Shown here piece after piece: positions 1 through 64,000 of a DNA stretch of 64,000 nt. The translations under genes were made by a program, and so were the position numbers. The notes below the pieces were generated by a model. The model was not told where the DNA came from and ran no database searches. It saw only the letters and a program-made list of their open reading frames with translations. This DNA is from Rhodanobacter sp. DHG33 (GTDB lineage: Bacteria; Pseudomonadota; Gammaproteobacteria; Xanthomonadales; Rhodanobacteraceae): contig NZ_JACYXM010000004.1 of NCBI RefSeq assembly GCF_014843005.1, forward strand, positions 2,530 through 66,529, read 5' to 3'. Positions within the stretch are counted from its first letter, which is position 1. Each line of letters opens with the position of its first letter.

Positions 1-1
1 T

Positions 2-1291
2 GCACTGGAAGACACGACCGCGTCCGACGCGCTGGCCGCGACTTTGCGTGCCCACCTCAGTGCCTGCCTCCCCGACTACATGGTCCCGGCAGCCTTCGTG
101 CAACTGGACGCGCTGCCCCTGACGCCCAACGGCAAGCTCGACCGCAAGGCCTTGCCTGCACCCGGCGACACGGCCTACGCACGCCAGGCCTACGAGCCAC
201 CCCAAGGGGAGATCGAACAAACCCTCGCCGGCATCTGGGAAGAGCTGCTCGGCCTCCAGCAGGTCAGTCGCCACGACAACTTCTTCGAGGTCGGTGGCCA
301 TTCCCTGATCGCCGTGCAACTTGCCAGCCAAGCCAAGAGCAATGGCCTCAAGCTCAACGTAAACCAGATATTCCAAAGCCCTCAACTAAAAAAACTAGCA
401 AAAATAATTACGGAGAGCCCTTCGCATCCCAATGAGATCAATGCAATCCCAATTCGAACAACTGGCACTCAATCGCCACTTTTCTTCTTACCATCGGGTA
501 CAGGCGACTATTCCTATGCCTTCGAATTGGCGCGAGATCTCAACATAGATCTCCCCGTCTATGCATTGCCATGGCAATCGATACATGAAGTGCCCCCTAT
601 TACCATGGAGGTCATGACGGCCCGAATGGTGGCTATGATACGAGTAATTCAGCCACAAGGACCATACCGGTTAGCTAGTTACTCATCTGGTGGAATATTG
701 GCATATGCCGTCGCCCAGCATTTGCTGAACATTGATCAGACAGTCTCATTTATCGGCCTGATCGATGTAAGCTTGCTTCCTGAAAAGCCCACTCAATCGC
801 CAACAACGGACAAACACATGGTGTTCAATCGGATTGAGTCGAATGAGCATTTTGACGACTCTCATAAGTTGACCGATGAATTATCATTCAAACAATTGAT
901 CAAAGAAAACCAGCAACTAAATGCAGCTCTATCACCTAAATTTCACGACGCACAAGACGAGAACATGTTTTGGGAACGAGCCAGTCATTTCAATTTGAAT
1001 ATAATCCCATCATATCAAATACCAGCATTGCCTGTAACAATTCACCAATTTTATGCAATTGAAGCTCTGCCATTAGCCCAGGAAAGAATTTTTCACAGCG
1101 ACGAAGTCGCCGCGTCAGCCAACACTACGATAACAGAACTGCAGTTACCCACAAAAGGCTGGGAACGCGTGCTACCAATATCCAGTATTCATCTAACCCC
1201 TATTCCCGGAAACCATCTCACGATGATGATGGATTCTTGCAACCGGGCTGTTTTAGGTCATTACTTGTCGGAAATACTTGAGGCGCGCTGA
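2..1291 (+). CDS. Non-ribosomal peptide synthetase, C-terminal part of last module (A end, PCP, thioesterase); 5' end outside window
   Basis: This is the 3' end of a synthetase that assembles a peptide from amino acids and releases it through a thioesterase. The reading frame is open from the first base, so the start lies upstream. The first 50 residues are the end of an adenylation domain with its A10 motif (NGKLDR). A carrier domain follows, with DNFFEVGGHSL; the serine at 302-304 would carry phosphopantetheine. The last 290 residues are a type I thioesterase, with LASYSSGG (serine codon 683-685), a downstream Asp (LIDVS) and a C-terminal His (PGNHLTMM). GxSxG is here SxSxG. The 5' third is GC-rich like the chromosome; from about base 360 it becomes AT-rich. 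An exporter and a carrier-activating transferase lie nearby. The product cannot be predicted from this fragment. Confidence 0.95.
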   Translation, partial: ALEDTTASDALAATLRAHLSACLPDYMVPAAFVQLDALPLTPNGKLDRKALPAPGDTAYARQAYEPPQGEIEQTLAGIWEELLGLQQVSRHDNFFEVGGHSLIAVQLASQAKSNGLKLNVNQIFQSPQLKKLAKIITESPSHPNEINAIPIRTTGTQSPLFFLPSGTGDYSYAFELARDLNIDLPVYALPWQSIHEVPPITMEVMTARMVAMIRVIQPQGPYRLASYSSGGILAYAVAQHLLNIDQTVSFIGLIDVSLLPEKPTQSPTTDKHMVFNRIESNEHFDDSHKLTDELSFKQLIKENQQLNAALSPKFHDAQDENMFWERASHFNLNIIPSYQIPALPVTIHQFYAIEALPLAQERIFHSDEVAASANTTITELQLPTKGWERVLPISSIHLTPIPGNHLTMMMDSCNRAVLGHYLSEILEAR

Positions 1292-1476
1292 ATTGTCGTG
1301 ATGCGTCAGATAATGAAAGGTCGGCGCCTGTCGATCCACCTGATACTGGATGGACTGCCTGTGTATAAACTGGAGGTGTACACGATTACGTCGATGAATT
1401 GGAGGGCAAGCTGACCTTGCGCTTCCTGCCGAGCCACGTTTCGGACTTAAATTCCAACCAGCCGGCATTGAGTTAA
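1292..1476 (+). mobile_element. IS630-family transposase remnant (frameshifted C-terminal fragment)
   Basis: Directly after the synthetase stop, and in the same frame, the translation reads MRQIMKGRRLSIHLILDG and then LPVYK, the IS630-type core of the second catalytic Asp region. At about 1381 the frame shifts and continues HDYVDELEGKLTLRFLPSHV followed by SDLN, matching the usual LxLxFLPPYSPxLNP segment. A stop at 1474 ends it. No N-terminal part or inverted repeats are visible, so this is a dead fragment. Its abutment on the synthetase stop suggests an old insertion or deletion scar at the end of that gene. Confidence 0.7.
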
Positions 1477-1791
1477 GCTAAGCGCATCGGCATGATGCGC
1501 AGTCCGCTGCGCGGCAGTCGAGAAACCAGCCGACCGTGTACATGTGCAACTGCCCGACATCGCTGCTCGACCACAATTGACGTGCTCGTTTTTCAGGCAT
1601 CCAAGTGTCGCCCATATTTCTGACTTACGAGTAAACCAATCAGCCCCCCACAAAAGCCAGGGCAATTCGTTTCGCCGTCAGCCCGTTATCGATAGAAATT
1701 TGAGCGACGCTGCACGCTAAAGCTAAGCGTACAATGAATGCCTATATAAAGCCCGGTCAATCTAATACCGCCTTACGAAGAAGGATTTACC
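1477..1791. other. Intergenic stretch before the ABC exporter, no gene recognised
   Basis: This AT-richer stretch holds only short open frames without recognisable similarity. It should contain the exporter promoter, but I cannot point to a convincing -35/-10 pair. Just before 1792 there is a good ribosome-binding site (AAGAAGGA, about 7 bases before the ATG). Confidence 0.5.
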
Positions 1792-3402
1792 ATGCTATTT
1801 CGTTTCGTTTGCTGCTACCGATACCGGTGTGGCGCCATCGTGTTGTTATCGCTCGCCAGTGCTGTCGCCACTATGCTGGCTCTTGGTCAGATCAATCGCT
1901 TGGCGGGTACCGTGTCAACTGTTGACAAGCTATCACCTTGGTTATATTGCGGCGGCATCCTCTTGCTCGTGCTTCTCATAAACATTGCCCTCCAGGCACT
2001 GCTCGCGGTGTTTGGCGCAGATCTCGTTGCTCATCTCCGCAAGGAACTCTCCGCGCGGTTCGTTCGTCTCGATTATGAGCGATTGGTCATGCAAAGACAT
2101 GTTGTAGCCGCCGCCCTTGTGCAAGATCTTGGCCGAATTGCACCGCTCGTGCTGATAGGCCCACAACTTGCTTACAACGCCGTGCTGACGGTTTTGTGTA
2201 CAGGTTATCTGTTGTCCGTTTCCCCTGTGTTGGCTTGTGCCATCCTTGCACTGTTGCCGATTCCAATTATTGGAGCGCTAGTGTTTGCTCGGAAGGTCAA
2301 TGCGCGCTTCTACGTACTCCGCGCGGTCGAAGAACGAGTGCTCTCGCAACTGCATGCCATTAGTGGAGGCAAGAAAGAAATGACTCTCAACAGGCAGCGT
2401 GCGTGGCAATTTATGGCTGAGGGGCTTAACCCGGCGATCAGCGAAGCACGCCAGCACATGGCGGGGGTTCACCTAAGCTGGGGAACGATGTCGGCTCTTG
2501 CTTCGGTGGTGACTCTTGGATCTGTCTTGTTTGCACTGGCCGTTGGCCAGTATTTGAAGCTCCCCGTTGAAACCATTGTTAAATTTGTTATCTCGGGGCT
2601 ATTTCTGTCCGGCCCCATCAGCTCACTTATAAGTGTTGGGCCGCAAATCAACGCGGGATTAGCTAGCATTCGTCACCTCAACAAAGCTGGTTTAGATCTT
2701 GAGACGGAGCTACCATTACATAGTATCATCAGCACGCCGGGTGGCTCGTGGCGGCAGATTGAAGCACGGAACCTCGTATATCGCTATAGTCAACCCGGCG
2801 AGGTCGGCGTGGTGATTGGGCCTATCGATTTGAAGGTGCGACGCGGCGAAGTATTGTTCATTGTGGGCGGTAATGGTAGCGGAAAATCGACGCTGCTTCT
2901 TTTACTGAGCGCCCTTCTAACTCCTGAATCTGGCAGCCTAACAATTGACGGGCGCCCAGTAGCTGAGGAGCAAGAGAGTTACCGCGCACTTTTCTGCGGA
3001 GTCTTTGATGATTTCCACCTCTTCCCTGATATCGTGCGCTCTCCAGATGTCGACGCATCAGACGTTTATCTACGTGCGCTCTTAGGTCGCTTTGGTCTCT
3101 CAGAGCGGGTAACCGTGTGTGAAGGTACTTTCTCAAACTTGGCGCTTTCGACGGGACAGCGCAAGCGACTTGCCCTTATTCAATGTCTTGCAGAAGGTCG
3201 AGATATTCTGTTCTTCGACGAATGGGCGGCCGACCAAGATGTCGATTTTCGAGCCATTTTCTATCGCGAATTGATCCCAGAATTTCGCGCTGCCGGAAAG
3301 ACTGTCATTGCCATTAGCCATGACGATCGTTATTTCGATGTTGCCGATCGCATCATCGAACTGGAAGCGGGACGCATCCGTTACGATCATGTCCGTGTTT
3401 AA
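1792..3402 (+). CDS. Cyclic-peptide exporter, SyrD/PvdE-type ABC transporter (fused membrane and ATPase domains)
   Basis: This 536-residue protein is a half-transporter that would sit in the inner membrane and export a peptide product using ATP. Residues 1-310 carry about six hydrophobic segments. The ATPase domain has Walker A GGNGSGKST (359-367), signature LSTGQRKRL (452-460), Walker B DILFFDE (471-477) and a switch His (510). LSTGQRKR in place of LSGGQ is characteristic of the cyclic-peptide transporter group containing SyrD (syringomycin) and PvdE (pyoverdine). The ATG at 1792 has the site AAGAAGGA. It lies 500 bp after the synthetase in the same direction, so it most likely exports that synthetase's product. 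Its codon use is AT-richer than the core genome, like the rest of the island. Confidence 0.92.
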   Translation: MLFRFVCCYRYRCGAIVLLSLASAVATMLALGQINRLAGTVSTVDKLSPWLYCGGILLLVLLINIALQALLAVFGADLVAHLRKELSARFVRLDYERLVMQRHVVAAALVQDLGRIAPLVLIGPQLAYNAVLTVLCTGYLLSVSPVLACAILALLPIPIIGALVFARKVNARFYVLRAVEERVLSQLHAISGGKKEMTLNRQRAWQFMAEGLNPAISEARQHMAGVHLSWGTMSALASVVTLGSVLFALAVGQYLKLPVETIVKFVISGLFLSGPISSLISVGPQINAGLASIRHLNKAGLDLETELPLHSIISTPGGSWRQIEARNLVYRYSQPGEVGVVIGPIDLKVRRGEVLFIVGGNGSGKSTLLLLLSALLTPESGSLTIDGRPVAEEQESYRALFCGVFDDFHLFPDIVRSPDVDASDVYLRALLGRFGLSERVTVCEGTFSNLALSTGQRKRLALIQCLAEGRDILFFDEWAADQDVDFRAIFYRELIPEFRAAGKTVIAISHDDRYFDVADRIIELEAGRIRYDHVRV

Positions 3403-3459
3403 CCAGTAGCGTCATGGCATTACTTGAAAATATATCTATTGACGCCTCCTGATTAGGGT

Positions 3460-4500
3460 TGAACCTCAGTCAAGGAAATCTTTCCACCATGCCAAGCAGA
3501 CACCTCCAAAGTAGAACCGCTGCTGACTTGTTGACGACACTTGTCAAACGCCAGGTCGCCGAGCGATTCATGGAGGCGCTGCTCTATGTAGTCGAGCATC
3601 CACCAGTAAACAGCTTCATGCATATCCTTCAGGCAGGCAAATGGGCGTTGGTCGCCCCCCCTCGCGGAAGATGCGGCGAAGCGTTAGATATAGGCGTTCT
3701 GATTAGGCATACCGAGCTGGATGTATTGGATGGCTACGCCATTTACCTTGAGCCACTGGATAGAAATCTCACCCTGGAACTCCGGATTATTGTCCGACCG
3801 TAGCACCTACGATAGTCCATAGTCTTGCTTGATCTGCTCGAAGGTGCGTACCGAGCGCGTCGCAGTGATCGAGATGTCGACCTCAATATGCAACGCCTCT
3901 TGGTTGAAGCCATCCACGACGTTGAAGGCACTGAAGCTCCGGCCGCAGGCCGGCATTTCACTCATGAAATCGATCGACCACACCAGGCCAGATAATTGCA
4001 GCACGTTCAGAGCTCGCGTTCGCGTTTGTGAAGTCTAGGCCGGGCGGCACGCCAGAGATGGAGTTTCATCGCCTTGTATACCCGGTAGACCCATTTGGGA
4101 TTCCACTCCAGTCGCGTCTTTCACAGCTGCGAGCAGCCTCCCAGAAGCCTCGACTGAGGTACTTTTCGACCAGCAGCCTGGCTAAAGCAGTGATGAGCTC
4201 GGCATCACACACCGTTCAGCCTAATGCCTGCCGGCGGTGCGCAGCCTGCGATAACCCAACGCACTCGCAGAACCCGCGTAACCGCCGCGTGTCACCTTCA
4301 CCGGGTACCGCACCGCCTCGCGCTTGTCCGTCAGTCTTACATTTTGCGATCAGATCTTTCATCGCAACGTTGTCGGACCTACATTCGCTTCATTGCGCGT
4401 TCTCGGTCTTGAACCCCTTTACGCTTGAGGTCGGACGGCCGTGGTACCGCCATACTTACTCCTCCACTGGCAGCACATCGACGCGCTGACGCAGTCAGCC
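3460..4500 (-). mobile_element. Degenerate IS3-family element (broken orfA/orfB)
   Basis: Read on the minus strand, broken frames reproduce an IS3-type transposase in order. From the right come VWRYHGRP and an ENAQ...ALKDLI-like orfA tail, then RGFWRLL. At 3807-4004 follows LVWSIDFMSEMPACGRSF and NVVDGFNQEALHIEVDIS (first catalytic Asp region). Next are SDNNPEFQG (second Asp) and IQYIQLGMPNQNAYI, and finally YIEQRLHESLGDLA near 3550. Several in-frame stops and frameshifts interrupt it, one of them where the catalytic Glu (normally ERFN) should be. It cannot be active. Exact ends and terminal repeats are not identifiable. Confidence 0.8.
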
Positions 4501-4705
4501 GACAGATGCCCTTGACTGGCAAGCTGGCATTAGCCTGACTTAAAGATCAAGATGATCTACATCCCACAAACTTCAATTTCTTCATGAAACCTCCTAGCTC
4601 GGGAACAATGCCGGAAAGCTCTACTTAGGAGATGTCAATCTAACGGAGGGGTACGCGGCAGCATAGAAGGAGGATGAATCCACTGTAGTCCACAAGAGTC
4701 TTCTC

Positions 4706-5596
4706 ATGGCAATAAATCCCATTCGGTCCAAGCCGGTTTATCGCTAGCCGCGTTCGTCGGGCAGTACAACTAAAACCAAGTGCCGTCGCGCCCTGTACAG
4801 AGCTCGCCCGAAGGTTTTCGCTACCCCGCCTGAGGCAGTTGCCGCTGCTCGATGTTCCGCCGCGATCGACAGGCTTATTACCAGTGCCGTACCTGCCAAT
4901 ACCAGACCACACTAATCACAAGCACAGCGTTCGCGTCTACCAAACTACCGTTGCGCATATGGTTCATCGCAATCTATGCCTAGAACGCGAGTAAACTAAT
5001 GTGGCCGCGCTCAAACTGATACGCCAGTTGAGGGCCTGCCATTGCACGACGCGGTGGTTCAAGCACAAGATCATGCAAATCATGATGAACGCGAAGAAGC
5101 CTGCAGGCTGGCCAGTTTTGTCCAAATAGACGATGCAACCTGGGCAGCCAGCGCGGTGGCGGTAAGCCCGGATACGGTTTGGAAAACAAGCAGCCCATCC
5201 TGATCTTGGCGGCCATCGGCACTACCCCTGAACATCCTATGCCTGTCGTCATCAAACCGGTCTAGGCGTTCGACGACGCCTCGCTGCGCGATTTCGACCA
5301 ATGGCATCTCACTCCCGAGTCCAGGTATTCATCGGTGGGTTGTGAACATTCCGAATGCTTCACCGATGCTAAATATCCGCACACAGTGTTGGACGCCAGT
5401 GGCGGTCAAGCGGCGACCGAAGCGAAAGGCGCGTTGGGCGAACATTGTGCTCGGCAACGTCAAACGGGCGATCAGCGGCTGCTATCATGCCATCCGTCAA
5501 GCCAAGTATGCACGGCACTATCTCGCCAAAGCCGCATACCGCTTCGACCACTGGTTCGCCTGCACGCGCTATTACCGCGACTGGCATGGGCCATAA
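4706..5596 (+). mobile_element. Degenerate IS1595-family transposase
   Basis: Starting at an ATG (4706), three frames together spell an IS1595-type transposase. The N-terminal piece is close to NPIRFQAGLSLAAFVGQY. The zinc-ribbon region reads AYYQCRTCQYQTTLITSTAF and ASTKLPLRIWFIAIYA. Then comes a decayed helix region (LKLIRQLR, FKHKIMQIMM). The C-terminal part (5342-5596) reads WANIVLGNVKRAISGCYHAI and KYARHYLAKAAYRFDHWF. Stops after AIYA and later shifts show that it is dead. It sits in the same direction as the exporter and separates it from the transferase gene. Confidence 0.8.
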
Positions 5597-5688
5597 CGCT
5601 CTGCGCTCCTTGTCCGAGTAGACTCTGCGGGGCAGACGATTTTCTTCGTGAAGGTTCGCCGCTAATCAGAAGTAAGTGAGCCTCACTA

Positions 5689-6477
5689 TCACCATGTAAC
5701 GTAGGTAAGTACTGTATCTGGGCGAACAAATGTGAACCCAGCTACATACGCTTGGTCACGGCAGAACTGATCACTTAATGTTTCATTCAAAACAAGAACC
5801 AATCTCTGTTTTCGGGCATCCAGCTCAACCACTTGTACCACAGAAAAATCGAAAATGCGGCCAACCGTTGCATAAGCGGCCTTATAGAAGCTTTCCTTCG
5901 CAGAGAAAACGATAGTGAGTGCCATCTGCAACGAAAGCTCCTGCAAAGAATCCAAATAGTCCAACTCATGCTCCCCGACTACCACTTTGGAGACAGATTG
6001 GCAGGTTTCTTGGTCTATCACTTGCTCCACATCAATTCCGATGCCCTGGTATACGCCACGCCACGTCGTCACCGCGGCTGCAATCCCGTGTGTATGCGTA
6101 ATACTACCGATCACACCACTTGGCCAGACAGGCTGCCGCTGCGCGCCGATTGGAACTTGCTCGCCCGCTAATCCAAGCATTGAAAGCGCATTGCGAGTGA
6201 CAAAGCGGCCAAAAAAAAATTCCGCCTGTCGCTTATAAACGCTGCTCTGGATAGATTCAGGATAGGCGATACCGGCCTGGGCAAACGCAGCATGCGTGAA
6301 GCTATCGGGCAGAAACTCGACGATATGCGCAAGAATGGGAACCGATTCTTTCGCAATTGCAACTTGTCGGCACACCAATCCTACAGATTCAAAACAAGGG
6401 ACGGACATAAATGGGGCATTCGAAGATTGCTCCAAGCCGAAATTCGCCCTTCGTATCACGATAACGTGCCCTGACAA
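5689..6477 (-). CDS. 4'-phosphopantetheinyl transferase, EntD type
   Basis: This 262-residue enzyme would transfer phosphopantetheine from coenzyme A to the serine of carrier domains, switching the nearby synthetase from apo to holo form. Diagnostic segments are RQAEFFFGRFVTRNAL, QRQPVWPSGVIGSITHT, the magnesium-binding GIDVEQ and FSAKESFYKAAY, in the order and spacing of the EntD branch of the Sfp superfamily. The longest frame starts at a TTG (6475-6477) with a weak GAGG upstream; an ATG at codon 24 (6408) is an alternative start. It is transcribed toward the IS remnants, opposite to the synthetase, and shares the island's AT-rich composition. No operon partner is present. Confidence 0.92.
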   Translation of the reverse strand: MSGHVIVIRRANFGLEQSSNAPFMSVPCFESVGLVCRQVAIAKESVPILAHIVEFLPDSFTHAAFAQAGIAYPESIQSSVYKRQAEFFFGRFVTRNALSMLGLAGEQVPIGAQRQPVWPSGVIGSITHTHGIAAAVTTWRGVYQGIGIDVEQVIDQETCQSVSKVVVGEHELDYLDSLQELSLQMALTIVFSAKESFYKAAYATVGRIFDFSVVQVVELDARKQRLVLVLNETLSDQFCRDQAYVAGFTFVRPDTVLTYVTW

Positions 6478-6499
6478 ATTGTTAAGTTTCGCCTCGCAG

Positions 6500-6880
6500 C
6501 TGCGACAATGATACTCCCATCAATGATCGCCTTGAGAGCGTCGGGAACACTCTGCCGCAGGCCTCTGTTGGCATCGACATGTGGACAATCTACCAATGCA
6601 GACCGATGGTGGCTACACTCGGGAAGCCATACGCGGCCATGTAGCCTTTTAGATAAGCCTGGTTGCTCGCGTCAATGGACTTTGCGTGCCCAATCGCCTT
6701 TTAGGACGGTTTGGGAAATTCAATCGCAATGACGTTGCTCGCGTCCACATCTGTCTTCGCCTTTCGGACAAAATCGGATGCAACCGCGGGATCGGAAGGC
6801 GTGACCTTCGGAGTTGCCTTGACGTCATGGTACGCAGCCAACCGGTGGTGTCCGGGCACTCCCTCTGGATCACCACGTGT
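6500..6880 (-). pseudogene. Decayed gene of unknown function
   Basis: On the minus strand a protein-like stretch reads ATPKVTPSDPAVASDFVRKA...VIAIEFPKPS, stop, then KAIGHAKSIDASNQAYLKGY and MAAYGFPSVATIGLHW, stop. After a frame change it continues VDANRGLRQSVPDALKAIID. The periodic charged/hydrophobic pattern and the continuity across two stops and a shift suggest a formerly real gene. I do not recognise the family with certainty. No start or intact version is present in the window. Confidence 0.4.
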
Positions 6881-7427
6881 CCAAGAAGACGTCAGCCATC
6901 GTCAGCAACGCTATATGTCGACGCGAGGATCGCGACTATGACGAGCGTGAACAGAGTTTCTGGAGCATCCTTGCCTTTCTTGATCGCCCATTGTGCTCAA
7001 TTATCTATCACGATGATCGAATAGCAGATCCAGCCTGCATCTTGTTCGGATCCAACCCATTTTCTTGCAATCCACGACCAGTGAAATGGCTGGCAAGGGC
7101 GGCACCTCTGACGGTGGCCGCCACACATCATTGCCCGCAAGGCGAACCCGCGTTGTTCCAGATTCGCATCCTGTGCGCCAAAGCTGGCGCCGACATGACC
7201 AACGCCAACAACCTCCGCGAGGTATAACAGCAACTGTGGCATGCCAACCCACCGATGATGGAACACTACATACACAACCAGCACGGCTCGAAGGTCACAC
7301 CGACGCGCTAAAAACCATTCCGCAATTCTTCCAACCTCTAGCTTGGGCAAAGACGGCTAGCCCTATCGAAACGACATATTGCGGAACGCAAATCAGTACA
7401 AGCACATGACCAGGAACGATTTTCGCA
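6881..7427. other. Island right flank, no recognisable gene
   Basis: Several open frames of 70-120 codons exist on both strands, but none shows a conserved motif, ribosome-binding site or plausible codon pattern. The stretch is probably decayed mobile DNA between the island genes and the tRNA fragment. Confidence 0.5.
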
Positions 7428-7486
7428 CGGAATTAAAATCCGCTTCTGGCGACAGAGTGTAGGTTCGAGTCCTATCACCGGTACCA
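7428..7486 (+). tRNA. 3' fragment of tRNA-Leu(UAA), probable attachment-site scar
   Basis: The sequence reproduces a class II tRNA from the anticodon loop to the CCA. The loop ATTAAAA holds anticodon TAA at 7434-7436. The 3' anticodon strand TCCGC follows, then a long variable arm (TCTG/CAGA), a T arm GTAGG-TTCGAGT-CCTAT, the acceptor strand CACCGGT and ACCA (7483-7486). Upstream there is no D arm or 5' acceptor strand, so the gene is not functional. Similarity begins within the anticodon loop, a usual crossover point for tyrosine recombinases acting on tRNA genes. It sits where AT-rich island DNA gives way to GC-rich chromosome. Confidence 0.8.
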
Positions 7487-7516
7487 AGTGAGAAAGCACA
7501 CAGCTGCATCCACAAA

Positions 7517-7541
7517 GCCGCCATCGAGCGGCTTTTGTTTT
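7517..7541 (+). terminator. Rho-independent terminator behind the tRNA-Leu fragment
   Basis: GCCGC-CATCGA-GCGGC forms a 5-bp GC stem followed by TTTTGTTTT. It lies 31 bases after the CCA of the tRNA fragment and fits the native terminator of the original tRNA gene. Confidence 0.7.
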
Positions 7542-7640
7542 GCTCCGCCATGACCGCGCTGGCCCGCAATCCAGGCCCAATGGCTCAATCGGCGGACTCT
7601 CGTCGCACACCGCTCGGCGGTGTAGCGGCCCACGGATCCA

Positions 7641-8543
7641 TCACGCGTCGAACGGCCGCTTGCCCAGCATCTCGGTCACGTGATCCACGAAACAGGTGAT
7701 CCGCGCGGCCAGCGCGGTGTTGCGGTAGTAGACCGCGTTGATCGATTGGCGCACGTCCAGCGTCTGCCGCGGGAAGAGCTGCACCAGCCTGCCGCTGCGG
7801 CGATCCTCGCGCGTCATGAAGTCCGACAGGCAGACGATGCCCAGGCCCGCCAGGGCCATGTGCCGCAGCGTCTCGCCGCTGGAGGAAGCCAGCGCCGGCC
7901 GGATGCGTAGGACGTCGCCGCACGCGTCGCGCAGCGGCCAGTCGTTCAAGGCTTCGGGCTGGGTGAAGCCGAGCAGGGTGTGCTGTGCGAGCTTGCTAGG
8001 CCCCGCCGGTGTGCCATGGCGCTTGAGATACGCAGGGCTCGCCAACACCCGCACGCGGCTGACACCCACGGGGCGGGCATGCAGGCTGGAATCCTTGAGC
8101 ACGCCGATGCGGAAGGCCACGTCCGTGTGCTTCTGGATCAGGTCGATGATGCCCTCGTTCGAATTCAGCTCCAGCTCCACCTCGGGGTAGCGCGCGCGGA
8201 AGCTGGCCAGCAACGGCACCAGCACGTGCAGCATGAAGGGCGTGGCCGCATCCACGCGCAGCCGCCCGGCCGGGCGCATCCGCCGCGCCGCCATGTGCTC
8301 CTCGGCCTCGTCCACCGAGGCCAGGATGGCGCGCGCATGCTGCAGGAAACTGTCGCCCTCCTCGGTCAGCTCCAGGCGTCGCGTGGTACGGCGCAGCAGG
8401 GTGGTCTGCAGCTTTTCCTCCAGCCGGCCCAGCGTGCGGCTGGTGGCCGAGATCGTCAGCCCCAGCCGTTCCGACGCGGCGGTGATCGAGCCCGTGTCCA
8501 CGATGGCCACGAAGGCCTGCAGTTCGTCCAGGGTCGTTTTCAT
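7641..8543 (-). CDS. LysR-family transcriptional regulator
   Basis: This 300-residue regulator has an N-terminal winged helix-turn-helix (DELQAFVAIVDTGSITAASE, then LGLTISATSRTLGRLEEKL) and a periplasmic-binding-like effector domain from about residue 90. I start it at the ATG at 8541-8543; a TTG four codons upstream (8555) is the only longer option. It is divergent from the MFS pump gene with 75 bp between the starts, so it probably controls that pump and the following reductase from the shared region. A LysR gene (yafC) also neighbours dkgB in Escherichia coli, which supports the functional link. The effector is unknown. Confidence 0.9.
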   Translation of the reverse strand: MKTTLDELQAFVAIVDTGSITAASERLGLTISATSRTLGRLEEKLQTTLLRRTTRRLELTEEGDSFLQHARAILASVDEAEEHMAARRMRPAGRLRVDAATPFMLHVLVPLLASFRARYPEVELELNSNEGIIDLIQKHTDVAFRIGVLKDSSLHARPVGVSRVRVLASPAYLKRHGTPAGPSKLAQHTLLGFTQPEALNDWPLRDACGDVLRIRPALASSSGETLRHMALAGLGIVCLSDFMTREDRRSGRLVQLFPRQTLDVRQSINAVYYRNTALAARITCFVDHVTEMLGKRPFDA

Positions 8544-8618
8544 TGTTGATTCCAAGTCAAATGAATTTGGCCGATACCTGACTTAATCCGCAAATATTAA
8601 CCGGGCACACTACGCGGC

Positions 8619-9797
8619 ATGAAATCGCCACGCCTAGCCCTGCTCTCCCTCGCCGTCGGTGCGTTCGCCATCGGCACCACCGAATTCACCCCGATGGGCC
8701 TGCTGCCCGTGATCGCCGACGGCGTCCACGTGAGCATTCCCCGCGCGGGCATGCTGGTCTCCGCCTATGCGGTGGGCGTCATGGTCGGCGCGCCGGTGAT
8801 GACACTGCTGTTCAGCCGCTTCGGCAAGCGCGCGGCGCTGATGTCGCTGATGCTCATCTTCACCCTCGGCAACCTGCTGTCGGCATTCGCGCCCAGCTAT
8901 ACGACCCTGCTGCTGTCGCGCCTCATCACCAGCCTGAATCACGGCGCCTTCTTCGGCATCGGCGCGGTGGTGGCGGCCAGCGTCGTGCCCAGGGAAAAGC
9001 AGGCCAGCGCGATCGCCGCCATGTTCATGGGCCTGACCGTGGCCAACGTCGGCGGCGTGCCGGCGGCGACCTGGGTCGGGCAGCAGGTGGGCTGGCGCCT
9101 CGCCTTTGGCGGCACGGCCATGCTCGGCCTGCTCACCATCGCGTCGCTGTGGCTGGCGCTGCCCAAGGGCGAGCCCGGCACGCGTCCCGACGTGCGCCGC
9201 GAACTGACGGTGCTGACGCGTCCCGAGGTGCTGCTGGCCATGGGCACCACCGTGCTCGGTGCGGGCGCCATGTTTGCGCTCTACACCTACGTGGCGCCGG
9301 TGCTCACCGATATCACGCATGCCAGCCCGGGCTTCGTGGCCTTCGCGCTGGTGCTGATCGGCGTCGGTTTCACGCTGGGCAACAGCCTGGGCGGCCGCCT
9401 GGCCGACTGGTCGCTGGATGGCGCCGCCAAGCTCATCCTTGCGTCGCTCGCGCTGATCATGGCCGTGCTGCCGCTGGTGCTGACCACGCATGTGGGCGCG
9501 GCGATCGGCCTGGTGGTCTGGGGCGCCGCGTCCTTCGGCATCGTGCCGCCGGTGCAGATGCGCGTGATGCAGGCTGCGGCGCAGGCGCCGGGGCTGGCAT
9601 CGTCCGTCAACATCGGCGCATTCAACCTCGGCAACGCAGTCGGCGCCGCGCTCGGCGGAGCCGTCATCAGCCAAGGGCTGGGTTATTCCGCGGTGCTCTG
9701 GGCGGGTGCGGCGCTCGCCGCCGGCGGCTTCGGCCTGGTCTGGCTCGGCCACAGCCATGCCCGCCGCCGTATGCCGCTGCCCTCTTCTTCTGTCTGA
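8619..9797 (+). CDS. MFS efflux transporter, DHA1 (AraJ/YdhP-like)
   Basis: This 392-residue inner-membrane protein has about twelve hydrophobic helices. The N-terminus (LALLSLAVGAFAIGTTEFTP) and RFGKRAAL in the loop after helix 2 are typical of drug:proton antiporters of the DHA1 group, close to YdhP/AraJ. The substrate is unknown; such pumps export drugs or sugars. The aldo-keto reductase gene follows 15 bp later in the same direction, so the two are probably one operon. The divergent LysR gene is the likely regulator. The ATG is 75 bp from the LysR start. Confidence 0.9.
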   Translation: MKSPRLALLSLAVGAFAIGTTEFTPMGLLPVIADGVHVSIPRAGMLVSAYAVGVMVGAPVMTLLFSRFGKRAALMSLMLIFTLGNLLSAFAPSYTTLLLSRLITSLNHGAFFGIGAVVAASVVPREKQASAIAAMFMGLTVANVGGVPAATWVGQQVGWRLAFGGTAMLGLLTIASLWLALPKGEPGTRPDVRRELTVLTRPEVLLAMGTTVLGAGAMFALYTYVAPVLTDITHASPGFVAFALVLIGVGFTLGNSLGGRLADWSLDGAAKLILASLALIMAVLPLVLTTHVGAAIGLVVWGAASFGIVPPVQMRVMQAAAQAPGLASSVNIGAFNLGNAVGAALGGAVISQGLGYSAVLWAGAALAAGGFGLVWLGHSHARRRMPLPSSSV

Positions 9798-9812
9798 GCG
9801 AAGGAAGCCTCG

Positions 9813-10619
9813 ATGAACACCATCCCCTCTTTTGGCGTCGGCACATTCCGCCTGACCGGCCAGACCGTGATCGACTCGGTGCGCAACGCGCTGGACGTGG
9901 GCTATCGCGCCATCGACACGGCGCAGATCTACGGCAACGAGGCCGAAGTCGGCCAGGCGATCGCCGAGAGCGGCGTGCAGCGCTCCGAGCTGTTCGTGAC
10001 CACCAAGATCTGGACCGACAACTACGCCAGGGCCAAGCTGATACCCAGCCTGCGCGAGAGCCTGGCGAAGCTGCGCACCGACCATGTGGACCTGACCCTG
10101 ATTCACTGGCCCGCGCCGGGCAACGGCGTGGCGCTGCCCGAATACATGGGGGCGCTGGCCGAAGCCAAGGCACTCGGCCTGACCCGCCGTATCGGCATTT
10201 CCAACTTCAACATCGAGCTGACGAAGCAGGCCTTGGCCGTGGTCGGCAAGGGCGAGATCGCCACCAACCAGATCGAGCTGAGCCCCTATCTGCAGAACCG
10301 CACGCTGACCGCCTTCCTCGAGGAGCAGGGCATCGTCGTGACTTCGTACATGACGCTGGCCTACGGCAAGGTGCTGAAGGACCCGGTGCTGGCGAAGATC
10401 GCGGACAAGCACCGGGCCACCGTGGCGCAGGTCGCGCTGGCCTGGGCGCTGCAGCTGGGCTACGCGGTGATTCCGTCCTCGACCAAGCGCGAGAACCTGG
10501 CCAGCAACCTGCTCGCCCGCGACCTGAAACTCGATGCCGACGACATGGCGCAGATCGCCGCGCTCGAACGCAACGGCCGCGAAGTCAGCTCCAAGGGTTT
10601 GTCGCCCGCATGGGACTGA
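9813..10619 (+). CDS. dkgB: Aldo-keto reductase, 2,5-diketo-D-gluconate reductase B type
   Basis: This 268-residue cytosolic enzyme reduces aldehydes and ketones with NADPH. DkgB of Escherichia coli (267 residues) acts on 2,5-diketo-gluconate and methylglyoxal. The catalytic tetrad is visible: Asp35 and Tyr40 in [11 protein letters not shown], Lys65 in TTKIW and His98 in LIHWP. The cofactor-binding end has [13 protein letters not shown]. The ribosome-binding site is GCGAAGGAAG before the ATG. It is the second gene after the MFS pump, and a strong terminator follows 100 bp downstream. A detoxification pair (reduce and export) is a reasonable inference. Confidence 0.88.
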
Positions 10620-10721
10620 GGCGACGTATGCAGCATTGATGCGGGCCCTCCAGGCCATGCAGCGGATTTTCCGCCCGGGCACAGGACCCGAAAGCTGCCA
10701 TCGGCCATCACTCGCAAGCGC

Positions 10722-10749
10722 AAAAAGCCCGCATAACTGCGGGCTTTTT
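10722..10749 (+). terminator. Rho-independent terminator after dkgB
   Basis: AAAAAGCCCGCA-TAAC-TGCGGGCTTTTT is a perfect 12-bp stem with a 4-base loop. It has a T run on one strand and an A run on the other, so it can work in both directions. Confidence 0.9.
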
Positions 10750-10845
10750 CGCATCGGAAGGCCATCTTCCACCGGGCCGCGGATACGGCCCAAGGCGTTG
10801 AAGCGCCCTTTCACCAGGGCCATTCCGCCCATGTTGCGTCATGAC

Positions 10846-10861
10846 TTGACACCGGTGTCAA
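10846..10861. promoter_or_regulatory. Perfect palindrome TTGACACCGGTGTCAA, probable LacI-family operator
   Basis: The 16 bases are fully self-complementary with a central CG, the layout of operators bound by LacI/GalR proteins. They contain a TTGACA hexamer that could be a -35 box. The site ends 15 bp before the first ATG of the glucokinase gene. The only LacI-type regulator in the window is encoded at 22014-23027 at the end of the same sugar locus. I saw no second copy of this exact palindrome in the locus. Confidence 0.65.
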
Positions 10862-10876
10862 TTACGTTTCAAGCTG

Positions 10877-11953
10877 ATGGCGAATCCATTGCGGGGGAGC
10901 GCGCTGGACGTGGCAATCGACCATTCGGATCGACTGGCGGGGGTAACGACGACGCCGTTTCTGGCTGCCGACATCGGCGGCACGCACGCCCGTGTTGCGC
11001 TGGTGCGTGCCGCGCGCGGCGAGCGCCAGGGTATCGAGACGCTCGCCTACCGCAAGTTCGTGTGCGCGGAGTACCCGGGGGTGCCGGAACTGCTGCAGGC
11101 CTTCGTCGATGCCGAGGTCCAGGTTCCGGTGCGCCACTGCGTGCTGGCCTGTGCGGGCCAACTGCTGGGCGACGAGGTCGCGAACGACAACCTGGCCTGG
11201 CCCATCCGCCTGTCGCCCTTGCGCCAGGCGCTGGCGCTGGACGACGTCGCCATGCTCAACGACTTCGAAGCGCTGGGCTATGCGCTCGATGGCGAGCTCT
11301 CGCGTGGCGGCCGCCACCTGTGCGGACCCGACACGCATGGCGGCGGGCCGACCCTGGTGCTCGGCCCGGGCACCGGCCTTGGCGCAGCAGCGCACGTGCC
11401 GGGCCCCGCGGGCGGCTTCGTGCTGACCACGGAAGCGGGCCAGATGGACTTCGCACCGAGCTCGGTCCGCGAACGCGAAATCCTCGCGCACCTGGCGCCC
11501 GACGGCGGCTACGTGGAGTGCGAGCGCATCGTCTCGGGTCCGGGGCTGCTGACCGCGTACACGGCCCTGTGCGCATTGGATGGCGAGATACCGAAGCTGG
11601 CGACGCCCGAAGCCGTCACCGCCGCAGCCGCCGCACGCAGCGACGCGCATGCCGTGGAAGCCGTGGAAATTTTCTGCGCATCGCTGGGCAGCGTGGCCGG
11701 CAACCTCGCGCTCGCCTTCATGGCCACCGGCGGCGTGTACCTGGCCGGCGGATTCCTGTCGTCGATGTACGCACTGCTCAAGCACAGCGCCTTCGAAGCG
11801 CGCTTCCTGCACGGACGCAGCGCGCACGCCCTGCTGTCGCAGGTGCCGGTATGGGTGACGGAACACGGCCACCACGGCGTGCTGGGCGCGGCGCGCTGGT
11901 ATCTCCAGCGCGTCCTGTCGAGCGAAGCCATGGCCGATGGGATGGCCGCATGA
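10877..11953 (+). CDS. glk: Glucokinase
   Basis: This 358-residue cytosolic kinase phosphorylates glucose to glucose 6-phosphate with ATP. It belongs to the bacterial Glk family, with the phosphate-binding FLAADIGGTHARVALV near residue 28, MLNDFEALGYA, VLGPGTGLG and a C-terminal ASLGSVAGNLAL. The ATG at 10877 has no clear ribosome-binding site and is only 15 bp from the operator palindrome. A GTG at 10910 is preceded by GGGGGAG and would give the shorter N-terminus usual in the family; it may be the true start. The stop overlaps the hexosaminidase start (ATGA at 11950), so the two are translationally coupled. In this setting Glk would act on glucose or an amino sugar released from oligosaccharides. 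Confidence 0.88.
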   Translation: MANPLRGSALDVAIDHSDRLAGVTTTPFLAADIGGTHARVALVRAARGERQGIETLAYRKFVCAEYPGVPELLQAFVDAEVQVPVRHCVLACAGQLLGDEVANDNLAWPIRLSPLRQALALDDVAMLNDFEALGYALDGELSRGGRHLCGPDTHGGGPTLVLGPGTGLGAAAHVPGPAGGFVLTTEAGQMDFAPSSVREREILAHLAPDGGYVECERIVSGPGLLTAYTALCALDGEIPKLATPEAVTAAAAARSDAHAVEAVEIFCASLGSVAGNLALAFMATGGVYLAGGFLSSMYALLKHSAFEARFLHGRSAHALLSQVPVWVTEHGHHGVLGAARWYLQRVLSSEAMADGMAA

Positions 11954-14316
11954 GCCGCATCACGCCAGCAAAGCTTTGCCGGAGCGTGGCCGCCGCATGG
12001 CTGGCGGCAAGCGGCGCGACTGCAACAGGGGCAACAACGGCGGCAGCGGCAGCGCCCGCCGCACCTGCGCAGGCTGCGTGGTCGCTGATGCCGCAGCCTG
12101 CACGGGTGCGCCCCGCTTCGGGCACGCTCGAGATTGCGGATGGCGCCGAGGTCGCGGTGCACGGCGCCGAACCCGCGCAGGTGCAATCCATCGCGCAACG
12201 CTTCCTGCAGTTGCTGGCCGGCACCCGCGGCCTGCACCTGCACATGGCGGCTGCAGACAGTACGCATACCGCGATCACATTCGAGGTCGATCCGCACGCT
12301 GACGTTGCAGGCGACGCCGGCTATCGCATCGCGGTGGATGGCCACGGCATCGTGATCACCGCACGCACCGCGCGCGGCGCGTTCTACGGCAGCGTCACGC
12401 TATGGCAGCTGCTGACTCCGCCGGGCTGGAAGAGCGGCGCACCGGCAGAAGTGGCCGAGGGCACCATCGACGACCATCCGCGCTTCGCATGGCGCGCGCT
12501 GCTGCTCGATTCCGGACGGCACTACCAGAGCGCGTCCGACATCAAGAAGCTGATCGACTGGATGTCGCTCAACAAGCTCGACGTGCTGCTCTGGCACGTG
12601 ACCGAAGACCAGGGCTGGCGGCTCGACATCCCCCGCTATCCCGAACTCGTGAAAGTCGGGGCATGCCGCAAGGCGGTGGGGCTGGACAGCGAGCTGACCG
12701 GTTCCCCCGACAAGCCCTACTGCGGCTACTACACCGAAGCCGAAGTGCGCGACATCGTGCGCTACGCCGCCGAGCGCTACGTCGACGTGGTGCCGGAAAT
12801 CGACCTGCCCGGCCATTCGCAGGCGGCCATCGCGGCTTATCCGTGGCTGGGCGTCACCGGCACGCGGCCGCCCGTGTGGACCGAGTGGGGCGTCAGCCCG
12901 TGGCTGCTCAATCCCAACGAAAAAACCTTGCGTTTCGTCGACGACGTGCTCGATGAAGTGATGCGCCTGTTCCCTTCCCGCTACATCTCGATCGGCGGCG
13001 ACGAAGCCGACAAGCAGCAATGGAACGCATCGCCCGAAGTACGCGCACAGATGCAGACGCTGGGCCTCGCGAACATGGACCAGCTGCAGGGCTGGTTCAC
13101 CAACGAGATCGCCGCACACCTCATCGAACACGGACGCACGCCGGTCGGCTGGGACGACGAGCTGGTTGCCGGCGCCACGCTGCCGGCCTCGCAGGTCGTG
13201 ATGTCGTGGCATGGCGACAACCACGAACGCGTGGCGCTGCAAGCGATCCGCCAAGGCCACGACGTGGTGATGACGCCACAGGAATCGCTGTATTTCGACC
13301 ACTACCAGTCCGACCTGCCCGACGAATGGGCAGGACCGCCGCCCGCAGCAACGTTGCGGCAGGCCTACGACACCATCGTCGTTCCGAACGGTGCGAGCGC
13401 GGCCGAAGCGAAACACATCATCGGCGTGCAGGGCGGCCTGTGGACCGAGCAGATGCCCACGTTCGCGCACGACCAGCATGCGGTGTTCCCGCGCCTCGCG
13501 GCGCTGTCGGAACTCGGATGGTCACCGGCGGGGGCGCATGACTGGAATGGTTTCCTGCGACGCATGCCGGCCGAACTGGCGCGCTACCGCGCACTCGGCA
13601 TCGACTATGCCGACAGCGCATTCGCTCCCGCCTTCCGCGTGGCAGCGGCGGCCGACGGCAAGTTCCGGATCGAACTGTCCAACCAGGCGAACTTCGGCAC
13701 GATCCGCTACACCACGAACGGCTCCGCCCCGACCGACCGCTCCGCGCCCTACACCCGTCCACTGACTTTGCCGGCCAAGACGAGCCTGCAGGCCGCGACG
13801 TTCGCACCGGACGGTTTCGAACTCGCCGCGCCACGCATGCAGGCGCTGGATGAAACGACCCTGCTGGGCCGCGACGGCAGCGCGCTCGCCACATGCTCCC
13901 ATCAACCGGCCTCGCGTCTGGACGGCAGCCGTTCGCCGGGGGGATCGAAGCCCGTCTATGCCGTCGACATCGGCAATGCGTGCTGGCTGTGGCCGCGGGC
14001 ACGGTTGGATGGCGTCAGGCATGTCGCCCTGGTCGTCGAACGCATGGCCTGGCGCTTCGGTGACGAAGCGAAGGACGCCGTCGCGCGCCGCAAGTCCAGC
14101 GCAGCGGGCGAGTTCGAGATCCACACCGGCTCATGCATGGGTCCCTTGCTTGCCAGCGTGCCGCTGCAACGCGCGGCGCAGGCGACGGGGCAAACGCGTC
14201 TCGAAGCAGAGCTCGCGGTGCCGGCGGGGGCCGGCCTCCGCGATCTGTGTGTCTTTGCCACCGGCGATCCGCGCGATGGCCAGTGGGCGCTGGAACGAAT
14301 GACGTTTTCGAAATAG
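11950..14316 (+). CDS. Beta-N-acetylhexosaminidase, GH20, secreted
   Basis: This 788-residue exo-glycosidase removes terminal N-acetylglucosamine or N-acetylgalactosamine from chito-oligosaccharides and glycans. An Ala-rich signal segment spans roughly residues 1-42. A GH20b-like domain follows, then the catalytic barrel from about residue 180. That barrel has LDSGRHYQSASDIKKLIDWM, LLWHVTEDQGWRL, VPEIDLPGHSQAA and the Asp351-Glu352 pair in ISIGGDEADK used in substrate-assisted catalysis. The C-terminal third has a chitobiase-type tail and a sequence-diverse segment after residue 650. The start is the ATG at 11950, which overlaps the glucokinase stop (ATGA). It probably works in the periplasm or outside, feeding the TonB receptor and transporters of the locus. 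Confidence 0.92.
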   Translation: MSRITPAKLCRSVAAAWLAASGATATGATTAAAAAPAAPAQAAWSLMPQPARVRPASGTLEIADGAEVAVHGAEPAQVQSIAQRFLQLLAGTRGLHLHMAAADSTHTAITFEVDPHADVAGDAGYRIAVDGHGIVITARTARGAFYGSVTLWQLLTPPGWKSGAPAEVAEGTIDDHPRFAWRALLLDSGRHYQSASDIKKLIDWMSLNKLDVLLWHVTEDQGWRLDIPRYPELVKVGACRKAVGLDSELTGSPDKPYCGYYTEAEVRDIVRYAAERYVDVVPEIDLPGHSQAAIAAYPWLGVTGTRPPVWTEWGVSPWLLNPNEKTLRFVDDVLDEVMRLFPSRYISIGGDEADKQQWNASPEVRAQMQTLGLANMDQLQGWFTNEIAAHLIEHGRTPVGWDDELVAGATLPASQVVMSWHGDNHERVALQAIRQGHDVVMTPQESLYFDHYQSDLPDEWAGPPPAATLRQAYDTIVVPNGASAAEAKHIIGVQGGLWTEQMPTFAHDQHAVFPRLAALSELGWSPAGAHDWNGFLRRMPAELARYRALGIDYADSAFAPAFRVAAAADGKFRIELSNQANFGTIRYTTNGSAPTDRSAPYTRPLTLPAKTSLQAATFAPDGFELAAPRMQALDETTLLGRDGSALATCSHQPASRLDGSRSPGGSKPVYAVDIGNACWLWPRARLDGVRHVALVVERMAWRFGDEAKDAVARRKSSAAGEFEIHTGSCMGPLLASVPLQRAAQATGQTRLEAELAVPAGAGLRDLCVFATGDPRDGQWALERMTFSK

Positions 14317-14322
14317 GCAGTA

Positions 14323-14342
14323 CGCGGGATGCGCATCCCGCG
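14323..14342. promoter_or_regulatory. Perfect 20-bp palindrome between hexosaminidase and TonB receptor genes
   Basis: CGCGGGATGC-GCATCCCGCG is fully self-complementary and lies 7 bp after the hexosaminidase stop. It could be a transcript-end hairpin, though it has no T run, or a protein-binding site before the receptor gene. It does not resemble the LacI-type palindrome at 10846. Confidence 0.4.
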
Positions 14343-14513
14343 CGGGGAAGACGAGAGGGAAAGCCATGGCCCGCAAGGCCATGGCCCGGGAGATCGAGAC
14401 ATCGCATCGCGGCGATGCCTGCCCTGCGGCAGGTGTCGTCCAGCTACACGCTTTGAATGAAACATCGCGGAGCAACCGAGGTTCGCCAGGCATCAACAAC
14501 GAGGTCAAGGCCC

Positions 14514-17500
14514 ATGTCCACCGTACATCGCAAGCATCCCTTGTCATTTGCCATCACCGTTTCGCTGTTCGCCGTCGTCTCGACGTCGGCCGCGGCGTCG
14601 CCGTTCGCGGACGCGCAAACGGACGGCCAGACGACGCAGACCAGCACGACACAGAACGCGCCGGCGACATCGCCGGCACCCGGCACCGACAAGGCCGATG
14701 CCAAGAACAAGAACACCGCCGCGGACAAGAACGCGGTCACGCTGTCCACCGTGAACGTTTCCGGCGTGCGCGCGTCGCAGATGCGCGCGATCGACATCAA
14801 GCGCGATGCGGCGGACATCCAGGACAGCATCACCGCCGAAAACATCGGCGCGCTGCCCGACACCACCATCACCGACTCCCTGCAGCGCGTGACCGGCGTG
14901 CAGATCAACCGCGACGCCGGCGTGGGCACCTCGGTGGACGTGCGCGGCCTGCCGCAGGTCGGCACCATGCTGAACGGCGAGGTGTTCATCACGGCCGACC
15001 AGATCGACTCGCAGCAGCCCGACTTCACCATGCTGCCGTCCACGCTGTTCCACGGCGTGGACGTGGTCAAGTCGACCACGGCCAACGAGACCGACGGCGG
15101 CATCAGCGGCGCGATCGATCTGCACACCTACCGCCCCTGGGACCTTCCCAGCGGCTTCACCTACAGCTATTCCGCCAACGGCGAACGCGGCAGCACCACC
15201 GACCGCTGGGGCCCCGAGGCCAACGGCCTGATCTCGTACAACGACGACGGCAAGTGGGGTCTGCTGATCTCCGCCGATTTCTCCAACACCACTCGCGAGA
15301 ACTCCTCCGAGGGCCTCGACCAGTACGGCGTGGTGCTGAACGGCGAGAACGCCACCAGCGCGGGCGGCTATGGCGGCTTCCTGACGTCGTGGAACGGCGC
15401 GCCCATTCCGTCGCAGATCCACCAGAACGCCGACGGCAGCGTGGACGTCAACGGCGACGGCAAATCCAACGGCGTGTTCATGGGCAGCCAGAACATCGGC
15501 CTCTACGACACCATCACCCAGCGCAAGCGCAAGTCCGGCAACATGTCGTTCCAGGCGGATCTCGGCAACGGCTTCAGCCTGACCAGCGACTTCTTCTACT
15601 CGCAGCAGCGCGAGTGGGATACCAACGTCGGCATCCAGTTCAACTCCACCAACTGGCAGGGCGCGACCTACGTGCCGCTGCAGTCGCGCAATACCGGCAG
15701 CCCCGCGCTCGGCTCCTACGGCACGCCGGAGCCGGGCTGGGAAGGCTCGCAGCTGTACACCACGCAGGTGTACGAGAAGTGGCCGGGCGACGTGGAGTCG
15801 TTCTCGCAGATCACGCAGAAAAGCTCCAACGCGAAGAACTTCAATCTGCAGCTGGACTACGACAACGGCGGCTCGTTCACCTTCGGCCTGCGCGGCGTGC
15901 ACGACACGGCGTTCCAGTCGAACGTGGAAACCGACCTCAACATCTCCGATTCCGACGGCGGCCTCTGGCCCAACGTGCTGAACGACGGCAGCACCACGCC
16001 GGGCACCACCATGATCTACCCGTCGCAACTGGGCGGCGACCGCGTGTTCAACGCCAACGGCGTGCCGCAGAACACCATGCCGATCATCGCGAACTTCGGC
16101 GGGCACTACCTCACCATCAGCATGCCGCAAGCGCTGGCCAATGATTTCGCCAACCCCGCCGGCTGGACGATGAAGACCATCGAATCCTCCGGCGACTACG
16201 ACCGCCAGGTGAGCCTCAACGCGCTGCGCTTCGACGGCAAGTACGATTTCCAGGACGGCATCCAGCTCGAATTCGGCCTGCGCGACAGCATCCGCAGCGC
16301 CAACAACGTGGGCTGGACACTGGAAACGCCGGTCTACGCCGGCATGGGCGCCACCGATCCGAACGGCTGCCTGGTGCGCTACGTCGGCGCCGACGTGGTG
16401 ATGAACACCGGCTCGTGCACCGCGGGCAATGCAGAGGGTTACTACCGCGCAGGGCCGCTGTCCGCGATCTCGATGCCGAACACCGCGGCGCCGCTGTCGA
16501 GCAACTGGAAGGAATACACCAACCTGCTCGGCTCCGGCATCAACTACTGGGCGGTCAACCCCAACGCGATGATCAACCCCATCGGCTACTGGAAGTCGCT
16601 CTACCCCGACACCATCATCGCGGACGATCCCAGCACCACCTGGGGCGTGGGCCTGCGCGAGCTGACCGGCTATCTGCAGGGAGATTTCAGCGGCAACATC
16701 GGCGACATGCCGTACAGCGGCAACGTCGGCGTGCGCATGATCCACACCGACCTCAACGTGACCCAGCACCTGGTCGGCGCGCCCGGCGCCTACGGCGACG
16801 TATCGGCCCCCAACGGCACGGCCATCACCGACCGCAGCTACCAGGACGTGCTGCCGTCGGCCAACTTCTCGCTGGATATCACCGACAGCCTGAAGTTCCG
16901 CCTGGCCTACTCCAAGAACATGATGCCGCTCGACCTCAGCCAGTGGGGCGGCGGCCTGCAGCTGAACTACTCGCTGATGGAAACGCCGCAGGGACCGATC
17001 TACCGCGTCTCCAACGGCCAGTCCACCGGCAACCCGAACCTCAACCCGTGGCGCTCCACCAACTACGGTGCATCGCTGGAGTACTACATCAATCCCACCA
17101 GCATGGTCAGCCTCGCGCTGTTCCGCATCAACATGGAGAGCTTCATCAACAACGGCAGCGTGACCAACTGCGGCTACCCGGACGAGGACGGCGTGGTGCG
17201 CGACCACTGCATCGTGATCAACGAACCGGTGCAAGGTTCCGGCAACAGCATCCATGGTGCGGAATTCGACTACCGCCAGGGCTTCACCTTCCTGCCGGGC
17301 ATCCTGTCCAAGACGGGCATGGAGGTGAACGCCACCTACGCGCCCAGCAACACGGGCGAAAGGGATCTGTCCGGCGCCAAGATTCCGTTCCAGGACAACT
17401 CCACCAAGTCCGGGAACTTCATCCTGTGGTACCAGGACGACCGCTTCCAGGCACGCCTCGCCTACAACTACCGCTCGCGGCGCGCGGTGCAGGACCAGGT

Positions 17501-17714
17501 AGGCGGCATCACCGGCATGGAGATGTACGAGGCGCCGCAGAAGTACCTCGACGCGTCGGTGTCGTACAAGCTCAACAAGTACGCCGAAATCTTCCTGGAC
17601 GGCACCAACCTCACCAACGAGTACCAGCACTACTACCTCGTGTGGCCCGACCAGCCCGCGCACTCGAACTTCTCCGAGCGCATGGTCATGCTCGGCATAC
17701 GCGGTCAGTGGTGA
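14514..17714 (+). CDS. TonB-dependent receptor (oligosaccharide uptake type)
   Basis: This 1066-residue outer-membrane barrel would import oligosaccharides using TonB energy. It has a signal peptide (KHPLSFAITVSLFAVVSTSA), then a Thr/Ala/Asp-rich linker. The plug starts near residue 80 (VNVSGVRASQMRAIDIKRDA, LPDTTITDSLQRVTGVQINR, SVDVRGLPQVGTMLNGE). Its length and style match the large TonB receptors of Xanthomonas and Caulobacter that accompany glycoside hydrolases. The protein ends in a Trp (MLGIRGQW), near the usual aromatic barrel terminus. I chose the ATG at 14514, which has GAGG 9 bp upstream, rather than an in-frame ATG 57 bp earlier. Neighbours suggest N-acetylglucosamine or glucosamine oligosaccharides as ligand. 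Confidence 0.93.
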   Translation: MSTVHRKHPLSFAITVSLFAVVSTSAAASPFADAQTDGQTTQTSTTQNAPATSPAPGTDKADAKNKNTAADKNAVTLSTVNVSGVRASQMRAIDIKRDAADIQDSITAENIGALPDTTITDSLQRVTGVQINRDAGVGTSVDVRGLPQVGTMLNGEVFITADQIDSQQPDFTMLPSTLFHGVDVVKSTTANETDGGISGAIDLHTYRPWDLPSGFTYSYSANGERGSTTDRWGPEANGLISYNDDGKWGLLISADFSNTTRENSSEGLDQYGVVLNGENATSAGGYGGFLTSWNGAPIPSQIHQNADGSVDVNGDGKSNGVFMGSQNIGLYDTITQRKRKSGNMSFQADLGNGFSLTSDFFYSQQREWDTNVGIQFNSTNWQGATYVPLQSRNTGSPALGSYGTPEPGWEGSQLYTTQVYEKWPGDVESFSQITQKSSNAKNFNLQLDYDNGGSFTFGLRGVHDTAFQSNVETDLNISDSDGGLWPNVLNDGSTTPGTTMIYPSQLGGDRVFNANGVPQNTMPIIANFGGHYLTISMPQALANDFANPAGWTMKTIESSGDYDRQVSLNALRFDGKYDFQDGIQLEFGLRDSIRSANNVGWTLETPVYAGMGATDPNGCLVRYVGADVVMNTGSCTAGNAEGYYRAGPLSAISMPNTAAPLSSNWKEYTNLLGSGINYWAVNPNAMINPIGYWKSLYPDTIIADDPSTTWGVGLRELTGYLQGDFSGNIGDMPYSGNVGVRMIHTDLNVTQHLVGAPGAYGDVSAPNGTAITDRSYQDVLPSANFSLDITDSLKFRLAYSKNMMPLDLSQWGGGLQLNYSLMETPQGPIYRVSNGQSTGNPNLNPWRSTNYGASLEYYINPTSMVSLALFRINMESFINNGSVTNCGYPDEDGVVRDHCIVINEPVQGSGNSIHGAEFDYRQGFTFLPGILSKTGMEVNATYAPSNTGERDLSGAKIPFQDNSTKSGNFILWYQDDRFQARLAYNYRSRRAVQDQVGGITGMEMYEAPQKYLDASVSYKLNKYAEIFLDGTNLTNEYQHYYLVWPDQPAHSNFSERMVMLGIRGQW

Positions 17715-17763
17715 GCGTGGCGGTGACCGTGGCAGTCCCCCTCGCTGCCGCGGTCTTGGCGAT

Positions 17764-17795
17764 GGACTCATCCCCGCACCAACGGGGATGAGTCC
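17764..17795 (+). terminator. Hairpin after the TonB receptor gene
   Basis: GGACTCATCCCCG-CACCAA-CGGGGATGAGTCC forms a perfect 13-bp stem with a 6-base loop 49 bp after the receptor stop. There is no T run, so it may mark or stabilise a transcript end rather than terminate by itself. Confidence 0.5.
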
Positions 17796-17807
17796 TCGAC
17801 AATCCGC

Positions 17808-17836
17808 TCGTCGTCCCGGCGCAGGCCGGAATGACG
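17808..17836. repeat. REP-like palindrome (CGTCNTNCCGGCGCAGGCCGG type)
   Basis: The sequence CTCGTCGTCCCGGCGCAGG continuing CCGGAATGACGGC matches the two arms of the REP-like pair at 37671-37762. It is an extragenic palindrome of the kind scattered through xanthomonad genomes. Confidence 0.6.
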
Positions 17837-17895
17837 GCAAAAAAGCGACACACTTCATCGGCGCACGCACCGCAACCGACAACGACAAGGCAGCC

Positions 17896-19284
17896 ATGCA
17901 GGATTCCAGCGCGCCCCCGCCCGCCCGCGACAGCGGCTTCCACCGCTCCATCGGCCTGTTCTCGGGCACCGCGATCAACATGACCCAGATGTGCGGCATC
18001 GGGCCGTTCATCACCATCCCCATCATGGTCGCCGCCATGGGCGGGCCGCAGGCGGTGATCGGCTGGATCGCCGGCGCCATCCTGGCGATGGCCGACGGCC
18101 TGGTCTGGGCCGAGCTCGGTGCGGCCATGCCGGGCTCCGGCGGCACCTATGTCTACCTGCGCGAAGCGTTCCAGTACCGCACCGGCAAGCTGATGCCCTT
18201 CCTGTTCATCTGGACGATGCTGCTGGCGATTCCCCTGCTGATGTCCACCGGCATCATCGGCATGGTGGAGTACCTGGAGTTCTTCTTCCCGGACCTCGGC
18301 TGGTGGCCGGTACACCTGATCGGCCTGGCGGCGACCGCCCTGGTCACCTGGATGCTGTACCGGCGGATCGAATCGGTGCGCGCGATCACCATCGCGCTGT
18401 GGATCATCATGCTGGTGTCCGTCGTCGGCGTGGCGGCGGCCGGCTTCTCGCACTTCCATGCAGGCTACGCCTTCGCCTATCCGGCCGGCTTGTTCGGCGG
18501 CCGCTTCTTCATGGGCCTGGGCGCGGGACTGGTCATCGGCATCTACGACTACCTCGGCTACAACACCACCGCCTACATCGGCGACGAGCTGCGCAATCCG
18601 GGCCGCACCATGCCCGGCTCCATCATCGTCTCGGTGATCGCGATGATGGTCGTCTACCTCGCGCTCAACATCAGCGTGCTCGGCGTGGCGCCGTGGCAGG
18701 AAATCGCTCAGTCCAAGTCCGTGGCTTCGCTGGTGGTGGAGCGCGGCTGGGGGCATGCGGCGGCGGCCGTCATGACCGTGCTGATCATCGTGACCGCGTT
18801 CGCCTCGGTATTCACCGGCCTGCTGGGCGGATCGCGCGTGCCGTTCCAGGCGGCGCACGAGAAAGTGTTCCTGTCCGTGTTCGGGCGCCTGCACGCCAGG
18901 CACGGCTTCCCGCACGTGGCGCTGCTCACGATGGGCGTGGTTACCGCCATCGGCACGTTTTTCGATCTCACCGAGGTCATCAACATGCTGCTGGCGGCCA
19001 CCATCATCGTGCAGTCGGTGGCGCAGATCGCCGCGCTGGTGGTGCTGCGCAGGCGCCAGCCGAAGCTCGTGCGCCCGTACAAACAATGGCTTTATCCGGT
19101 GCCGTGCGTGGTCGCCCTGCTGGGATGGATCTACGTCTACGTGTCCGCGTCCACGTCGTCGCTGATCCTGTCCGGCGTGTGGATACTCGCGGGCATCGCG
19201 GTGTTCGTGATCTGGGCCAGGGCCAACCGGTCGTGGCCGTTCGCGCCGGTTGAAGTACGCGAAGCCTATCTCGACGAGAACTGA
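17896..19284 (+). CDS. APC-superfamily amino acid/amine permease
   Basis: This 462-residue inner-membrane protein has about twelve hydrophobic helices. It starts with FSGTAINMTQMCGIGPFITI, the helix 1 region of APC permeases, followed by ADGLVWAELGAAMPGSGGTY, the conserved helix 2-3 signature. The substrate could be an amino acid or amine. Its placement between the TonB receptor and the GH2 enzyme, 5 bp before the latter, suggests an amino sugar or amine from the degraded polymer, which is inference only. The ATG at 17896 has AAGG upstream; the longer open frame to 17788 runs through a REP element and is unlikely to be coding. Confidence 0.88.
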   Translation: MQDSSAPPPARDSGFHRSIGLFSGTAINMTQMCGIGPFITIPIMVAAMGGPQAVIGWIAGAILAMADGLVWAELGAAMPGSGGTYVYLREAFQYRTGKLMPFLFIWTMLLAIPLLMSTGIIGMVEYLEFFFPDLGWWPVHLIGLAATALVTWMLYRRIESVRAITIALWIIMLVSVVGVAAAGFSHFHAGYAFAYPAGLFGGRFFMGLGAGLVIGIYDYLGYNTTAYIGDELRNPGRTMPGSIIVSVIAMMVVYLALNISVLGVAPWQEIAQSKSVASLVVERGWGHAAAAVMTVLIIVTAFASVFTGLLGGSRVPFQAAHEKVFLSVFGRLHARHGFPHVALLTMGVVTAIGTFFDLTEVINMLLAATIIVQSVAQIAALVVLRRRQPKLVRPYKQWLYPVPCVVALLGWIYVYVSASTSSLILSGVWILAGIAVFVIWARANRSWPFAPVEVREAYLDEN

Positions 19285-19288
19285 TGCC

Positions 19289-21997
19289 ATGCATACACCG
19301 ATCAAGCACGCACTCGGCACGATGGCCGCCCTGGCCCTGGCGGCAGCGGGCATGCCTGCACACGCCCAGGTCACCTACGCCGCCACGCAGATGGCCGGCG
19401 GTGCCGGCAGCAGCGCAGCGATCGGCCACTGGCAGATCCAGGACAGCTCAAAAGCCCCGCAGGGCGGCGCGGAAATCTCCGCCCATGGCTTCATCACCAA
19501 GGACTGGTACCCGGTCAGCGGCCGCGCCACCGTCATGGCCGGACTGCTGGAAAACGGCACGTACAAGGACGTGTTCCACAGCGACAACCTGCGCGCGGTG
19601 CAGGTGCCGGACTCCAGCGGGAGCCTGTTCGTGACGCCTTGGTGGTATCGCAGCGAATTCGTGCTGCCGTCCGGCGCGAAAGGCCTGCACACCCTGCTGC
19701 GCAGCAACGGCATCATCGCCAGTGCCGACGTATGGCTGAACGGGCACCAGGTGGCCGACCGCACTGCTATCGCCGGCGCCTACCCCGTGCACGAAATCGA
19801 CGTGACGCAGTGGGTTCAAGCTGGCGCCAACGTCCTCGCCCTGGACGTGCACCCGGCCGACCCGCGGATGGCGCTGACGACGAGCTGGGTGGACTGGAAC
19901 CCCACGCCGCCCGACAACAACATGGGCCCGTGGCGCGGCGTGGACATCGTGCAGACCGGGCCGGTGGAACTGAGCTACCCGCAGGTGGTTTCGTCGCTGC
20001 CGCTGCCCGACCTCTCGCATGCCGACCTCACCGTGAAGGTGGAGGCGAAGAACCTCGACACAGTGGCGCACGATGCGACCATTGCCGGCACGGTGGCCGG
20101 CGTTTCGCTGCAACAAGTCGTCCACCTCGCGCCCGGGCAGACGCAGGTGGTTTCGTTCTCGCCCAAGACCACCCCCGGCCTTGCCCTGGATCATCCGAAA
20201 ATCTGGTGGCCGATCGGCATGGGCGACCATCCGCTGTACCGGCTCGATCTGAGCGCCACGGTCGATGGCGCGGCATCCGACAAGGCCGCCGCGACCTTCG
20301 GCATACGCAGCGTCAGTTCCAGCCTCACGAAACAGGGCTATCGCCAGTTCTTCGTCAACGGCAAACCGGTGCTGATCCGCGGCGCGGGCTGGGCGCCGGA
20401 CATGTTCCTGCGCGACGATCCCGCGCGCATGGCGGCCGAGTTCAGCTACGTGCGCAACCTGGGCCTCAACACCATCCGCAGCGAAGGCAAGCTGGAGAGC
20501 CAGCGCTTCTACGACCTCGCCGACCGCGACGGCATCCTGATCCTCGCCGGCTGGGAGTGCTGCGACAAATGGGAATCGGCGGCCAAGACCGGCGGAAAAC
20601 CATGGGATGCCGCCGACGAAAAAGTGGCCACGGATTCCATGGCCAGTGAAGCGCGCCTGCTGCGCAACCATCCCTCGGTGATCGGCTTCCTGATCGGCAG
20701 CGACAACGCGCCACCGCCAGCCCTCGCGAAGATGTACGTAGCCACGCTGCGTGAGGCGGACTGGTCGCTGCCTGTCGTTTCGGCGGCTTCCGACCAGGCG
20801 ACCGCCGAAACCGGACCTTCCGGCATGAAGATGGCCGGTCCGTACGACTGGATCCCTCCCGCGTACTGGTATGCCAACAAACTGGGCGGTGCGTTCGGCT
20901 TCGACTCCGAAGTCAGCGCGGGCGCCGACATCCCGCGGCTGGAGGACCTGCAGCGCATGCTGTCGCCGCAGGAACAGGAAGCGCTGTGGAAGTACCCGGA
21001 CCTGCGCCAGTACCACGCCTCCGCCGCGTGGTCGCCGTTCGCGGTGCTGACGCCGTTCGACAACGCGCTGGCCCGTCGCTACGGCGCACCCACCAGCCTC
21101 GCCGACTATGCCGCCAAGGCCCAGCTCGACAACTACGACAACGTGCGCGCGCAGTTCGAGGCGTTCAGCGCGCACATGGACGCGCCGAAGCCGTCGACCG
21201 GCGTGATCTACTGGATGCTCAACAACGCCTGGCCGTCGCTGCACTGGCACCTGTACGACTACTACATGAATCCGGCGGGCGCGTACTTCGGCGCAAAGAA
21301 GGCCAACGAGCCGCTGCACATCCAATATGCGTACGACTCGAACGCCATCGTGCTGGTGAACCACACGCTGGACGATGCGCACGGCCTGCAGGCGGACATC
21401 CGCGTGCGCAACCTGGACGGCAGCGTGCGCTACGAGAAGCATCTGCAGGACATCGACGTTGCCGGCAACCGCACGCGGCAACTGACGGTGCTGCCGGCCG
21501 TCGCCGACCTGTCGCGCACCTATTTCGTCGAGCTGGACCTCGCTTCCTCCGACGGCAAGCCGGTCAGCCGCAACGTCTATTGGCTTTCCGCCCGGAAGGA
21601 CGAACTCGATTGGACGCACTCGAACTGGTACCTCACGCCGCTCACGCAGTACGCGGACCTGACCGCCCTGCAATCTCTGCCGGCCGCGACGGGCGAGATC
21701 CATGCGTCGACGCAGCGCGACGGCGACGAGGACGTCACCACCGTGACCCTGTCGGTGCCCGCATCCTCCAAGGCCGTGGCCCTGTTCCAGCACGTGTCGA
21801 TCAGGTACGGCGCACATGGCGACCTCGCGCTCCCCATCCTGTGGAACGACAACGACGTCACGCTGTGGCCGGGCGAGTCCATCGTCCTGACCGCACGCTA
21901 TGCTGCGCAGGCAACCGCGGCCCCTGTCGTCGAAGTGAGCGGCTGGAACGTTCCAACCCGGAGCGTTACCGCCGCCATGCAGGAAACCAGGCATTGA
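19289..21997 (+). CDS. GH2 glycoside hydrolase, exo-beta-D-glucosaminidase-like, secreted
   Basis: This 902-residue enzyme would remove terminal sugars from beta-linked oligosaccharides. The signal peptide ends near AHAQ (about residue 27). A GH2 sugar-binding domain follows (LHTLLRSNGIIASADVWLNG), then an immunoglobulin-like domain and the catalytic barrel from about residue 335 (FFVNGKPVLIRGAGWAPDMF). At the usual acid/base position, where most GH2 enzymes have Asn-Glu, it has Asp472 in LIGSDNAPPP. The nucleophile is Glu541 in FDSEVSAG. An Asp acid/base is known from exo-beta-D-glucosaminidases such as CsxA, which act on chitosan. The start is the ATG 5 bp after the permease stop. A beta-mannosidase-like activity is the main alternative. 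Confidence 0.85.
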   Translation: MHTPIKHALGTMAALALAAAGMPAHAQVTYAATQMAGGAGSSAAIGHWQIQDSSKAPQGGAEISAHGFITKDWYPVSGRATVMAGLLENGTYKDVFHSDNLRAVQVPDSSGSLFVTPWWYRSEFVLPSGAKGLHTLLRSNGIIASADVWLNGHQVADRTAIAGAYPVHEIDVTQWVQAGANVLALDVHPADPRMALTTSWVDWNPTPPDNNMGPWRGVDIVQTGPVELSYPQVVSSLPLPDLSHADLTVKVEAKNLDTVAHDATIAGTVAGVSLQQVVHLAPGQTQVVSFSPKTTPGLALDHPKIWWPIGMGDHPLYRLDLSATVDGAASDKAAATFGIRSVSSSLTKQGYRQFFVNGKPVLIRGAGWAPDMFLRDDPARMAAEFSYVRNLGLNTIRSEGKLESQRFYDLADRDGILILAGWECCDKWESAAKTGGKPWDAADEKVATDSMASEARLLRNHPSVIGFLIGSDNAPPPALAKMYVATLREADWSLPVVSAASDQATAETGPSGMKMAGPYDWIPPAYWYANKLGGAFGFDSEVSAGADIPRLEDLQRMLSPQEQEALWKYPDLRQYHASAAWSPFAVLTPFDNALARRYGAPTSLADYAAKAQLDNYDNVRAQFEAFSAHMDAPKPSTGVIYWMLNNAWPSLHWHLYDYYMNPAGAYFGAKKANEPLHIQYAYDSNAIVLVNHTLDDAHGLQADIRVRNLDGSVRYEKHLQDIDVAGNRTRQLTVLPAVADLSRTYFVELDLASSDGKPVSRNVYWLSARKDELDWTHSNWYLTPLTQYADLTALQSLPAATGEIHASTQRDGDEDVTTVTLSVPASSKAVALFQHVSIRYGAHGDLALPILWNDNDVTLWPGESIVLTARYAAQATAAPVVEVSGWNVPTRSVTAAMQETRH

Positions 21998-22013
21998 ATA
22001 CGGACATCCTCCC

Positions 22014-23027
22014 ATGTCGCGCGTGACCATCAACGATGTCGCCCACGCCTCGGGCACGTCGAAAAAAACCGTGTCGCGGGTGCTCAACAACGAACCCAAC
22101 GTCCGCGACACCGTGCGCGACCGCGTGCTGGCCGCCATGGCGGAGCTCAACTACCGTCCGCTCACCTCGGCACGCAGCCTGGCCACCAACCGCTCCTTCA
22201 TGATCGGCCTGCTGTACGACAACCTGTCGCCCAGCTACATCATGGAGGTGCAGGCCGGCGTACTGGAGGCGTGCGAGGCGCAGCACTACAGCATGATCGT
22301 GCAGCCGCTGGTCTCGACGGCGCCGGACCTCGTCGAGCGCGTCGAGGACATCCTGTCGCGGCACCGGCCCGACGGACTGATCCTCACGCCGCCGATCACC
22401 GACCATCCGCAGTTGCTGGAGCACCTGCGCCAGAACGGCCTGCCGTTCGCATCCATCGCGCCGCATCATCCGGAAGACTGCATCGGCGTGATACTGCGCG
22501 AGCGCGAGGCCGCCGCCGCGATGGTGGAGCACCTGGTGTCGCTGGGTCATCGCCGCATCGCCCACATCATCGGCGACCCCAAGCACGGCGCCGGCGTCTG
22601 GCGCCTGGCCGGTTTCCGCGACGGCATGAAGCGCGCCGGGCTGCAGGAAAACCCGGCGTACATGGTGCAGGGCCGGTTCTCGTTCGAGTCGGGTGTGGCT
22701 GCCGCACGTCAACTGCTGGCGCTGAAGCAGCGCCCCACCGCCATCTTCGCCGCCGACGACGACATGGCCACCGGCGCGATCTGGGCCGCCGCCGAAGCCG
22801 GCGTGCCGGTGCCTGGCGAAATCTCCATCTGCGGCTTCGACGACACCACCATCGCGACGCAGGTATGGCCGCCGCTGACCACCGTCCACCAGCCGGTGCG
22901 CGAGATGGGCAAGCTCGCCACCGAGGAACTCCTGCTGCGCGTGCAGGGCAAGGGAGAGGCCAGGATGGTCGAAGTCGGCTACGAAATGCGCCTACGTGCC
23001 TCGACCGCGCCCGCGCCCACGCCATGA
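22014..23027 (+). CDS. LacI/GalR-family transcriptional regulator
   Basis: This 337-residue regulator starts with the canonical LacI helix-turn-helix (VTINDVAHASGTSKKTVSRV) and hinge helix (PLTSARSLATNRS). A periplasmic-binding-like sugar domain follows (IGLLYDNLSPSYIMEVQAGV, AIFAADDDMATGAI, ISICGFDDTTIATQVWPPLT). Such proteins repress or activate sugar-use genes and respond to an imported sugar or its phosphate. It follows the GH2 gene by 16 bp on the same strand, so it is probably in the operon it controls. The palindrome at 10846-10861 is its best candidate site. The inducer may be an N-acetylglucosamine- or glucosamine-derived compound. Confidence 0.93.
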   Translation: MSRVTINDVAHASGTSKKTVSRVLNNEPNVRDTVRDRVLAAMAELNYRPLTSARSLATNRSFMIGLLYDNLSPSYIMEVQAGVLEACEAQHYSMIVQPLVSTAPDLVERVEDILSRHRPDGLILTPPITDHPQLLEHLRQNGLPFASIAPHHPEDCIGVILREREAAAAMVEHLVSLGHRRIAHIIGDPKHGAGVWRLAGFRDGMKRAGLQENPAYMVQGRFSFESGVAAARQLLALKQRPTAIFAADDDMATGAIWAAAEAGVPVPGEISICGFDDTTIATQVWPPLTTVHQPVREMGKLATEELLLRVQGKGEARMVEVGYEMRLRASTAPAPTP

Positions 23028-23078
23028 AGCGGACGCTATCCTGCCATCGACACTGTCTCTCACGAGGGGAATGCCTAC

Positions 23079-23915
23079 ATGCCTGACGCCAGCCAGTCGC
23101 CGCGGAAATTCCATTTCATCTCCGGGCTGCCGCGCTCCGGCACCACACTGCTGGCCGCCATCCTCAACCAGAACCCCCGCTTTCGCGCCGGCATGACCAG
23201 CCCGCTGGCCGACATCATGGGGGCGGTGATGGCGGAAGCGAGCAGCAAGAACGATTTCTCGTTCGACGTTTCCGACGAGCAGCGCGTCGCGCTGCTGCGC
23301 GGCCTGGTCGAGAACTTCTATTCGGTGCAGCCGAATGCCGGGGTGGTGTTCGACACCAGTCGGCTGTGGTGCAGCCGCATGCAGTTGCTGGACACGCTGT
23401 TCCCCGGCGTGAAGGTGATCGCCTGCGTGCGCCAGCTGGCGTGGGTGCTGGACAGCATGGAACGGCTGGTGCGCAGGCAGCCGGTCAGCGTCAGCAAGGT
23501 GTTCCGCTTCGACACCAACACCACGGTATATTCGCGCATCGAGGCCCTGACCGATCCGCGCGGCATGGTGGGCTTCGCCTACCAGGCCACCAAGGACGCG
23601 TTCTACGGCCAGCACGCGCAGGACCATCTCTTGTTGCTGACCTACGAGAACCTGGTGCGCGACCCGGCCGCGGCGATGCGTGCGGTCTACCGCTTCCTCG
23701 ACGAACCCTGGTTCGAGCACGACTTCGAGCGCATCGAATACCACGCGGACGAATTCGACGCCCGCGTCGGCATGCCCGGGCTGCATTCTGTGCGGCCGAA
23801 GGTGGAGGCCGTCGAACGACAGCCCGTCCTGCCGCGCGAGATCTTCGGCCGCTTCGCGAACGAGGCGTTCTGGATGGACCCGAAGAACAACGTCAACCAG
23901 GTGCCCATCGTGTAG
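23079..23915 (+). CDS. Sulfotransferase-family protein
   Basis: This 278-residue protein has the PAPS 5'-phosphate loop FISGLPRSGTTLLAAILNQN near its N-terminus. The 3'-phosphate region (VIACVRQLAWVLDSMERL) and LLLLTYENLVRDPAAAMRAV, seen in P-loop sulfotransferases, follow. It would move a sulfate group from PAPS to an acceptor that cannot be guessed; bacterial relatives modify glycans, lipids or peptides. It begins 51 bp after the LacI gene on the same strand and may share its transcript. There is no signal peptide, so it is cytosolic. Confidence 0.85.
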   Translation: MPDASQSPRKFHFISGLPRSGTTLLAAILNQNPRFRAGMTSPLADIMGAVMAEASSKNDFSFDVSDEQRVALLRGLVENFYSVQPNAGVVFDTSRLWCSRMQLLDTLFPGVKVIACVRQLAWVLDSMERLVRRQPVSVSKVFRFDTNTTVYSRIEALTDPRGMVGFAYQATKDAFYGQHAQDHLLLLTYENLVRDPAAAMRAVYRFLDEPWFEHDFERIEYHADEFDARVGMPGLHSVRPKVEAVERQPVLPREIFGRFANEAFWMDPKNNVNQVPIV

Positions 23916-23986
23916 GGAGCTGTTCGCGGTTTGGGTTCGCTTGCTCGCGTTTGTATGGGGGAACCTGCTTTGTCGCAAGTTACAAG

Positions 23987-24170
23987 GCGGTTTCGGTCGC
24001 CTGCCGGCGCCCGAGTTACTTCTCTTTACTGGCCTAAAGAGAAGTAACCAAGAGAAACGGCCTGGTTCAATCCGCCGGAACTACGAGCAGGCTGTGTCGA
24101 GGAGATTGGACCCACTCCCGCCGACACGTCCTGCACAGCGGCCACACCGCGCCGTATCTGAAAACTGAGG
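23987..24170 (+). repeat. Dispersed intergenic repeat, copy A (about 184 bp)
   Basis: This segment starts at GGCGGTTTCGGTCGCCTGCC and ends at the GTATCTG-AAAACTGAGG stretch. It is roughly 80-85% identical by eye to 37448-37632. It carries a hairpin of the form TTACTTCTCTTT-N8-AAAGAGAAGTAA (one imperfect pair). Open frames on its minus strand give similar peptides in both copies, but this looks like repeat structure rather than a protein. A diverged, inverted short copy lies at 38037-38128. Confidence 0.8.
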
Positions 24171-24262
24171 AGCGAACCTTGCCGCGCCTCGCATTGCTTT
24201 TTGCTCGTCATTCCTATGTGGGGGATGTGCGCAGGCCCCATAGACATACGATTGCTGCAAAA

Positions 24263-24286
24263 CAAAGGCCGCTTGCGCGGCCTTTG
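24263..24286 (-). terminator. Terminator of the HU-like gene
   Basis: CAAAGGCCGC-TTGC-GCGGCCTTTG is a perfect 10-bp stem with a 4-base loop. On the minus strand it is followed by a T-rich run (TTTGTTTTG). It lies 53 bp beyond the HU gene stop. Confidence 0.85.
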
Positions 24287-24338
24287 TCGTATCCGGAACC
24301 GCACCGCCCGCAGGGCGGGCGGCGTGGTGGCGGCGCGC

Positions 24339-24728
24339 TTAGAGCGCGGCGTCCTTCAGCTTCTTCAGCGGACGCACCTTCACCTTCACGGTGGCCGGCT
24401 TGGCGGCGAACACCTGTTCCTGCTTGGTGAACGGGTTGATGCCGGTGCGCTTCGGCTTGGCCGGCACCTTCACCGCGTTGACCTTGAACAGGCCCGGCAG
24501 GGTGAACTGGCCGGCGCCCTTCTTGTGCAGCGAGCCGAGCACGACGTGCTCCAGCGAGGCGAGCACGGCCTTGACGTGCTTGGCTTCGACGCCGGCGTGC
24601 TGGGCGATGTGGGCGATCAGGCCGGACTTGCTCAGCGAATCGCTGATCGGCTTGACGGCGGCGGGAGCCTTCGGCGCCGGCTTGGCGGCCTTGGCGGGGG
24701 CTTTCTTGGCAGTGGTCTTGGTAGCCAT
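24339..24728 (-). CDS. HU/IHF-family DNA-binding protein with Lys/Ala/Pro-rich N-terminal tail
   Basis: This 129-residue protein is a bacterial histone-like DNA-bending protein. Residues 1-30 are a Lys/Ala/Pro-rich disordered tail (TAKKAPAKAAKPAPKAPAAV). Residues 35-120 are an HU fold with KSGLIAHIAQHAGVEAKHVK, GSLHKKGAGQFTLPGLFKV, the KRTGINPFTKQ DNA-binding beta arm and KVKVRPLKKLKDA. The usual HU is about 90 residues, so the tail is extra and could add non-specific DNA binding. I start at the ATG at 24726-24728 (MATKTTAKK); an ATG two codons upstream is equally possible. It is monocistronic, with its own terminator at 24263. Confidence 0.9.
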   Translation of the reverse strand: MATKTTAKKAPAKAAKPAPKAPAAVKPISDSLSKSGLIAHIAQHAGVEAKHVKAVLASLEHVVLGSLHKKGAGQFTLPGLFKVNAVKVPAKPKRTGINPFTKQEQVFAAKPATVKVKVRPLKKLKDAAL

Positions 24729-24753
24729 GGGCATCCATCTATGGTGATTGAGG

Positions 24754-24775
24754 CACCGCCTCCAACGAGGCGGTG
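24754..24775 (-). terminator. Hairpin between the SUMF1-domain gene and the HU-like gene
   Basis: CACCGCCTC-CAAC-GAGGCGGTG forms a perfect 9-bp stem 63 bp after the SUMF1-gene stop and 25 bp before the HU start. Without a T run it may be a weak terminator for the upstream gene or part of the HU leader. Confidence 0.45.
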
Positions 24776-24838
24776 GCCATGCGGCATGCACAATCTACGC
24801 GAAATTTAGGTGTTTGGTGTAGTTGCGGCGCGACAAAT

Positions 24839-26776
24839 TCAAAGTTCGCGTACCACGCGGAAACCGACGCGCCCGCTGCGCAGGCCGCCGTCGGTGCCCT
24901 GCCGCCACGCCGAACGCGCCTGGTCGGGCGAACTGCCCCACGATCCGCCGCGCAACACGCGCACGCTGCAGCCGGGATTGAGCCACGCGCCGCCGTCCAC
25001 GGGAGCGTGGATGTAATTGTCGTGCCAGCAGTCGGCCGTCCATTCGGAAACGTTGCCGCCCATGTCGTAGAGGCCGAACGGATTGGGCGCGAAGCTCATC
25101 ACCGGCGCCGGCCCCCAGTAGCCGTCACCGTAGTCTCGGAACGCGTTGTTCCAGCGCCGCCCGCTGGGCGAGCGGTCGCGCGAGCCGGTGAGGTTTTCCA
25201 GCTTGCCCTTGGGCGTGCCGTCGCCCCACCAATAGCGCGTGGTGGTGCCGCCGCGCAGCGCGTAGGCGAACTCGGCCTCGCTGGGCAGGCGGTAGGTCTT
25301 GCCGGTGCGCTGGCTGAGCCAGTCGGCATAGGCCTTGGCGTCGCTCCAGGAAATGTTGACCACCGGCAGGTTGTCGGCGGCCTTGCTCCCGGCATAGTCG
25401 TCCTGCCAGGTGGCGCTGCCGTCGTCGTGCATGGCGCCGCTGCGCTCGTCGTAGACGCTGGCGCCGCCGCGCTTCACCGAATCCGGCACGTAGCCGCTCT
25501 CGCGCACGAACTCGCGGAACTGGCCCACCGTGATCGCACTGCGCGACATCGCGAAGCCGCGCGCGATGTCGACCTTGTGCTGCGGCTGTTCGTCCGCGTT
25601 GCGGTCGCTCTCGTCGCCGGCGGCCCCCATCAGGAAGCTGCCGGTGGGGATCACCACCATCGCGGGGGATTGTCCCGTCACGTCCACGTAGCGGTCGCTG
25701 AACACCTGGCCCGGCTTGCGGCTGTCGTAGAGCTGCGCGCTGAGCAGCTGCTGGTCGAACGCGGCGAGGTCGTCCAGCTGCGGCCAGGTGGCGCGCGCCT
25801 GCGCGGCGAGCTGCTTCGCCATCACGAGGTTGCCCCCATCCAGGGCGGAACGTGCCTGGTCGAGGATGCCTCCGGCACGGGTCGCGCGCATGTCGTTCAC
25901 GCGCTGACGCACGTCGTAGACCTGCTGCGAGCCGGGGCGGATCGCCTGCGCCTCGGCCAGCACCTTGTCCGCGCTGGCGAAATCGTCCTGCGCCACCGCG
26001 GCCAGCGCGCGATCCAGCACCGCATGCTGCACGTCGAGAACGCCCTGCTCCGCCACCGCGTTCTGCGGATCGATCTGCTGCACCTGCCGGTAGATGTCCA
26101 GCGCGCTGCGGCCGGCGGGCTGGTCCGCGTCGCCCTTCTGCAGCAGGCCCGCGGCCTTCGCCAGCAGCGGACGCACCTCGGTGAGGATCTTCAGCGCGGC
26201 CTGCAGGTGCGCCACGTCGTCGGCGCTGTCCGGCAGTTGCTGCAGCGCCGTCAGCTGGTCGTTCGCGTCCTCTGCGTTGCCCAGCGCGATGTCGCGCTGG
26301 ATCTGCGCCACCAGCCGCGAACGCACGTCGATCAGGCCCTGCGCGGCGCGGCGGCTGTCGGGCTTGTCTTTGGCCGCCTGCAGGAACAGCGTCGCGGCGC
26401 TGCCCGGCTCGCCGGTCAGATCGCCGGCGGCGAGCGCCTTGTCGGCACGCTCCAGCAACGCGCGCAGCTGCGGCGGGTCGGGCGTCAGCTGCTTCGGCAA
26501 TTTCGTGTGCTCGTGGGCCAGACGCGCCGCGATCACCGCCGTGGGCGCCAGCGTCAGCGGCGGCCCGGCGTTCAACTGATCGTCCTCCAGCACGTTTCCA
26601 GCCGCCGTATTGCCGGGCGCCACGGGCGCGGCCGGCACATTGCGGCGCGCTACCTCGACCGGCTCGGCATGGAACAGGCGCGGGAAGAAGTGATAACCCA
26701 GCCCGCAAACCAGCACGACGATGCCGACCATGCCACCTAGCGTGCGTTGGCGTTGCAGCGTGCTGTTGCTCGGCAT
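24839..26776 (-). CDS. SUMF1/EgtB/PvdO-family domain protein with N-terminal membrane anchor and repeat-helical region
   Basis: This 645-residue protein starts (ATG 26774-26776) with a short cytoplasmic segment and one membrane helix (LGGMVGIVVLVCGLGYHFFP). Residues 60-390 are helical and Ala/Gln/Asp-rich, with a TPR-like look (KALAAGDLTGEPGSAATLFL, DDFASADKVLAEAQAI). The last 240 residues are a formylglycine-generating-enzyme type fold: FLMGAAGDESD, NLPVVNISWSDAKAYADWLS, YRLPSEAEFAYALRGG, DMGGNVSEWTADCW, VLRGGSWGSSPDQARSAWR and GRVGFRVVREL. The paired catalytic cysteines of true formylglycine generators are not seen, so sulfatase activation is unlikely. The actual function is unknown; the catalytic domain should lie in the periplasm. 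Confidence 0.85.
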   Translation of the reverse strand: MPSNSTLQRQRTLGGMVGIVVLVCGLGYHFFPRLFHAEPVEVARRNVPAAPVAPGNTAAGNVLEDDQLNAGPPLTLAPTAVIAARLAHEHTKLPKQLTPDPPQLRALLERADKALAAGDLTGEPGSAATLFLQAAKDKPDSRRAAQGLIDVRSRLVAQIQRDIALGNAEDANDQLTALQQLPDSADDVAHLQAALKILTEVRPLLAKAAGLLQKGDADQPAGRSALDIYRQVQQIDPQNAVAEQGVLDVQHAVLDRALAAVAQDDFASADKVLAEAQAIRPGSQQVYDVRQRVNDMRATRAGGILDQARSALDGGNLVMAKQLAAQARATWPQLDDLAAFDQQLLSAQLYDSRKPGQVFSDRYVDVTGQSPAMVVIPTGSFLMGAAGDESDRNADEQPQHKVDIARGFAMSRSAITVGQFREFVRESGYVPDSVKRGGASVYDERSGAMHDDGSATWQDDYAGSKAADNLPVVNISWSDAKAYADWLSQRTGKTYRLPSEAEFAYALRGGTTTRYWWGDGTPKGKLENLTGSRDRSPSGRRWNNAFRDYGDGYWGPAPVMSFAPNPFGLYDMGGNVSEWTADCWHDNYIHAPVDGGAWLNPGCSVRVLRGGSWGSSPDQARSAWRQGTDGGLRSGRVGFRVVREL

Positions 26777-26876
26777 GCTTGGGCGTTCCCGGATCGGCCT
26801 GTTATCGTCCTCCGCCCACCATATGCCACGACCGATGACGGGGCAATCCGCGCCCCTACTTTCCAAGGACTTCCGC

Positions 26877-27989
26877 ATGCCCCCGTTCGACGCCACTGCC
26901 GACTGGATCGCCGACCGCGCCACGCTGCAAGCATGGCTGGATGCAGTGCCGGCGGGCGCCGTGGTCGGCATGGATACCGAATTCATGCGCCGCGACAGCT
27001 TCCATCCGCAGCTCGCCCTGCTGCAGCTGGGCTGCCGCGGCCGCCATGCACTGGTCGATCCGCTGGCCTTCGCGATCGACGATGCGCTGCGGCCCAGGCT
27101 GGGCGACGGCGATGCCGTCACCGTGATGCACAGCGCCGGCGAGGATCTGGAGACGCTGGCGCCGATGCTGCCCGACGGCCCGCGCGTGCTGTTCGATACC
27201 CAGATCGCCGCCGCCTTCGTCGGCATGGGCCTGGGGCTGAGCTACCGCGCGCTGGTCGCTGAACTCTGCGGCGACGAACTGGACAAGGGCGAGACGCGCT
27301 CGGACTGGATGCAGCGCCCGCTCACCGCCTCGCAGCGCAGCTACGCCACGCTGGACGTGGTGTATCTCGAATCCATCCACAGCCAGCTCGGCGAACGCCT
27401 GCAGCAGCGCGACCGCAGCGCCTGGTTTGCCGAAGACTGCGAACGCCTGAAGCGCCGCGCCAGCCAGCACGAAGGCGATCCCCAGCCGCAACGCACCCTG
27501 CGCGGCGCCGCCGAGTGGCCGACGGAACGGCAGGCCCTGTTGCGCCGCATCCTGCTGTGGCGCGACCGCAGCGCGCGCACGCTGGATCGCCCGCGCCCCT
27601 GGCTGCTCGACGATGCGCTCGCCATGAGCCTGGCCCAGCAGCCGCCGGCCAGCCTCGCCGAACTCGAACAGCGCGGCCGCGGCCAGCGCGCCCTGCGCGG
27701 CGCCCAGCGCAGCGAACTGTTCGCCCTGCTCCGCGCACCGGTCGACCACGACGAAATCGCCGCTACGCGCCCGATCCCGGCCCATCCGCAGGGCGAAGCG
27801 AAGAAGGCGCTGGGCGAAATGAAGGTGCTCGTCGACGAACGCGCCGCCGAACTCGATCTGCCCCCCGGCCTGCTCTGCCCGCGCAAGGTGCTGGAGGAAT
27901 ACGTGGTCACCGCCGAATGGCCCGACTTCCTCGATGGCTGGCGCGGCGAGGTGCTGCACGAACGCCTGCCCGGCCTGCTGCCCGGCTGA
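26877..27989 (+). CDS. rnd: Ribonuclease D
   Basis: This 370-residue 3'-5' exoribonuclease trims tRNA and other small RNA 3' ends in the cytosol. DEDD-type motifs are visible: Exo I in GMDTEFMRRDSFHPQLALLQ, Exo II in MHSAGEDLETL and Exo III in YATLDVVYLESIH. One or two HRDC-type helical domains follow (RRILLWRDRSARTLDRPRPW; ELDLPPGLLCPRKVLEEYV). The ATG at 26877 has AAGGA 8 bp upstream. It diverges from the SUMF1-domain gene across a 100-bp gap. It is immediately followed by tRNA-Ala, a fitting but probably chance neighbour. Confidence 0.93.
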   Translation: MPPFDATADWIADRATLQAWLDAVPAGAVVGMDTEFMRRDSFHPQLALLQLGCRGRHALVDPLAFAIDDALRPRLGDGDAVTVMHSAGEDLETLAPMLPDGPRVLFDTQIAAAFVGMGLGLSYRALVAELCGDELDKGETRSDWMQRPLTASQRSYATLDVVYLESIHSQLGERLQQRDRSAWFAEDCERLKRRASQHEGDPQPQRTLRGAAEWPTERQALLRRILLWRDRSARTLDRPRPWLLDDALAMSLAQQPPASLAELEQRGRGQRALRGAQRSELFALLRAPVDHDEIAATRPIPAHPQGEAKKALGEMKVLVDERAAELDLPPGLLCPRKVLEEYVVTAEWPDFLDGWRGEVLHERLPGLLPG

Positions 27990-28046
27990 ACGCCCCGGTC
28001 GGCTTGCCCGCCCCAGCCCGTATGGCTATCATGCGCCTTCCCTTTC

Positions 28047-28122
<76 letters not shown>

Positions 28123-28126
28123 AAAT

Positions 28127-28157
28127 AAAAAATGCCGCCTCAGCGCGGCATTTTTTA
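28127..28157 (+). terminator. Terminator of tRNA-Ala, also facing the rsuA gene end
   Basis: AAAAAATGCCGC-CTCAGC-GCGGCATTTTTT is a GC-rich stem flanked by A and T runs. It lies between the tRNA and the convergent rsuA stop at 28165 and can terminate both. Confidence 0.9.
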
Positions 28158-28164
28158 TGGGGAG

Positions 28165-28884
28165 TCATCGCTCCCTGGCCGGTGCCGCGGCAAAAAGGCG
28201 CGCGACGTCCTCCGCATCCAGCGCACGCCACGCACCCGGTTGCAGTTCGCCGAGCGTGAGCGCGCCGACGGCCACGCGCTCCAGCGTTTCGACATGGTTG
28301 CCGGTGGCGGCGAACATGCGGCGCACCTGGTGGTAGCGGCCTTCGGTGACGGTGAGGCGCGCGTGGCGCGGACCGAGCACTTCAAGTGCAGCGGGAGCCA
28401 GCGGCGTGGTCTCGGATTCCAGCAGCAGCGTGCCGCTGGCGAACAACGCCGTTTCGTCGCCGCGCAGATCCTGCGCCAGCGTGGCTTCGTAGACCTTGGT
28501 CACCTCCGCCTTGGGCGAGATGATCCGGTGCAGCAGCGCGCCGTCATCGGTGAACAGCAGCAGACCCGACGTGTCGCGATCGAGCCGCCCCACGGTGGAT
28601 AGCGCGGGCTCGCGGATGCGGTAACGCGGCGGCAGCAGGTCGTAGACCACGCGGCCGGGATCCTTGCGCGAGCAGGTAACGCCCAGCGGCTTGTGCATCA
28701 TCAGCACCAGGCCGGGCGGCGGATCGAGCGGCTCGCCGTCGACGTGGATCTGCGCGGGATCCACCTTGTCGTCGGCGTACAGCACCTCGCCAGCGGCGTC
28801 GGTGATGCGACCCTCGCGGAACATCCACGCCACGTCCTTGCGGCTACCGTAGCCGAGGTTGGCGATCAGCTTGACCAGTTTCAT
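28165..28884 (-). CDS. rsuA: 16S rRNA pseudouridine synthase, RsuA type
   Basis: This 239-residue enzyme isomerises a uridine (U516 in the Escherichia coli 16S rRNA for RsuA) to pseudouridine. An S4-like RNA-binding domain (KLVKLIANLGYGSRKDVAWM) is followed by the catalytic domain, with MMHKPLGVTCSRKD, the catalytic Asp in STVGRLDRDTSGLLLFTDDG and EGRYHQVRRMFAATGNHV. The start is the ATG at 28882-28884, which overlaps the stop of the upstream methyltransferase (ATGA), so the two rRNA modification genes are coupled. A longer TTG/ATG start within the upstream gene is less likely. Confidence 0.9.
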   Translation of the reverse strand: MKLVKLIANLGYGSRKDVAWMFREGRITDAAGEVLYADDKVDPAQIHVDGEPLDPPPGLVLMMHKPLGVTCSRKDPGRVVYDLLPPRYRIREPALSTVGRLDRDTSGLLLFTDDGALLHRIISPKAEVTKVYEATLAQDLRGDETALFASGTLLLESETTPLAPAALEVLGPRHARLTVTEGRYHQVRRMFAATGNHVETLERVAVGALTLGELQPGAWRALDAEDVARLFAAAPARER

Positions 28885-29951
28885 GCGCGCACTCCGCAAG
28901 CCTCGATCACCTTGAAGCCATCCTGCAGCGCGAGCATGCGCACCTCGGCGAAGCGCGCGGCGAGCAGGGCTTCGTAAGGCAGGTGGCGGTTGGCCACGAT
29001 CAGCAGGCGTCCCGACGCCACCAGCGCGTCGGCGGCGCTGGTGATGAAGGCGCAGCCGAGTTCCGGCAGGTCCGCACGCCCCAGATGGAACGGCGGGTTG
29101 CTGACGATGGCGTCGTAGCGCTGCGACAAGCCGCGCGTGACATCGTGCCCATGCACGCCCACCGGCAGTTCGCGGCCAGCCATGCGCAACGCATTCGCCA
29201 CGTTGCGGCGCGCTGGTTCAAGCGCGCGCGACTCGGCTTCGTACAGGTCCAGCGCGGCGATGCGCGGGCAGCGCGCGATCAGCTGCGTGGCGAGGTAGCC
29301 GTAGCCCGCGCCGAGATCAGCCACGCGGCCGTGCAGGTCGCCGGGGAAATGCTCGGCCAGCAAAGCGGACGCACGATCCACGCGATCCCACGCGAACAGG
29401 CCGGGGCGGCTCCACCAGCCGTCGGCGGTTTCGCGCGGCGCGTCCAGCGCACGCCATTCGTCCTGCAGGGCACGGTCGATGGCCTGCAGTTCCGGCACGC
29501 TCCAGAACACGCGGCAATGATGCTTGGACAAGTTGCCCACCGCACCCGCGAGCCGCGCCAGATCCGCCTCGCCGGACTTCGCGCCTTCGGCCTTGGCCAT
29601 GCTGGCCACCAGCGTGCCGCCGGGCGCGAGATGATCGAGCGCACGGGCGAACAGCGCGCGCGCCTCGTCGCGCTGGCGCGGCGGCAGCAGCAGCACGAGC
29701 GGGAACGTTTCACCCTCGTCCGGTTCGCCTACGCGTAGGCCGCAGCGTGCCAGCTCGTCGGCGAACGGCAGGAAGCTTTGCTCGCACAGCCAGCCGGGCT
29801 GCGCCAGCTCGCGCAGGTGCACGCCGGCGCGGGCGCGCAGGAACAGCGCGCGGCCGTCGGCCGGCAGCGGCAGCACGCCGGTGTCGAAGGGTACGCACAA
29901 CGCGGCCAGCGCCGCCTCGGGCGCGGCCGCGGAAAAACCGCCAGCACTCAC
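28881..29951 (-). CDS. Class I SAM-dependent methyltransferase, RsmC-like
   Basis: This 356-residue protein resembles RsmC, which methylates G1207 of 16S rRNA. The N-terminal half is the catalytically inactive duplicate (FPLVLLLPPRQRDEARALFA, GTLVASMAKAEGAKS). The C-terminal half has the SAM motif VADLGAGYGYLATQLIARCP and the active-site NPPFH in DAIVSNPPFHLGR. The start is a GTG at 29949-29951 with a weak ribosome-binding site. It overlaps rsuA by four bases (ATGA), so both act on the small ribosomal subunit from one transcript. RlmG-type specificity cannot be fully excluded. Confidence 0.88.
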   Translation of the reverse strand: MSAGGFSAAAPEAALAALCVPFDTGVLPLPADGRALFLRARAGVHLRELAQPGWLCEQSFLPFADELARCGLRVGEPDEGETFPLVLLLPPRQRDEARALFARALDHLAPGGTLVASMAKAEGAKSGEADLARLAGAVGNLSKHHCRVFWSVPELQAIDRALQDEWRALDAPRETADGWWSRPGLFAWDRVDRASALLAEHFPGDLHGRVADLGAGYGYLATQLIARCPRIAALDLYEAESRALEPARRNVANALRMAGRELPVGVHGHDVTRGLSQRYDAIVSNPPFHLGRADLPELGCAFITSAADALVASGRLLIVANRHLPYEALLAARFAEVRMLALQDGFKVIEACGVRA

Positions 29952-30003
29952 AGCAGGTCCGGGTCGTGGGAATCGCTGCGTATTGTAGGCGGTGACTGCG
30001 GTG

Positions 30004-30342
30004 CTAGGCGCTGTGTTGGCTCACCGCATCCATCACGCGCGCCGAGTACACCAGGGCGGCGCCGGCGTTCATCGCCACGGCCACGCCCAGAGCCTCGGCG
30101 ATCTCCTCGCGCGACGCCCCATGCTTCAGCGCCTCGCCCGTGTGCACGGTGATGCAGCCGTCGCAGCGGGTGGTGACGGCCACCGCCAGCGAGATCAGCT
30201 CGCGGGTCTTGGCGTCCAGGTGGCCGGTCTCGGCGCCCGCCTTGGACAGGGTCTGGTAGCCGGCCAGCGTGCCGGGGCTGAGCTTGCCGATCTCGCCGAT
30301 GCGCGCGAGCAGTTCTTTGCGGTATGCGAGCCAATCGAGCAT
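30004..30342 (-). CDS. Carboxymuconolactone decarboxylase / AhpD-like protein
   Basis: This 112-residue helical protein has the redox CxxC in TTRCDGCITVHTGEALKHGA, the core motif of AhpD-like alkylhydroperoxidases within the carboxymuconolactone decarboxylase family. It probably acts as a small thiol-disulfide or peroxide-handling protein in the cytosol. The surrounding genes do not name a substrate. The ATG at 30342 is preceded by AGGAGG-like bases (CAGGAGGCACGTC), a strong ribosome-binding site. Confidence 0.88.
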   Translation of the reverse strand: MLDWLAYRKELLARIGEIGKLSPGTLAGYQTLSKAGAETGHLDAKTRELISLAVAVTTRCDGCITVHTGEALKHGASREEIAEALGVAVAMNAGAALVYSARVMDAVSQHSA

Positions 30343-30396
30343 GACGTGCCTCCTGTTCCGGACGATGAAACGGGCGGCAGTGTTGCAGAGAAAGCG

Positions 30397-31215
30397 TTAA
30401 TGGCCCGTGCTGTCGGCCGCCGCCTGTGCCGCCGGCAGTTCCTCGACCATTTGCGCCGCCAGCGGCTGGTAGCCGCCCTCGAAATGGTGGTCGCCGTTCT
30501 TGGCGTGCACCGTCACCCAAGCGGGCAAGCCGGAGTCAGTGCACAGGGCGTCGTCGGCCTCGTCCTTGCCGTAGTAGCAGACTACCGGGAACTGGTTCTT
30601 CAGCGCGACCAGCGGCGGCATCGCATCGTAGTGATCCACCTTGTTGAATTTCTCCAGCACGGTCTTCACGAAGGCCTTGAAGCGCCCTTGCGTGATCATG
30701 TAGCCCTCGAACTGGATCTCGAAGCTGGTGTCGCGGCTGGGCGAGAGCAGCACCAGTTGGGCGATGCGCGCGCGATTGGCCGGGCTGAGTTTGTTGATGA
30801 TGGTGGGCAGCACGTCGGCGCCGAAGGAGAAGCCGACCAGCCACACGCGCGGCTTGTGCCACTGGTCGACGTACTTGTTCATCAGCGCATCGAGCTGCGC
30901 CGCGGACTCGTCGGGCGTGCGGTTGCGCCAGAAATACTTGAAGCCGTTGATGCCCAGCACCGGAATGCCGTCCGCGACGAAGGCGTTGCCGAGCTGCTTG
31001 TCCAGATCGGCCCAGCCGCCGTCGCCCGAATACAGGATGGTGAGCACGTCGCCTTTGCCCGCCGGCGCCTGCACGCCAGCCGCCGGCGTGAGCACGATGG
31101 TGGAATCCTCGAGGCTGGGCTTGGAGAACGGTGTCCAGACCAGCAGGGCCAGGCCCAGTACGCATGCACCCACACCCGACCACATGATCCACTTGCCTCT
31201 CTTCGACTTGCTCAT
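30397..31215 (-). CDS. AcvB/VirJ-domain serine hydrolase, probable aminoacyl-phosphatidylglycerol hydrolase
   Basis: This 272-residue protein has a membrane anchor (IMWSGVGACVLGLALLVW, about residues 10-27) and a periplasmic alpha/beta hydrolase domain. That domain has LTILYSGDGGWADLDKQLG, the nucleophile elbow LVGFSFGADVLP and a C-terminal NGDHHFEGGY. This is the VirJ/AcvB domain. AcvB of Agrobacterium is known to hydrolyse lysyl-phosphatidylglycerol made by the neighbouring LpiA. Here the gene overlaps mprF by four bases (ATGA at 31212-31215), so making and removing the lipid would be coupled. The start is that overlapping ATG; the much longer open frame upstream is a shadow of mprF. Confidence 0.88.
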   Translation of the reverse strand: MSKSKRGKWIMWSGVGACVLGLALLVWTPFSKPSLEDSTIVLTPAAGVQAPAGKGDVLTILYSGDGGWADLDKQLGNAFVADGIPVLGINGFKYFWRNRTPDESAAQLDALMNKYVDQWHKPRVWLVGFSFGADVLPTIINKLSPANRARIAQLVLLSPSRDTSFEIQFEGYMITQGRFKAFVKTVLEKFNKVDHYDAMPPLVALKNQFPVVCYYGKDEADDALCTDSGLPAWVTVHAKNGDHHFEGGYQPLAAQMVEELPAAQAAADSTGH

Positions 31216-33839
31216 CGACGCACAACCCCGGTGATGCCGCCGGAAATGAGGCTGGCCACGTTGGTAAGGATCAGCGGCAGCGCGATGCCGCCGGGCACGG
31301 CCATGTAGCGCGGCTCCCACTCGGGGTCGAACTTGTCCTTGTAGCGCTGCAGGCCCTGGAAATTGTAGAAGCGTTCGCCGCGGCCGAACACCAGCGCGCC
31401 GAAACGGTTCCACAACGGAGCCTGCCGCCGGCTGGTGAGGCCGGCCAGCGGCGCCATGCCGAGGTTGAACCAGCGGTAGCCGTGCAGCCTGGCCCACTGC
31501 ATCAGCTCGATGAACAGGAAGTCCATGATCCCGGACGGGCCTTCGGGCGCGAAGCGCATCAGGTCCAGCGACGCCTCTTCGCGCGTGTCGGTGAGGAACA
31601 GGTTGGCGAAGGCCAGCAGTTTCTCGCCCTGCCACACCAGCGCCATCGGCGTGCGCACCAGGTAGCGCGGGTCGAACGAACCCAGCGAGAAGCGCTTTTC
31701 GCGCGCGTTCTTGTCGGCCAGCCATGCATCGGAAATCTGCTTCAGCCGCGGCAGCAGCGGCGCCACCGCGTCCGCCGGCACGATCTCCAGCCGCAGGCCG
31801 TCGCGAACCAGCCTGTTGACGGTGCCGCGCAGGGTCTTCTTCGATTTGCCGTCGAGGTTGAAATCCTCCAGGCGCACGCGCGCTTCCTCGCCGATCTTCA
31901 GCAGGTTCATGCCCACTTCGAGGTACATGTCCAGGTCCGCCGGGCTCACCTGGTAGAACACCGGCCAGCCACCCGCGCGTTCGCATTGCTCCATGAAGCT
32001 CCACACCAGCTCGCGCCGCGCGTCTTCCTCCTCGCCCACCGGGTCGCCCATGGTCACCCAGCTGCGGCCCTCGGTGTCGTACATCAGGAAGGCTTTGCCG
32101 TCGGCGTCGAACAGCAGGTGCTTGTCGCCCATCAGCGCCAGGTGCGCCTGCGCAGAATGAAAGTTGCGGATCAGCGGCAGCGCGCGCTCCAGCTCCGTCT
32201 CGCTGGGCGGATCGCGGCGCAGGCGCTGCGGCTTGATCAGCGTCGCCAGCGCGAACAGCAGGCCCGCCGCCGCCGCACCCACCAGCGCGCGTAGCGCGCG
32301 CGAGGCGCCCTGGTGGAAGCTGAATTCCCACCACAGGCTGCTGCTGTACTCCACGTGTTTGTAGCTGAACATCACCAGCCAGGTGGCGCAGCCGAACACC
32401 GCGAGGATCGCCAGGATCCAGCCTACCGAGAAGTTGGTGTTGAACAGCGAGGCGCGCCGGTAGAACAGCCGGTGCGCTGGTGCCAGCGCCATCGCCAGCA
32501 GGGCCAGCAGCGAGGCCTCCTCGTAGTCGATGCCCTTGAGCAGCGAGAACACCGCACCCACCACCAGCAGCACCAGGGTCGCCCAGTACGCCACGTCCAA
32601 CCGCCGCTGCAGGCCGCGCGCGAGGATCAGCAGCAGCATGCCGATCACGCTGGCCATGAAGTGCGACACCTCCAGCACCGACAGCGGCAGCACGTCGCGC
32701 AGGATCTCCATGCGGCTCGGCAACGCGCGCGTGGCGCCGGAGAACAGCAGCACTGCGCCGGACACCAGGGTCAGTCCCGCGAAGAACGACGGCAGCAGGC
32801 CGCTGAACCACGGCGACCACAGCGATTGCTTGCGGAAACCGCGCGCCTCGCGCTGCAGCACCAGCATGGTCGCCGCGCACAGCGGCATCAGGTAGTAGAC
32901 GACGCGGAACATCGCCAGCGCGCCGATGATAGGCGCCGTTAGGTGCTTGTCGTTGGTGGCGTGGAAGCAGGCCAGCAGCATCGTCTCGAACACGCCGAGG
33001 CCGCCCGGCACGTGGCTGATCAGGCCCGCGATCTGCGCGATCACGAAGATCGCCAGGAAGTGCCCGAAGCTGGCGTGCAGGCTGTCCGGCATCAGCACGT
33101 ACATCGCCGCCGCCGCCAGCCACCAGTCCAGGGCGCCCACCAGCACCTGGCGCAACGCCATCAGCGGCCGCGGCAGCAGCACACGCCAGCGCCACAGCTT
33201 GATCGGCTTGCGGATGAAACCGCCGAGTATCCACGCCAGCGGTATCGCCGCGAGCGCGATGGCCAGCGGAATCCGCCAGTAGCTCATGTGGATCTGCCAC
33301 TCGCCGATCTGCACCAGCGCGGGCAACGGCTCCACCAGCAGGGTCACCCCGGTCAGCGCCAGCAGGCCCAGCCAGAAGCTCAGCGTGCAATACAGCACCA
33401 GCTTGGCGATCTCGGCCGTGGAGAGGCCGTTCTGCACGTAGAAGCGGTAGCGGATCGAACCCGACACCAGGAACGACATGCCCACCGCATTGCTGAAGGC
33501 ATAGCTGATGAAGGAGATCAGGGTAACCCGCCGCCAGGGCAGCGACTTGTGGATGGACTCGAGGCCGAAACGGTCGTAGAGCGACATCACGCCGAAGCCC
33601 AGCGTGGTCAGCACGATCGCCAGCAGCAGCCGCATGCGCGACACACTGGCCACGTACTCGCGGATCTCCTGGTAGGTGACGTGGCGCGCGAACTGGCGCA
33701 GGCCCCACAGCGCGAGCACCAACAGGGCCACCGACAGCAACGGCCCGGCGACACGGCGCAGCACCGCCACCCGCGGGCTGGTCGGGCTCAGGACATCATC
33801 CGTGCGTGGTATCTGCTCGACTTTTTCCTGCTGCTCCAC
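31212..33839 (-). CDS. mprF: Bifunctional aminoacyl-phosphatidylglycerol synthase/flippase MprF
   Basis: This 875-residue inner-membrane protein attaches an amino acid (usually Lys or Ala, from aminoacyl-tRNA) to phosphatidylglycerol and flips the lipid. It thereby reduces negative surface charge and sensitivity to cationic peptides. Residues 1-500 hold about 12-14 membrane helices, including MSFLVSGSIRYRFYVQNGLS and SHVPGGLGVFETMLLACFHA. From residue 530 the cytosolic synthase domain begins (HLALMGDKHLLFDADGKAFL, VTMGDPVGEEEDARRELVWS, ALVWQGEKLLAFANLF). The start is GTG (33837-33839), with only a weak site upstream. It is the first gene of a two-gene operon with the AcvB-like hydrolase. Confidence 0.93.
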   Translation of the reverse strand: MEQQEKVEQIPRTDDVLSPTSPRVAVLRRVAGPLLSVALLVLALWGLRQFARHVTYQEIREYVASVSRMRLLLAIVLTTLGFGVMSLYDRFGLESIHKSLPWRRVTLISFISYAFSNAVGMSFLVSGSIRYRFYVQNGLSTAEIAKLVLYCTLSFWLGLLALTGVTLLVEPLPALVQIGEWQIHMSYWRIPLAIALAAIPLAWILGGFIRKPIKLWRWRVLLPRPLMALRQVLVGALDWWLAAAAMYVLMPDSLHASFGHFLAIFVIAQIAGLISHVPGGLGVFETMLLACFHATNDKHLTAPIIGALAMFRVVYYLMPLCAATMLVLQREARGFRKQSLWSPWFSGLLPSFFAGLTLVSGAVLLFSGATRALPSRMEILRDVLPLSVLEVSHFMASVIGMLLLILARGLQRRLDVAYWATLVLLVVGAVFSLLKGIDYEEASLLALLAMALAPAHRLFYRRASLFNTNFSVGWILAILAVFGCATWLVMFSYKHVEYSSSLWWEFSFHQGASRALRALVGAAAAGLLFALATLIKPQRLRRDPPSETELERALPLIRNFHSAQAHLALMGDKHLLFDADGKAFLMYDTEGRSWVTMGDPVGEEEDARRELVWSFMEQCERAGGWPVFYQVSPADLDMYLEVGMNLLKIGEEARVRLEDFNLDGKSKKTLRGTVNRLVRDGLRLEIVPADAVAPLLPRLKQISDAWLADKNAREKRFSLGSFDPRYLVRTPMALVWQGEKLLAFANLFLTDTREEASLDLMRFAPEGPSGIMDFLFIELMQWARLHGYRWFNLGMAPLAGLTSRRQAPLWNRFGALVFGRGERFYNFQGLQRYKDKFDPEWEPRYMAVPGGIALPLILTNVASLISGGITGVVRR

Positions 33840-33914
33840 GCGACGCTCGTTTTCCCTTGGGACAACCGATTTTAAGGCACGCCGTGTTGCAGGCGGTGAA
33901 CAACGTTGCCGCAG

Positions 33915-35912
33915 TCAGCGCGCGGACGTGCCCTGCCCCATGCGCGCGATCCAGCGGTACATCACCACCACCAGGGCCACGAACACGATGCCACCGATCC
34001 ACTGCGCCGCCCCGCCGAAGCTCTCGCCCACCAGCGCCAGCGGCGCCGCCTTGCCGGAGAAGCCGACGATGAACGCGATGACCACACCCATCACGCTCTC
34101 GCCCACGATGAGGCCCGAAGCGAGCAGGACGCCTAGCTGCTTGGTGGCCTCCGGCTTCTTCGAACGACGATCCGCGCGGCGATCGAAGAGCCAGCCCACC
34201 ACCGAGCCCACCACCACCATCAAGGTGCTGACGGTCGGCAGGTAGATGCCTAACCCTACCGCCAACGGCGGCACGCGCATGTGTTTGGTCGTGCGCGCGA
34301 GGATTTCGTCGATCACGATGATGCCGACGCCGATCCAGATGCCCGTGATGATCAGGCTCCAGTCGATGTTGTTGGTGATCACGCCCTGCGCCAGCGCGGA
34401 AATCAGGCCCGCCTGCGGTGCCGGCAGCGCATGCGCACCGACGCCGGCCACACCCACGAAGCCATAGGCCTTGTTGAGCAGGTTCAGCACCGGCGGAATC
34501 ACCGCGGCGCCGGCGATCACGCCAATGACCAGCGCCACCTGCTGGCGCCACGGCGTGGCATCGACCAGCTGGCCGGTCTTGAGATCCTGCAGGTTGTTGT
34601 TGGCGATGGCCGCCACCGTGAACACCACCGAGGTGATGAACAGCGCGAACGCCACCAGCGCCTTACCTTCTTCCGGACTGACATGCGGTTTCACGAACGC
34701 TACCAGCAGCAGCGCGGCGGCGATCACCACGAGAATGCCCACGCCCGACAGCGGGCTGTTGGACGAACCGATCATGCCAGCCATGTAGCCGCACACGGTG
34801 GACACGAAGAAGCCCATCAGCACCACGAAGGCCACGCCGCCGATGGCGAGCACGGCGACCTGGTCGCCCAGACCGCTGATCGAGCCGAAGTAGCCGAGCA
34901 GCCAGGCGATCGGCACGAAACACGCCAGCGTGATCAGGCCCACGATGCCGATCGGGATGTCGCGCTCGGTGCGCGGCAGCGAATCGGCCTTGCCGGACTT
35001 GCGCACGCGCGAAGCCGCCATCGCCGACGTCAGGCCGCTGATCACCGGCTTCACCAGCTTGGCCAGCGTCCAGATGGCCGACACGCCGATGGCGCCGGCA
35101 CCGACGAAACGCACCTTGTGGCTCCAGGTGCCGTTGGCGAGATCCGCCACGGACTGGCCCATGTCGCCCAGCACCGAGTAATGCGGCACGCCCCAGCCCC
35201 AGCCGATGACGGCGCCGATGAGCATCGCGATACCCACCGACAGGCCCACCAGATGGCCAATGGCGAACAGCGCGAAGGAAAGATTGAAATCGAAGCCGCT
35301 GACCGCACCCTTGTCGTTCACGCGGAAATTGCGCACGAAATCCGACGCGAACACCTGCGTGGCGACCACCACGGCGAACACCGCCGAGACGATGGAGCCC
35401 CACAGCACGGCGAGCAGGCCGGCGCGGCTCTCTTCCTCGCTGCCGGCATCCGCATCGTCGCCGGTACCCACCTTGAGCACTTCGGCGCAGGCGAGGCCTT
35501 CCGGATACGGCAGATCGGTATCGGTCACCAGCGCGCGACGCAGCGGGATGGAATACATCACGCCCAGGATGCCGCCCAGCGCGCAGATGGCGAACGAAGT
35601 CCAGAACGGGAAGTTGGCCCACCAGCCGATCATGATCATGCCCGGCAGCACGAAGATGATCGAGGACAGCGTGCCGGCGGCCGATGCCACCGTCTGCACG
35701 ATGTTGTTCTCCTGGATCGTGGAGTTCTTCATCGCCCGCAGGATCGCCATCGAGATCACCGCCGCCGGGATCGAGGTGGCGAAGGTCAGGCCGGCCTTGA
35801 GCCCGAAGAACACGTTGGCCGCGGTGAACACCACCGTGATGACGATGCCGATGACCAAGCCACGCAGGGTCAGCTCGGAGCGCGGCGACGCGCTGGATGC
35901 GGATGGGTTCAC
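33915..35912 (-). CDS. OPT-family oligopeptide transporter
   Basis: This 665-residue inner-membrane protein has about 14-16 hydrophobic segments. The OPT-family N-terminus is ELTLRGLVIGIVITVVFTAA followed by NVFFGLKAGLTFATSIPAAV. NSTIQENNIVQTVASAAGTL, YPEGLACAEVLKVG and LASGLIVGESVMGVV follow. It would import small peptides with protons; some OPT members move metal chelates. The start is the GTG at 35910-35912, with GGGGAG 7 bp upstream. The open frame upstream of that point is a shadow of the divergent GST gene. A 9-bp inverted repeat (36033-36056) lies between the two. Confidence 0.92.
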   Translation of the reverse strand: MNPSASSASPRSELTLRGLVIGIVITVVFTAANVFFGLKAGLTFATSIPAAVISMAILRAMKNSTIQENNIVQTVASAAGTLSSIIFVLPGMIMIGWWANFPFWTSFAICALGGILGVMYSIPLRRALVTDTDLPYPEGLACAEVLKVGTGDDADAGSEEESRAGLLAVLWGSIVSAVFAVVVATQVFASDFVRNFRVNDKGAVSGFDFNLSFALFAIGHLVGLSVGIAMLIGAVIGWGWGVPHYSVLGDMGQSVADLANGTWSHKVRFVGAGAIGVSAIWTLAKLVKPVISGLTSAMAASRVRKSGKADSLPRTERDIPIGIVGLITLACFVPIAWLLGYFGSISGLGDQVAVLAIGGVAFVVLMGFFVSTVCGYMAGMIGSSNSPLSGVGILVVIAAALLLVAFVKPHVSPEEGKALVAFALFITSVVFTVAAIANNNLQDLKTGQLVDATPWRQQVALVIGVIAGAAVIPPVLNLLNKAYGFVGVAGVGAHALPAPQAGLISALAQGVITNNIDWSLIITGIWIGVGIIVIDEILARTTKHMRVPPLAVGLGIYLPTVSTLMVVVGSVVGWLFDRRADRRSKKPEATKQLGVLLASGLIVGESVMGVVIAFIVGFSGKAAPLALVGESFGGAAQWIGGIVFVALVVVMYRWIARMGQGTSAR

Positions 35913-36032
35913 GCTGGTACTCCCCGGATGGACGCTGGCGCGCAAGATAGCGTGGATTGGCCCTCCCTGCCCATCTTGGAAGCCTGTTTGCGACCCCTGC
36001 GGGCCGGTCGCGACGGCGCCGGCACGGCCCGA

Positions 36033-36056
36033 CTGCTGACAACAGGCTGTCAGCAG
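36033..36056. promoter_or_regulatory. Inverted repeat in the OPT-GST divergent promoter region
   Basis: CTGCTGACA-ACAGGC-TGTCAGCAG has perfect 9-bp arms with a 6-base centre. It lies 43 bp before the GST start and 120 bp before the OPT start. It could be an operator for both genes or the stem of a leader hairpin. Confidence 0.45.
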
Positions 36057-36098
36057 CCCCCCGCCAGACTGCGCTCCATCCACACGAGGAGCCCTGCG

Positions 36099-36836
36099 AT
36101 GACCACGCCCCAGATCACCCTGTACGGTTGCGCCCCCGCCTTCGGCCTGCCCGACCCCAGCCCCTTCGTCACCAAGACCGAGGTGCAGCTGCAGATGGCC
36201 GGCCTGCCCTACCGCAAGGTGTTCGCTATTCCGCCCGAAGCGCCCAAGGGCAAGCTGCCCTATATCGACGACGCGGGCGACGCCGTGTGCGACTCCAGCT
36301 TCATCCGCGCCCACCTGGAGCACAAATACGCCCTGGACCTGGATGCCGGCCTCGATGCGCGCCAGCGCGCCGAGGCGTGGGCCGTCGAGCGCCTGCTGGA
36401 AGACCACCTGTACTGGGCGATGGTGTGGTTCCGCTGGATCGACGCGGACAATTTCGCCAAGGGCCCGGCGCATTTCGTCGACCGCGCGCCGGAGGCGATG
36501 CGCCAGCGGCTGCGCGAGGACATGCAGGCGGCCAAGCAGAACGAACTGCACGCGCACGGGCTGGGCCGGCACTCGCGCGAACAGATCGCCGAACTGGGCA
36601 CGCGCTCCATCGACGCCCTGGCCGCACTGCTGGGCGAGCAGGATTACCTGTTCGGCGACCGGCCGCATGGCGTGGACGCCATCGGCTTCAGCGTGCTCGC
36701 CGCCATCCTCACGCCGTTCTTCGACACGCCGCTGCGCGCGGCCGCCGAACGCCATCCGAACCTGGTCGCCTACGTAGCGCGCATGATGCGCTTCTACTAT
36801 CCGGCGCACGCATGGCAGCAGCCGCTGGCGGCCTGA
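36099..36836 (+). CDS. Glutathione S-transferase family protein
   Basis: This 245-residue cytosolic protein has a thioredoxin-like N-terminal domain (ITLYGCAPAFGLPDPSPFVT, KLPYIDDAGDAVCDSSFIRA) and a helical C-terminal domain (LTPFFDTPLRAAAERHPNLV). The pattern resembles the Fax/metaxin-like branch of the GST superfamily rather than classical detoxifying GSTs. The ATG at 36099 has GAGGAG 8 bp upstream. It diverges from the OPT transporter. Substrate and role are unknown; conjugation or thiol chemistry is the family default. Confidence 0.85.
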   Translation: MTTPQITLYGCAPAFGLPDPSPFVTKTEVQLQMAGLPYRKVFAIPPEAPKGKLPYIDDAGDAVCDSSFIRAHLEHKYALDLDAGLDARQRAEAWAVERLLEDHLYWAMVWFRWIDADNFAKGPAHFVDRAPEAMRQRLREDMQAAKQNELHAHGLGRHSREQIAELGTRSIDALAALLGEQDYLFGDRPHGVDAIGFSVLAAILTPFFDTPLRAAAERHPNLVAYVARMMRFYYPAHAWQQPLAA

Positions 36837-36886
36837 AGCACGGGCGATCTGCGATGATGGGTCTTCATCATCGCGGACACCCACCC

Positions 36887-37336
36887 ATGCGCCATCGCTT
36901 CGCCCTGCTTGCCACCGCCGTTCTGGTCCTCGCCGCCTGCAACCGCATTCCGCCGCCGCCTGCGCCGGCCGGCCATGGCCAGGTGGACAAGCTCGCCACG
37001 ATCGATACCAAGGTAGGCACCGGTCCCGAGGCAAAGGCGGGCATGACGGTGCAGGTGCTCTACACCGGCTGGCTGTACGACGACCGCGCCAAGGACAAGC
37101 ACGGCACCAAGTTCGACAGCACCGACGACCACGGCGGCCAGTCGTTCTCCTTCCCGCTGGGGCAGGGGCAGGTCATCAAGGGATGGGATCAGGGTGTGGC
37201 CGGCATGCATGTGGGGGGCGAGCGCACTCTGCTGATTCCTGCGGAGCTTGGCTATGGTGCTCGCGGTGCCGGTGATGTGATTCCGCCTAATGCTTCGCTG
37301 GTGTTTGATGTGAAGCTGGTGGGCGTGGGGCAGTGA
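36887..37336 (+). CDS. FKBP-type peptidyl-prolyl isomerase, lipoprotein
   Basis: This 149-residue protein has a lipoprotein signal (LLATAVLVLAAC, modified Cys at about residue 17) followed by a single FKBP domain. That domain has MTVQVLYTGWLYDDRAKDKH, FDSTDDHGGQSFSFPLGQGQ, VIKGWDQGVAGMHVGGERTL, IPAELGYGARGAGDVIPPNA and SLVFDVKLVG. It catalyses prolyl isomerisation and should be anchored in the periplasm. The ATG at 36887 is preferred because the lipobox then lies at a normal distance; an ATG 33 bp upstream is possible. It follows the GST gene by 50 bp. A terminator-like palindrome follows the stop. Confidence 0.92.
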   Translation: MRHRFALLATAVLVLAACNRIPPPPAPAGHGQVDKLATIDTKVGTGPEAKAGMTVQVLYTGWLYDDRAKDKHGTKFDSTDDHGGQSFSFPLGQGQVIKGWDQGVAGMHVGGERTLLIPAELGYGARGAGDVIPPNASLVFDVKLVGVGQ

Positions 37337-37340
37337 CACG

Positions 37341-37361
37341 AGGCGCGCCCATGGCGCGCCT
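37341..37361 (+). terminator. Terminator-like palindrome after the FKBP gene
   Basis: AGGCGCGCC-CAT-GGCGCGCCT has perfect 9-bp arms 4 bp after the stop, followed by TCGCTTT. It is a stable hairpin with a weak T run. Confidence 0.6.
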
Positions 37362-37447
37362 TCGCTTTAGTGAAAGCCTCTTTGTTCCATCTGCGAAGAG
37401 TGGTCGGAGAGCGGAAGTTTTGCTTTCGGTCTTTCGCAAGCGACAGA

Positions 37448-37632
37448 GCGGTTTCGGTCGCCTGCCGGCGCCCGAGTTACTTCTCTTTGCTGGCCCAAAG
37501 AGAAGTAACCCAGAGAAATGGCCTTATGTAATCCGCCGGAACTACAAGCGGGTGGTGTCGAGGAGATTGGAACTACGCTCGGCGACACGTCCTGCACAGC
37601 GGCCACACCGCGCCGTATCTGGGAACTGAGGG
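37448..37632 (+). repeat. Dispersed intergenic repeat, copy B
   Basis: This is the second copy of the element at 23987-24170, starting GCGGTTTCGGTCGCCTGCC and ending near GGGAACTGAGGG. It contains the perfect hairpin arms TTACTTCTCTTT and AAAGAGAAGTAA. Both copies share the same orientation and both follow the last gene of a plus-strand unit. Confidence 0.8.
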
Positions 37633-37670
37633 CGGGATCCTGGGGCACTTTAGCTGTGCCTTATTTTTTG

Positions 37671-37762
37671 CTCGTCATTCCGGCGCAGGCCGGAATCCAG
37701 TGGCCGTGATGCTCGAACAGGCCTGGTTGCTACTGGATCCCGGCCTGCGCCGGGATGACGAG
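37671..37762. repeat. Pair of REP-like palindromes in inverted orientation
   Basis: The arm at 37671-37701 (CTCGTCATTCCGGCGCAGGC...) and the arm at 37732-37762 (...GCCTGCGCCGGGATGACGAG) are 31-base inverted repeats with two mismatches and a 30-base centre. Each arm is itself palindromic around CCGGC-GCAG-GCCGG. A single arm of the same type is at 17808. Confidence 0.8.
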
Positions 37763-38036
37763 CAGAGACGTTGGTACCCTGCCCCGCTTTAGCTTGTCTC
37801 TGCTTTAGCTTGACTCAGCTTTGGTTTGATTCTGCTCTGGCCGTGGCTTCTGCGCGCTGGGAGCGCGCTGCTCTTCCGGGGCCCCTATGCGGCGGTGAGG
37901 CGGGGACGATCAGGCCGCGCAGCGGGCATCGCCATGGAGGGCGATGCCTTTTCGACCGGACAGGAGTCCGGCCGAAAAGCCCGGCCCCGCCTCACGCACT
38001 CGCAGGGCAGGATGCCCGGAGAGCGCCGCATCGGGG
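37763..38036. other. Gene-free stretch between repeats
   Basis: This stretch starts with short T/G-rich reiterations (CTTTAGCTTG repeated with variations around 37788-37830) and continues into GC-rich sequence with small open frames and no motif. It looks like decayed repeat DNA, not a gene. Confidence 0.5.
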
Positions 38037-38128
38037 TGCTCTTTCTCTTTGGCTACTTTCTCTTTGAGCACGCAAAGAGAAAGTAGCTCGGCCGCCGGCA
38101 GGCGGACGAAACCGCCCTGTCCCTTGCG
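38037..38128 (-). repeat. Dispersed intergenic repeat, diverged copy C (inverted)
   Basis: On the minus strand it reads GGGCGGTTTCGTCCGCCTGC, then CGGCGGCCGAGCTACTTTCT and, after the loop, AAAGAGAAAGTAGC. It thus has the same start block and the same kind of hairpin as copies A and B. It stops just before the tpx gene end. Confidence 0.65.
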
Positions 38129-38135
38129 AAAAAAC

Positions 38136-38636
38136 TCAACCCAAGGCCTTCAGAGCCGCGTCGTAGTTCGGCTCATGGGTGATCTCATCCACGAGTTCGG
38201 CATGGATCACCTTGTCGTGCTCATCCAATACCACCACCGCGCGTGCAGCCACGCCGGCCAGCGGGCCCTCGGCGATCGCCACGCCGTAGTCGGCCAGGAA
38301 TTCGCGGCCGCGCATCAGCGACAGCATCTGCACGTTCTTGATGCCCTCGGCACCGCAGAAGCGGCCCTGCGCGAACGGCAGATCGGCCGAGATGCACAGC
38401 ACCACCGCATTGTTCAGCCCCGCAGCCAGCTCGTTGAAGCGGCGCACCGAAGTGGCACACACGCCGGTGTCCACGCTGGGGAAGATGTTCAGCACCTTGC
38501 GCTTGCCGGCATGATTGGCCAGCGTGACGTCGGACAGGTCGCCGCCGACCAGGCGGAACGCCGACGCCTGATGGCCGGGTGCGGGAAAGCCGCCGTCGAC
38601 ACGCACCGGCTGACCCTTGAAATTCACTGTGGACAT
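38136..38636 (-). CDS. tpx: Thiol peroxidase (Tpx-type peroxiredoxin)
   Basis: This 166-residue enzyme reduces hydrogen peroxide and lipid hydroperoxides using thioredoxin. The peroxidatic Cys60 is in [19 protein letters not shown] and the resolving Cys94 in [12 protein letters not shown], the two-cysteine spacing of Tpx. The N-terminus ([20 protein letters not shown]) and C-terminus ([20 protein letters not shown]) are typical. The ATG at 38634-38636 has AGGTG upstream; the longer frame to 38813 has no support. The ferredoxin reductase gene lies 53 bp upstream on the same strand, which suggests a shared redox-stress transcript. Confidence 0.95.
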
Positions 38637-38689
38637 GACACACCTCGCGCTGTGGGAAAGTGGGCCTGCAAGTAGAACACGGCCGCCCG

Positions 38690-39466
38690 CTATTTCTCCA
38701 CGAAAGCCCGTTCGATCACGTAGTCGCCCGGCTCGCGGGTGCGCGGCGAAGCATGGAAGCCGCGGCCGTCGAGCAAGGCGCAGAGATCGTCCAGCATCGC
38801 CGGGCTGCCGCACAGCATCACGCGGTCCGTCTCCGGATTGAGCGGCGGCAGGCCGGTGACCTCGCTCATCGCGCCGTCGGCAATGGCGTCGGTGATGCGG
38901 CCGCGGTTGCGGAACGGTTCGCGCGTCACCGTGGGGTAGTAGATCAGCTTCTCGCGCACCAGCTCGCCCAGGTATTCGTGCTGCGGCAGCTCGTGTTCGA
39001 GGTACTGCGCGTAGGCGAGGTCGTTGATGTGGCGCACGCCATGGGCCAGCACGATCCTGTCGTAGCGCTCGTAGGTGTCCGGGTCGCGGATGATGCTCAT
39101 GAACGGCGCCAGCCCCGTGCCGGTGCCGAGCAGATAGAGGTGCCTGCCGGGCTTGAGGTCGGTGAGCACCAGGGTGCCGGTGGGCTTGCGCGTGACGATG
39201 AGCGGATCGCCCGGCTTGAGGTGCTGCAGCCGCGAGGTGAGCGGGCCGTTGGGCACCTTGATCGAGAAGAACTCCAGGTGTTCCTCCCAGCTCGCGCTGG
39301 CGATGGAATAGGCGCGCATCAGCGGGCGCCCCTCGGTTTCCAGCCCGATCATCACGAACTGCCCGCTATCGAAGCGGAAGGCCGGGTCGCGTGTGGTGCG
39401 GAAGGAAAACAGCGTGTCGTTCCAGTGCTGCACGTCGATCACGTGCTCGGTCGCGAAAGCCACCAT
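38690..39466 (-). CDS. fpr: Ferredoxin-NADP+ reductase
   Basis: This 258-residue flavoenzyme moves electrons between NADPH and ferredoxin or flavodoxin. FAD-binding [12 protein letters not shown] is followed by the NADP-binding [16 protein letters not shown] and [12 protein letters not shown]. The C-terminus is [12 protein letters not shown], with the extended tail of the bacterial subclass represented by Azotobacter FPR. The role is in oxidative stress response and iron-sulfur maintenance. The ATG is at 39464-39466. It probably shares a transcript with tpx downstream. Confidence 0.93.
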
Positions 39467-39672
39467 GGGTATCGTCGTCTCGGGTTTGCGTGTCGGGGAA
39501 AGCGCGCCGCATCATCGCGGCAGCGGGACTCGCGTGGGACGGCGGGGGCCGGTGGACCTGGCGAGTGGCCACGCGCAGGGGCGAGGCCGTGCTGCCATTT
39601 TACGCGATCCGTGCCATCGCTGCCCGAAAGTTTCTGCGGCAGAATGCATGCAGTCCAACCGGGGAAACGACC

Positions 39673-40320
39673 ATGGAGCAGAACTACGCGCACCCCGTGC
39701 GCGAACACCACGTCCACCAGCGCCATTTCGACCGGCTGGTGATGCTGTCCGACGGCGTGTTCGCCATCGCGATGACCCTGTCGGCGGTGGAACTGCGCCC
39801 GGAGGCGAAGCCGGGCCAGACCCTGGTGCAGATCTGGGGCCTGCCGCTGCTGGCCTATTTCCTCACCTTCTTCATCATCGGCATCGCGTGGCTGCAACAC
39901 CGCCGCGCGCTGGCGCAACTGCGCCGCACCGACAACACCCTGACCCTGATCACCCTGGTGCTGCTGAGCATGATCGCGCTGATGCCGGTGGTGATCCGCA
40001 CCATGATCACCAACGACGGCGGCGTGGACTCGACCAGCGGCTTCGTGATCTATGCGTTCTCGCTGCTGCTGATCAACCTCTGCCTAACGGTGGGCTGGGG
40101 CTATGCGGCCTTCATCGGCCAGTTGGTGCCGGACATGCCGAGGTCGAAAGCCTGGAGCTGGCTGATGCACGACCTGTTCCCTGCCCTGGTATGGGCGGCC
40201 ATCGCCTGCTGGTTCCTGCATCTGGTGTGGATGGTGGCGTTGATGGTGGCGCTGGCACTGGCCGCCCGCATCGCCTCGGCGCGCCTGGAACGCAAGGACG
40301 AGACGCCTGCATCGGATTGA
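39673..40320 (+). CDS. TMEM175-like (DUF1211) membrane protein
   Basis: This 215-residue inner-membrane protein has about six helices. The family motif is near the N-terminus (DRLVMLSDGVFAIAMTLSAV, fitting R/HxxxFSDGVFAI with Leu for Phe). Bacterial TMEM175 proteins can form potassium-selective channels with the FSD motif at the pore, so a channel role is possible but unproven here. The start is the ATG at 39673, with GGGGAAA upstream. The gene is isolated between fpr (divergent) and the M23 peptidase gene. Confidence 0.8.
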   Translation: MEQNYAHPVREHHVHQRHFDRLVMLSDGVFAIAMTLSAVELRPEAKPGQTLVQIWGLPLLAYFLTFFIIGIAWLQHRRALAQLRRTDNTLTLITLVLLSMIALMPVVIRTMITNDGGVDSTSGFVIYAFSLLLINLCLTVGWGYAAFIGQLVPDMPRSKAWSWLMHDLFPALVWAAIACWFLHLVWMVALMVALALAARIASARLERKDETPASD

Positions 40321-40410
40321 TCTCCAAGGCACCGCTCCGACCGGTACACGATCCCAGGGCGACATCCACGGTTCGAGCCCAATGCCCACCCCATTGAAGG
40401 AAATCGACGA

Positions 40411-41577
40411 ATGATCCGTGGCTTTGTCGTTGCAGCCCTGTTGGCCTTGTCCTGCTGCGTTCCGGGCATCCATGCGGAAGAGGCGCTTGCCCCGGTGGAG
40501 GCGCGGGTGCCGTTCGCCCCCGGCGCGTTCACCGGCACGGATGGTCTGGTCCATCTGGCTTACGAGTTGCACATCACCAACTTCTACGGCGACACCGGTC
40601 CGTTGAAACCCGAGGGCTTGCAGGTCTTTGGCGACGATTCGAAAACACCGCTGCTGGTCCTGGACAAGGACGCGCTGTCCCGGATGGTTCGGCCCATCCC
40701 TTCGGACCATGCGCCGGTATCGATTCCGCCGGGGAAACGCGCGGTCATCTTCGTGTGGATCACGCTGCCTTCGGTAGCCGCCGTACCGCATACCCTTCGC
40801 CATCGCATCGAATTCGAAACCGACAAGCAGACCGTGGTAACGCTCGACGGGGCAAGGACGCGGATCGACGGCCAGACACCGGTCAAACTGGGACCGCCAT
40901 TGCGCGGGGGACGCTGGCTTGCGCACGAAGGTCCCGGCGCCGCCCAATCGCATCACTGGGGTAGCCTGGTGGCCGTCAACGGCGACCTCACGATTCCCCA
41001 GCGCTACGCTCTCGATCTCGTGGGTATCGATGCATCGGGGCATGCGATGCGCCCAGGCGTGAAGGACATCCAGAAATCGGTCCATCCGGACTGGGTCGGT
41101 TACGGCGCGGAGGTGCTCGCCGTCGCCGATGGCATCGTGCGCGATGCCCGCGATGGCGAGGAAGAGCACCCGCCGCTCAGCCCTCAGCCCGAGCCCGCAT
41201 CCCTCACGGCACATGGTTTGTTCGGCAACTACGTCGTGCTGGAAATCGCGCCGGGGGTCTTCGCCAGCTACGCTCACCTGCAGAAGGGCAGCGTCAAGGT
41301 GAAACCGGGCGAATCCGTGCATCGCGGCCAGGTGCTGGCGCAGCTTGGCCAGTCCGGAAACTCGGCGGCGCCGCACCTGCACTTCCAGGTATCCGACAAG
41401 GCGACCTTCGAAGGTTCGGAAGGCATGCCCTACGTATTCGAACGCTTCGATTATCTCGGGCCCGAGTCCGAAGCCCAGTTGTTCGGACAGGGGACGCCAT
41501 GGAAAGCGGTAACGGTTGCGCAACGCCGCCTGCAGATGCCGCTGAACGACGTGGTGATCCAATTTCCGGACCGATAA
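40411..41577 (+). CDS. Secreted M23-family metallopeptidase-like protein
   Basis: This 388-residue protein has a signal peptide (GFVVAALLALSCCVPGIHA) and an N-terminal beta-rich domain of about 200 residues that I do not recognise. The C-terminal part is an M23/LytM-like domain, with YALDLVGID, the long insert, VVLEIAPGVFASYAHLQKGS, KPGESVHRGQVLAQLGQSGN and SAAPHLHFQVSD. The HLH zinc motif is present and an upstream His-Asp region (HHWGS to YALDL) is plausible, so catalysis is possible. It would act on peptidoglycan cross-links or proteins in the periplasm or outside. The ATG is at 40411 with GAAGGAAA upstream. No operon partner is evident. Confidence 0.87.
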   Translation: MIRGFVVAALLALSCCVPGIHAEEALAPVEARVPFAPGAFTGTDGLVHLAYELHITNFYGDTGPLKPEGLQVFGDDSKTPLLVLDKDALSRMVRPIPSDHAPVSIPPGKRAVIFVWITLPSVAAVPHTLRHRIEFETDKQTVVTLDGARTRIDGQTPVKLGPPLRGGRWLAHEGPGAAQSHHWGSLVAVNGDLTIPQRYALDLVGIDASGHAMRPGVKDIQKSVHPDWVGYGAEVLAVADGIVRDARDGEEEHPPLSPQPEPASLTAHGLFGNYVVLEIAPGVFASYAHLQKGSVKVKPGESVHRGQVLAQLGQSGNSAAPHLHFQVSDKATFEGSEGMPYVFERFDYLGPESEAQLFGQGTPWKAVTVAQRRLQMPLNDVVIQFPDR

Positions 41578-41674
41578 TCCAGACTAAACCGCGGCGGCGA
41601 CCGCCAGGGCGGATGATTCATCGAGCCGGCCTGCATGGCTTCGCCGCCCCAGGCATGCAGGTAAAATATCCGGC

Positions 41675-42655
41675 ATGCGTGTGATCAATCGAAACGACTT
41701 CCAGCTATCCGTGGCGCCGATGATGGACTGGACGGATAGGCACTGCCGCTTCTTCCACCGCCTACTCTCCCCCCACGCGCGGCTGTACACCGAAATGGTC
41801 ACCAGCGCGGCATTGGTGCGCGGCAAACAGCTGCGCCTGCTCGAACACAGCCATGAGGAGCACCCGGTGGCGCTGCAGTTGGGTGGCAGCGAACCGGCCG
41901 AGCTGGCCGAGGCGGCGCGGCTGGGCGCCGCCGCCGGCTACGACGAGATCAATCTCAACGTGGGCTGCCCGTCCGACCGCGTGCAGTCCGGCCGCTTCGG
42001 CGCCTGCCTGATGTACGAGCCCGCGCTGGTGGCCGATTGCGTGAAGGCGATGCGCGACGCAGTGAGCGTGCCGGTGACGGTGAAATGCCGTATCGGGGTG
42101 GACGACCAAGACGACTACGCCGACCTGCAGCATTTCACCGAGACCATGCTGGAAGCCGGCGTCGAAGTGCTGGTGGTGCATGCCCGCAAGGCCTGGCTCA
42201 AGGGCCTGTCGCCCAAGGAGAACCGCGAGATCCCGCCGCTGGACTACCCTCGCGTGCACCGGCTCAAGCGCGAGTTCCCCCAACTGGTGATCGCCATCAA
42301 CGGCGGCATCACCACGGTGGAGCAGGTGCAGGCCCAACTCGCCGAACTGGACGGCGTGATGCTGGGCCGCGCCGCCTACCACGACCCGTACATCCTGGCC
42401 CGGCTCGAACACGCCCTCTACGGCACACCCCTGCCCGACCGCGAGGACGTGCTGCTGCGCCTGCGCCCCTACATCGAGGCCGAGCTGAAACGCGGCACCG
42501 CGCTCAAGCACATCACCCGCCATCTGCTGGGGTTGTACCAGGGCGAGCCGGGCGCGCGCGGCTTCCGCCGCGTGCTCAGCGAGGGTGCGCACCTGCCAGG
42601 CGCAGGCTGGGGATTGATCGCACAGGCCATCGAGCCCCTGCGGCGGGCCGCGTGA
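41675..42655 (+). CDS. dusA: tRNA-dihydrouridine(20/20a) synthase DusA
   Basis: This 326-residue flavoenzyme reduces uridine 20/20a in the tRNA D loop. Diagnostic features are SVAPMMDWTDRHCRFFHRLL at the N-terminus, LNVGCPSDRVQSGRFGACLM with the active-site Cys, VHARKAWLKGLSPKENR (the DusA signature) and AINGGITTVEQVQ plus DGVMLGRAAYHDP for FMN binding. Length is as usual for DusA. The start is the ATG at 41675. It is followed by the PepSY-phoP-phoQ group 76 bp later on the same strand, possibly sharing readthrough. Confidence 0.95.
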   Translation: MRVINRNDFQLSVAPMMDWTDRHCRFFHRLLSPHARLYTEMVTSAALVRGKQLRLLEHSHEEHPVALQLGGSEPAELAEAARLGAAAGYDEINLNVGCPSDRVQSGRFGACLMYEPALVADCVKAMRDAVSVPVTVKCRIGVDDQDDYADLQHFTETMLEAGVEVLVVHARKAWLKGLSPKENREIPPLDYPRVHRLKREFPQLVIAINGGITTVEQVQAQLAELDGVMLGRAAYHDPYILARLEHALYGTPLPDREDVLLRLRPYIEAELKRGTALKHITRHLLGLYQGEPGARGFRRVLSEGAHLPGAGWGLIAQAIEPLRRAA

Positions 42656-42731
42656 CAGTGATCGCCCGTCCGGTCAGTATTCAGGCCAGCCCGCCCAAAC
42701 TGAACGGGCCGAGACAGATCCCGACCGAAAC

Positions 42732-43070
42732 ATGACGACGAAAACCCGCCGCACTCTCCTGCTGCTCGCGCCGCTGGCGCTGGCGCTGGGCATGAGCCCG
42801 GCGATAGTGCGTGCGCAGCAGGGCAAGCCGTCCGAGCTCAGCCTCGGCGAGGCCGTGAGCCGCGCCCAGCATGAGAGCCGCGGCCAGGTACTGTCGGCCG
42901 AATCGCGACACTATGATCGCCGCACCGAGTACCACATCAAGGTGCTCACGCCGGAAGGCCACGTGCGGATGATGACCATCCCCGCCAACGGCGGCGAAGG
43001 CTTCCGGCAACCCGTCCAACCAAACCGCAACCCGCCCGGCCGACGCGCCGGGGGCAAGGAGAAACACTGA
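42732..43070 (+). CDS. Small secreted PepSY-like protein
   Basis: This 112-residue protein has a signal peptide (RTLLLLAPLALALGMSPAIV, cleavage near RAQQ) and a short domain resembling a PepSY domain (LSLGEAVSRAQHESRGQVLS, YHIKVLTPEGHVRMMTIPAN). The tail is Arg/Pro-rich. Its stop overlaps the phoP start (TGATG at 43068), so it is the first gene of a phoP-phoQ operon. A periplasmic partner or modulator of the PhoQ sensor is a reasonable inference; PepSY-type proteins next to two-component systems are common in xanthomonads. Confidence 0.82.
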   Translation: MTTKTRRTLLLLAPLALALGMSPAIVRAQQGKPSELSLGEAVSRAQHESRGQVLSAESRHYDRRTEYHIKVLTPEGHVRMMTIPANGGEGFRQPVQPNRNPPGRRAGGKEKH

Positions 43071-43759
43071 TGCGCATCCTCCTGGTGGAAGACGAGGCCC
43101 CGCTGCGCGAAACGCTGGCGGCGCGACTGAAGCGCGACGGCTTCGCCGTCGACGCGGCGCAGGACGGCGAAGAGGCGCTCTACCTCGGCCGCGAAGTGCC
43201 GTTCGACCTCGCCATCATCGACCTGGGCCTGCCCAAGATGTCGGGCATGGATCTCATCAAGGCGCTGCGCGAACACGGCCAGCGCTACCCGGTGCTGATC
43301 CTCACCGCGCGCGGTGGCTGGCAGGACAAGGTGGAAGGTCTCAAGCAGGGCGCCGACGACTACCTGGTCAAGCCGTTCCACGTCGAGGAACTGCTGGCCC
43401 GCATCAACGCCCTGGTGCGTCGCGCCAGCGGCTGGTCCAAGCCGGTGCTGGCCTGCGGCCCGATCAAGCTGGACACCACCGCGCAGACGGTCACGGTGGA
43501 AGAGAAGATCGTCGACCTCACCAGCTACGAGTACAAGGTGCTGGAATACCTGATGCTGCATGCCGGCGAGCTGGTCTCCAAGGCCGACCTCACCGAGCAC
43601 ATCTACCAGCAGGATTTCGACCGCGACTCCAACGTACTGGAAGTCTTCATCGGCCGACTGCGCCGCAAGCTGGACCCGGAAAGCGCCCTGAAGCCGATCG
43701 AGACCGTGCGTGGCCGTGGATACCGCTTTGCCATCCCCCGTACCGACGGCGACGAGTGA
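43070..43759 (+). CDS. phoP: Response regulator, PhoP type (OmpR family)
   Basis: This 229-residue protein has a receiver domain with Asp7-Glu8 acidic pocket, phosphorylated Asp51 (AIIDLGLPKMSG) and Lys101 region (DDYLVKPFHVEELLARI). The winged helix DNA-binding domain has VDLTSYEYKVLEYLMLHAGE, VLEVFIGRLRRKLD and VRGRGYRFAIP. It matches PhoP of xanthomonads and enterobacteria, which controls envelope and magnesium-stress genes. The ATG overlaps the upstream PepSY gene stop by one base. It also overlaps phoQ by about 50 bp if the GTG start of phoQ is right. Confidence 0.93.
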   Translation: MRILLVEDEAPLRETLAARLKRDGFAVDAAQDGEEALYLGREVPFDLAIIDLGLPKMSGMDLIKALREHGQRYPVLILTARGGWQDKVEGLKQGADDYLVKPFHVEELLARINALVRRASGWSKPVLACGPIKLDTTAQTVTVEEKIVDLTSYEYKVLEYLMLHAGELVSKADLTEHIYQQDFDRDSNVLEVFIGRLRRKLDPESALKPIETVRGRGYRFAIPRTDGDE

Positions 43760-45137
43760 GCCCTCGCCGCGCCGCCCGCTCTCGCTGGCGGCGCGCTCGG
43801 CCATCACCACGGGACTCGTACTGGCTGCCTTCCTCGGGCTGGTCGGCGTCGCCATGTCCGTGGCCAGGAAAGGCACCGCGCTGAACAATCTGCAGGAACG
43901 ACTGCAGGACTCCGCCGTCGCCGACATCATCACCCATACCGACGTCGACCGTTACGGTCGCCTGCTGCCGCCTGATTCGCCGCCGCAGAAATTCTCCCAG
44001 CCCGGCTCCGGCCTGTATGCGGTGATCCTGGGACCGGACGGCTATCGCTGGAAATCCAACTCGGCGCTCGACAGCAATTTCAGCTTCCTGCAGCCGCTGC
44101 AGCCGGGCGACCATCTGTTCGCCGGCCCGGTCGACACCCGCATGGGGCGCGTCTACTACTACGCCAGGGGTGTGTCCTTCGATTCCCTGGACGGCACCCG
44201 ATCGACGCCCGCCACGGTCATGGTGGCGCAGACCGAGCAGCAGCTCGAAGGCGAGAACGCGGTGTACCAGCGCACGCTGGCGCTGTGGTTGTCGATACTC
44301 GGCGTGATGCTGATCGTGCTGCAGTTGCTGCTGCTGCGCTGGAGCCTCACCCCGCTGCGCAAGGTGTCCAGCGACATGAGCCGCGTCGAACGCGGCGACA
44401 GCGACCATCTGGACAGCCAGTATCCGCTGGAGCTGACCGGCCTCACCGAGCGCATCAACGCCTTCATCAACAGCGAACGCGAACAGCGCACGCGCTACCG
44501 CCACACCCTGGCCGACCTCGCGCACAGTCTGAAGACGCCGCTGGCGGTGATCCGCTCGCAGATGGAATCCGCCAGCGACGACTCCGCGCGGCGCGGCGTG
44601 CTCGACCAGGTGCGGCGCATGGACGAGCTGGTCGCCTATCAGCTGGCGCGCGCCGCCACTTCGGGCCGCCAGACCTTCGCCGCCGCCATTCCCATCGCCA
44701 GCCACGCCGAAGACCTGGTGCAGAGCCTGGAAAAGGTCTATGCCGCCAAGAACGTGCTGTGCGAGTTCGACATCGAGGACGGCGCCTCCTTCCACGGCGA
44801 ACTCAACGACCTGCTCGAACTGATGGGCAATCTGCTGGAAAACGCCTTCAAGTGGACGCGCCACCACGTGCTGCTGGTAGTGCAGAAGCAGCCCCAGCAT
44901 GGCCGACCCCGCCCCGGGCTGCTGCTCAGCGTGGAAGACGACGGCCCCGGCATCGCCGAAGAGAAGATCGAAAAGGTGCTGCAGCGTGGCGTGCGCGGCG
45001 ACGAGCGCGTGCAGGGCCACGGCATTGGCCTGTCCATCGTGCAGGACATCGTGCGCGCCTATCGCGGCGAACTGGTGGTGGACCGTTCGCCCGACTTCGG
45101 CGGTGCGCGCTTCAGCGTGAAATTGCCGCCGGAATAA
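43710..45137 (+). CDS. phoQ: Sensor histidine kinase, PhoQ type
   Basis: This 475-residue inner-membrane sensor kinase has a first helix near residues 30-51 (AITTGLVLAAFLGLVGVAMS), a periplasmic sensor of about 130 residues and a second helix near 190-210 (ALWLSILGVMLIVLQLLLLR). A HAMP-like segment and dimerisation helix follow, with His272 in LADLAHSLKTPLAVIRSQME. The ATPase domain has ELMGNLLENAFKWTRHH, VEDDGPGIAEE and GHGIGLSIVQDIVRAY. The start is probably one of two GTG codons (43710 or 43716) inside phoP; translational coupling is likely. It would phosphorylate PhoP in response to divalent cations or cationic peptides, by family knowledge. Confidence 0.92.
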   Translation: MAVDTALPSPVPTATSEPSPRRPLSLAARSAITTGLVLAAFLGLVGVAMSVARKGTALNNLQERLQDSAVADIITHTDVDRYGRLLPPDSPPQKFSQPGSGLYAVILGPDGYRWKSNSALDSNFSFLQPLQPGDHLFAGPVDTRMGRVYYYARGVSFDSLDGTRSTPATVMVAQTEQQLEGENAVYQRTLALWLSILGVMLIVLQLLLLRWSLTPLRKVSSDMSRVERGDSDHLDSQYPLELTGLTERINAFINSEREQRTRYRHTLADLAHSLKTPLAVIRSQMESASDDSARRGVLDQVRRMDELVAYQLARAATSGRQTFAAAIPIASHAEDLVQSLEKVYAAKNVLCEFDIEDGASFHGELNDLLELMGNLLENAFKWTRHHVLLVVQKQPQHGRPRPGLLLSVEDDGPGIAEEKIEKVLQRGVRGDERVQGHGIGLSIVQDIVRAYRGELVVDRSPDFGGARFSVKLPPE

Positions 45138-45155
45138 CGGCCGGCGCCGGGCGAG

Positions 45156-45500
45156 TTACTGGATCGAACCCGGCAAGAGCGACTGCCAGCCCAGCGTGGC
45201 CGGCTTGGCGGCCACCGGTGCGGAAATGCGCCCTTCGTGCCCGCCGCCTCCAGCCGTACCGCCGCCGCCGTGGTTGTCGGCGTCGCCATTTTCCGCATCG
45301 CTGCCATGGCGGGGCGAGGGGCAGTCACGGTTGAGTCCCAGCGCATCGCTGCCACTGTTGCTGGCGGTGTCGTGGGTACCCGTGTCCGTCGTGGATCGGC
45401 CGGTCGCGGCGATGTCGCGGATGCCCGCATCCGCCGCCATGGCGCTGCCCATGCCGGCCAAACCGATCAGGCAACCGATCATCCAGTGTCTGGCACTCAT
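45156..45500 (-). CDS. Small secreted protein, Gly/His/Asn-rich tail, unknown function
   Basis: This 114-residue protein has a clear signal peptide (MIGCLIGLAGMGSAMAADAG). The mature part is polar: STTDTGTHDTASNSGSDALG, NRDCPSPRHGSDAENGDADN and HGGGGTAGGGGHEG, ending in ATLGWQSLLPGSIQ. The ATG at 45498-45500 has a strong ribosome-binding site (AAGGGG). It is convergent with phoQ, its stop being 18 bp from the phoQ stop. I recognise no family. The conserved-looking C-terminal WQSLLPG suggests a lineage-specific exported protein. Confidence 0.7.
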   Translation of the reverse strand: MSARHWMIGCLIGLAGMGSAMAADAGIRDIAATGRSTTDTGTHDTASNSGSDALGLNRDCPSPRHGSDAENGDADNHGGGGTAGGGGHEGRISAPVAAKPATLGWQSLLPGSIQ

Positions 45501-45634
45501 GGCTGGGCACCCCTTGACGCGCAGGCGAGATTCCCGATCCTCGCAGAAACCGGGGCGCCGGCGCCAGTGCCCCTGCCTCAGGACGTCGCGCCCCGCTAAA
45601 ATCGCCGGATGCCCGTGAACGACATACCCTCCTG

Positions 45635-46624
45635 ATGCAAGCCGCCGAACTGCTGGCCGAACTATCCGCGGGCGAACCGCGCTCCGGCGTCGAACTGGCC
45701 GCCGGGGCCGGTGTGACCCGCGCCGCGGTATGGAAACAGATCGAGGCGCTGCGCGCGCGCGGCGTACCGATCGAGGCCGGCGGCGCCCGCGGCTACCGGC
45801 TGCCGTGGCCCGTGCAGCTGCTGGACGCCGCGCGAATCCGCGCCGCGCTGCCCACTGCCGTCGCCAAACAACTGGGAGCGCTGGAAGTGCATTGGGAGCT
45901 CGACTCCACCTCCAGCGAACTGCAGCGGCGCGGGGCTGCGGCTGCGGACCTCTCCATGATGCTGGCCGAGACACAGAGCGCAGGCCGCGGCAGGCGCGGC
46001 CGCCGCTGGCTGTCGCCGCCGGGACTGAACATCTATCTGTCTTGCGTGAAGCGTTTCGACACCGGCTTTGCCACGCTGTCGGGCCTCTCGCTGGCGATGG
46101 GCGTGATCGTGCTCCGCACGCTCGCTGCGCTGGGCATCGCCGGCGCCGGCCTGAAATGGCCGAACGACGTGCTGGCCGTCGCGCCGGGCAACGCACCTGG
46201 CAAGCTGGCCGGCATCCTCGTGGAATTGAGCGGCGAATATCAGGGGCCGTGCGCTGCGATCATCGGCATCGGCCTCAACCTCCGACTCACCGACGCGCTG
46301 CGCGAGCAGGCCGGGCAACCGACCTGCGACCTCGCCACGCTGGCCGGCGGCGCGCCGCCGGAGCGCAACCGCGCAGCGGCCGCGCTGATCGCCGCACTGG
46401 CCGAGGGCCTGCGCCAGTTCGAGCACGAAGGCTTCGCCGCGTTCGCCGACGAGTACGCCCGCCACGACCTGCTGCGCGACCAGCCGCTGAGACTCAGCGG
46501 CGCAGGCGGCGAGCGCGACGGCGTCGGCCACGGCGTGGACAACCGCGGCGCCCTGCTGCTGCGCCTGCCCGACGGCGGAATCCAGCGCATCGACAGCGCC
46601 GACGTCACGGTGCGCCGCGCATGA
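45635..46624 (+). CDS. birA: Bifunctional biotin ligase / biotin operon repressor
   Basis: This 329-residue protein attaches biotin to carboxylase carrier proteins and can repress biotin genes. The N-terminal winged helix (GVELAAGAGVTRAAVWKQIE) precedes the ligase core, with the biotin loop GRGRRGRRWLSPPGLNIYLS, GLKWPNDVLAV and KLAGILVELSGEYQGPCAAI, and a C-terminal SH3-like domain. The ATG at 45635 is 135 bp from the divergent secreted-protein gene. Its stop overlaps the coaX start (ATGA at 46621), so birA, coaX and probably the SPOR gene form an operon of cofactor genes. Confidence 0.93.
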   Translation: MQAAELLAELSAGEPRSGVELAAGAGVTRAAVWKQIEALRARGVPIEAGGARGYRLPWPVQLLDAARIRAALPTAVAKQLGALEVHWELDSTSSELQRRGAAAADLSMMLAETQSAGRGRRGRRWLSPPGLNIYLSCVKRFDTGFATLSGLSLAMGVIVLRTLAALGIAGAGLKWPNDVLAVAPGNAPGKLAGILVELSGEYQGPCAAIIGIGLNLRLTDALREQAGQPTCDLATLAGGAPPERNRAAAALIAALAEGLRQFEHEGFAAFADEYARHDLLRDQPLRLSGAGGERDGVGHGVDNRGALLLRLPDGGIQRIDSADVTVRRA

Positions 46625-47358
46625 AGCTGCTGCTGGATCTGGGCAACACCCGCCTGAAGTGGGCATTGCGTCGCGACGGCAACGTGCTCGCCAGTGGCGC
46701 AGTGGCATGGAACGAGAACGTGGCGGAAACGTTGGCCGCCGCCTGGGCGGGCCTGACCGCGCCTGCCGCCGTGTTCGGCGCTTCGGTGGTGGACGCCCCG
46801 CGCGAGCGGCTCGTCGCCGCCAGCGTCGCCACCGCGTTCGCACGCGAACCGCAATGGCTGCGCACGCCGGCCGAAGCCTGCGGCGTGCGCAATGCCTATG
46901 CCGAACCGCAACGGCTGGGCGTGGATCGCTTCCTTGCCATGGTCGCCGCCCATGCCGACGGCCCCGCTCCGTGCGTGCTGGTCGGCGTGGGCACTGCGCT
47001 CACGCTGGATGCATTGGCGGCCGACGGGCGCCATCTGGGCGGCCTGATCGCACCGGGGCCGCGCCTGATGCAGGAGTCCCTGCTGGGCGCCACTGCACAG
47101 GTGCGCCCAGCGCACGCAGGTACGATCGTCGAAGCGGCGGACAACACCGCCGACGCGGTGGCTTCCGGTTGCTGGCTTGCGGCGGCGGCGCTGGTCGAGC
47201 GCTTCGCGGCGCGCATGGCGCCGGCGCTGGGCGGCGCGCCGGAGCTGCGCCTCGGCGGCGGGGATGCGGAAACGCTGCAGCCGCTGCTCGCCATGCCGGC
47301 GCAGCTCGTCCACGATGGCGTGCTGCGCGGACTGGCGGCCTGGGCCGCGGCACAATAG
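46621..47358 (+). CDS. coaX: Type III pantothenate kinase
   Basis: This 245-residue enzyme phosphorylates pantothenate, the first step of coenzyme A synthesis, and belongs to the ASKHA-fold CoaX family. Motifs are LLLDLGNTRLKWAL (phosphate 1), NAYAEPQRLGVDRFLAMVAA (substrate and catalytic Asp), VLVGVGTALTLDALAADGRH (phosphate 2) and LGGLIAPGPRLMQESL. The ATG overlaps the birA stop (ATGA). CoA made here is also the donor for the phosphopantetheinyl transferase of the island, a pathway link rather than a genetic one. Confidence 0.95.
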   Translation: MKLLLDLGNTRLKWALRRDGNVLASGAVAWNENVAETLAAAWAGLTAPAAVFGASVVDAPRERLVAASVATAFAREPQWLRTPAEACGVRNAYAEPQRLGVDRFLAMVAAHADGPAPCVLVGVGTALTLDALAADGRHLGGLIAPGPRLMQESLLGATAQVRPAHAGTIVEAADNTADAVASGCWLAAAALVERFAARMAPALGGAPELRLGGGDAETLQPLLAMPAQLVHDGVLRGLAAWAAAQ

Positions 47359-47391
47359 GCAAACGCCGCTGGCGTGAATGACGGGGGATGG

Positions 47392-48105
47392 ATGTTTCTG
47401 CGATTGCTGTTCGTGTTGCTGGTCATGCTCAACATCGTGGCCGGCGCCTGGCTGCTGCTCGGCCAGCCGTATGCGCATGTGCCGATGGCCACCGATCCCG
47501 GCGTGCCGGAGCTCCACCTGCTGTCGGAACTGCCTGCGCAGGCAGCCACAACCGAGCCCGCCGCCGGCGTCGCCACCTCGGCCACACCGGCACCCGCTCC
47601 CGCAGCGACGAACGTGGATGGCGCCAACACGTCGGACGCGAACGCGCCCGTGGAACTTCGCTGCCTCACCCTGGGGCCATTCGCCACGCCGCACGACCTG
47701 CAGCAGGCGCGCACCGCGCTTACGCCCGTCACGCGACGCATGCGCTCGCGCCAGGAACAGGTCGCCCAATCGCGCAGCTGGTGGGTCTACCTGCCCGCAT
47801 CCGGCAGCCGCGCGCAGGCGCTGGCGCTCACCAAGCAGCTCGCCGCACACGGCATCAACGACTACTTCGTGGTCGGCGGTGGCGACCAGCCCAACACGGT
47901 CTCGCTGGGCCTGTTCAAGGACCAGGACAACGCGCGCAAACGCCGCACCGAAGTGGCCACCGCCGGCTTTGCCGCCCGCATTGCCGAGCGCACCGAAACC
48001 GTGCCGCAATACTGGCTCGACCTGGTCGCCGAAGGCCGCGGCTTCGACTGGCATCGCCGCATCCGTTCTGACGGCGTGGGTTCGCACAGCACCTCATGCT
48101 TTTGA
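47392..48105 (+). CDS. SPOR-domain membrane protein
   Basis: This 237-residue protein has an N-terminal membrane helix (RLLFVLLVMLNIVAGAWLLL), an Ala/Pro/Thr-rich linker and a periplasmic SPOR-like domain. That domain has LRCLTLGPFATPHDLQQART, VYLPASGSRAQALALTKQLA and GDQPNTVSLGLFKDQDNARK. SPOR domains bind denuded peptidoglycan, often at the division site. The ATG at 47392 has GGGGGA just upstream; a GTG at 47374 would add six residues. It follows coaX by 33 bp and is likely in the birA-coaX operon. Its specific role is unknown. Confidence 0.85.
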   Translation: MFLRLLFVLLVMLNIVAGAWLLLGQPYAHVPMATDPGVPELHLLSELPAQAATTEPAAGVATSATPAPAPAATNVDGANTSDANAPVELRCLTLGPFATPHDLQQARTALTPVTRRMRSRQEQVAQSRSWWVYLPASGSRAQALALTKQLAAHGINDYFVVGGGDQPNTVSLGLFKDQDNARKRRTEVATAGFAARIAERTETVPQYWLDLVAEGRGFDWHRRIRSDGVGSHSTSCF

Positions 48106-48132
48106 GAATCCCCTGCTAGAATGGGCCTTTGC

Positions 48133-48208
48133 GCCGGCATAGCTCAGTTGGTAGAGCAACTGATTTGTAATCAGTAGGTCGCGGGTTCGATTCCTGCTGC
48201 CGGCACCA
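48133..48208 (+). tRNA. tRNA-Thr(UGU)
   Basis: This is a complete 76-base cloverleaf: acceptor GCCGGCA/TGCCGGC, D arm GCTC/GAGC, anticodon arm ACTGA-TTTGTAA-TCAGT, T arm GCGGG-TTCGATT-CCTGC and encoded CCA. The anticodon TGT reads ACA threonine codons. No Tyr/Gly/Thr-tufB cluster accompanies it. Confidence 0.96.
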
Positions 48209-48267
48209 TTCGCGGCCTCCTCTCGATCCCCGCTGCGGCCGCGCGTCAGCCACGTGGACATCGAATC

Positions 48268-49182
48268 ATGAGCAAGCAGACCATCGCCCTGGTGGGCGTA
48301 CCCACCGACATCGGCGCAGGCCATCGCGGCGCCTCGATGGGGCCGGAGGCGCTGCGCGTGGCGCAGATCGCCGAAAAGCTGCGCGCACGCGGGCTGGATG
48401 TAGTCGACCGCGGCAACCTGCACGGCCCGCACAACCCGTGGCTGCCGCCGGTGAACGGCTACCGCCATCTCGCCGAAGTGGTGGCCTGGAACGAAGTGAC
48501 GCATGCGGCGATCTACGATGAACTGGCCCATGGCCGCCTGCCCATCATGCTGGGCGGCGACCATTGCCTCGCCATCGGCACGATCAGCGCGATCGCCCGT
48601 CACTGTCGCGAAAAGGGCAAGCAGCTTCGTGTGCTGTGGCTGGATGCGCACGCCGACTTCAATACCGCCACCATCACCCCCTCGGGCAACATCCACGGCA
48701 TGCCGGTGGCCTGCCTATGCGGCAATGGCCCAAAGGAACTGGTGCAGATCGGCGGCCACGTGCCCGCGACCACGCCCGACGTGTTCCGCCAGATCGGCAT
48801 CCGCTCGGTGGACGAGGGCGAGAAGCGGCTGGTGCGCGAAGCGCAGATCGTCGTACACGACATGCGCAGCATCGACGAAATGGGCATGCGCAGCACGATG
48901 GAACAGGCACTCGCCGGCATGGACGACGACACTCACCTGCACGTGAGCTTCGACGTGGATTTCCTCGACCCCCTCATCGCGCCCGGCGTGGGCACCACGG
49001 TGCGCGGCGGCCCGAACTACCGCGAAGCGCAGCTGTGCATGGAAATGATCGCCGACAGCGGCCGGCTTTCCTCGCTCGACATCGTGGAACTCAACCCCGC
49101 GTTCGACAAGCGCAACCAGACCGCGAAACTCGCGGTGGACCTGGTCGAATCGCTGTTCGGCAAGTCCACCCTGCTGCGCTGA
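48268..49182 (+). CDS. rocF: Arginase
   Basis: This 304-residue manganese enzyme hydrolyses arginine to ornithine and urea. Metal ligands are all visible: His in MLGGDHCLAIGT, the WLDAHADFNT set and SFDVDFLDPLIAPGVGT. The arginase substrate loop NIHGMPVACLCG is present, which favours arginase over agmatinase. The ATG is at 48268, 59 bp after tRNA-Thr. trpS follows 25 bp after the stop and may share the transcript. The reaction is cytosolic nitrogen recycling. Confidence 0.93.
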   Translation: MSKQTIALVGVPTDIGAGHRGASMGPEALRVAQIAEKLRARGLDVVDRGNLHGPHNPWLPPVNGYRHLAEVVAWNEVTHAAIYDELAHGRLPIMLGGDHCLAIGTISAIARHCREKGKQLRVLWLDAHADFNTATITPSGNIHGMPVACLCGNGPKELVQIGGHVPATTPDVFRQIGIRSVDEGEKRLVREAQIVVHDMRSIDEMGMRSTMEQALAGMDDDTHLHVSFDVDFLDPLIAPGVGTTVRGGPNYREAQLCMEMIADSGRLSSLDIVELNPAFDKRNQTAKLAVDLVESLFGKSTLLR

Positions 49183-49207
49183 GCGCATCACCCACCGAAA
49201 TCGAGAC

Positions 49208-50554
49208 ATGCAGACCCGAGTCCTCACCGGCATCACCACCACCGGCACTCCGCACCTTGGCAACTATGTCGGTGCGATCCGCCCTGCGATCAACGCCAGC
49301 CGCCGCGCGGACGTGGATGCGTTCTTCTTCCTCGCCGACTACCACGCGCTGATCAAGAGCGACGATGCTTCCCGCATCGAGCGCTCGCGGCTGGAGATCG
49401 CAGCGACCTGGCTGGCCGCCGGGCTCGACCCTGCGCGCGTTACTTTCTACCGCCAGTCGGACATCCCCGAGATTCCCGAGCTGACCTGGTTCCTCACCTG
49501 CGTCACCGCCAAGGGCCTGCTCAACCGCGCGCATGCCTACAAGGCGGCCGTGGACAAGAACGCCGAGGCAGGCGAGGACCCCGACGCGGGCGTCACCGCC
49601 GGCCTGTACATGTATCCGGTGCTGATGGCCGCCGACATCCTCGCGTTCGACGCGCACAAGGTGCCGGTGGGCCGCGACCAGATCCAGCACATCGAGATGG
49701 CGCGCGACATCGGGCAGCGCTTCAACCACATCTACGGCCGCGATTTCTTCGTGCTGCCCGAGGTGGTGATCGAGGAGCAGGTAGCCACCCTGCCCGGCCT
49801 CGACGGCCGCAAGATGTCCAAGAGCTACGACAACACCGTGCCGCTGTTCGCCGGCGGCGCGAAGGCGCTGCGCGAGGCGATCATGCGCATCGTCACCGAC
49901 TCGCGCGCACCGGGCGAGGCGAAGGACCCGGACAGCTCGTCGCTGTACACCATCTTCCGCGCCTTTGCTGACGAGGCGGAAAGCGCGGCGTTCCGACAGT
50001 CCCTGCTCGACGGCATCGGCTGGGGCGAGGCCAAGCAGCGTCTGTTCGAGCGCATCGAGACGGAAGTGGCGCCGATGCGCGAGCGCTACGAAGCGCTGAT
50101 CGCCAAACCCGACGAGATCGAGGCCATCCTGCGCGAAGGCGCGGCGAAGGCGCGCGCGATCGCCATGCCCAAGCTGGCCGCGATCCGCGATGCCATCGGC
50201 CTGCGTGCGATGGGTGCCGCGCCCGCCGCCAAATCGGACAAGCACGCGACGGCGAAGGTGGGCAAGGCGCCCCGTTTCGCCAGCTTCCGCGATGGCGATG
50301 CCGGCTTCCGCTTCCGCCTCTTCGCCGCCGACGGCGAAGAGTTGCTGCTGTCCATGCCGTTCGCCGATCCCAAGGCCGCCGGCGCCATGCAGCAGCGCAT
50401 CCGCGCGCTGGGCGACGGCGCCACGCTGCGCGCGGACGGCGACGCGCTGGTGCTGGAACTGGACGGCGCGGATGTCGCACGTGCGTCGCAGGCGAGCGAC
50501 GCGATGCAGGCGCGCGTGCGCGAAGCGCTGGCACAGCTCGCCGCACAGGACTGA
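49208..50554 (+). CDS. trpS: Tryptophanyl-tRNA synthetase with C-terminal YegP-like extension
   Basis: This 448-residue enzyme charges tRNA-Trp. The catalytic core (residues 1-335) has GITTTGTPHLGNYVGAIRPA (HIGH-equivalent PHLGN), LPGLDGRKMSKSYDNTVPLF and AGLYMYPVLMAADILAF. Most bacterial TrpRS end near residue 330-340. Here about 110 extra residues follow: a Lys/Ala linker (AAPAAKSDKHATAKVGKAPR), then FASFRDGDAGFRFRLFAADG and EELLLSMPFADPKAAGAMQQ. The latter resembles the small YegP/DUF1508 fold. The function of this extension is unknown. The ATG is at 49208; its stop overlaps the next gene (TGATG). Confidence 0.93.
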   Translation: MQTRVLTGITTTGTPHLGNYVGAIRPAINASRRADVDAFFFLADYHALIKSDDASRIERSRLEIAATWLAAGLDPARVTFYRQSDIPEIPELTWFLTCVTAKGLLNRAHAYKAAVDKNAEAGEDPDAGVTAGLYMYPVLMAADILAFDAHKVPVGRDQIQHIEMARDIGQRFNHIYGRDFFVLPEVVIEEQVATLPGLDGRKMSKSYDNTVPLFAGGAKALREAIMRIVTDSRAPGEAKDPDSSSLYTIFRAFADEAESAAFRQSLLDGIGWGEAKQRLFERIETEVAPMRERYEALIAKPDEIEAILREGAAKARAIAMPKLAAIRDAIGLRAMGAAPAAKSDKHATAKVGKAPRFASFRDGDAGFRFRLFAADGEELLLSMPFADPKAAGAMQQRIRALGDGATLRADGDALVLELDGADVARASQASDAMQARVREALAQLAAQD

Positions 50555-50880
50555 TGCGCTACCTCGCCCTGCTACTGCTCGCACCCTGGCTGCTGATCCT
50601 CGGCTGGGCCTACGCGAACTACCCGAAATCGCTGCCGCGCACGGCGGCACGGCGCGGGTTCGACGCTGCGGCGTTGCTGCTGGCCTTCACTGCCGCCATC
50701 TATGCCGGGCTGCAAGGCTTCGACGCCGTGCCGCTGCCGTTGCTCGACGAGGCCGGGCGACGCGCCAGCGGCGCGATCTGGCAGCAGGTACTGCCGGCGC
50801 TGTGCGGCTACGGCGCCTTCGCCGGCGTGCTCGCGCTGGCGCTGCTGCTGCGTCGCCTGCTCTGGCATCGCGCGCGCTGA
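50554..50880 (+). CDS. Small membrane protein, unknown function
   Basis: This 108-residue protein has three predicted helices: ALLLLAPWLLILGWAYAN, FDAAALLLAFTAAIYAGL and VLPALCGYGAFAGVLALALL. It ends in a basic tail (RRLLWHRAR). I do not recognise the family. The ATG overlaps the trpS stop (TGATG), so expression is coupled to trpS. Its conserved-looking charged loop (ANYPKSLPRTAARRGFD) may be cytoplasmic or periplasmic. Confidence 0.75.
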   Translation: MRYLALLLLAPWLLILGWAYANYPKSLPRTAARRGFDAAALLLAFTAAIYAGLQGFDAVPLPLLDEAGRRASGAIWQQVLPALCGYGAFAGVLALALLLRRLLWHRAR

Positions 50881-50907
50881 CGCACGCGCACACACGGAAT
50901 CGCCACC

Positions 50908-51549
50908 ATGGACATCACCGCACTGCAACACCATCTGCTTCGCCTGTTCGAGCGCCACGAAGTGGAGCTCGAACCCGACGAGGATTGGCTGCTCACCGAC
51001 GGCGACTTCCCCGCGATCCGTGCCAGCTGGCGCGACGCCGCGGCAGGGGTGCCGGGGCGGCTGGATCTCGACATCGTGCTCGGCGAGGACCAGCAGGTCG
51101 AGGAAAGCTATGCCGGCACCGGCACTGGCGACGCGGCCTGCCGCGACGCGCTGCAGCGGTTCGAACAGGGCAGCCTGCACGTGCTGCTGGCCGCGTGCTG
51201 GTATGTCACCGATGCGCGCAAGCTGCAGCTGGAGTCGTGGAACATCGGCGTGCACGGCTGGGATGCGTTCATCGGCCCGCTCGTCGTGCAGGGTACGGAG
51301 GTGGCACTGCCGGCTGATGCACTGGCGCCGCTGTTCGCCGCGCTCCGCAACGAAGTACTGGCGCCCCGGATGCATTGGGTGCGGGTGTTCCTGCGCCGGG
51401 AAGCGAACGGCGAAACCACCGTCGAAGCATTGCTCGACAACGAGTCGTGGCCGGCGGGCGACCGCGCCCTCGCTGCCGTGGCGTGGCCGCCGGCAGCGGA
51501 GTCTTACAGCGTGCGCTGCTTCATGATGCTGGACATCCGCGACTACTGA
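50908..51549 (+). CDS. Cytosolic protein of unknown function (213 aa)
   Basis: This acidic protein without signal or membrane segments starts MDITALQHHLLRLFERHEVE. Recognisable features are only the mixed alpha/beta pattern, the aromatic-rich ESWNIGVHGWDAFIGPLVVQ segment and SVRCFMMLDIRDY at the end. It may belong to a DUF6348-type family, but I am not sure. It follows the small membrane protein by 27 bp on the same strand, so it is probably the last gene of the rocF-trpS group. Codon use matches the core genome. Confidence 0.7.
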   Translation: MDITALQHHLLRLFERHEVELEPDEDWLLTDGDFPAIRASWRDAAAGVPGRLDLDIVLGEDQQVEESYAGTGTGDAACRDALQRFEQGSLHVLLAACWYVTDARKLQLESWNIGVHGWDAFIGPLVVQGTEVALPADALAPLFAALRNEVLAPRMHWVRVFLRREANGETTVEALLDNESWPAGDRALAAVAWPPAAESYSVRCFMMLDIRDY

Positions 51550-51555
51550 CGCGGC

Positions 51556-51939
51556 TCAGTCCCAGCGGTTGAGGTGCGGACCGAACGCGTCGCGCTGCTT
51601 GCGCACGACGCAGAAGCGCTGGCCGCTGGGTGCTTCCATCACCCACCAGCGCCGGCGGACGAAGGCGATGCGCTGCGCGCCCAGGCGCTCCAGCCGCGCA
51701 GCCTCGGCCTCGAGGTCGTCGGTCTCGATGTCCAGGTGCACGCGGCTCTCGTGTTCGACCTTCTGCAGCAGGATCAGCGGCTCGTCGTCGGCCGTGCGCA
51801 ATTCGGCGTAACGGCCGTCGCCATCCTGGTCCAGCGTCGCGATGGGCTTGCCCAAGGCCGCGCTCCAGAACGTCGCGGCATCGCCCAGGTCGGCGACCTT
51901 GCAGTCCAACACCAGGGCGCACAGGCGGCTGTGATGCAT
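51556..51939 (-). CDS. VOC-superfamily (glyoxalase/bleomycin resistance-like) protein
   Basis: This 127-residue protein has the paired beta-alpha-beta pattern of the vicinal oxygen chelate fold: CALVLDCKVADLGDAATFWS, ALGKPIATLDQDGDGRYAEL, SRVHLDIETDDLEAEAARLE and RRWWVMEAPSGQRFCVV. Its role is unknown; the family includes isomerases, dioxygenases and drug-binding proteins. The ATG at 51937-51939 has GAGGTG upstream; longer starts run into non-coding-looking sequence. It lies 70 bp after the FAH gene on the same strand and could belong to that transcript. Confidence 0.8.
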   Translation of the reverse strand: MHHSRLCALVLDCKVADLGDAATFWSAALGKPIATLDQDGDGRYAELRTADDEPLILLQKVEHESRVHLDIETDDLEAEAARLERLGAQRIAFVRRRWWVMEAPSGQRFCVVRKQRDAFGPHLNRWD

Positions 51940-52009
51940 GGGACACCTCGCAACGGGGCAGAGGTGTCCAGTCTGCGCCGGCACGATGGCCGGCGCATCT
52001 CGTGCGCGG

Positions 52010-52996
52010 TCAGCGCGCCAGCGGCGCGATGCGCTGCTCGATGGCGCCGAAGATCGAGGCGCCCTGCGCATCGGTGACGTCGATGCGCAGCGTGTCGCCA
52101 AACTTCAGGAACGGCGTGCTCGGCTTGCCGTCGCGCAGCGTTTCCACCGTGCGCTGTTCGGCGAGGCAGGAGGCGCCCTTCGAAGTGTCCTGGTTGGCGA
52201 TGGTGCCGGAACCGACGATGGTGCCGGCGGTCAGCGGACGCGTCTTCGCCGCATGCGCCACCAGCTCGGCGAAGCTGAACTGCATGTCCACGCCGCAGTC
52301 GGCCTCGCCGAACCATGCACCGTTCAACCAGGTACGCATCGGCAGAAGCAGCTTCTCGCCCTTCCACAGGTTGCCCAGCTCGTCAGGCGTCACGAACACC
52401 GGCGACAGCGCGGAGCGCGGTTTGCTCTGCAGGAAGCCGAAACCCTTGGCAAGCTCGCCCGGAATCAGACCGCGCAGGCTCACGTCGTTGACCAGGCCGA
52501 CCAACTGGATGTGCGCGGCGGCCTGCCCCGGCGTGGGCGCCATCGGCACATCGTCGGTGATCACCACCACCTCGGCCTCGAGATCGATGCCGTAATCCTC
52601 GCTGGGCACCACCACCGGATCGCGCGGGCCGAGGAAGCCGGCGCTGGTGGCCTGGTACATCAGCGGATCGGTGTAGAACGAGGCGGGCACTTCGGCACCG
52701 CGCGCCTTGCGCACGCGCTCCACGTGCGGCAGGTAGGCGCTACCGTCCACGAATTCGTAGGCACGCGGCAGGGGCGCGGCAAGCTGCGCCATGTCCAGCG
52801 CGAACACGCCATCGACAGGGCCGGCATTCAGCGCATCGGACAGCGCGTTGAGCCGTGGCGCGGCGTTCGACCAGTCGTCCAGCGCGGCCTGCAGGGTGGG
52901 GGCGATGCCCGCAGCCTTCACCGCACGCGCGAGATCGCGGCTGACCACGACCAGGGTGCCGTCGCGGCCGCCTTCTTTCAAACTGCCAAGCTTCAT
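52010..52996 (-). CDS. Fumarylacetoacetate hydrolase-family protein (tyrosine degradation)
   Basis: This 328-residue protein has the FAH catalytic domain: the metal-binding YGIDLEAEVVVITDDVPM, IQLVGLVNDVSLRGLIPGEL, LNGAWFGEADCGVDMQFSFA and TIVGSGTIANQDTSKGASCL. FAH cleaves fumarylacetoacetate to fumarate and acetoacetate, the last step of tyrosine breakdown. The gene directly follows homogentisate dioxygenase (20 bp), which makes that role very likely. A maleylacetoacetate isomerase gene was not seen in the window. The ATG is at 52994-52996. Confidence 0.9.
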   Translation of the reverse strand: MKLGSLKEGGRDGTLVVVSRDLARAVKAAGIAPTLQAALDDWSNAAPRLNALSDALNAGPVDGVFALDMAQLAAPLPRAYEFVDGSAYLPHVERVRKARGAEVPASFYTDPLMYQATSAGFLGPRDPVVVPSEDYGIDLEAEVVVITDDVPMAPTPGQAAAHIQLVGLVNDVSLRGLIPGELAKGFGFLQSKPRSALSPVFVTPDELGNLWKGEKLLLPMRTWLNGAWFGEADCGVDMQFSFAELVAHAAKTRPLTAGTIVGSGTIANQDTSKGASCLAEQRTVETLRDGKPSTPFLKFGDTLRIDVTDAQGASIFGAIEQRIAPLAR

Positions 52997-53015
52997 TGCA
53001 TGTGCTCCAAATCGT

Positions 53016-54305
53016 TTATGCGCGCGACGGATCGAAGTGCTTGCGGATGCCCTGCCAGCACTCGTAGTAATTCTGCTGCAACTGCGGCGCCGCCAGCGCC
53101 TGCGCCGTGGGCCGGATCACCTTGCGCGCCTCGAACATGAAGGCCATGGTGTTCATGAGATGGTCGGGCTTGCCCGTGTCGGCGCCGCTGGCCTTCTCGA
53201 AGCTGGCCGCGTCGGGGCCGTGTCCGCTCATGCAGTTGTGCAGGCTCATGCCGCCGGGCGCGAAGCCGCCGACCTTGGCGTCGTAGGCGCCCTCGATCAA
53301 ACCCATGAACTCGCTGGCCACGTTGCGATGGAAATACGGCGGGCGGAAGGTGTGCTCGGCCACCAGCCAGCGTGGCGGGAAGATCACGAAATCCATGTTC
53401 GCCGTACCGGCCGTGTCCGATGGCGAGGTCAGCACGGTGAAGATCGACGGGTCGGGATGGTCCACGCTGATCGAGCCCACGGTGTTGTAGCGCGTGAGGT
53501 CGTACTTGCACGGCGCGTAGTTGCCGTGCCAGGCGACCACGTCCAGCGGCGAGTGGCCGATGTCCGCCTGCCACAGCGCGCCCTGGAACTTGGCGACGAG
53601 CTTGAAGCTGCCTTCGATGTCTTCGTAGGCCGCCTGCGGCGTGAGGAAATCGCGCGGCAGCGCCATCGAGTTCGCACCGATCGGACCGGCGTCCGGCAGG
53701 CGCAGCAAGGCGCCGAAATTCTCCGCCACGTAACCGCGCGCGGCGGCATCCAGCAGCTCCACGCGGAAGCGCACGCCGCGCGGGATCAGGGCGATTTCCA
53801 GCGGCGCGACTTCCAGCACGCCGAGCTCGGTGGCGATGCGCAGGCGGCCCTGCTGCGGCACGATCAGCAGCTCGCCATCCGCGTCGTAGAAATAGCGCCC
53901 TTCCATCGAGCGGTTCGCCGCATAGACATGGATGCCCACGCCCGCCTGCTCGGCCGCGCTGCCGTTGCCGGCGATGGTGACCAGGCCATCGAGGAAGTCG
54001 GTGGGCGACTCGGGCAGCGACCACGGATCCCAGCGCAACTGGTTCGGCGTGGCGGGCGCCTCGTCGAAGCGGTTGTGGAACGCGGCGTGCGCCAGCGGCT
54101 CGAACGGCTTGTGCATCGCCGCCGGGCGGATGCGGTACAACCAGCTGCGACGGTTCTCGTGGCGCGGCGCAGTGAATGCGGTGCCGGAAAGCTGCTCCGC
54201 GTACAATCCGTGCGCCACGCGCTGGGGCGAGTTCTGCCCCCTGGGCAGCACGCCCGGAATCGCCTCGCTGGCGAATTCGTTGGCGAAGCCGGATTGGTAG
54301 TTCAT
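53016..54305 (-). CDS. hmgA: Homogentisate 1,2-dioxygenase
   Basis: This 429-residue iron enzyme opens the homogentisate ring to maleylacetoacetate. The N-terminus [20 protein letters not shown] is the family hallmark. Iron ligands are in [16 protein letters not shown] (His and Glu six apart) and [14 protein letters not shown] (His). The ATG at 54303-54305 has GGGAAG upstream; a longer in-frame start has no support. It lies between hppD and the FAH gene on the same strand with short gaps, forming the tyrosine-degradation operon. Defects in it usually cause brown pigment in bacteria. Confidence 0.96.
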
Positions 54306-54390
54306 GCGTCGTCTTCCCGTCTGGTTTGACGCGCGACGGCATCCCACCGTTCGCGCTTGGCGAAACTGCGAAAACCGGGAGCGTGCCGGC

Positions 54391-55485
54391 TTACAGCACG
54401 CCGCGCTTCATCTGGTCGCGCTCGATGCTCTCGAATAGCGCCTGGAAATTGCCTTCGCCGAAACCCTCGTTGCCCTTGCGCTGAATGATCTCGAAAAAGA
54501 TCGGGCCGATGTTGTTCTGCGTGAAGATCTGCAGCAGCTTGCGCTGCTTCGTCTCCGGATCGGCGTCGATCAGGATCTTGTTCTTGCGCAGGCGCGGCAC
54601 GTCCTCGCCGTTGTCCGGGATGCGCAGGTCCACCACGTCGAAATAGGTGTCCGGCGTGTCGAGGAACTCCACGCCCTGCGCGCGCATCGCTTCCACCGTG
54701 TCGTAGATGTTGTCGGTGAACATCGCGATGTGCTGGATACCTTCGCCGTGGTACGCGTCGAGGTATTCGTTGATCTGGCTCTTCGGGTCGCTGGACTCGT
54801 TGAGCGGTATGCGCACGATGCCGTCCGGCGCGGTCATCGCCTTGGACACCAGGCCGGTCTTGGCGCCCTTGATGTCGAAGTAGCGGATCTCGCGGAAGTT
54901 GAACAGCTTCTCGTAGTAGTCCGACCACTTCTGCATGTTGCCGAAATACAGGTTGTGCGTGAGGTGGTCGATGAAGGTGAGGCCGAAACCCGCGGGGTTC
55001 TGCGCCGCGCCCGCCACCGGTTCGTAGTCGTCGCCGTAGATGCTGCCCTTGTCGCCGTAGCGGTCGACCAGGTACAGCATGCAATCGCCGATGCCCTTCA
55101 CCACCGGCGCGTTGACAGCCTTGCTGTCGGCCTTGTCGCCCACCGCCTCGCCGCCGTTGGCAAGCACGGCGTCGAACACCTCGTTGGCCGGCTTGCGGAA
55201 GCGGATGGCGAAGCCGCAGGCGCAGGGACCGTGCTTGGCGGCGAAATCGGCCGCGAAGGAATCCGGCGCCTCGTTGACCAGCACGTTCACGTCGTTCTGG
55301 CGGTACACCGTGATGGGCCGCGACTTGTGCTTCAGCACCGCGGTGAAGCCCATCTTGCGGAACAGTTCGTGCAGCTCGTGCGCGCGGCCGGCCGGCGCGG
55401 CAAACTCGACGAACTCGAAACCGTTGATCCCCATCGGGTTCTCGAAGGTGGTGACCTGCATGCCGAGGTTGGGCTGGGCTGTCAT
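54391..55485 (-). CDS. hppD: 4-Hydroxyphenylpyruvate dioxygenase
   Basis: This 364-residue iron enzyme converts 4-hydroxyphenylpyruvate to homogentisate. The two-domain VOC architecture shows the three iron ligands: His in [17 protein letters not shown], His in [18 protein letters not shown] and Glu in [20 protein letters not shown]. The GFGEGNF near the C-terminus is the substrate-gating region. The ATG at 55483-55485 has GGAGAAA upstream, better than the longer frame to 55539. It is the first gene of the hppD-hmgA-FAH operon and faces the divergent MarR gene across a palindrome-rich gap. Confidence 0.96.
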
Positions 55486-55530
55486 GCGATTTCTCCGACG
55501 GGCTACGATGGGGGAAGCTTTGCTGGAATG

Positions 55531-55758
55531 GGCAGCCATGGGCGGCTGCCTGCCTGATCTTCGCGGTCATGGACGACCGCACAAACCGGGCCACTGAAAC
55601 ACTTTTGGCACAACGAGCGCTAACGTGGCGCGTGTTTCTGGTGAAGGTGCAACCATGCTCCACCACGCTGCCTGGACGCCACGTCCAGCGCGTGCTTTCC
55701 ATGAGGAGTGCGGCCATGGATGGCCGCCCGTGTGACTTTCGCGGTCATGGACGATCGC
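55531..55758. repeat. Cluster of five palindromes with central CATGG between hppD and the MarR gene
   Basis: GGCAGCC-ATGGGC-GGCTGCC (55531-55550) and GCGGTC-ATGGAC-GACCGC (55563-55580) form one pair. GCGGCCA-TGGA-TGGCCGC (55710-55727) and GCGGTC-ATGGAC-GATCGC (55741-55758) form a second pair with the same order and spacing. CTGGACG-CCA-CGTCCAG (55672-55688) lies between them. The two pairs look like diverged copies of one ~50-bp unit about 180 bp apart. They could be REP-type elements or transcript hairpins. Confidence 0.75.
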
Positions 55759-55768
55759 ACCATTTATA

Positions 55769-55782
55769 GTTTCACTTGAAAC
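55769..55782. promoter_or_regulatory. Inverted repeat GTTTCA-CT-TGAAAC, probable MarR operator
   Basis: The arms are perfect 6-bp inverted repeats with a 2-base centre in an AT-rich patch 24 bp before the MarR-gene GTG. The size fits MarR-family sites. It would allow autoregulation and control of the divergent hppD operon, whose start is 284 bp away. Confidence 0.55.
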
Positions 55783-55805
55783 CATTTGCAAGGAACACCG
55801 CACAA

Positions 55806-56285
55806 GTGCCCGCCAAACGCCATCCCGACCACGCGCCGCTGGAACTGGAACGCTTCCTGCCCTACCAGCTCTCCATCGTGTCCAACACGGTGAGCCAGGC
55901 GATCGCCGACGACTACCAGGCGCGCCACGACCTCAGCGTCACCGAATGGCGGGTGATGGCGGTGCTGGCGCGCTTCGACGGCCTTTCCGCGCGCGAAGTG
56001 GCCGAACGCACCGCGATGGACAAGGTGGCGGTGAGCCGCGCACTGGCCCGGCTGGTTGCCGCCGGCCGCGTGCGCCGGCACATCCATGCCAGCGACAAGC
56101 GCCGCTCGGTGCTGGGCCTCACGGCTGCAGGCTGGCGCATCCACGACGAAGTGGCGCCGATGGCGCGCCAAAGGGAAAGGGACCTGCTGGCTCGGCTGGA
56201 GCCGGAGGAACAGGCGTGGCTGCGCGGGATCCTGGACAAGCTGATGCCGCCGGACACGGCCGGGCAAACGGCAGCGAAAGGCTGA
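55806..56285 (+). CDS. MarR-family transcriptional regulator
   Basis: This 159-residue regulator has the MarR winged helix fold: RFLPYQLSIVSNTVSQAIAD, LSVTEWRVMAVLARFDGLSA, the recognition helix MDKVAVSRALARLVAAGRVR and the wing HIHASDKRRSVLGLTAAGWR. It is divergent from hppD-hmgA-FAH and most likely controls tyrosine degradation, with homogentisate or a related acid as ligand. That role is by analogy with HpdA/HmgR-type arrangements. The start is the GTG at 55806 with AAGGA upstream; a TTG at 55776 falls inside the likely operator and is less likely. Confidence 0.9.
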   Translation: MPAKRHPDHAPLELERFLPYQLSIVSNTVSQAIADDYQARHDLSVTEWRVMAVLARFDGLSAREVAERTAMDKVAVSRALARLVAAGRVRRHIHASDKRRSVLGLTAAGWRIHDEVAPMARQRERDLLARLEPEEQAWLRGILDKLMPPDTAGQTAAKG

Positions 56286-56333
56286 CTAGCACCTTGATCG
56301 ATGCCCCGACAGGGCTCCCGCCTGCCAGGACTC

Positions 56334-56362
56334 GCCTCGATCAGGCGCGGCCTGACCGAGGC
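56334..56362. terminator. Hairpin between the convergent MarR and POT genes
   Basis: GCCTCGATCAGGC-GCG-GCCTGACCGAGGC has 13-bp arms with one mismatch. It lies 49 bp after the MarR stop and 36 bp from the POT-gene stop. No T run is present, so it may be a transcript-stabilising or factor-dependent end. Confidence 0.45.
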
Positions 56363-56397
56363 TCCACCGGCCCGGCGACGGGCCATCCAAGGCCGGC

Positions 56398-57900
56398 TTA
56401 TTTCACCCCGTGCATCAGGCGGTTCACCAGCGGCGCGATCAGCAGCAGCACCGCCCCGGAAATGACCAGCACCCAGAACCCGAACGTGAACCCCGACAGG
56501 GCCGAGGCTGCCGTCATGCCGTTCTTGCCGGCGATGTAGCTGGCCAGCAGGCCGGAAAGGTTGCCGCCGGCTGCGGTGGACAGGAACCAGCCGCCCATCG
56601 CCAGGCCCACCAGCCGGGGCGGCGCCAGCTTGGTCACCATCGACAGGCCGATCGGCGACAGGCACAGCTCGCCCACGGTCTGCAGCGCATAGCACGCCGC
56701 CAGCGGCCAGAACGGGATCATCCCGTGCGGGTCGATCAGGCTCTTGAGCGCGTACATCAGCACCAGGAAGCCGAGTCCATTGAAGATCAGGCCGAAGCCG
56801 AACTTGCGCGGGATCGACGGCTCCGCGCGCCGCCGCTGCAGCCACGCCCAGATCAGGCTGATCACCGGCGCCAGCACGATGATGGTGAGCGGGCTCACCG
56901 ACTGGAACCAGCTCGTCGGGAACACCCAGCCGAACATGTTGCGGTCGACCAGGTTCTCGGCGAGGAAATTGAACGAGCTGCCGAGCTGGTAATAGAACAT
57001 CCAGAACAGCACGTTGAAGCCGAAGATGATGAGCATGGCCCACACCCGGTCCAGCTGGATGCGGTCGTGGCGCATGGCTTCGGTGATCAGCATCGCCGAG
57101 ACCCACACCGCCAGCAGGCCGATGAGCCATTGCAGGCCGATGGTGCCCACGCTAGACAGCAGCAGGTACACCAGGGGCACCGCCACGAGCGATCCCACCA
57201 GCACCAGCAGTGCGCGCCCGCGACCTTCCATGCCGGGCAGCGGCCGGCCCACGGCGCCGAGCTGGCGGCGGCCGAACCAGAACCACACCAGGCTCAGCAG
57301 CATGCCGATGCCCGCGGCGAGGAATACCACGCGGTAGTTCTGCTGCGCCGGCGTATCGGTGAAGTAGCCGGCCATCCAGCCGGTGAGCAGCGGCGCGATG
57401 AAGGCGCCGGCGTTAATGCCCATGTAGAACAGGGTGAAGCCGCGATCGCGGCGCGGGTCGTCGCGGCCGTAGAGCTGGCCCACCATCGAGGAGATATTCG
57501 GCTTGAACAGGCCGTCGCCCACGATCACCAGCGACAGGCCCAGCAGGAACACCGTCTTGCTCGGCACCATCAGCGCGAACAGCCCCGCCGCCATCACCAG
57601 CGCACCGATCAGGATGGCGCGCTGGTAGCCGATCAGCTTGTCGGCCACGTAGCCGCCGAAGATGCCGGTGCCGAAGATCAGCGCCGTGTAGGTGCCGAAG
57701 ATCGTGCCGGCCCAGCCCTGGCCCGCCGAGTCGCCGTGATAGAACTGCGCGACCACGTACAGCGCCACGGCCCAGCTCACGCTGTAGAACGCGAAGCGCT
57801 CCCAGAACTCGGTCATGAACAGCATCCACAGCGGACGCGGATGGCCGAGCAGCTGCGGGTAGTCCGGCGCGGCGCCGGCGGCGTTCGAGGTGTCGTTCAC
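56398..57900 (-). CDS. POT/PTR-family proton-coupled peptide transporter
   Basis: This 500-residue inner-membrane protein has about twelve to fourteen helices and imports di- and tripeptides with protons. Family signatures are the ExxER-type motif in MTEFWERFAFYSVSWAVALY, FGTGIFGGYVADKLIGYQRA, GLFKPNISSMVGQLY and FTLFYMGINAGAFIAPLLTG. I start at the GTG at 57898-57900, which has AAGGGGG 4 bp upstream; an ATG at 57951 would add 17 residues. It is convergent with the MarR gene. It could supply peptide-borne tyrosine and tryptophan for the neighbouring catabolic genes, which is inference. Confidence 0.92.
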   Translation of the reverse strand: MNDTSNAAGAAPDYPQLLGHPRPLWMLFMTEFWERFAFYSVSWAVALYVVAQFYHGDSAGQGWAGTIFGTYTALIFGTGIFGGYVADKLIGYQRAILIGALVMAAGLFALMVPSKTVFLLGLSLVIVGDGLFKPNISSMVGQLYGRDDPRRDRGFTLFYMGINAGAFIAPLLTGWMAGYFTDTPAQQNYRVVFLAAGIGMLLSLVWFWFGRRQLGAVGRPLPGMEGRGRALLVLVGSLVAVPLVYLLLSSVGTIGLQWLIGLLAVWVSAMLITEAMRHDRIQLDRVWAMLIIFGFNVLFWMFYYQLGSSFNFLAENLVDRNMFGWVFPTSWFQSVSPLTIIVLAPVISLIWAWLQRRRAEPSIPRKFGFGLIFNGLGFLVLMYALKSLIDPHGMIPFWPLAACYALQTVGELCLSPIGLSMVTKLAPPRLVGLAMGGWFLSTAAGGNLSGLLASYIAGKNGMTAASALSGFTFGFWVLVISGAVLLLIAPLVNRLMHGVK

Positions 57901-58053
57901 ACTGCCCCCTTCGGATGATTCGCGAAACGCCAGATGTAACGTCGGAGTCATCTGGCGTCAAACGGTTCGTAGGCCCGCGGCCAGGGCGTGGCCGCATCAA
58001 GCCAGCTTCAATGCGTATGGCCGGCGCGCGAAGTCGCCGGCCGCTGCATCCCC

Positions 58054-58905
58054 CTACTTCGTGCCCAGTACCGTGCGCACGTCGAGCAGCTCGGGGAAGA
58101 ACGTCAGGTCCAGCGCCTGCTTCAGGAAGCCCACGCCGGAGGAGCCGCCGGTGCCGCGGCGGTGGCCGATGATGCGTTCCACCGCCTTCATGTGGCGGAA
58201 GCGCCAGAGCTGGAAGCTCTCCTCGATGTCCACCAGCGTTTCGCACAGGTGGAATTCGCTCCAGAAATTTTCCGGCGCCTCGTAGATGCGCCGGAACACC
58301 GGCAGCAGGCTGTCATGGCGCCGCCAGGGCTGGCTGACGTCGCGCTCCAGGATGTCGCGCGGCACCGCATGGCCGTGCCGCGCCAGCCAGCGCAACGCCT
58401 CGTCGTAGAGGCTGGGCGCATCCAGCGTGTCGCGCAGGCCCTGCTGGATCGCCGGGTCGTGCGCGAACACCGCGAGCATGTCGGCGTTCTTGTTGCCGAG
58501 CAGGAACTCCACCGTGCGGTACTGCGCCGACTGGAAGCCGGACGACGGCCCCAGCGCATCGCGGAAGGCGAGGTATTCGTGCGGCGTCATCGTCTCCAGC
58601 ACCGCCCACTGCTCGAACAGCTGGCGCTGAATCTGCTTCACCCGCGCCAGCACCTTGAGCGCGGGGCCGATACGCTCGCCGCGCATGAATTCCATCGCCG
58701 CGCGCAGCTCGTGGATCAGCAGCTTCAGCCACAGCTCCGACACGTGGTGCTGCACGATGAACAGCATCTCGTCGTGGTACGGCGGATCGGACACCGGCCG
58801 CTGCGCGGACAGCAGGGTGTCCAGCCGCAGGTAACCCGCGTAGGTCATGCGCCCGGAGAGGTCGCGTTCGATGCCCGCTTCGAGCTCGCGCTGGTTGTCC
58901 GTCAT
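58054..58905 (-). CDS. kynA: Tryptophan 2,3-dioxygenase
   Basis: This 283-residue heme enzyme opens the indole ring of tryptophan to N-formylkynurenine. Motifs are [40 protein letters not shown] (distal pocket), [20 protein letters not shown] and the proximal heme His in [20 protein letters not shown], then [14 protein letters not shown]. Length and order are as in the family. The ATG at 58903-58905 is chosen over a longer frame with no similarity. A 7-bp inverted repeat is 12 bp upstream. It diverges from the PDH operon; no other kynurenine gene is in the window. Confidence 0.96.
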
Positions 58906-58916
58906 GAAAGATCGCG

Positions 58917-58934
58917 ATGGTCGGAAACGACCAT
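58917..58934. promoter_or_regulatory. Inverted repeat ATGGTCG-GAAA-CGACCAT upstream of kynA
   Basis: Perfect 7-bp arms around a GNRA-type loop lie 12 bp before the kynA start codon. In RNA it would place a hairpin over or next to the ribosome-binding region; in DNA it could be an operator. Confidence 0.4.
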
Positions 58935-59150
58935 GGTAACCGCTGGCGTCGCCGCCGTTTCTTGCGAACCCCGTACCCGCCCGCATGCTGCGGCGTGCCT
59001 TGCGACGCAACATGCCCGCCTGCTATCAATATGCGGCTTTTCCCGGCCGTTTTGACCGCCACGATGGTCGCCGGCAAGGGAGCTTCGCGTGTCTGGCCCC
59101 ACTGGATGGGCCACCGCCCCCACCCCATTCGTCACTCACGGGAGCGCGTC

Positions 59151-60236
59151 GTGTCCATCGCCGCCAAGTTCGAAATCGAATACCTGCAGTATCTCGACGC
59201 CGAGGGCAAGCAGGTTCGGGATGATCTGCCTGACTTCGCCAAGAACCTCGACCACATGGTCGAACTGTACAAGCTGATGCTGTCCACCCGCGTGTTCGAC
59301 GCGAAGTCGGTGGCGCTGCAGCGCACCGGCAAGCTCGGCACCTACGCGAGCTGCCTGGGCCACGAGGCGGCGCACGTCGGCATCGGCAGCGCGATGAAGC
59401 CGGAAGACGTGCTGGCCGTGAGCTACCGCGAATACGGCGCGCAGCTGTACCGCGGCGTGCAGCCGCGCGAGGTGTACATGTACTGGGGCGGCGACGAGCG
59501 CGGCAACGATTACCAGAACGAGCCCGCGCGCCACGACTTCGCGTGGAGCGTGCCGATCGCCACGCAGTGCCTGCACGCCGCGGGCACCGCGCTGGCGTTC
59601 AAGATCCGCAACGAGAAGCGCGTGGCCGTGTGCACCATCGGCGACGGCGGCTCGTCCAAGGGCGACTTCTACGGCGCCATCAACATCGCCGGCGCGCAGA
59701 ACCTGCCGATGGTGGCGGTGATCGTCAACAACCAGTGGGCCATTTCGGTGCCGCGCAAGATCCAGTCCGGCGCGCCCACGCTGGCGCAGAAGGGCATCGC
59801 CGCCGGCCTGTACTGCATCCAGGTGGACGGCAACGACATCATCGCGGTGCGCAAGGCGATGGAAGACGCGCTGGAGCGCGCCCGCAACGGCCAGGGCGGC
59901 AGCGTGATCGAGGCGGTGACCTACCGCCTCGGCGACCACACCACCGCCGACGACGCCCGCCGCTACCGCGGCGAGCAGGAAGTGAAGGACGCCTGGGCGA
60001 AGGAGCCGATGAAGCGCCTGCGCAACTGGCTGGTGGCCAAGAAAGTGTGGGACGACAAGAAGGAAGAGGCCTGGAAGGCCGAGTGCGACGAGTGGATGGA
60101 CAACGAGGTGAACGCCTACCTCGAGACCAAGACGCAGCCGGTGACGGCGATGTTCGACTACACCTTCGCCGAAGTCCCCGCCGATCTCGCCAAGCAGCGC
60201 GATCGCGTCCTCTCGTACGAAAACAAGGCGCACTGA
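59151..60236 (+). CDS. pdhA: Pyruvate dehydrogenase E1 component, alpha subunit
   Basis: This 361-residue thiamine-diphosphate enzyme decarboxylates pyruvate (or a branched-chain 2-oxo acid) in the heterotetrameric E1. The ThDP motif is CTIGDGGSSKGDFYGAINIA...NNQWAIS, and the phosphorylation-loop region TYRLGDHTTADDARRYR is typical. LGTYASCLGHEAAHVGIGSA is also characteristic. The start is a GTG at 59151 with GGGAG 7 bp upstream. It is followed 4 bp later by pdhB. A branched-chain substrate cannot be excluded from sequence, but the E2 partner and wording of the family favour pyruvate. Confidence 0.9.
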   Translation: MSIAAKFEIEYLQYLDAEGKQVRDDLPDFAKNLDHMVELYKLMLSTRVFDAKSVALQRTGKLGTYASCLGHEAAHVGIGSAMKPEDVLAVSYREYGAQLYRGVQPREVYMYWGGDERGNDYQNEPARHDFAWSVPIATQCLHAAGTALAFKIRNEKRVAVCTIGDGGSSKGDFYGAINIAGAQNLPMVAVIVNNQWAISVPRKIQSGAPTLAQKGIAAGLYCIQVDGNDIIAVRKAMEDALERARNGQGGSVIEAVTYRLGDHTTADDARRYRGEQEVKDAWAKEPMKRLRNWLVAKKVWDDKKEEAWKAECDEWMDNEVNAYLETKTQPVTAMFDYTFAEVPADLAKQRDRVLSYENKAH

Positions 60237-60239
60237 GCC

Positions 60240-61220
60240 ATGGCACAGATCACCCTCATCGAAGCCGTCACCCAGGCGCTCGCCTACGAAATGAAGCACG
60301 ACGACAGCGTCGTGGTGCTGGGCGAGGACGTGGGCGTCAACGGCGGCGTGTTCCGCGCCACCCAGGGCCTGCAGGAAAAGTTCGGCGAACTGCGCGTGCT
60401 GGACACGCCGCTGGACGAGACCACCATCGCCGGCGTCACCGTGGGCCTGGCCGTGGCCGGCATGAAGCCGGTGGCCGAGGCGCAGTTCGAAGGCTTCATC
60501 TACCCGATGATGGAGCAGATCGCCTGCCACGCCGCACGCATGCGCAACCGCACCCGCGGCCGCCTCACCGTGCCGGCCGTGTGGCGCGCGCCGTGGGGCG
60601 GCGGCATCCGCGCGCCGGAGCATCACTCCGAGGCGAACGAGCACCTGTTCACCAACATCCCCGGCCTGCGCGTGGTGCTGCCCTCCTCGCCCGCACGCGC
60701 CTACGGCCTGCTGCTGGCCGCGATCCGCGATCCCGATCCGGTGATCTTCCTCGAACCCAAGCGCATCTACCGCCAGTACAAGGAAGAGGTGCCGGACGAC
60801 GGCGAGGCGCTGCCGCTGGACGTGTGCTTCGTGCTGCGCGACGGCACCGACGTCACCCTGGTGACCTGGGGCGCGCAGGTGAAGGAAACGCTGGAGGCCG
60901 CCGACGAACTCGCCAAGCAGGGCATCAGCGCCGAGGTCATCGACGTCGCCACGCTCACGCCGCTGGACTTCGACACCATCGCCGAGTCGGTGCAGAAGAC
61001 CGGCCGCTGTGTGATCGTGCACGAAGCCCCGAAGACCGCCGGCTTCGGCGCCGAGATCGCCGCGCGCGTGGCCGAGGAGTGCCTGTACGACCTGCTCGCG
61101 CCGGTCGAGCGCGTCACCGGCCCCGACACCCACATCCCGCTGTTCCGCCTGGAAATGAAGTACCTGCCCAGCATGGAACGCGTCGTCGAGGCCGCGCAGC
61201 GCACGCTCGCCGCATCCTGA
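60240..61220 (+). CDS. pdhB: Pyruvate dehydrogenase E1 component, beta subunit
   Basis: This 326-residue subunit completes the E1 active site. Features are TLIEAVTQALAYEMKHDDSV, VVLGEDVGVNGGVFRATQGL (ThDP-binding Glu), EAQFEGFIYPMMEQIACHAA, VPAVWRAPWGGGIRAPEHHS, and the C-terminal domain with VTLVTWGAQVKETLEAADEL and APKTAGFGAEIAARVAEECL. The ATG is 4 bp after the pdhA stop. A 174-bp gap with repeat palindromes separates it from pdhC, unusual inside such an operon. Confidence 0.94.
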   Translation: MAQITLIEAVTQALAYEMKHDDSVVVLGEDVGVNGGVFRATQGLQEKFGELRVLDTPLDETTIAGVTVGLAVAGMKPVAEAQFEGFIYPMMEQIACHAARMRNRTRGRLTVPAVWRAPWGGGIRAPEHHSEANEHLFTNIPGLRVVLPSSPARAYGLLLAAIRDPDPVIFLEPKRIYRQYKEEVPDDGEALPLDVCFVLRDGTDVTLVTWGAQVKETLEAADELAKQGISAEVIDVATLTPLDFDTIAESVQKTGRCVIVHEAPKTAGFGAEIAARVAEECLYDLLAPVERVTGPDTHIPLFRLEMKYLPSMERVVEAAQRTLAAS

Positions 61221-61221
61221 C

Positions 61222-61367
61222 TCCCTTCTCCCCGCCGGGGAGAAGGTGCCCCGAAAGGGGCGGATGAGGGGCCACGACTTGCGACAAAATGCAACGAAGC
61301 ACAGCTTCAATGCACGCTACCGCAGGCCCAGCCCCTCACCCCGGCCCTCTCCCCGGCGGGGAGAGGG
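61222..61367. repeat. Inverted pair of GC-rich palindromic repeats between pdhB and pdhC
   Basis: Copy one (61222-61272) has CCTTCTCCCC-GCC-GGGGAGAAGG followed by GTGCCCC-GAAA-GGGGCGGATGAGGGG. Copy two (61331-61367) reads GCCCCTCACCCCGGCCCTCT then CCCCGGCGGGGAGAGGG, the reverse complement with changes. They are one repeat type facing each other with about 58 bp between. This common xanthomonad-type element has inserted into the operon spacer and could form strong hairpins in the transcript. Confidence 0.75.
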
Positions 61368-61394
61368 CGAAAACCAAACCTTGGAAGCTCACTC

Positions 61395-62750
61395 ATGGCC
61401 GACATCAAGACATTCCACCTGCCCGACCTCGGCGAAGGCCTGCCCGACGCCACCATCGTCGAGTGGCACGTGAAGGAAGGCGACTACATCAAGCTCGACG
61501 CACCGCTGTGCTCGATGGAGACCGCCAAGGCCGTGGTCGACGTGCCGTCGCCCTACACCGGCACGGTGAAGAAGCTGCACGGCGCCCCCGGCGACATCAT
61601 CGAGACCGGCGCCGCGCTGGCCGACTTCGAACCGGATGCCAACGCCAAGCAGCGTGCCGAAGCCGAATCCACCGGCCACCATCACGGCCCGAAGAAGGCC
61701 GAGGCGCCTGCACCGGCTCCCGCGCCGGCCAAGGCCGCCACCGCCGACCGCGAGGACGAAGGCACCGTGGTCGGCGCGATGGTCAGCGGCAGCCACGTGC
61801 ACGTGGAGCAGGCCTCCAGCGCGGGCGGCGTCAAGGCCGTGCCCGCCGTGCGCGCCCTCGCCAAGAAGCTCAAGGTGGATATCACTCGCGTGCGCGGCAC
61901 CGGCGCCGACGGCGTGGTCACCATGAAGGACGTGAAGGACGCCGCCGCCAGCGGCAGCGCCGCGCTGGGCGCCGCCCCGGCGCGCGCCGTGCCCGCCTCG
62001 GCCGGCCGCCACCTGGCGCCGGAACTGCCGGAACCGGGCGAGGCGCCGGGCCGCACCACCGTGTCGCTGGCCGGCAAGGCTGTGCGCACCGCACCGCCGA
62101 GCGTGCACGCCAGCGGCCAGCCGGAGCAGCTCAAGGGCGTCCGCCGCAACATGGCGCGCGTGATGGCCGAGGCCCACGCCAACGTAGTGCCCACCACCCT
62201 GGTGGACGACGCCGACCTGCACGCCTGGATCGGCAAGCAGGACATCACCGCCCGCCTGATCCGCTCCATCGTCGCCGCCTGCAAGGCCGTGCCGGCGCTC
62301 AACGCGTGGTTCGACGGCAAGAACCTCACCCGCACCCTGCACCCGCACGTGGACATCGGCATCGCCGTGGACACCGAGGACGGCCTGTTCGTGCCGGCGC
62401 TGCGCAATGCCGACGTGCTGGACGGCGCCGGTATCCGTGCCGCCATCAAGCGCCTGCGCACCTCGGTGGAAGACCGCTCCATCCCGGCGTCGGAGCTCTC
62501 GGGCTACACCATCAGCCTGTCGAACTTCGGCATGTTTGCGGGCCGCTACGCCACCCCGGTGGTGGTACCGCCGACCGTCGCCATCATCGGTGCCGGCAAG
62601 CTGTGCCACGACGTGGTGGCCGTGATGGGCGGCATCGAGGTGCATCGCCGCATGCCGATCAGCCTCACCTTCGACCACCGCGCCGCCACCGGCGGCGAAG
62701 CCGCACGCTTCCTCAAGGCGCTGCTGGACGACTTGTCGCTGCCGAACTGA
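61395..62750 (+). CDS. pdhC: Dihydrolipoamide acyltransferase (E2) of the pyruvate dehydrogenase complex
   Basis: This 451-residue core protein has one N-terminal lipoyl domain (lipoylated Lys45 in SMETAKAVVDV), an Ala/Pro linker, a peripheral-subunit-binding domain near 145-180 (AVRALAKKLKVDITRVRGTG) and a catalytic domain from about 230. The catalytic domain has KGVRRNMARVMAEAHANVVP, IGIAVDTEDGLFVPALRNAD, SLSNFGMFAGRYATPVVVPP and SLTFDHRAATGGEAARF. The catalytic His428 is present, but the usual HxxxDG is HxxxTG here (Thr432 for Asp). The ATG is at 61395. It ends the operon before a very strong terminator; no E3 gene is adjacent. Confidence 0.92.
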   Translation: MADIKTFHLPDLGEGLPDATIVEWHVKEGDYIKLDAPLCSMETAKAVVDVPSPYTGTVKKLHGAPGDIIETGAALADFEPDANAKQRAEAESTGHHHGPKKAEAPAPAPAPAKAATADREDEGTVVGAMVSGSHVHVEQASSAGGVKAVPAVRALAKKLKVDITRVRGTGADGVVTMKDVKDAAASGSAALGAAPARAVPASAGRHLAPELPEPGEAPGRTTVSLAGKAVRTAPPSVHASGQPEQLKGVRRNMARVMAEAHANVVPTTLVDDADLHAWIGKQDITARLIRSIVAACKAVPALNAWFDGKNLTRTLHPHVDIGIAVDTEDGLFVPALRNADVLDGAGIRAAIKRLRTSVEDRSIPASELSGYTISLSNFGMFAGRYATPVVVPPTVAIIGAGKLCHDVVAVMGGIEVHRRMPISLTFDHRAATGGEAARFLKALLDDLSLPN

Positions 62751-62770
62751 ACCGTGGCGTCATCGCCGCA

Positions 62771-62811
62771 AACGAAACAAGGCGCCCACCGGGCGCCTTG
62801 TTTCGTTTTGG
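62771..62811. terminator. Very strong bidirectional terminator between pdhC and the OmpA-like gene
   Basis: AACGAAACAAGGCGCCC-ACC-GGGCGCCTTGTTTCGTT is a perfect 17-bp stem with a 3-base loop followed by TTTTG. It lies 20 bp after the pdhC stop, between convergent genes, and can serve both. Confidence 0.92.
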
Positions 62812-62852
62812 GGATCGAGGCGGCGCCCATCCGACAGAGCATGCCGCGTGAT

Positions 62853-62972
62853 GACAAATCTGCCCTGATCGGCACCGTGGAGCGCGGCGACAGGGGGGGG
62901 CGCGCACAACGCCTACGACACGGACTGCTGATTCCTTGTGTCGCCCACGGTGCCGATCAGGGCAGATTCGTC
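62853..62972. repeat. Long inverted repeat (28-bp arms) between convergent genes
   Basis: The left arm 62853-62880 (GACAAATCTGCCCTGATCGG...) and right arm 62945-62972 (...CCGATCAGGGCAGATTCGTC) are complementary at 27 of 28 positions. An inner pair GGCGACA/TGTCGCC extends the stem after a small bulge. The 64-base centre includes a run of eight G. It lies 11 bp beyond the OmpA-like gene stop. It may be a long terminator hairpin or a small palindromic mobile unit. Confidence 0.75.
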
Positions 62973-62982
62973 GCAAACAGAC

Positions 62983-63825
62983 TCAATGCGCCATCGCGGC
63001 CCGGGCCATCCCGGAAAGCTCCACGCGCCGGTTCGGCGCCAGGCAAGCAATCAACGCGGATCGCTTCCTGTCCTGGCACTCCACCACCGGGTCGGCCTTG
63101 CCGCGTCCTTCAGTCTGGATGGCAGCGGCGGGCACGCCGCCCTGCACCAGGTAGTCGCGCACGGCTGCCGCACGCCGTTGCGACAGGCCCATGTTGTAGG
63201 CGTCGCTGCCGATACGATCGGTGTAGCCGACCACGTCGATGTTCTGCACCTGGCTGGCCTCGCGCACCTGCTGCAGCAGGCCGTTGAGCTTCTGCTGGCC
63301 TTCTGCCGTGAGCGTGGCGCTGTCAAAGCCGAACAGGGCATCGGACGACAGCCGTATCGGCTGCACCGGCATCGGCTGCGGCGGCTGCGGTTGCGGCACG
63401 TCCGGATGCGGAGTATCCAGCACCGCCTTGCAGGCTTCCGGTTTCCAGTAGAACTGCTCGGCCAGGTGCTGCTTGTCGAACACGATCTGGTACTGGCAGC
63501 TGAAGTAGTTGCCGCTGCCGTCGGACTTGCGGAAGTTGAAGATGTAGTTCCACCGGTGCACGCCGAACACGCCCTCGTTGAACTGCGGCGTGCCCAGCAG
63601 GCCGTAGAGTTGTTCCTTGGTCATGCCCGGAGCGACCTTACGCAGATTCTCCAGGTTCACGAACATGCCCTCGGGCACGGTGGAATGGCTCGGGTCGGGA
63701 AAGCTCACCTCTTCCGGACCTGCCGACGGCTTGCTGCCAGCCGTGCTGCACCCTGCCGCAAGCAGCGCACCCGCCAGCAGCACCGCCGGCCACGCGACCC
63801 GTTTGCACTCGATCGTCTTGCGCAT
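62983..63825 (-). CDS. OmpA-domain lipoprotein with N-terminal SmpA/OmlA-like domain
   Basis: This 280-residue protein has a lipoprotein signal (VAWPAVLLAGALLAAGC, modified Cys at 26). Residues 50-140 are a BamE/SmpA-like domain (VNLENLRKVAPGMTKEQLYG, LLGTPQFNEGVFGVHRWNYI). A Pro-rich linker follows, then an OmpA peptidoglycan-binding domain (SSDALFGFDSATLTAEGQQK, VVGYTDRIGSDAYNMGLSQR, IQTEGRGKADPVV, CLAPNRRVELS). It should link the outer membrane to peptidoglycan. The ATG at 63823-63825 has GGGGG upstream. The YadA-type adhesin gene lies 47 bp upstream on the same strand, so the two are probably co-transcribed and may cooperate. Confidence 0.92.
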   Translation of the reverse strand: MRKTIECKRVAWPAVLLAGALLAAGCSTAGSKPSAGPEEVSFPDPSHSTVPEGMFVNLENLRKVAPGMTKEQLYGLLGTPQFNEGVFGVHRWNYIFNFRKSDGSGNYFSCQYQIVFDKQHLAEQFYWKPEACKAVLDTPHPDVPQPQPPQPMPVQPIRLSSDALFGFDSATLTAEGQQKLNGLLQQVREASQVQNIDVVGYTDRIGSDAYNMGLSQRRAAAVRDYLVQGGVPAAAIQTEGRGKADPVVECQDRKRSALIACLAPNRRVELSGMARAAMAH

Positions 63826-63872
63826 GATGGAACCCCCTTGATGACTATTCCGGCCAGTGCGGTCCATGGCGC

Positions 63873-64000
63873 TCACCACTGCATGCCTGCGCCGATGGAC
63901 ACGCCCGCATCGCCGCGCGAATCCGCCGAACCGGTCAGCTTGTAGACCCAGCGCCCGCCCTCGGAGATGGTGGACACGCCGACCGCGATGCTCGACTCGC
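63873..64000 (-). CDS. Trimeric autotransporter adhesin, YadA-type C-terminal anchor (5' end outside window)
   Basis: The last 42 codons of a larger gene read, on the minus strand, ESSIAVGVSTISEGGRWVYK then LTGSADSRGDAGVSIGAGMQ and a final Trp before the stop (63873-63875). This is the end of the YadA anchor, which forms the outer-membrane barrel of trimeric adhesins and finishes with an aromatic residue. The start and passenger lie beyond position 64000. The stop is followed by the OmpA-type lipoprotein gene on the same strand. Such adhesins mediate attachment and biofilm. Confidence 0.85.
   Translation of the reverse strand, partial: ESSIAVGVSTISEGGRWVYKLTGSADSRGDAGVSIGAGMQW

Follow-up and report, generated by a model that had tools for sequence, protein, structure and literature searches.

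The window, a 64,000-nucleotide stretch of the Rhodanobacter sp. DHG33 genome, is part of contig C38 in an assembly of 43 contigs. The contig starts within a peptide synthetase, followed by its thioesterase, an exporter and a phosphopantetheinyl transferase, up to a fragment of a tRNA-Leu gene; GC content is 0.528 in window 1-7427 vs 0.674 in 7428-64000. The features at this boundary are as follows:

44..1291, + strand: peptide synthetase end with a carrier domain and a thioesterase (PF00550, PF00975), predicted island cargo
1792..3402, + strand: ABC transporter (PF00005), likely a peptide exporter, predicted island cargo
5689..6477, − strand: 4'-phosphopantetheinyl transferase (PF17837, PF01648), predicted island cargo
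7144..7311, + strand: C-terminal remnant of a tyrosine integrase (26/56 residues identical, E 7e-11; profile i-E 2.7e-11)
7318..7326, + strand: first arm of an inverted repeat, TTCCGCAAT, putative integrase arm site (same place past the integrase stop in five relatives)
7378..7386, + strand: second arm of the inverted repeat, ATTGCGGAA, putative integrase arm site (repeat search, layout of the relatives)
7428..7486, + strand: 3' part of tRNA-Leu(CAA), read as a displaced fragment in attR (93% to positions 28-86 of tRNA-Leu(CAA) on contig C22; att-site alignment), with CGGA at 7428-7431, the anticodon loop ATTAAAA at 7432-7438 and the CCA end at 7486
7514..7541, + strand: terminator-like hairpin and T-rich tail, probably the host's original (closer to the flank in the related genome G008, 58/78, than to that on C22, 47/78)
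7641..8555, − strand: LysR-type regulator (PF03466, PF00126), the gene that opens the right chromosomal flank (94.6% to G008, where it adjoins the intact tRNA)

A preliminary description had placed synthetase genes and IS debris in AT-rich DNA left of the fragment and ordinary GC-rich chromosome to its right. The right side is as described, and so are the lower GC and the synthetase genes on the left; the IS debris did not hold up, as no second copy of 3403-7143 was found in the genome and the ORFs at 3459-3803, 4028-4489, 6877-7227 and 7065-7409 matched no Pfam family. What could be identified in this degraded stretch is the integrase remnant.

The fragment derives from tRNA-Leu(CAA) by sequence comparison

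From the anticodon stem to the CCA, window 7428-7486 is 93% identical to an intact tRNA-Leu gene over positions 28-86 of the latter (E 6e-19; 3.2e-19 in a second search), and a terminator then follows. ARAGORN calls no tRNA at 7428-7486, so the 5' half is absent from the fragment, as had been claimed; a Rfam search of window 1-12000 likewise found no tRNA and returned two matches, both under their gathering scores. The fold of the fragment itself does not surpass that of shuffled sequences (z -0.12), and the downstream terminator, also part of the preliminary description, was recovered as a hairpin at 7514-7535 with a T-rich tail (fold z -3.1).

The fragment had been assigned to tRNA-Leu(UAA), of which the tRNA-Leu 3' part stands and the anticodon does not. 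The genome holds 47 tRNA matches, and the ten longest candidates, which were checked, include five tRNA-Leu genes, one each for CAA, TAG, TAA, CAG and GAG. The sole second match to the fragment in the genome is tRNA-Leu(CAA), at C22:5350-5435; the tRNA-Leu(UAA) gene of the genome (L008) is unmatched by it, and the orthologous site in G008 is also a tRNA-Leu(CAA), and the UAA identity was dropped. The fragment carries TTA in its loop, inside a sequence that is otherwise that of the CAA gene in the att-site alignment, and two of its seven loop positions differ from those of the intact gene. On this alignment, we take the fragment to derive from tRNA-Leu(CAA), not UAA. There is also a compensated difference in the T-stem, where one pair is T-A in the fragment vs G-C in the intact C22 gene; across the 11 other same-genus genomes aligned, this pair is T-A in seven and G-C in four, and G008 has G-C. 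The T-A pair is unaccounted for by a simple model in which the fragment is the host's own 3' half.

An uninterrupted site in a related genome

Window 7428-8200 matched 14 of 15 same-genus genomes (own genome counted), and in G008 only, the tRNA part adjoins the LysR gene. There, on one contig (locus L029), positions 1-1560 correspond to C22 6911-5349 (87.7%), 1501-1622 to window 7428-7548 (87.7%) and 1632-3122 to window 7641-9131 (94.6%). Both flanks thus lie around one intact tRNA-Leu(CAA), the single match to the tRNA in that genome, and form an uninterrupted site, seen in this one relative only. The orientation of the fragment agrees with the flanks in G008, and the two ends sit on different contigs (C22 and C38) in the window's genome.

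The window's exporter is absent from G008 at E 1e-100, and likewise from 11 of 11 other same-genus genomes searched. Because G008 has the empty site and the exporter is missing from these same-genus genomes, the insertion is best assigned to the lineage that led to the window's genome. The expectation that a relative lacking the synthetase would carry one intact tRNA-Leu joined to the terminator was borne out in G008, which lacks the exporter at this threshold and where the LysR gene follows. The intact tRNA-Leu that was expected at the other end of the island was also found, on C22, although as the CAA isoacceptor, and the integrase lies as a remnant beside the fragment rather than beside the intact gene. 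The preliminary reading as the attR of a tRNA-using integrase, with the intact tRNA at the other end, is well matched by C22:5350-5435 and the G008 site. By these comparisons, the fragment appears to be the displaced attR of an island that carries a peptide-synthetase cluster and whose other end would be at C22:5349.

Past the CCA, columns agree in 58/78 between the fragment and G008, in 47/78 between the fragment and C22 and in 48/81 between C22 and G008; it therefore seems that the fragment kept the host's terminator and that the intact gene ends in island-borne sequence. The intact C22 tRNA is followed by a hairpin of its own (fold z -1.5). The fragment would thus record the 3' end and terminator of the host tRNA as they were before the island replaced them.

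An integrase remnant and its attachment layout

When the integrase of another genome of the family (G153) was used as query against window 1-9000, one significant match was obtained, at 7144-7308 (E 7e-11; 3e-10 in another search), with a match length of only 56 residues. A profile built from 11 of 12 homologues (L127, incomplete, was omitted) gave i-E 2.7e-11 at the remnant and otherwise no value below 1 across six stretches, each read in six frames. The remnant has lost its N-terminal part, carries an in-frame stop at 7225-7227 before its own stop at 7309-7311, and by eye has a cysteine at the position of the second arginine of the relatives' RDLR motif, an arginine that we take to be catalytic. 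No complete integrase was found at the readable ends: the genome has six PF00589 matches, none in C22:1-5349 or C38:1-9956. The integrase of the island looks dead, and because of the missing N-terminal part and the in-frame stop, the island has probably lost its mobility and become fixed.

Downstream of the remnant, the inverted repeat TTCCGCAAT / ATTGCGGAA has arm cores that begin 10 and 70 bases past the last integrase codon, and in five relatives the arms lie at 10/70, 9/69, 7/67, 14/75 and 7/67, with one base changed in each arm of the first relative and one in the second arm of the last. The distance from the integrase stop to the core is 116 bases in the window vs 117, 116, 114, 122 and 115 in these relatives. 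A role of the arms as integrase binding sites is suggested by this conserved spacing.

Integrase homologues were found at E 1e-40 in 12 of 195 family genomes, the window's own genome not among them. For five of the 12, a tRNA-Leu 3' half lies in sense after the integrase; six others face a tRNA that is intact, namely Leu(UAA) four times and Leu(CAA) and Ser(CGA) once each, and in each of these six TTGCGGA occurs as two direct copies 19 bases apart. At these loci (L118, L120, L123, L125, L126, L127) the direct repeat replaces the inverted pair, so that one integrase family has two attachment layouts; a further homologue, L119, has neither. The window shows the layout of G153, with a homologous integrase, an arm pair and a core at fixed distance. 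In the aligned att sites, the shared part starts at the anticodon arm or loop, and that of the fragment likewise starts at CGGA and the loop, which would place the integrase crossover in the anticodon loop. A single integrase family is seen in several genera, with an attachment layout that is fixed at leucine tRNA genes.

These data bear on two other readings of the fragment. If a deletion or a transposon had left a tRNA pseudogene, with no site-specific integration, this would fit the degraded look of the DNA to the left of the fragment and the lack of a complete integrase nearby in the PF00589 search; but the break falls at the anticodon loop, like those of the other aligned att sites, the integrase remnant and arm repeats lie at conserved distances, and there are both an intact copy and an empty site, which makes this reading scarcely credible. 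Alternatively, the attP of the element could have been of the tRNA-Leu(UAA) type and have integrated by mismatch into the CAA gene, the TAA of the loop being a trace of this event and not decay. Related integrases are indeed found at tRNA-Leu(UAA) too (4/12 face an intact one), and one locus (L121) has a fragment with TTAAAA. The intact gene, however, whose 3' half would be expected to come from the element, is of CAA type and identical to that of G008 at 86 of 86 bases, and the loop differs at another base too, A for C, as expected of decay; we consider a UAA-type attP very unlikely.

We favor, with a probability of roughly 90%, that the fragment is the displaced attR of an island that entered tRNA-Leu(CAA) by means of a tyrosine integrase, with a crossover in the anticodon loop. 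Upon entry, the 5' half of the host tRNA would have been joined to a 3' half brought in by the island together with a hairpin, which gave the intact gene now at C22:5350-5435; the 3' half and the terminator that the host had originally would have been displaced to the far end, at window 7428-7541. The integrase gene would then have lain just inside the attR end, reading toward attR, with the inverted pair of arm sites in between, and would later have decayed to leave an island, with its peptide-synthetase cluster, that is probably fixed.

Fragments of the same tRNA in other genomes

The tRNA was matched in 190 of 195 family genomes. Among the matches listed, a 3' part starting at position 25-32 occurs in at least six genomes (G000, which is the window's own, G153, G170, G169, G179 and G174), these fragment counts being lower bounds, and G144, found via its integrase, is a further case. 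The best match among those listed is the fragment itself in G169 and G179; G006 has two tRNA matches, the intact one among the matches listed, and the tRNA search gave no match in two same-genus genomes (G002 and G004). In G153, the intact tRNA-Leu(CAA) and the 3' fragment are ~40 kb apart on one contig, and a Phage_integrase protein adjoins the fragment, its stop 117 bases before the core.

A different arrangement was observed in G170 (L109: 7565-7620, 14279-14362, 14387-15580, 15674-15717), where tRNA-Leu(CAA) is interrupted in the anticodon arm by an element that does not rebuild the gene. The 5' part (1-44) and the 3' part are separated, and within the element there is another, complete tRNA-Leu(CAA), 86% identical, next to an integrase that has a SAM-like domain. 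Genes with domains suggestive of restriction or defence (GmrSD_N, RiboL-PSP-HEPN, NERD with helicase, Eco57I methyltransferase) were seen near tRNA-Leu(CAA) fragments in G169 (L110 1881-3843), G179 (L111 9976-11544) and G170 (L109 11547-13166).

Island cargo and a second tRNA site

At E 1e-100, 16 of the 194 other genomes of the family have relatives of the exporter, at 44-50% identity. The search in named genomes gave 26 loci (own genome possibly left out), and the positions of these relatives coincide with named loci in Rhodanobacter, Luteibacter and Dyella, to which genera the family therefore seems to correspond. In a plasmid collection, the matches listed (20 of 22 records) fall either within window 7648-10622, in the right flank, or on short parts of the synthetase. 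On C22, from the tRNA to the contig end, Pfam identifies an FMN dehydrogenase, a 205-aa glyoxalase-type protein and an aminotransferase; a hydroxyphenylglycine pathway considered for these three genes was dropped on these assignments, and a literature search for hydroxyphenylglycine and Xanthomonas found nothing. 'IS3-type debris' beside the C22 tRNA came from translation by eye, and was discarded as the two ORFs there have no Pfam family.

The middle of the island lies across contig breaks, and 25 of 38 contig stretches examined read N. Contig C4 carries a serine hydroxymethyltransferase-like gene and a synthetase start, and C22 overlaps it by exactly 140 bases; a single insertion would then span the gap from C22 to C38. 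An overlap of 140 bases also joins the two ends of C2, which had been considered as a circle; this was dropped, and because the C2 frames resemble tuf and its neighbours by eye, the overlap shows only the repeat length of the assembler.

C4 joins just as well to C40, a contig of a second tRNA site, and this counts against one island path. C40:1-211 equals C22:1-211 but for one base, and the overlap of C40 with C4 is likewise exactly 140 bases long, which makes C4 a shared contig. At C40:560-607 (L141) lies a 3' fragment of tRNA-Val(GAC), 48 bases long and 100% identical, and the intact tRNA-Val(GAC), at C41:3872-3946 (L100), adjoins another synthetase end. At the end of C41, beside tRNA-Val, the thioesterase region is 84% like that of C38 over 1285 bases. 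A short tRNA-Val(GAC) 3' piece was also seen elsewhere in G008 (L143 6436-6466, on G008:C26), where ARAGORN calls no tRNA.

These overlaps and the thioesterase similarity could mean that the tRNA-Leu(CAA) and tRNA-Val(GAC) islands have recombined via synthetase repeats; the fragment would still be attR, and the DNA between C22 and C38 would be a rearranged mixture. In G008, however, the flanks of C22 and C38 adjoin, and likewise those of C41 and C40, the latter on one contig with ~1.3 kb more between them. Since these flanks are neighbours in G008, a rearrangement is not seen there and not needed, and we regard recombined islands as unlikely. It may be, at somewhat less than even odds, that one genome holds sibling synthetase clusters in two islands, in the anticodon arms of tRNA-Leu(CAA) and tRNA-Val(GAC), with near-identical left ends on a shared, collapsed contig and thioesterase ends that differ by 16%. 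If so, a cluster was copied from island to island inside one genome, and parts of it were kept alike by conversion.

Comparison with known systems

Insertion of an island into tRNA-Leu(CAA), as favored here, is a well-known kind of event, and this is an ordinary island class, a tRNA island of the anticodon class with a decayed integrase. What this analysis adds is the integrase remnant beside the fragment and the att layout, with the exact boundary and a likely entry route for a peptide-synthetase cluster. A literature search for a tRNA-Leu island in Xanthomonadaceae found nothing.

Class A of the Islander database comprises tRNA-gene islands with an anticodon-centred crossover and makes up 2083 of 3919 listed islands (PMC4383910). 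As in that class, there is an intact tRNA at one end, a 3' fragment at the other, which would have the same orientation by the flanks in G008, and a tyrosine integrase; here, unlike there, the integrase is a remnant and the ends are on different contigs. As described there, the integrase filter of Islander would probably reject the window's island (PMC4383910).

In Xanthomonas, the META-B and XaPPTase loci are described as synthetase/PPTase regions beside tRNA genes, for which lateral transfer between tRNA genes has been proposed (PMC3849588). By that description they share with the window's island a synthetase, a PPTase, an ABC exporter, a transaminase, a lactate dehydrogenase and a glyoxalase-superfamily protein; the Dpg genes described for META-B, in contrast, are not among the Pfam-scanned stretches of the island's ends (PMC3849588).

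The G153 island (G153:C25:43256-83402) has the same tRNA gene, crossover, integrase family, position and att layout as the island of the window, and differs from it in that its integrase is complete.
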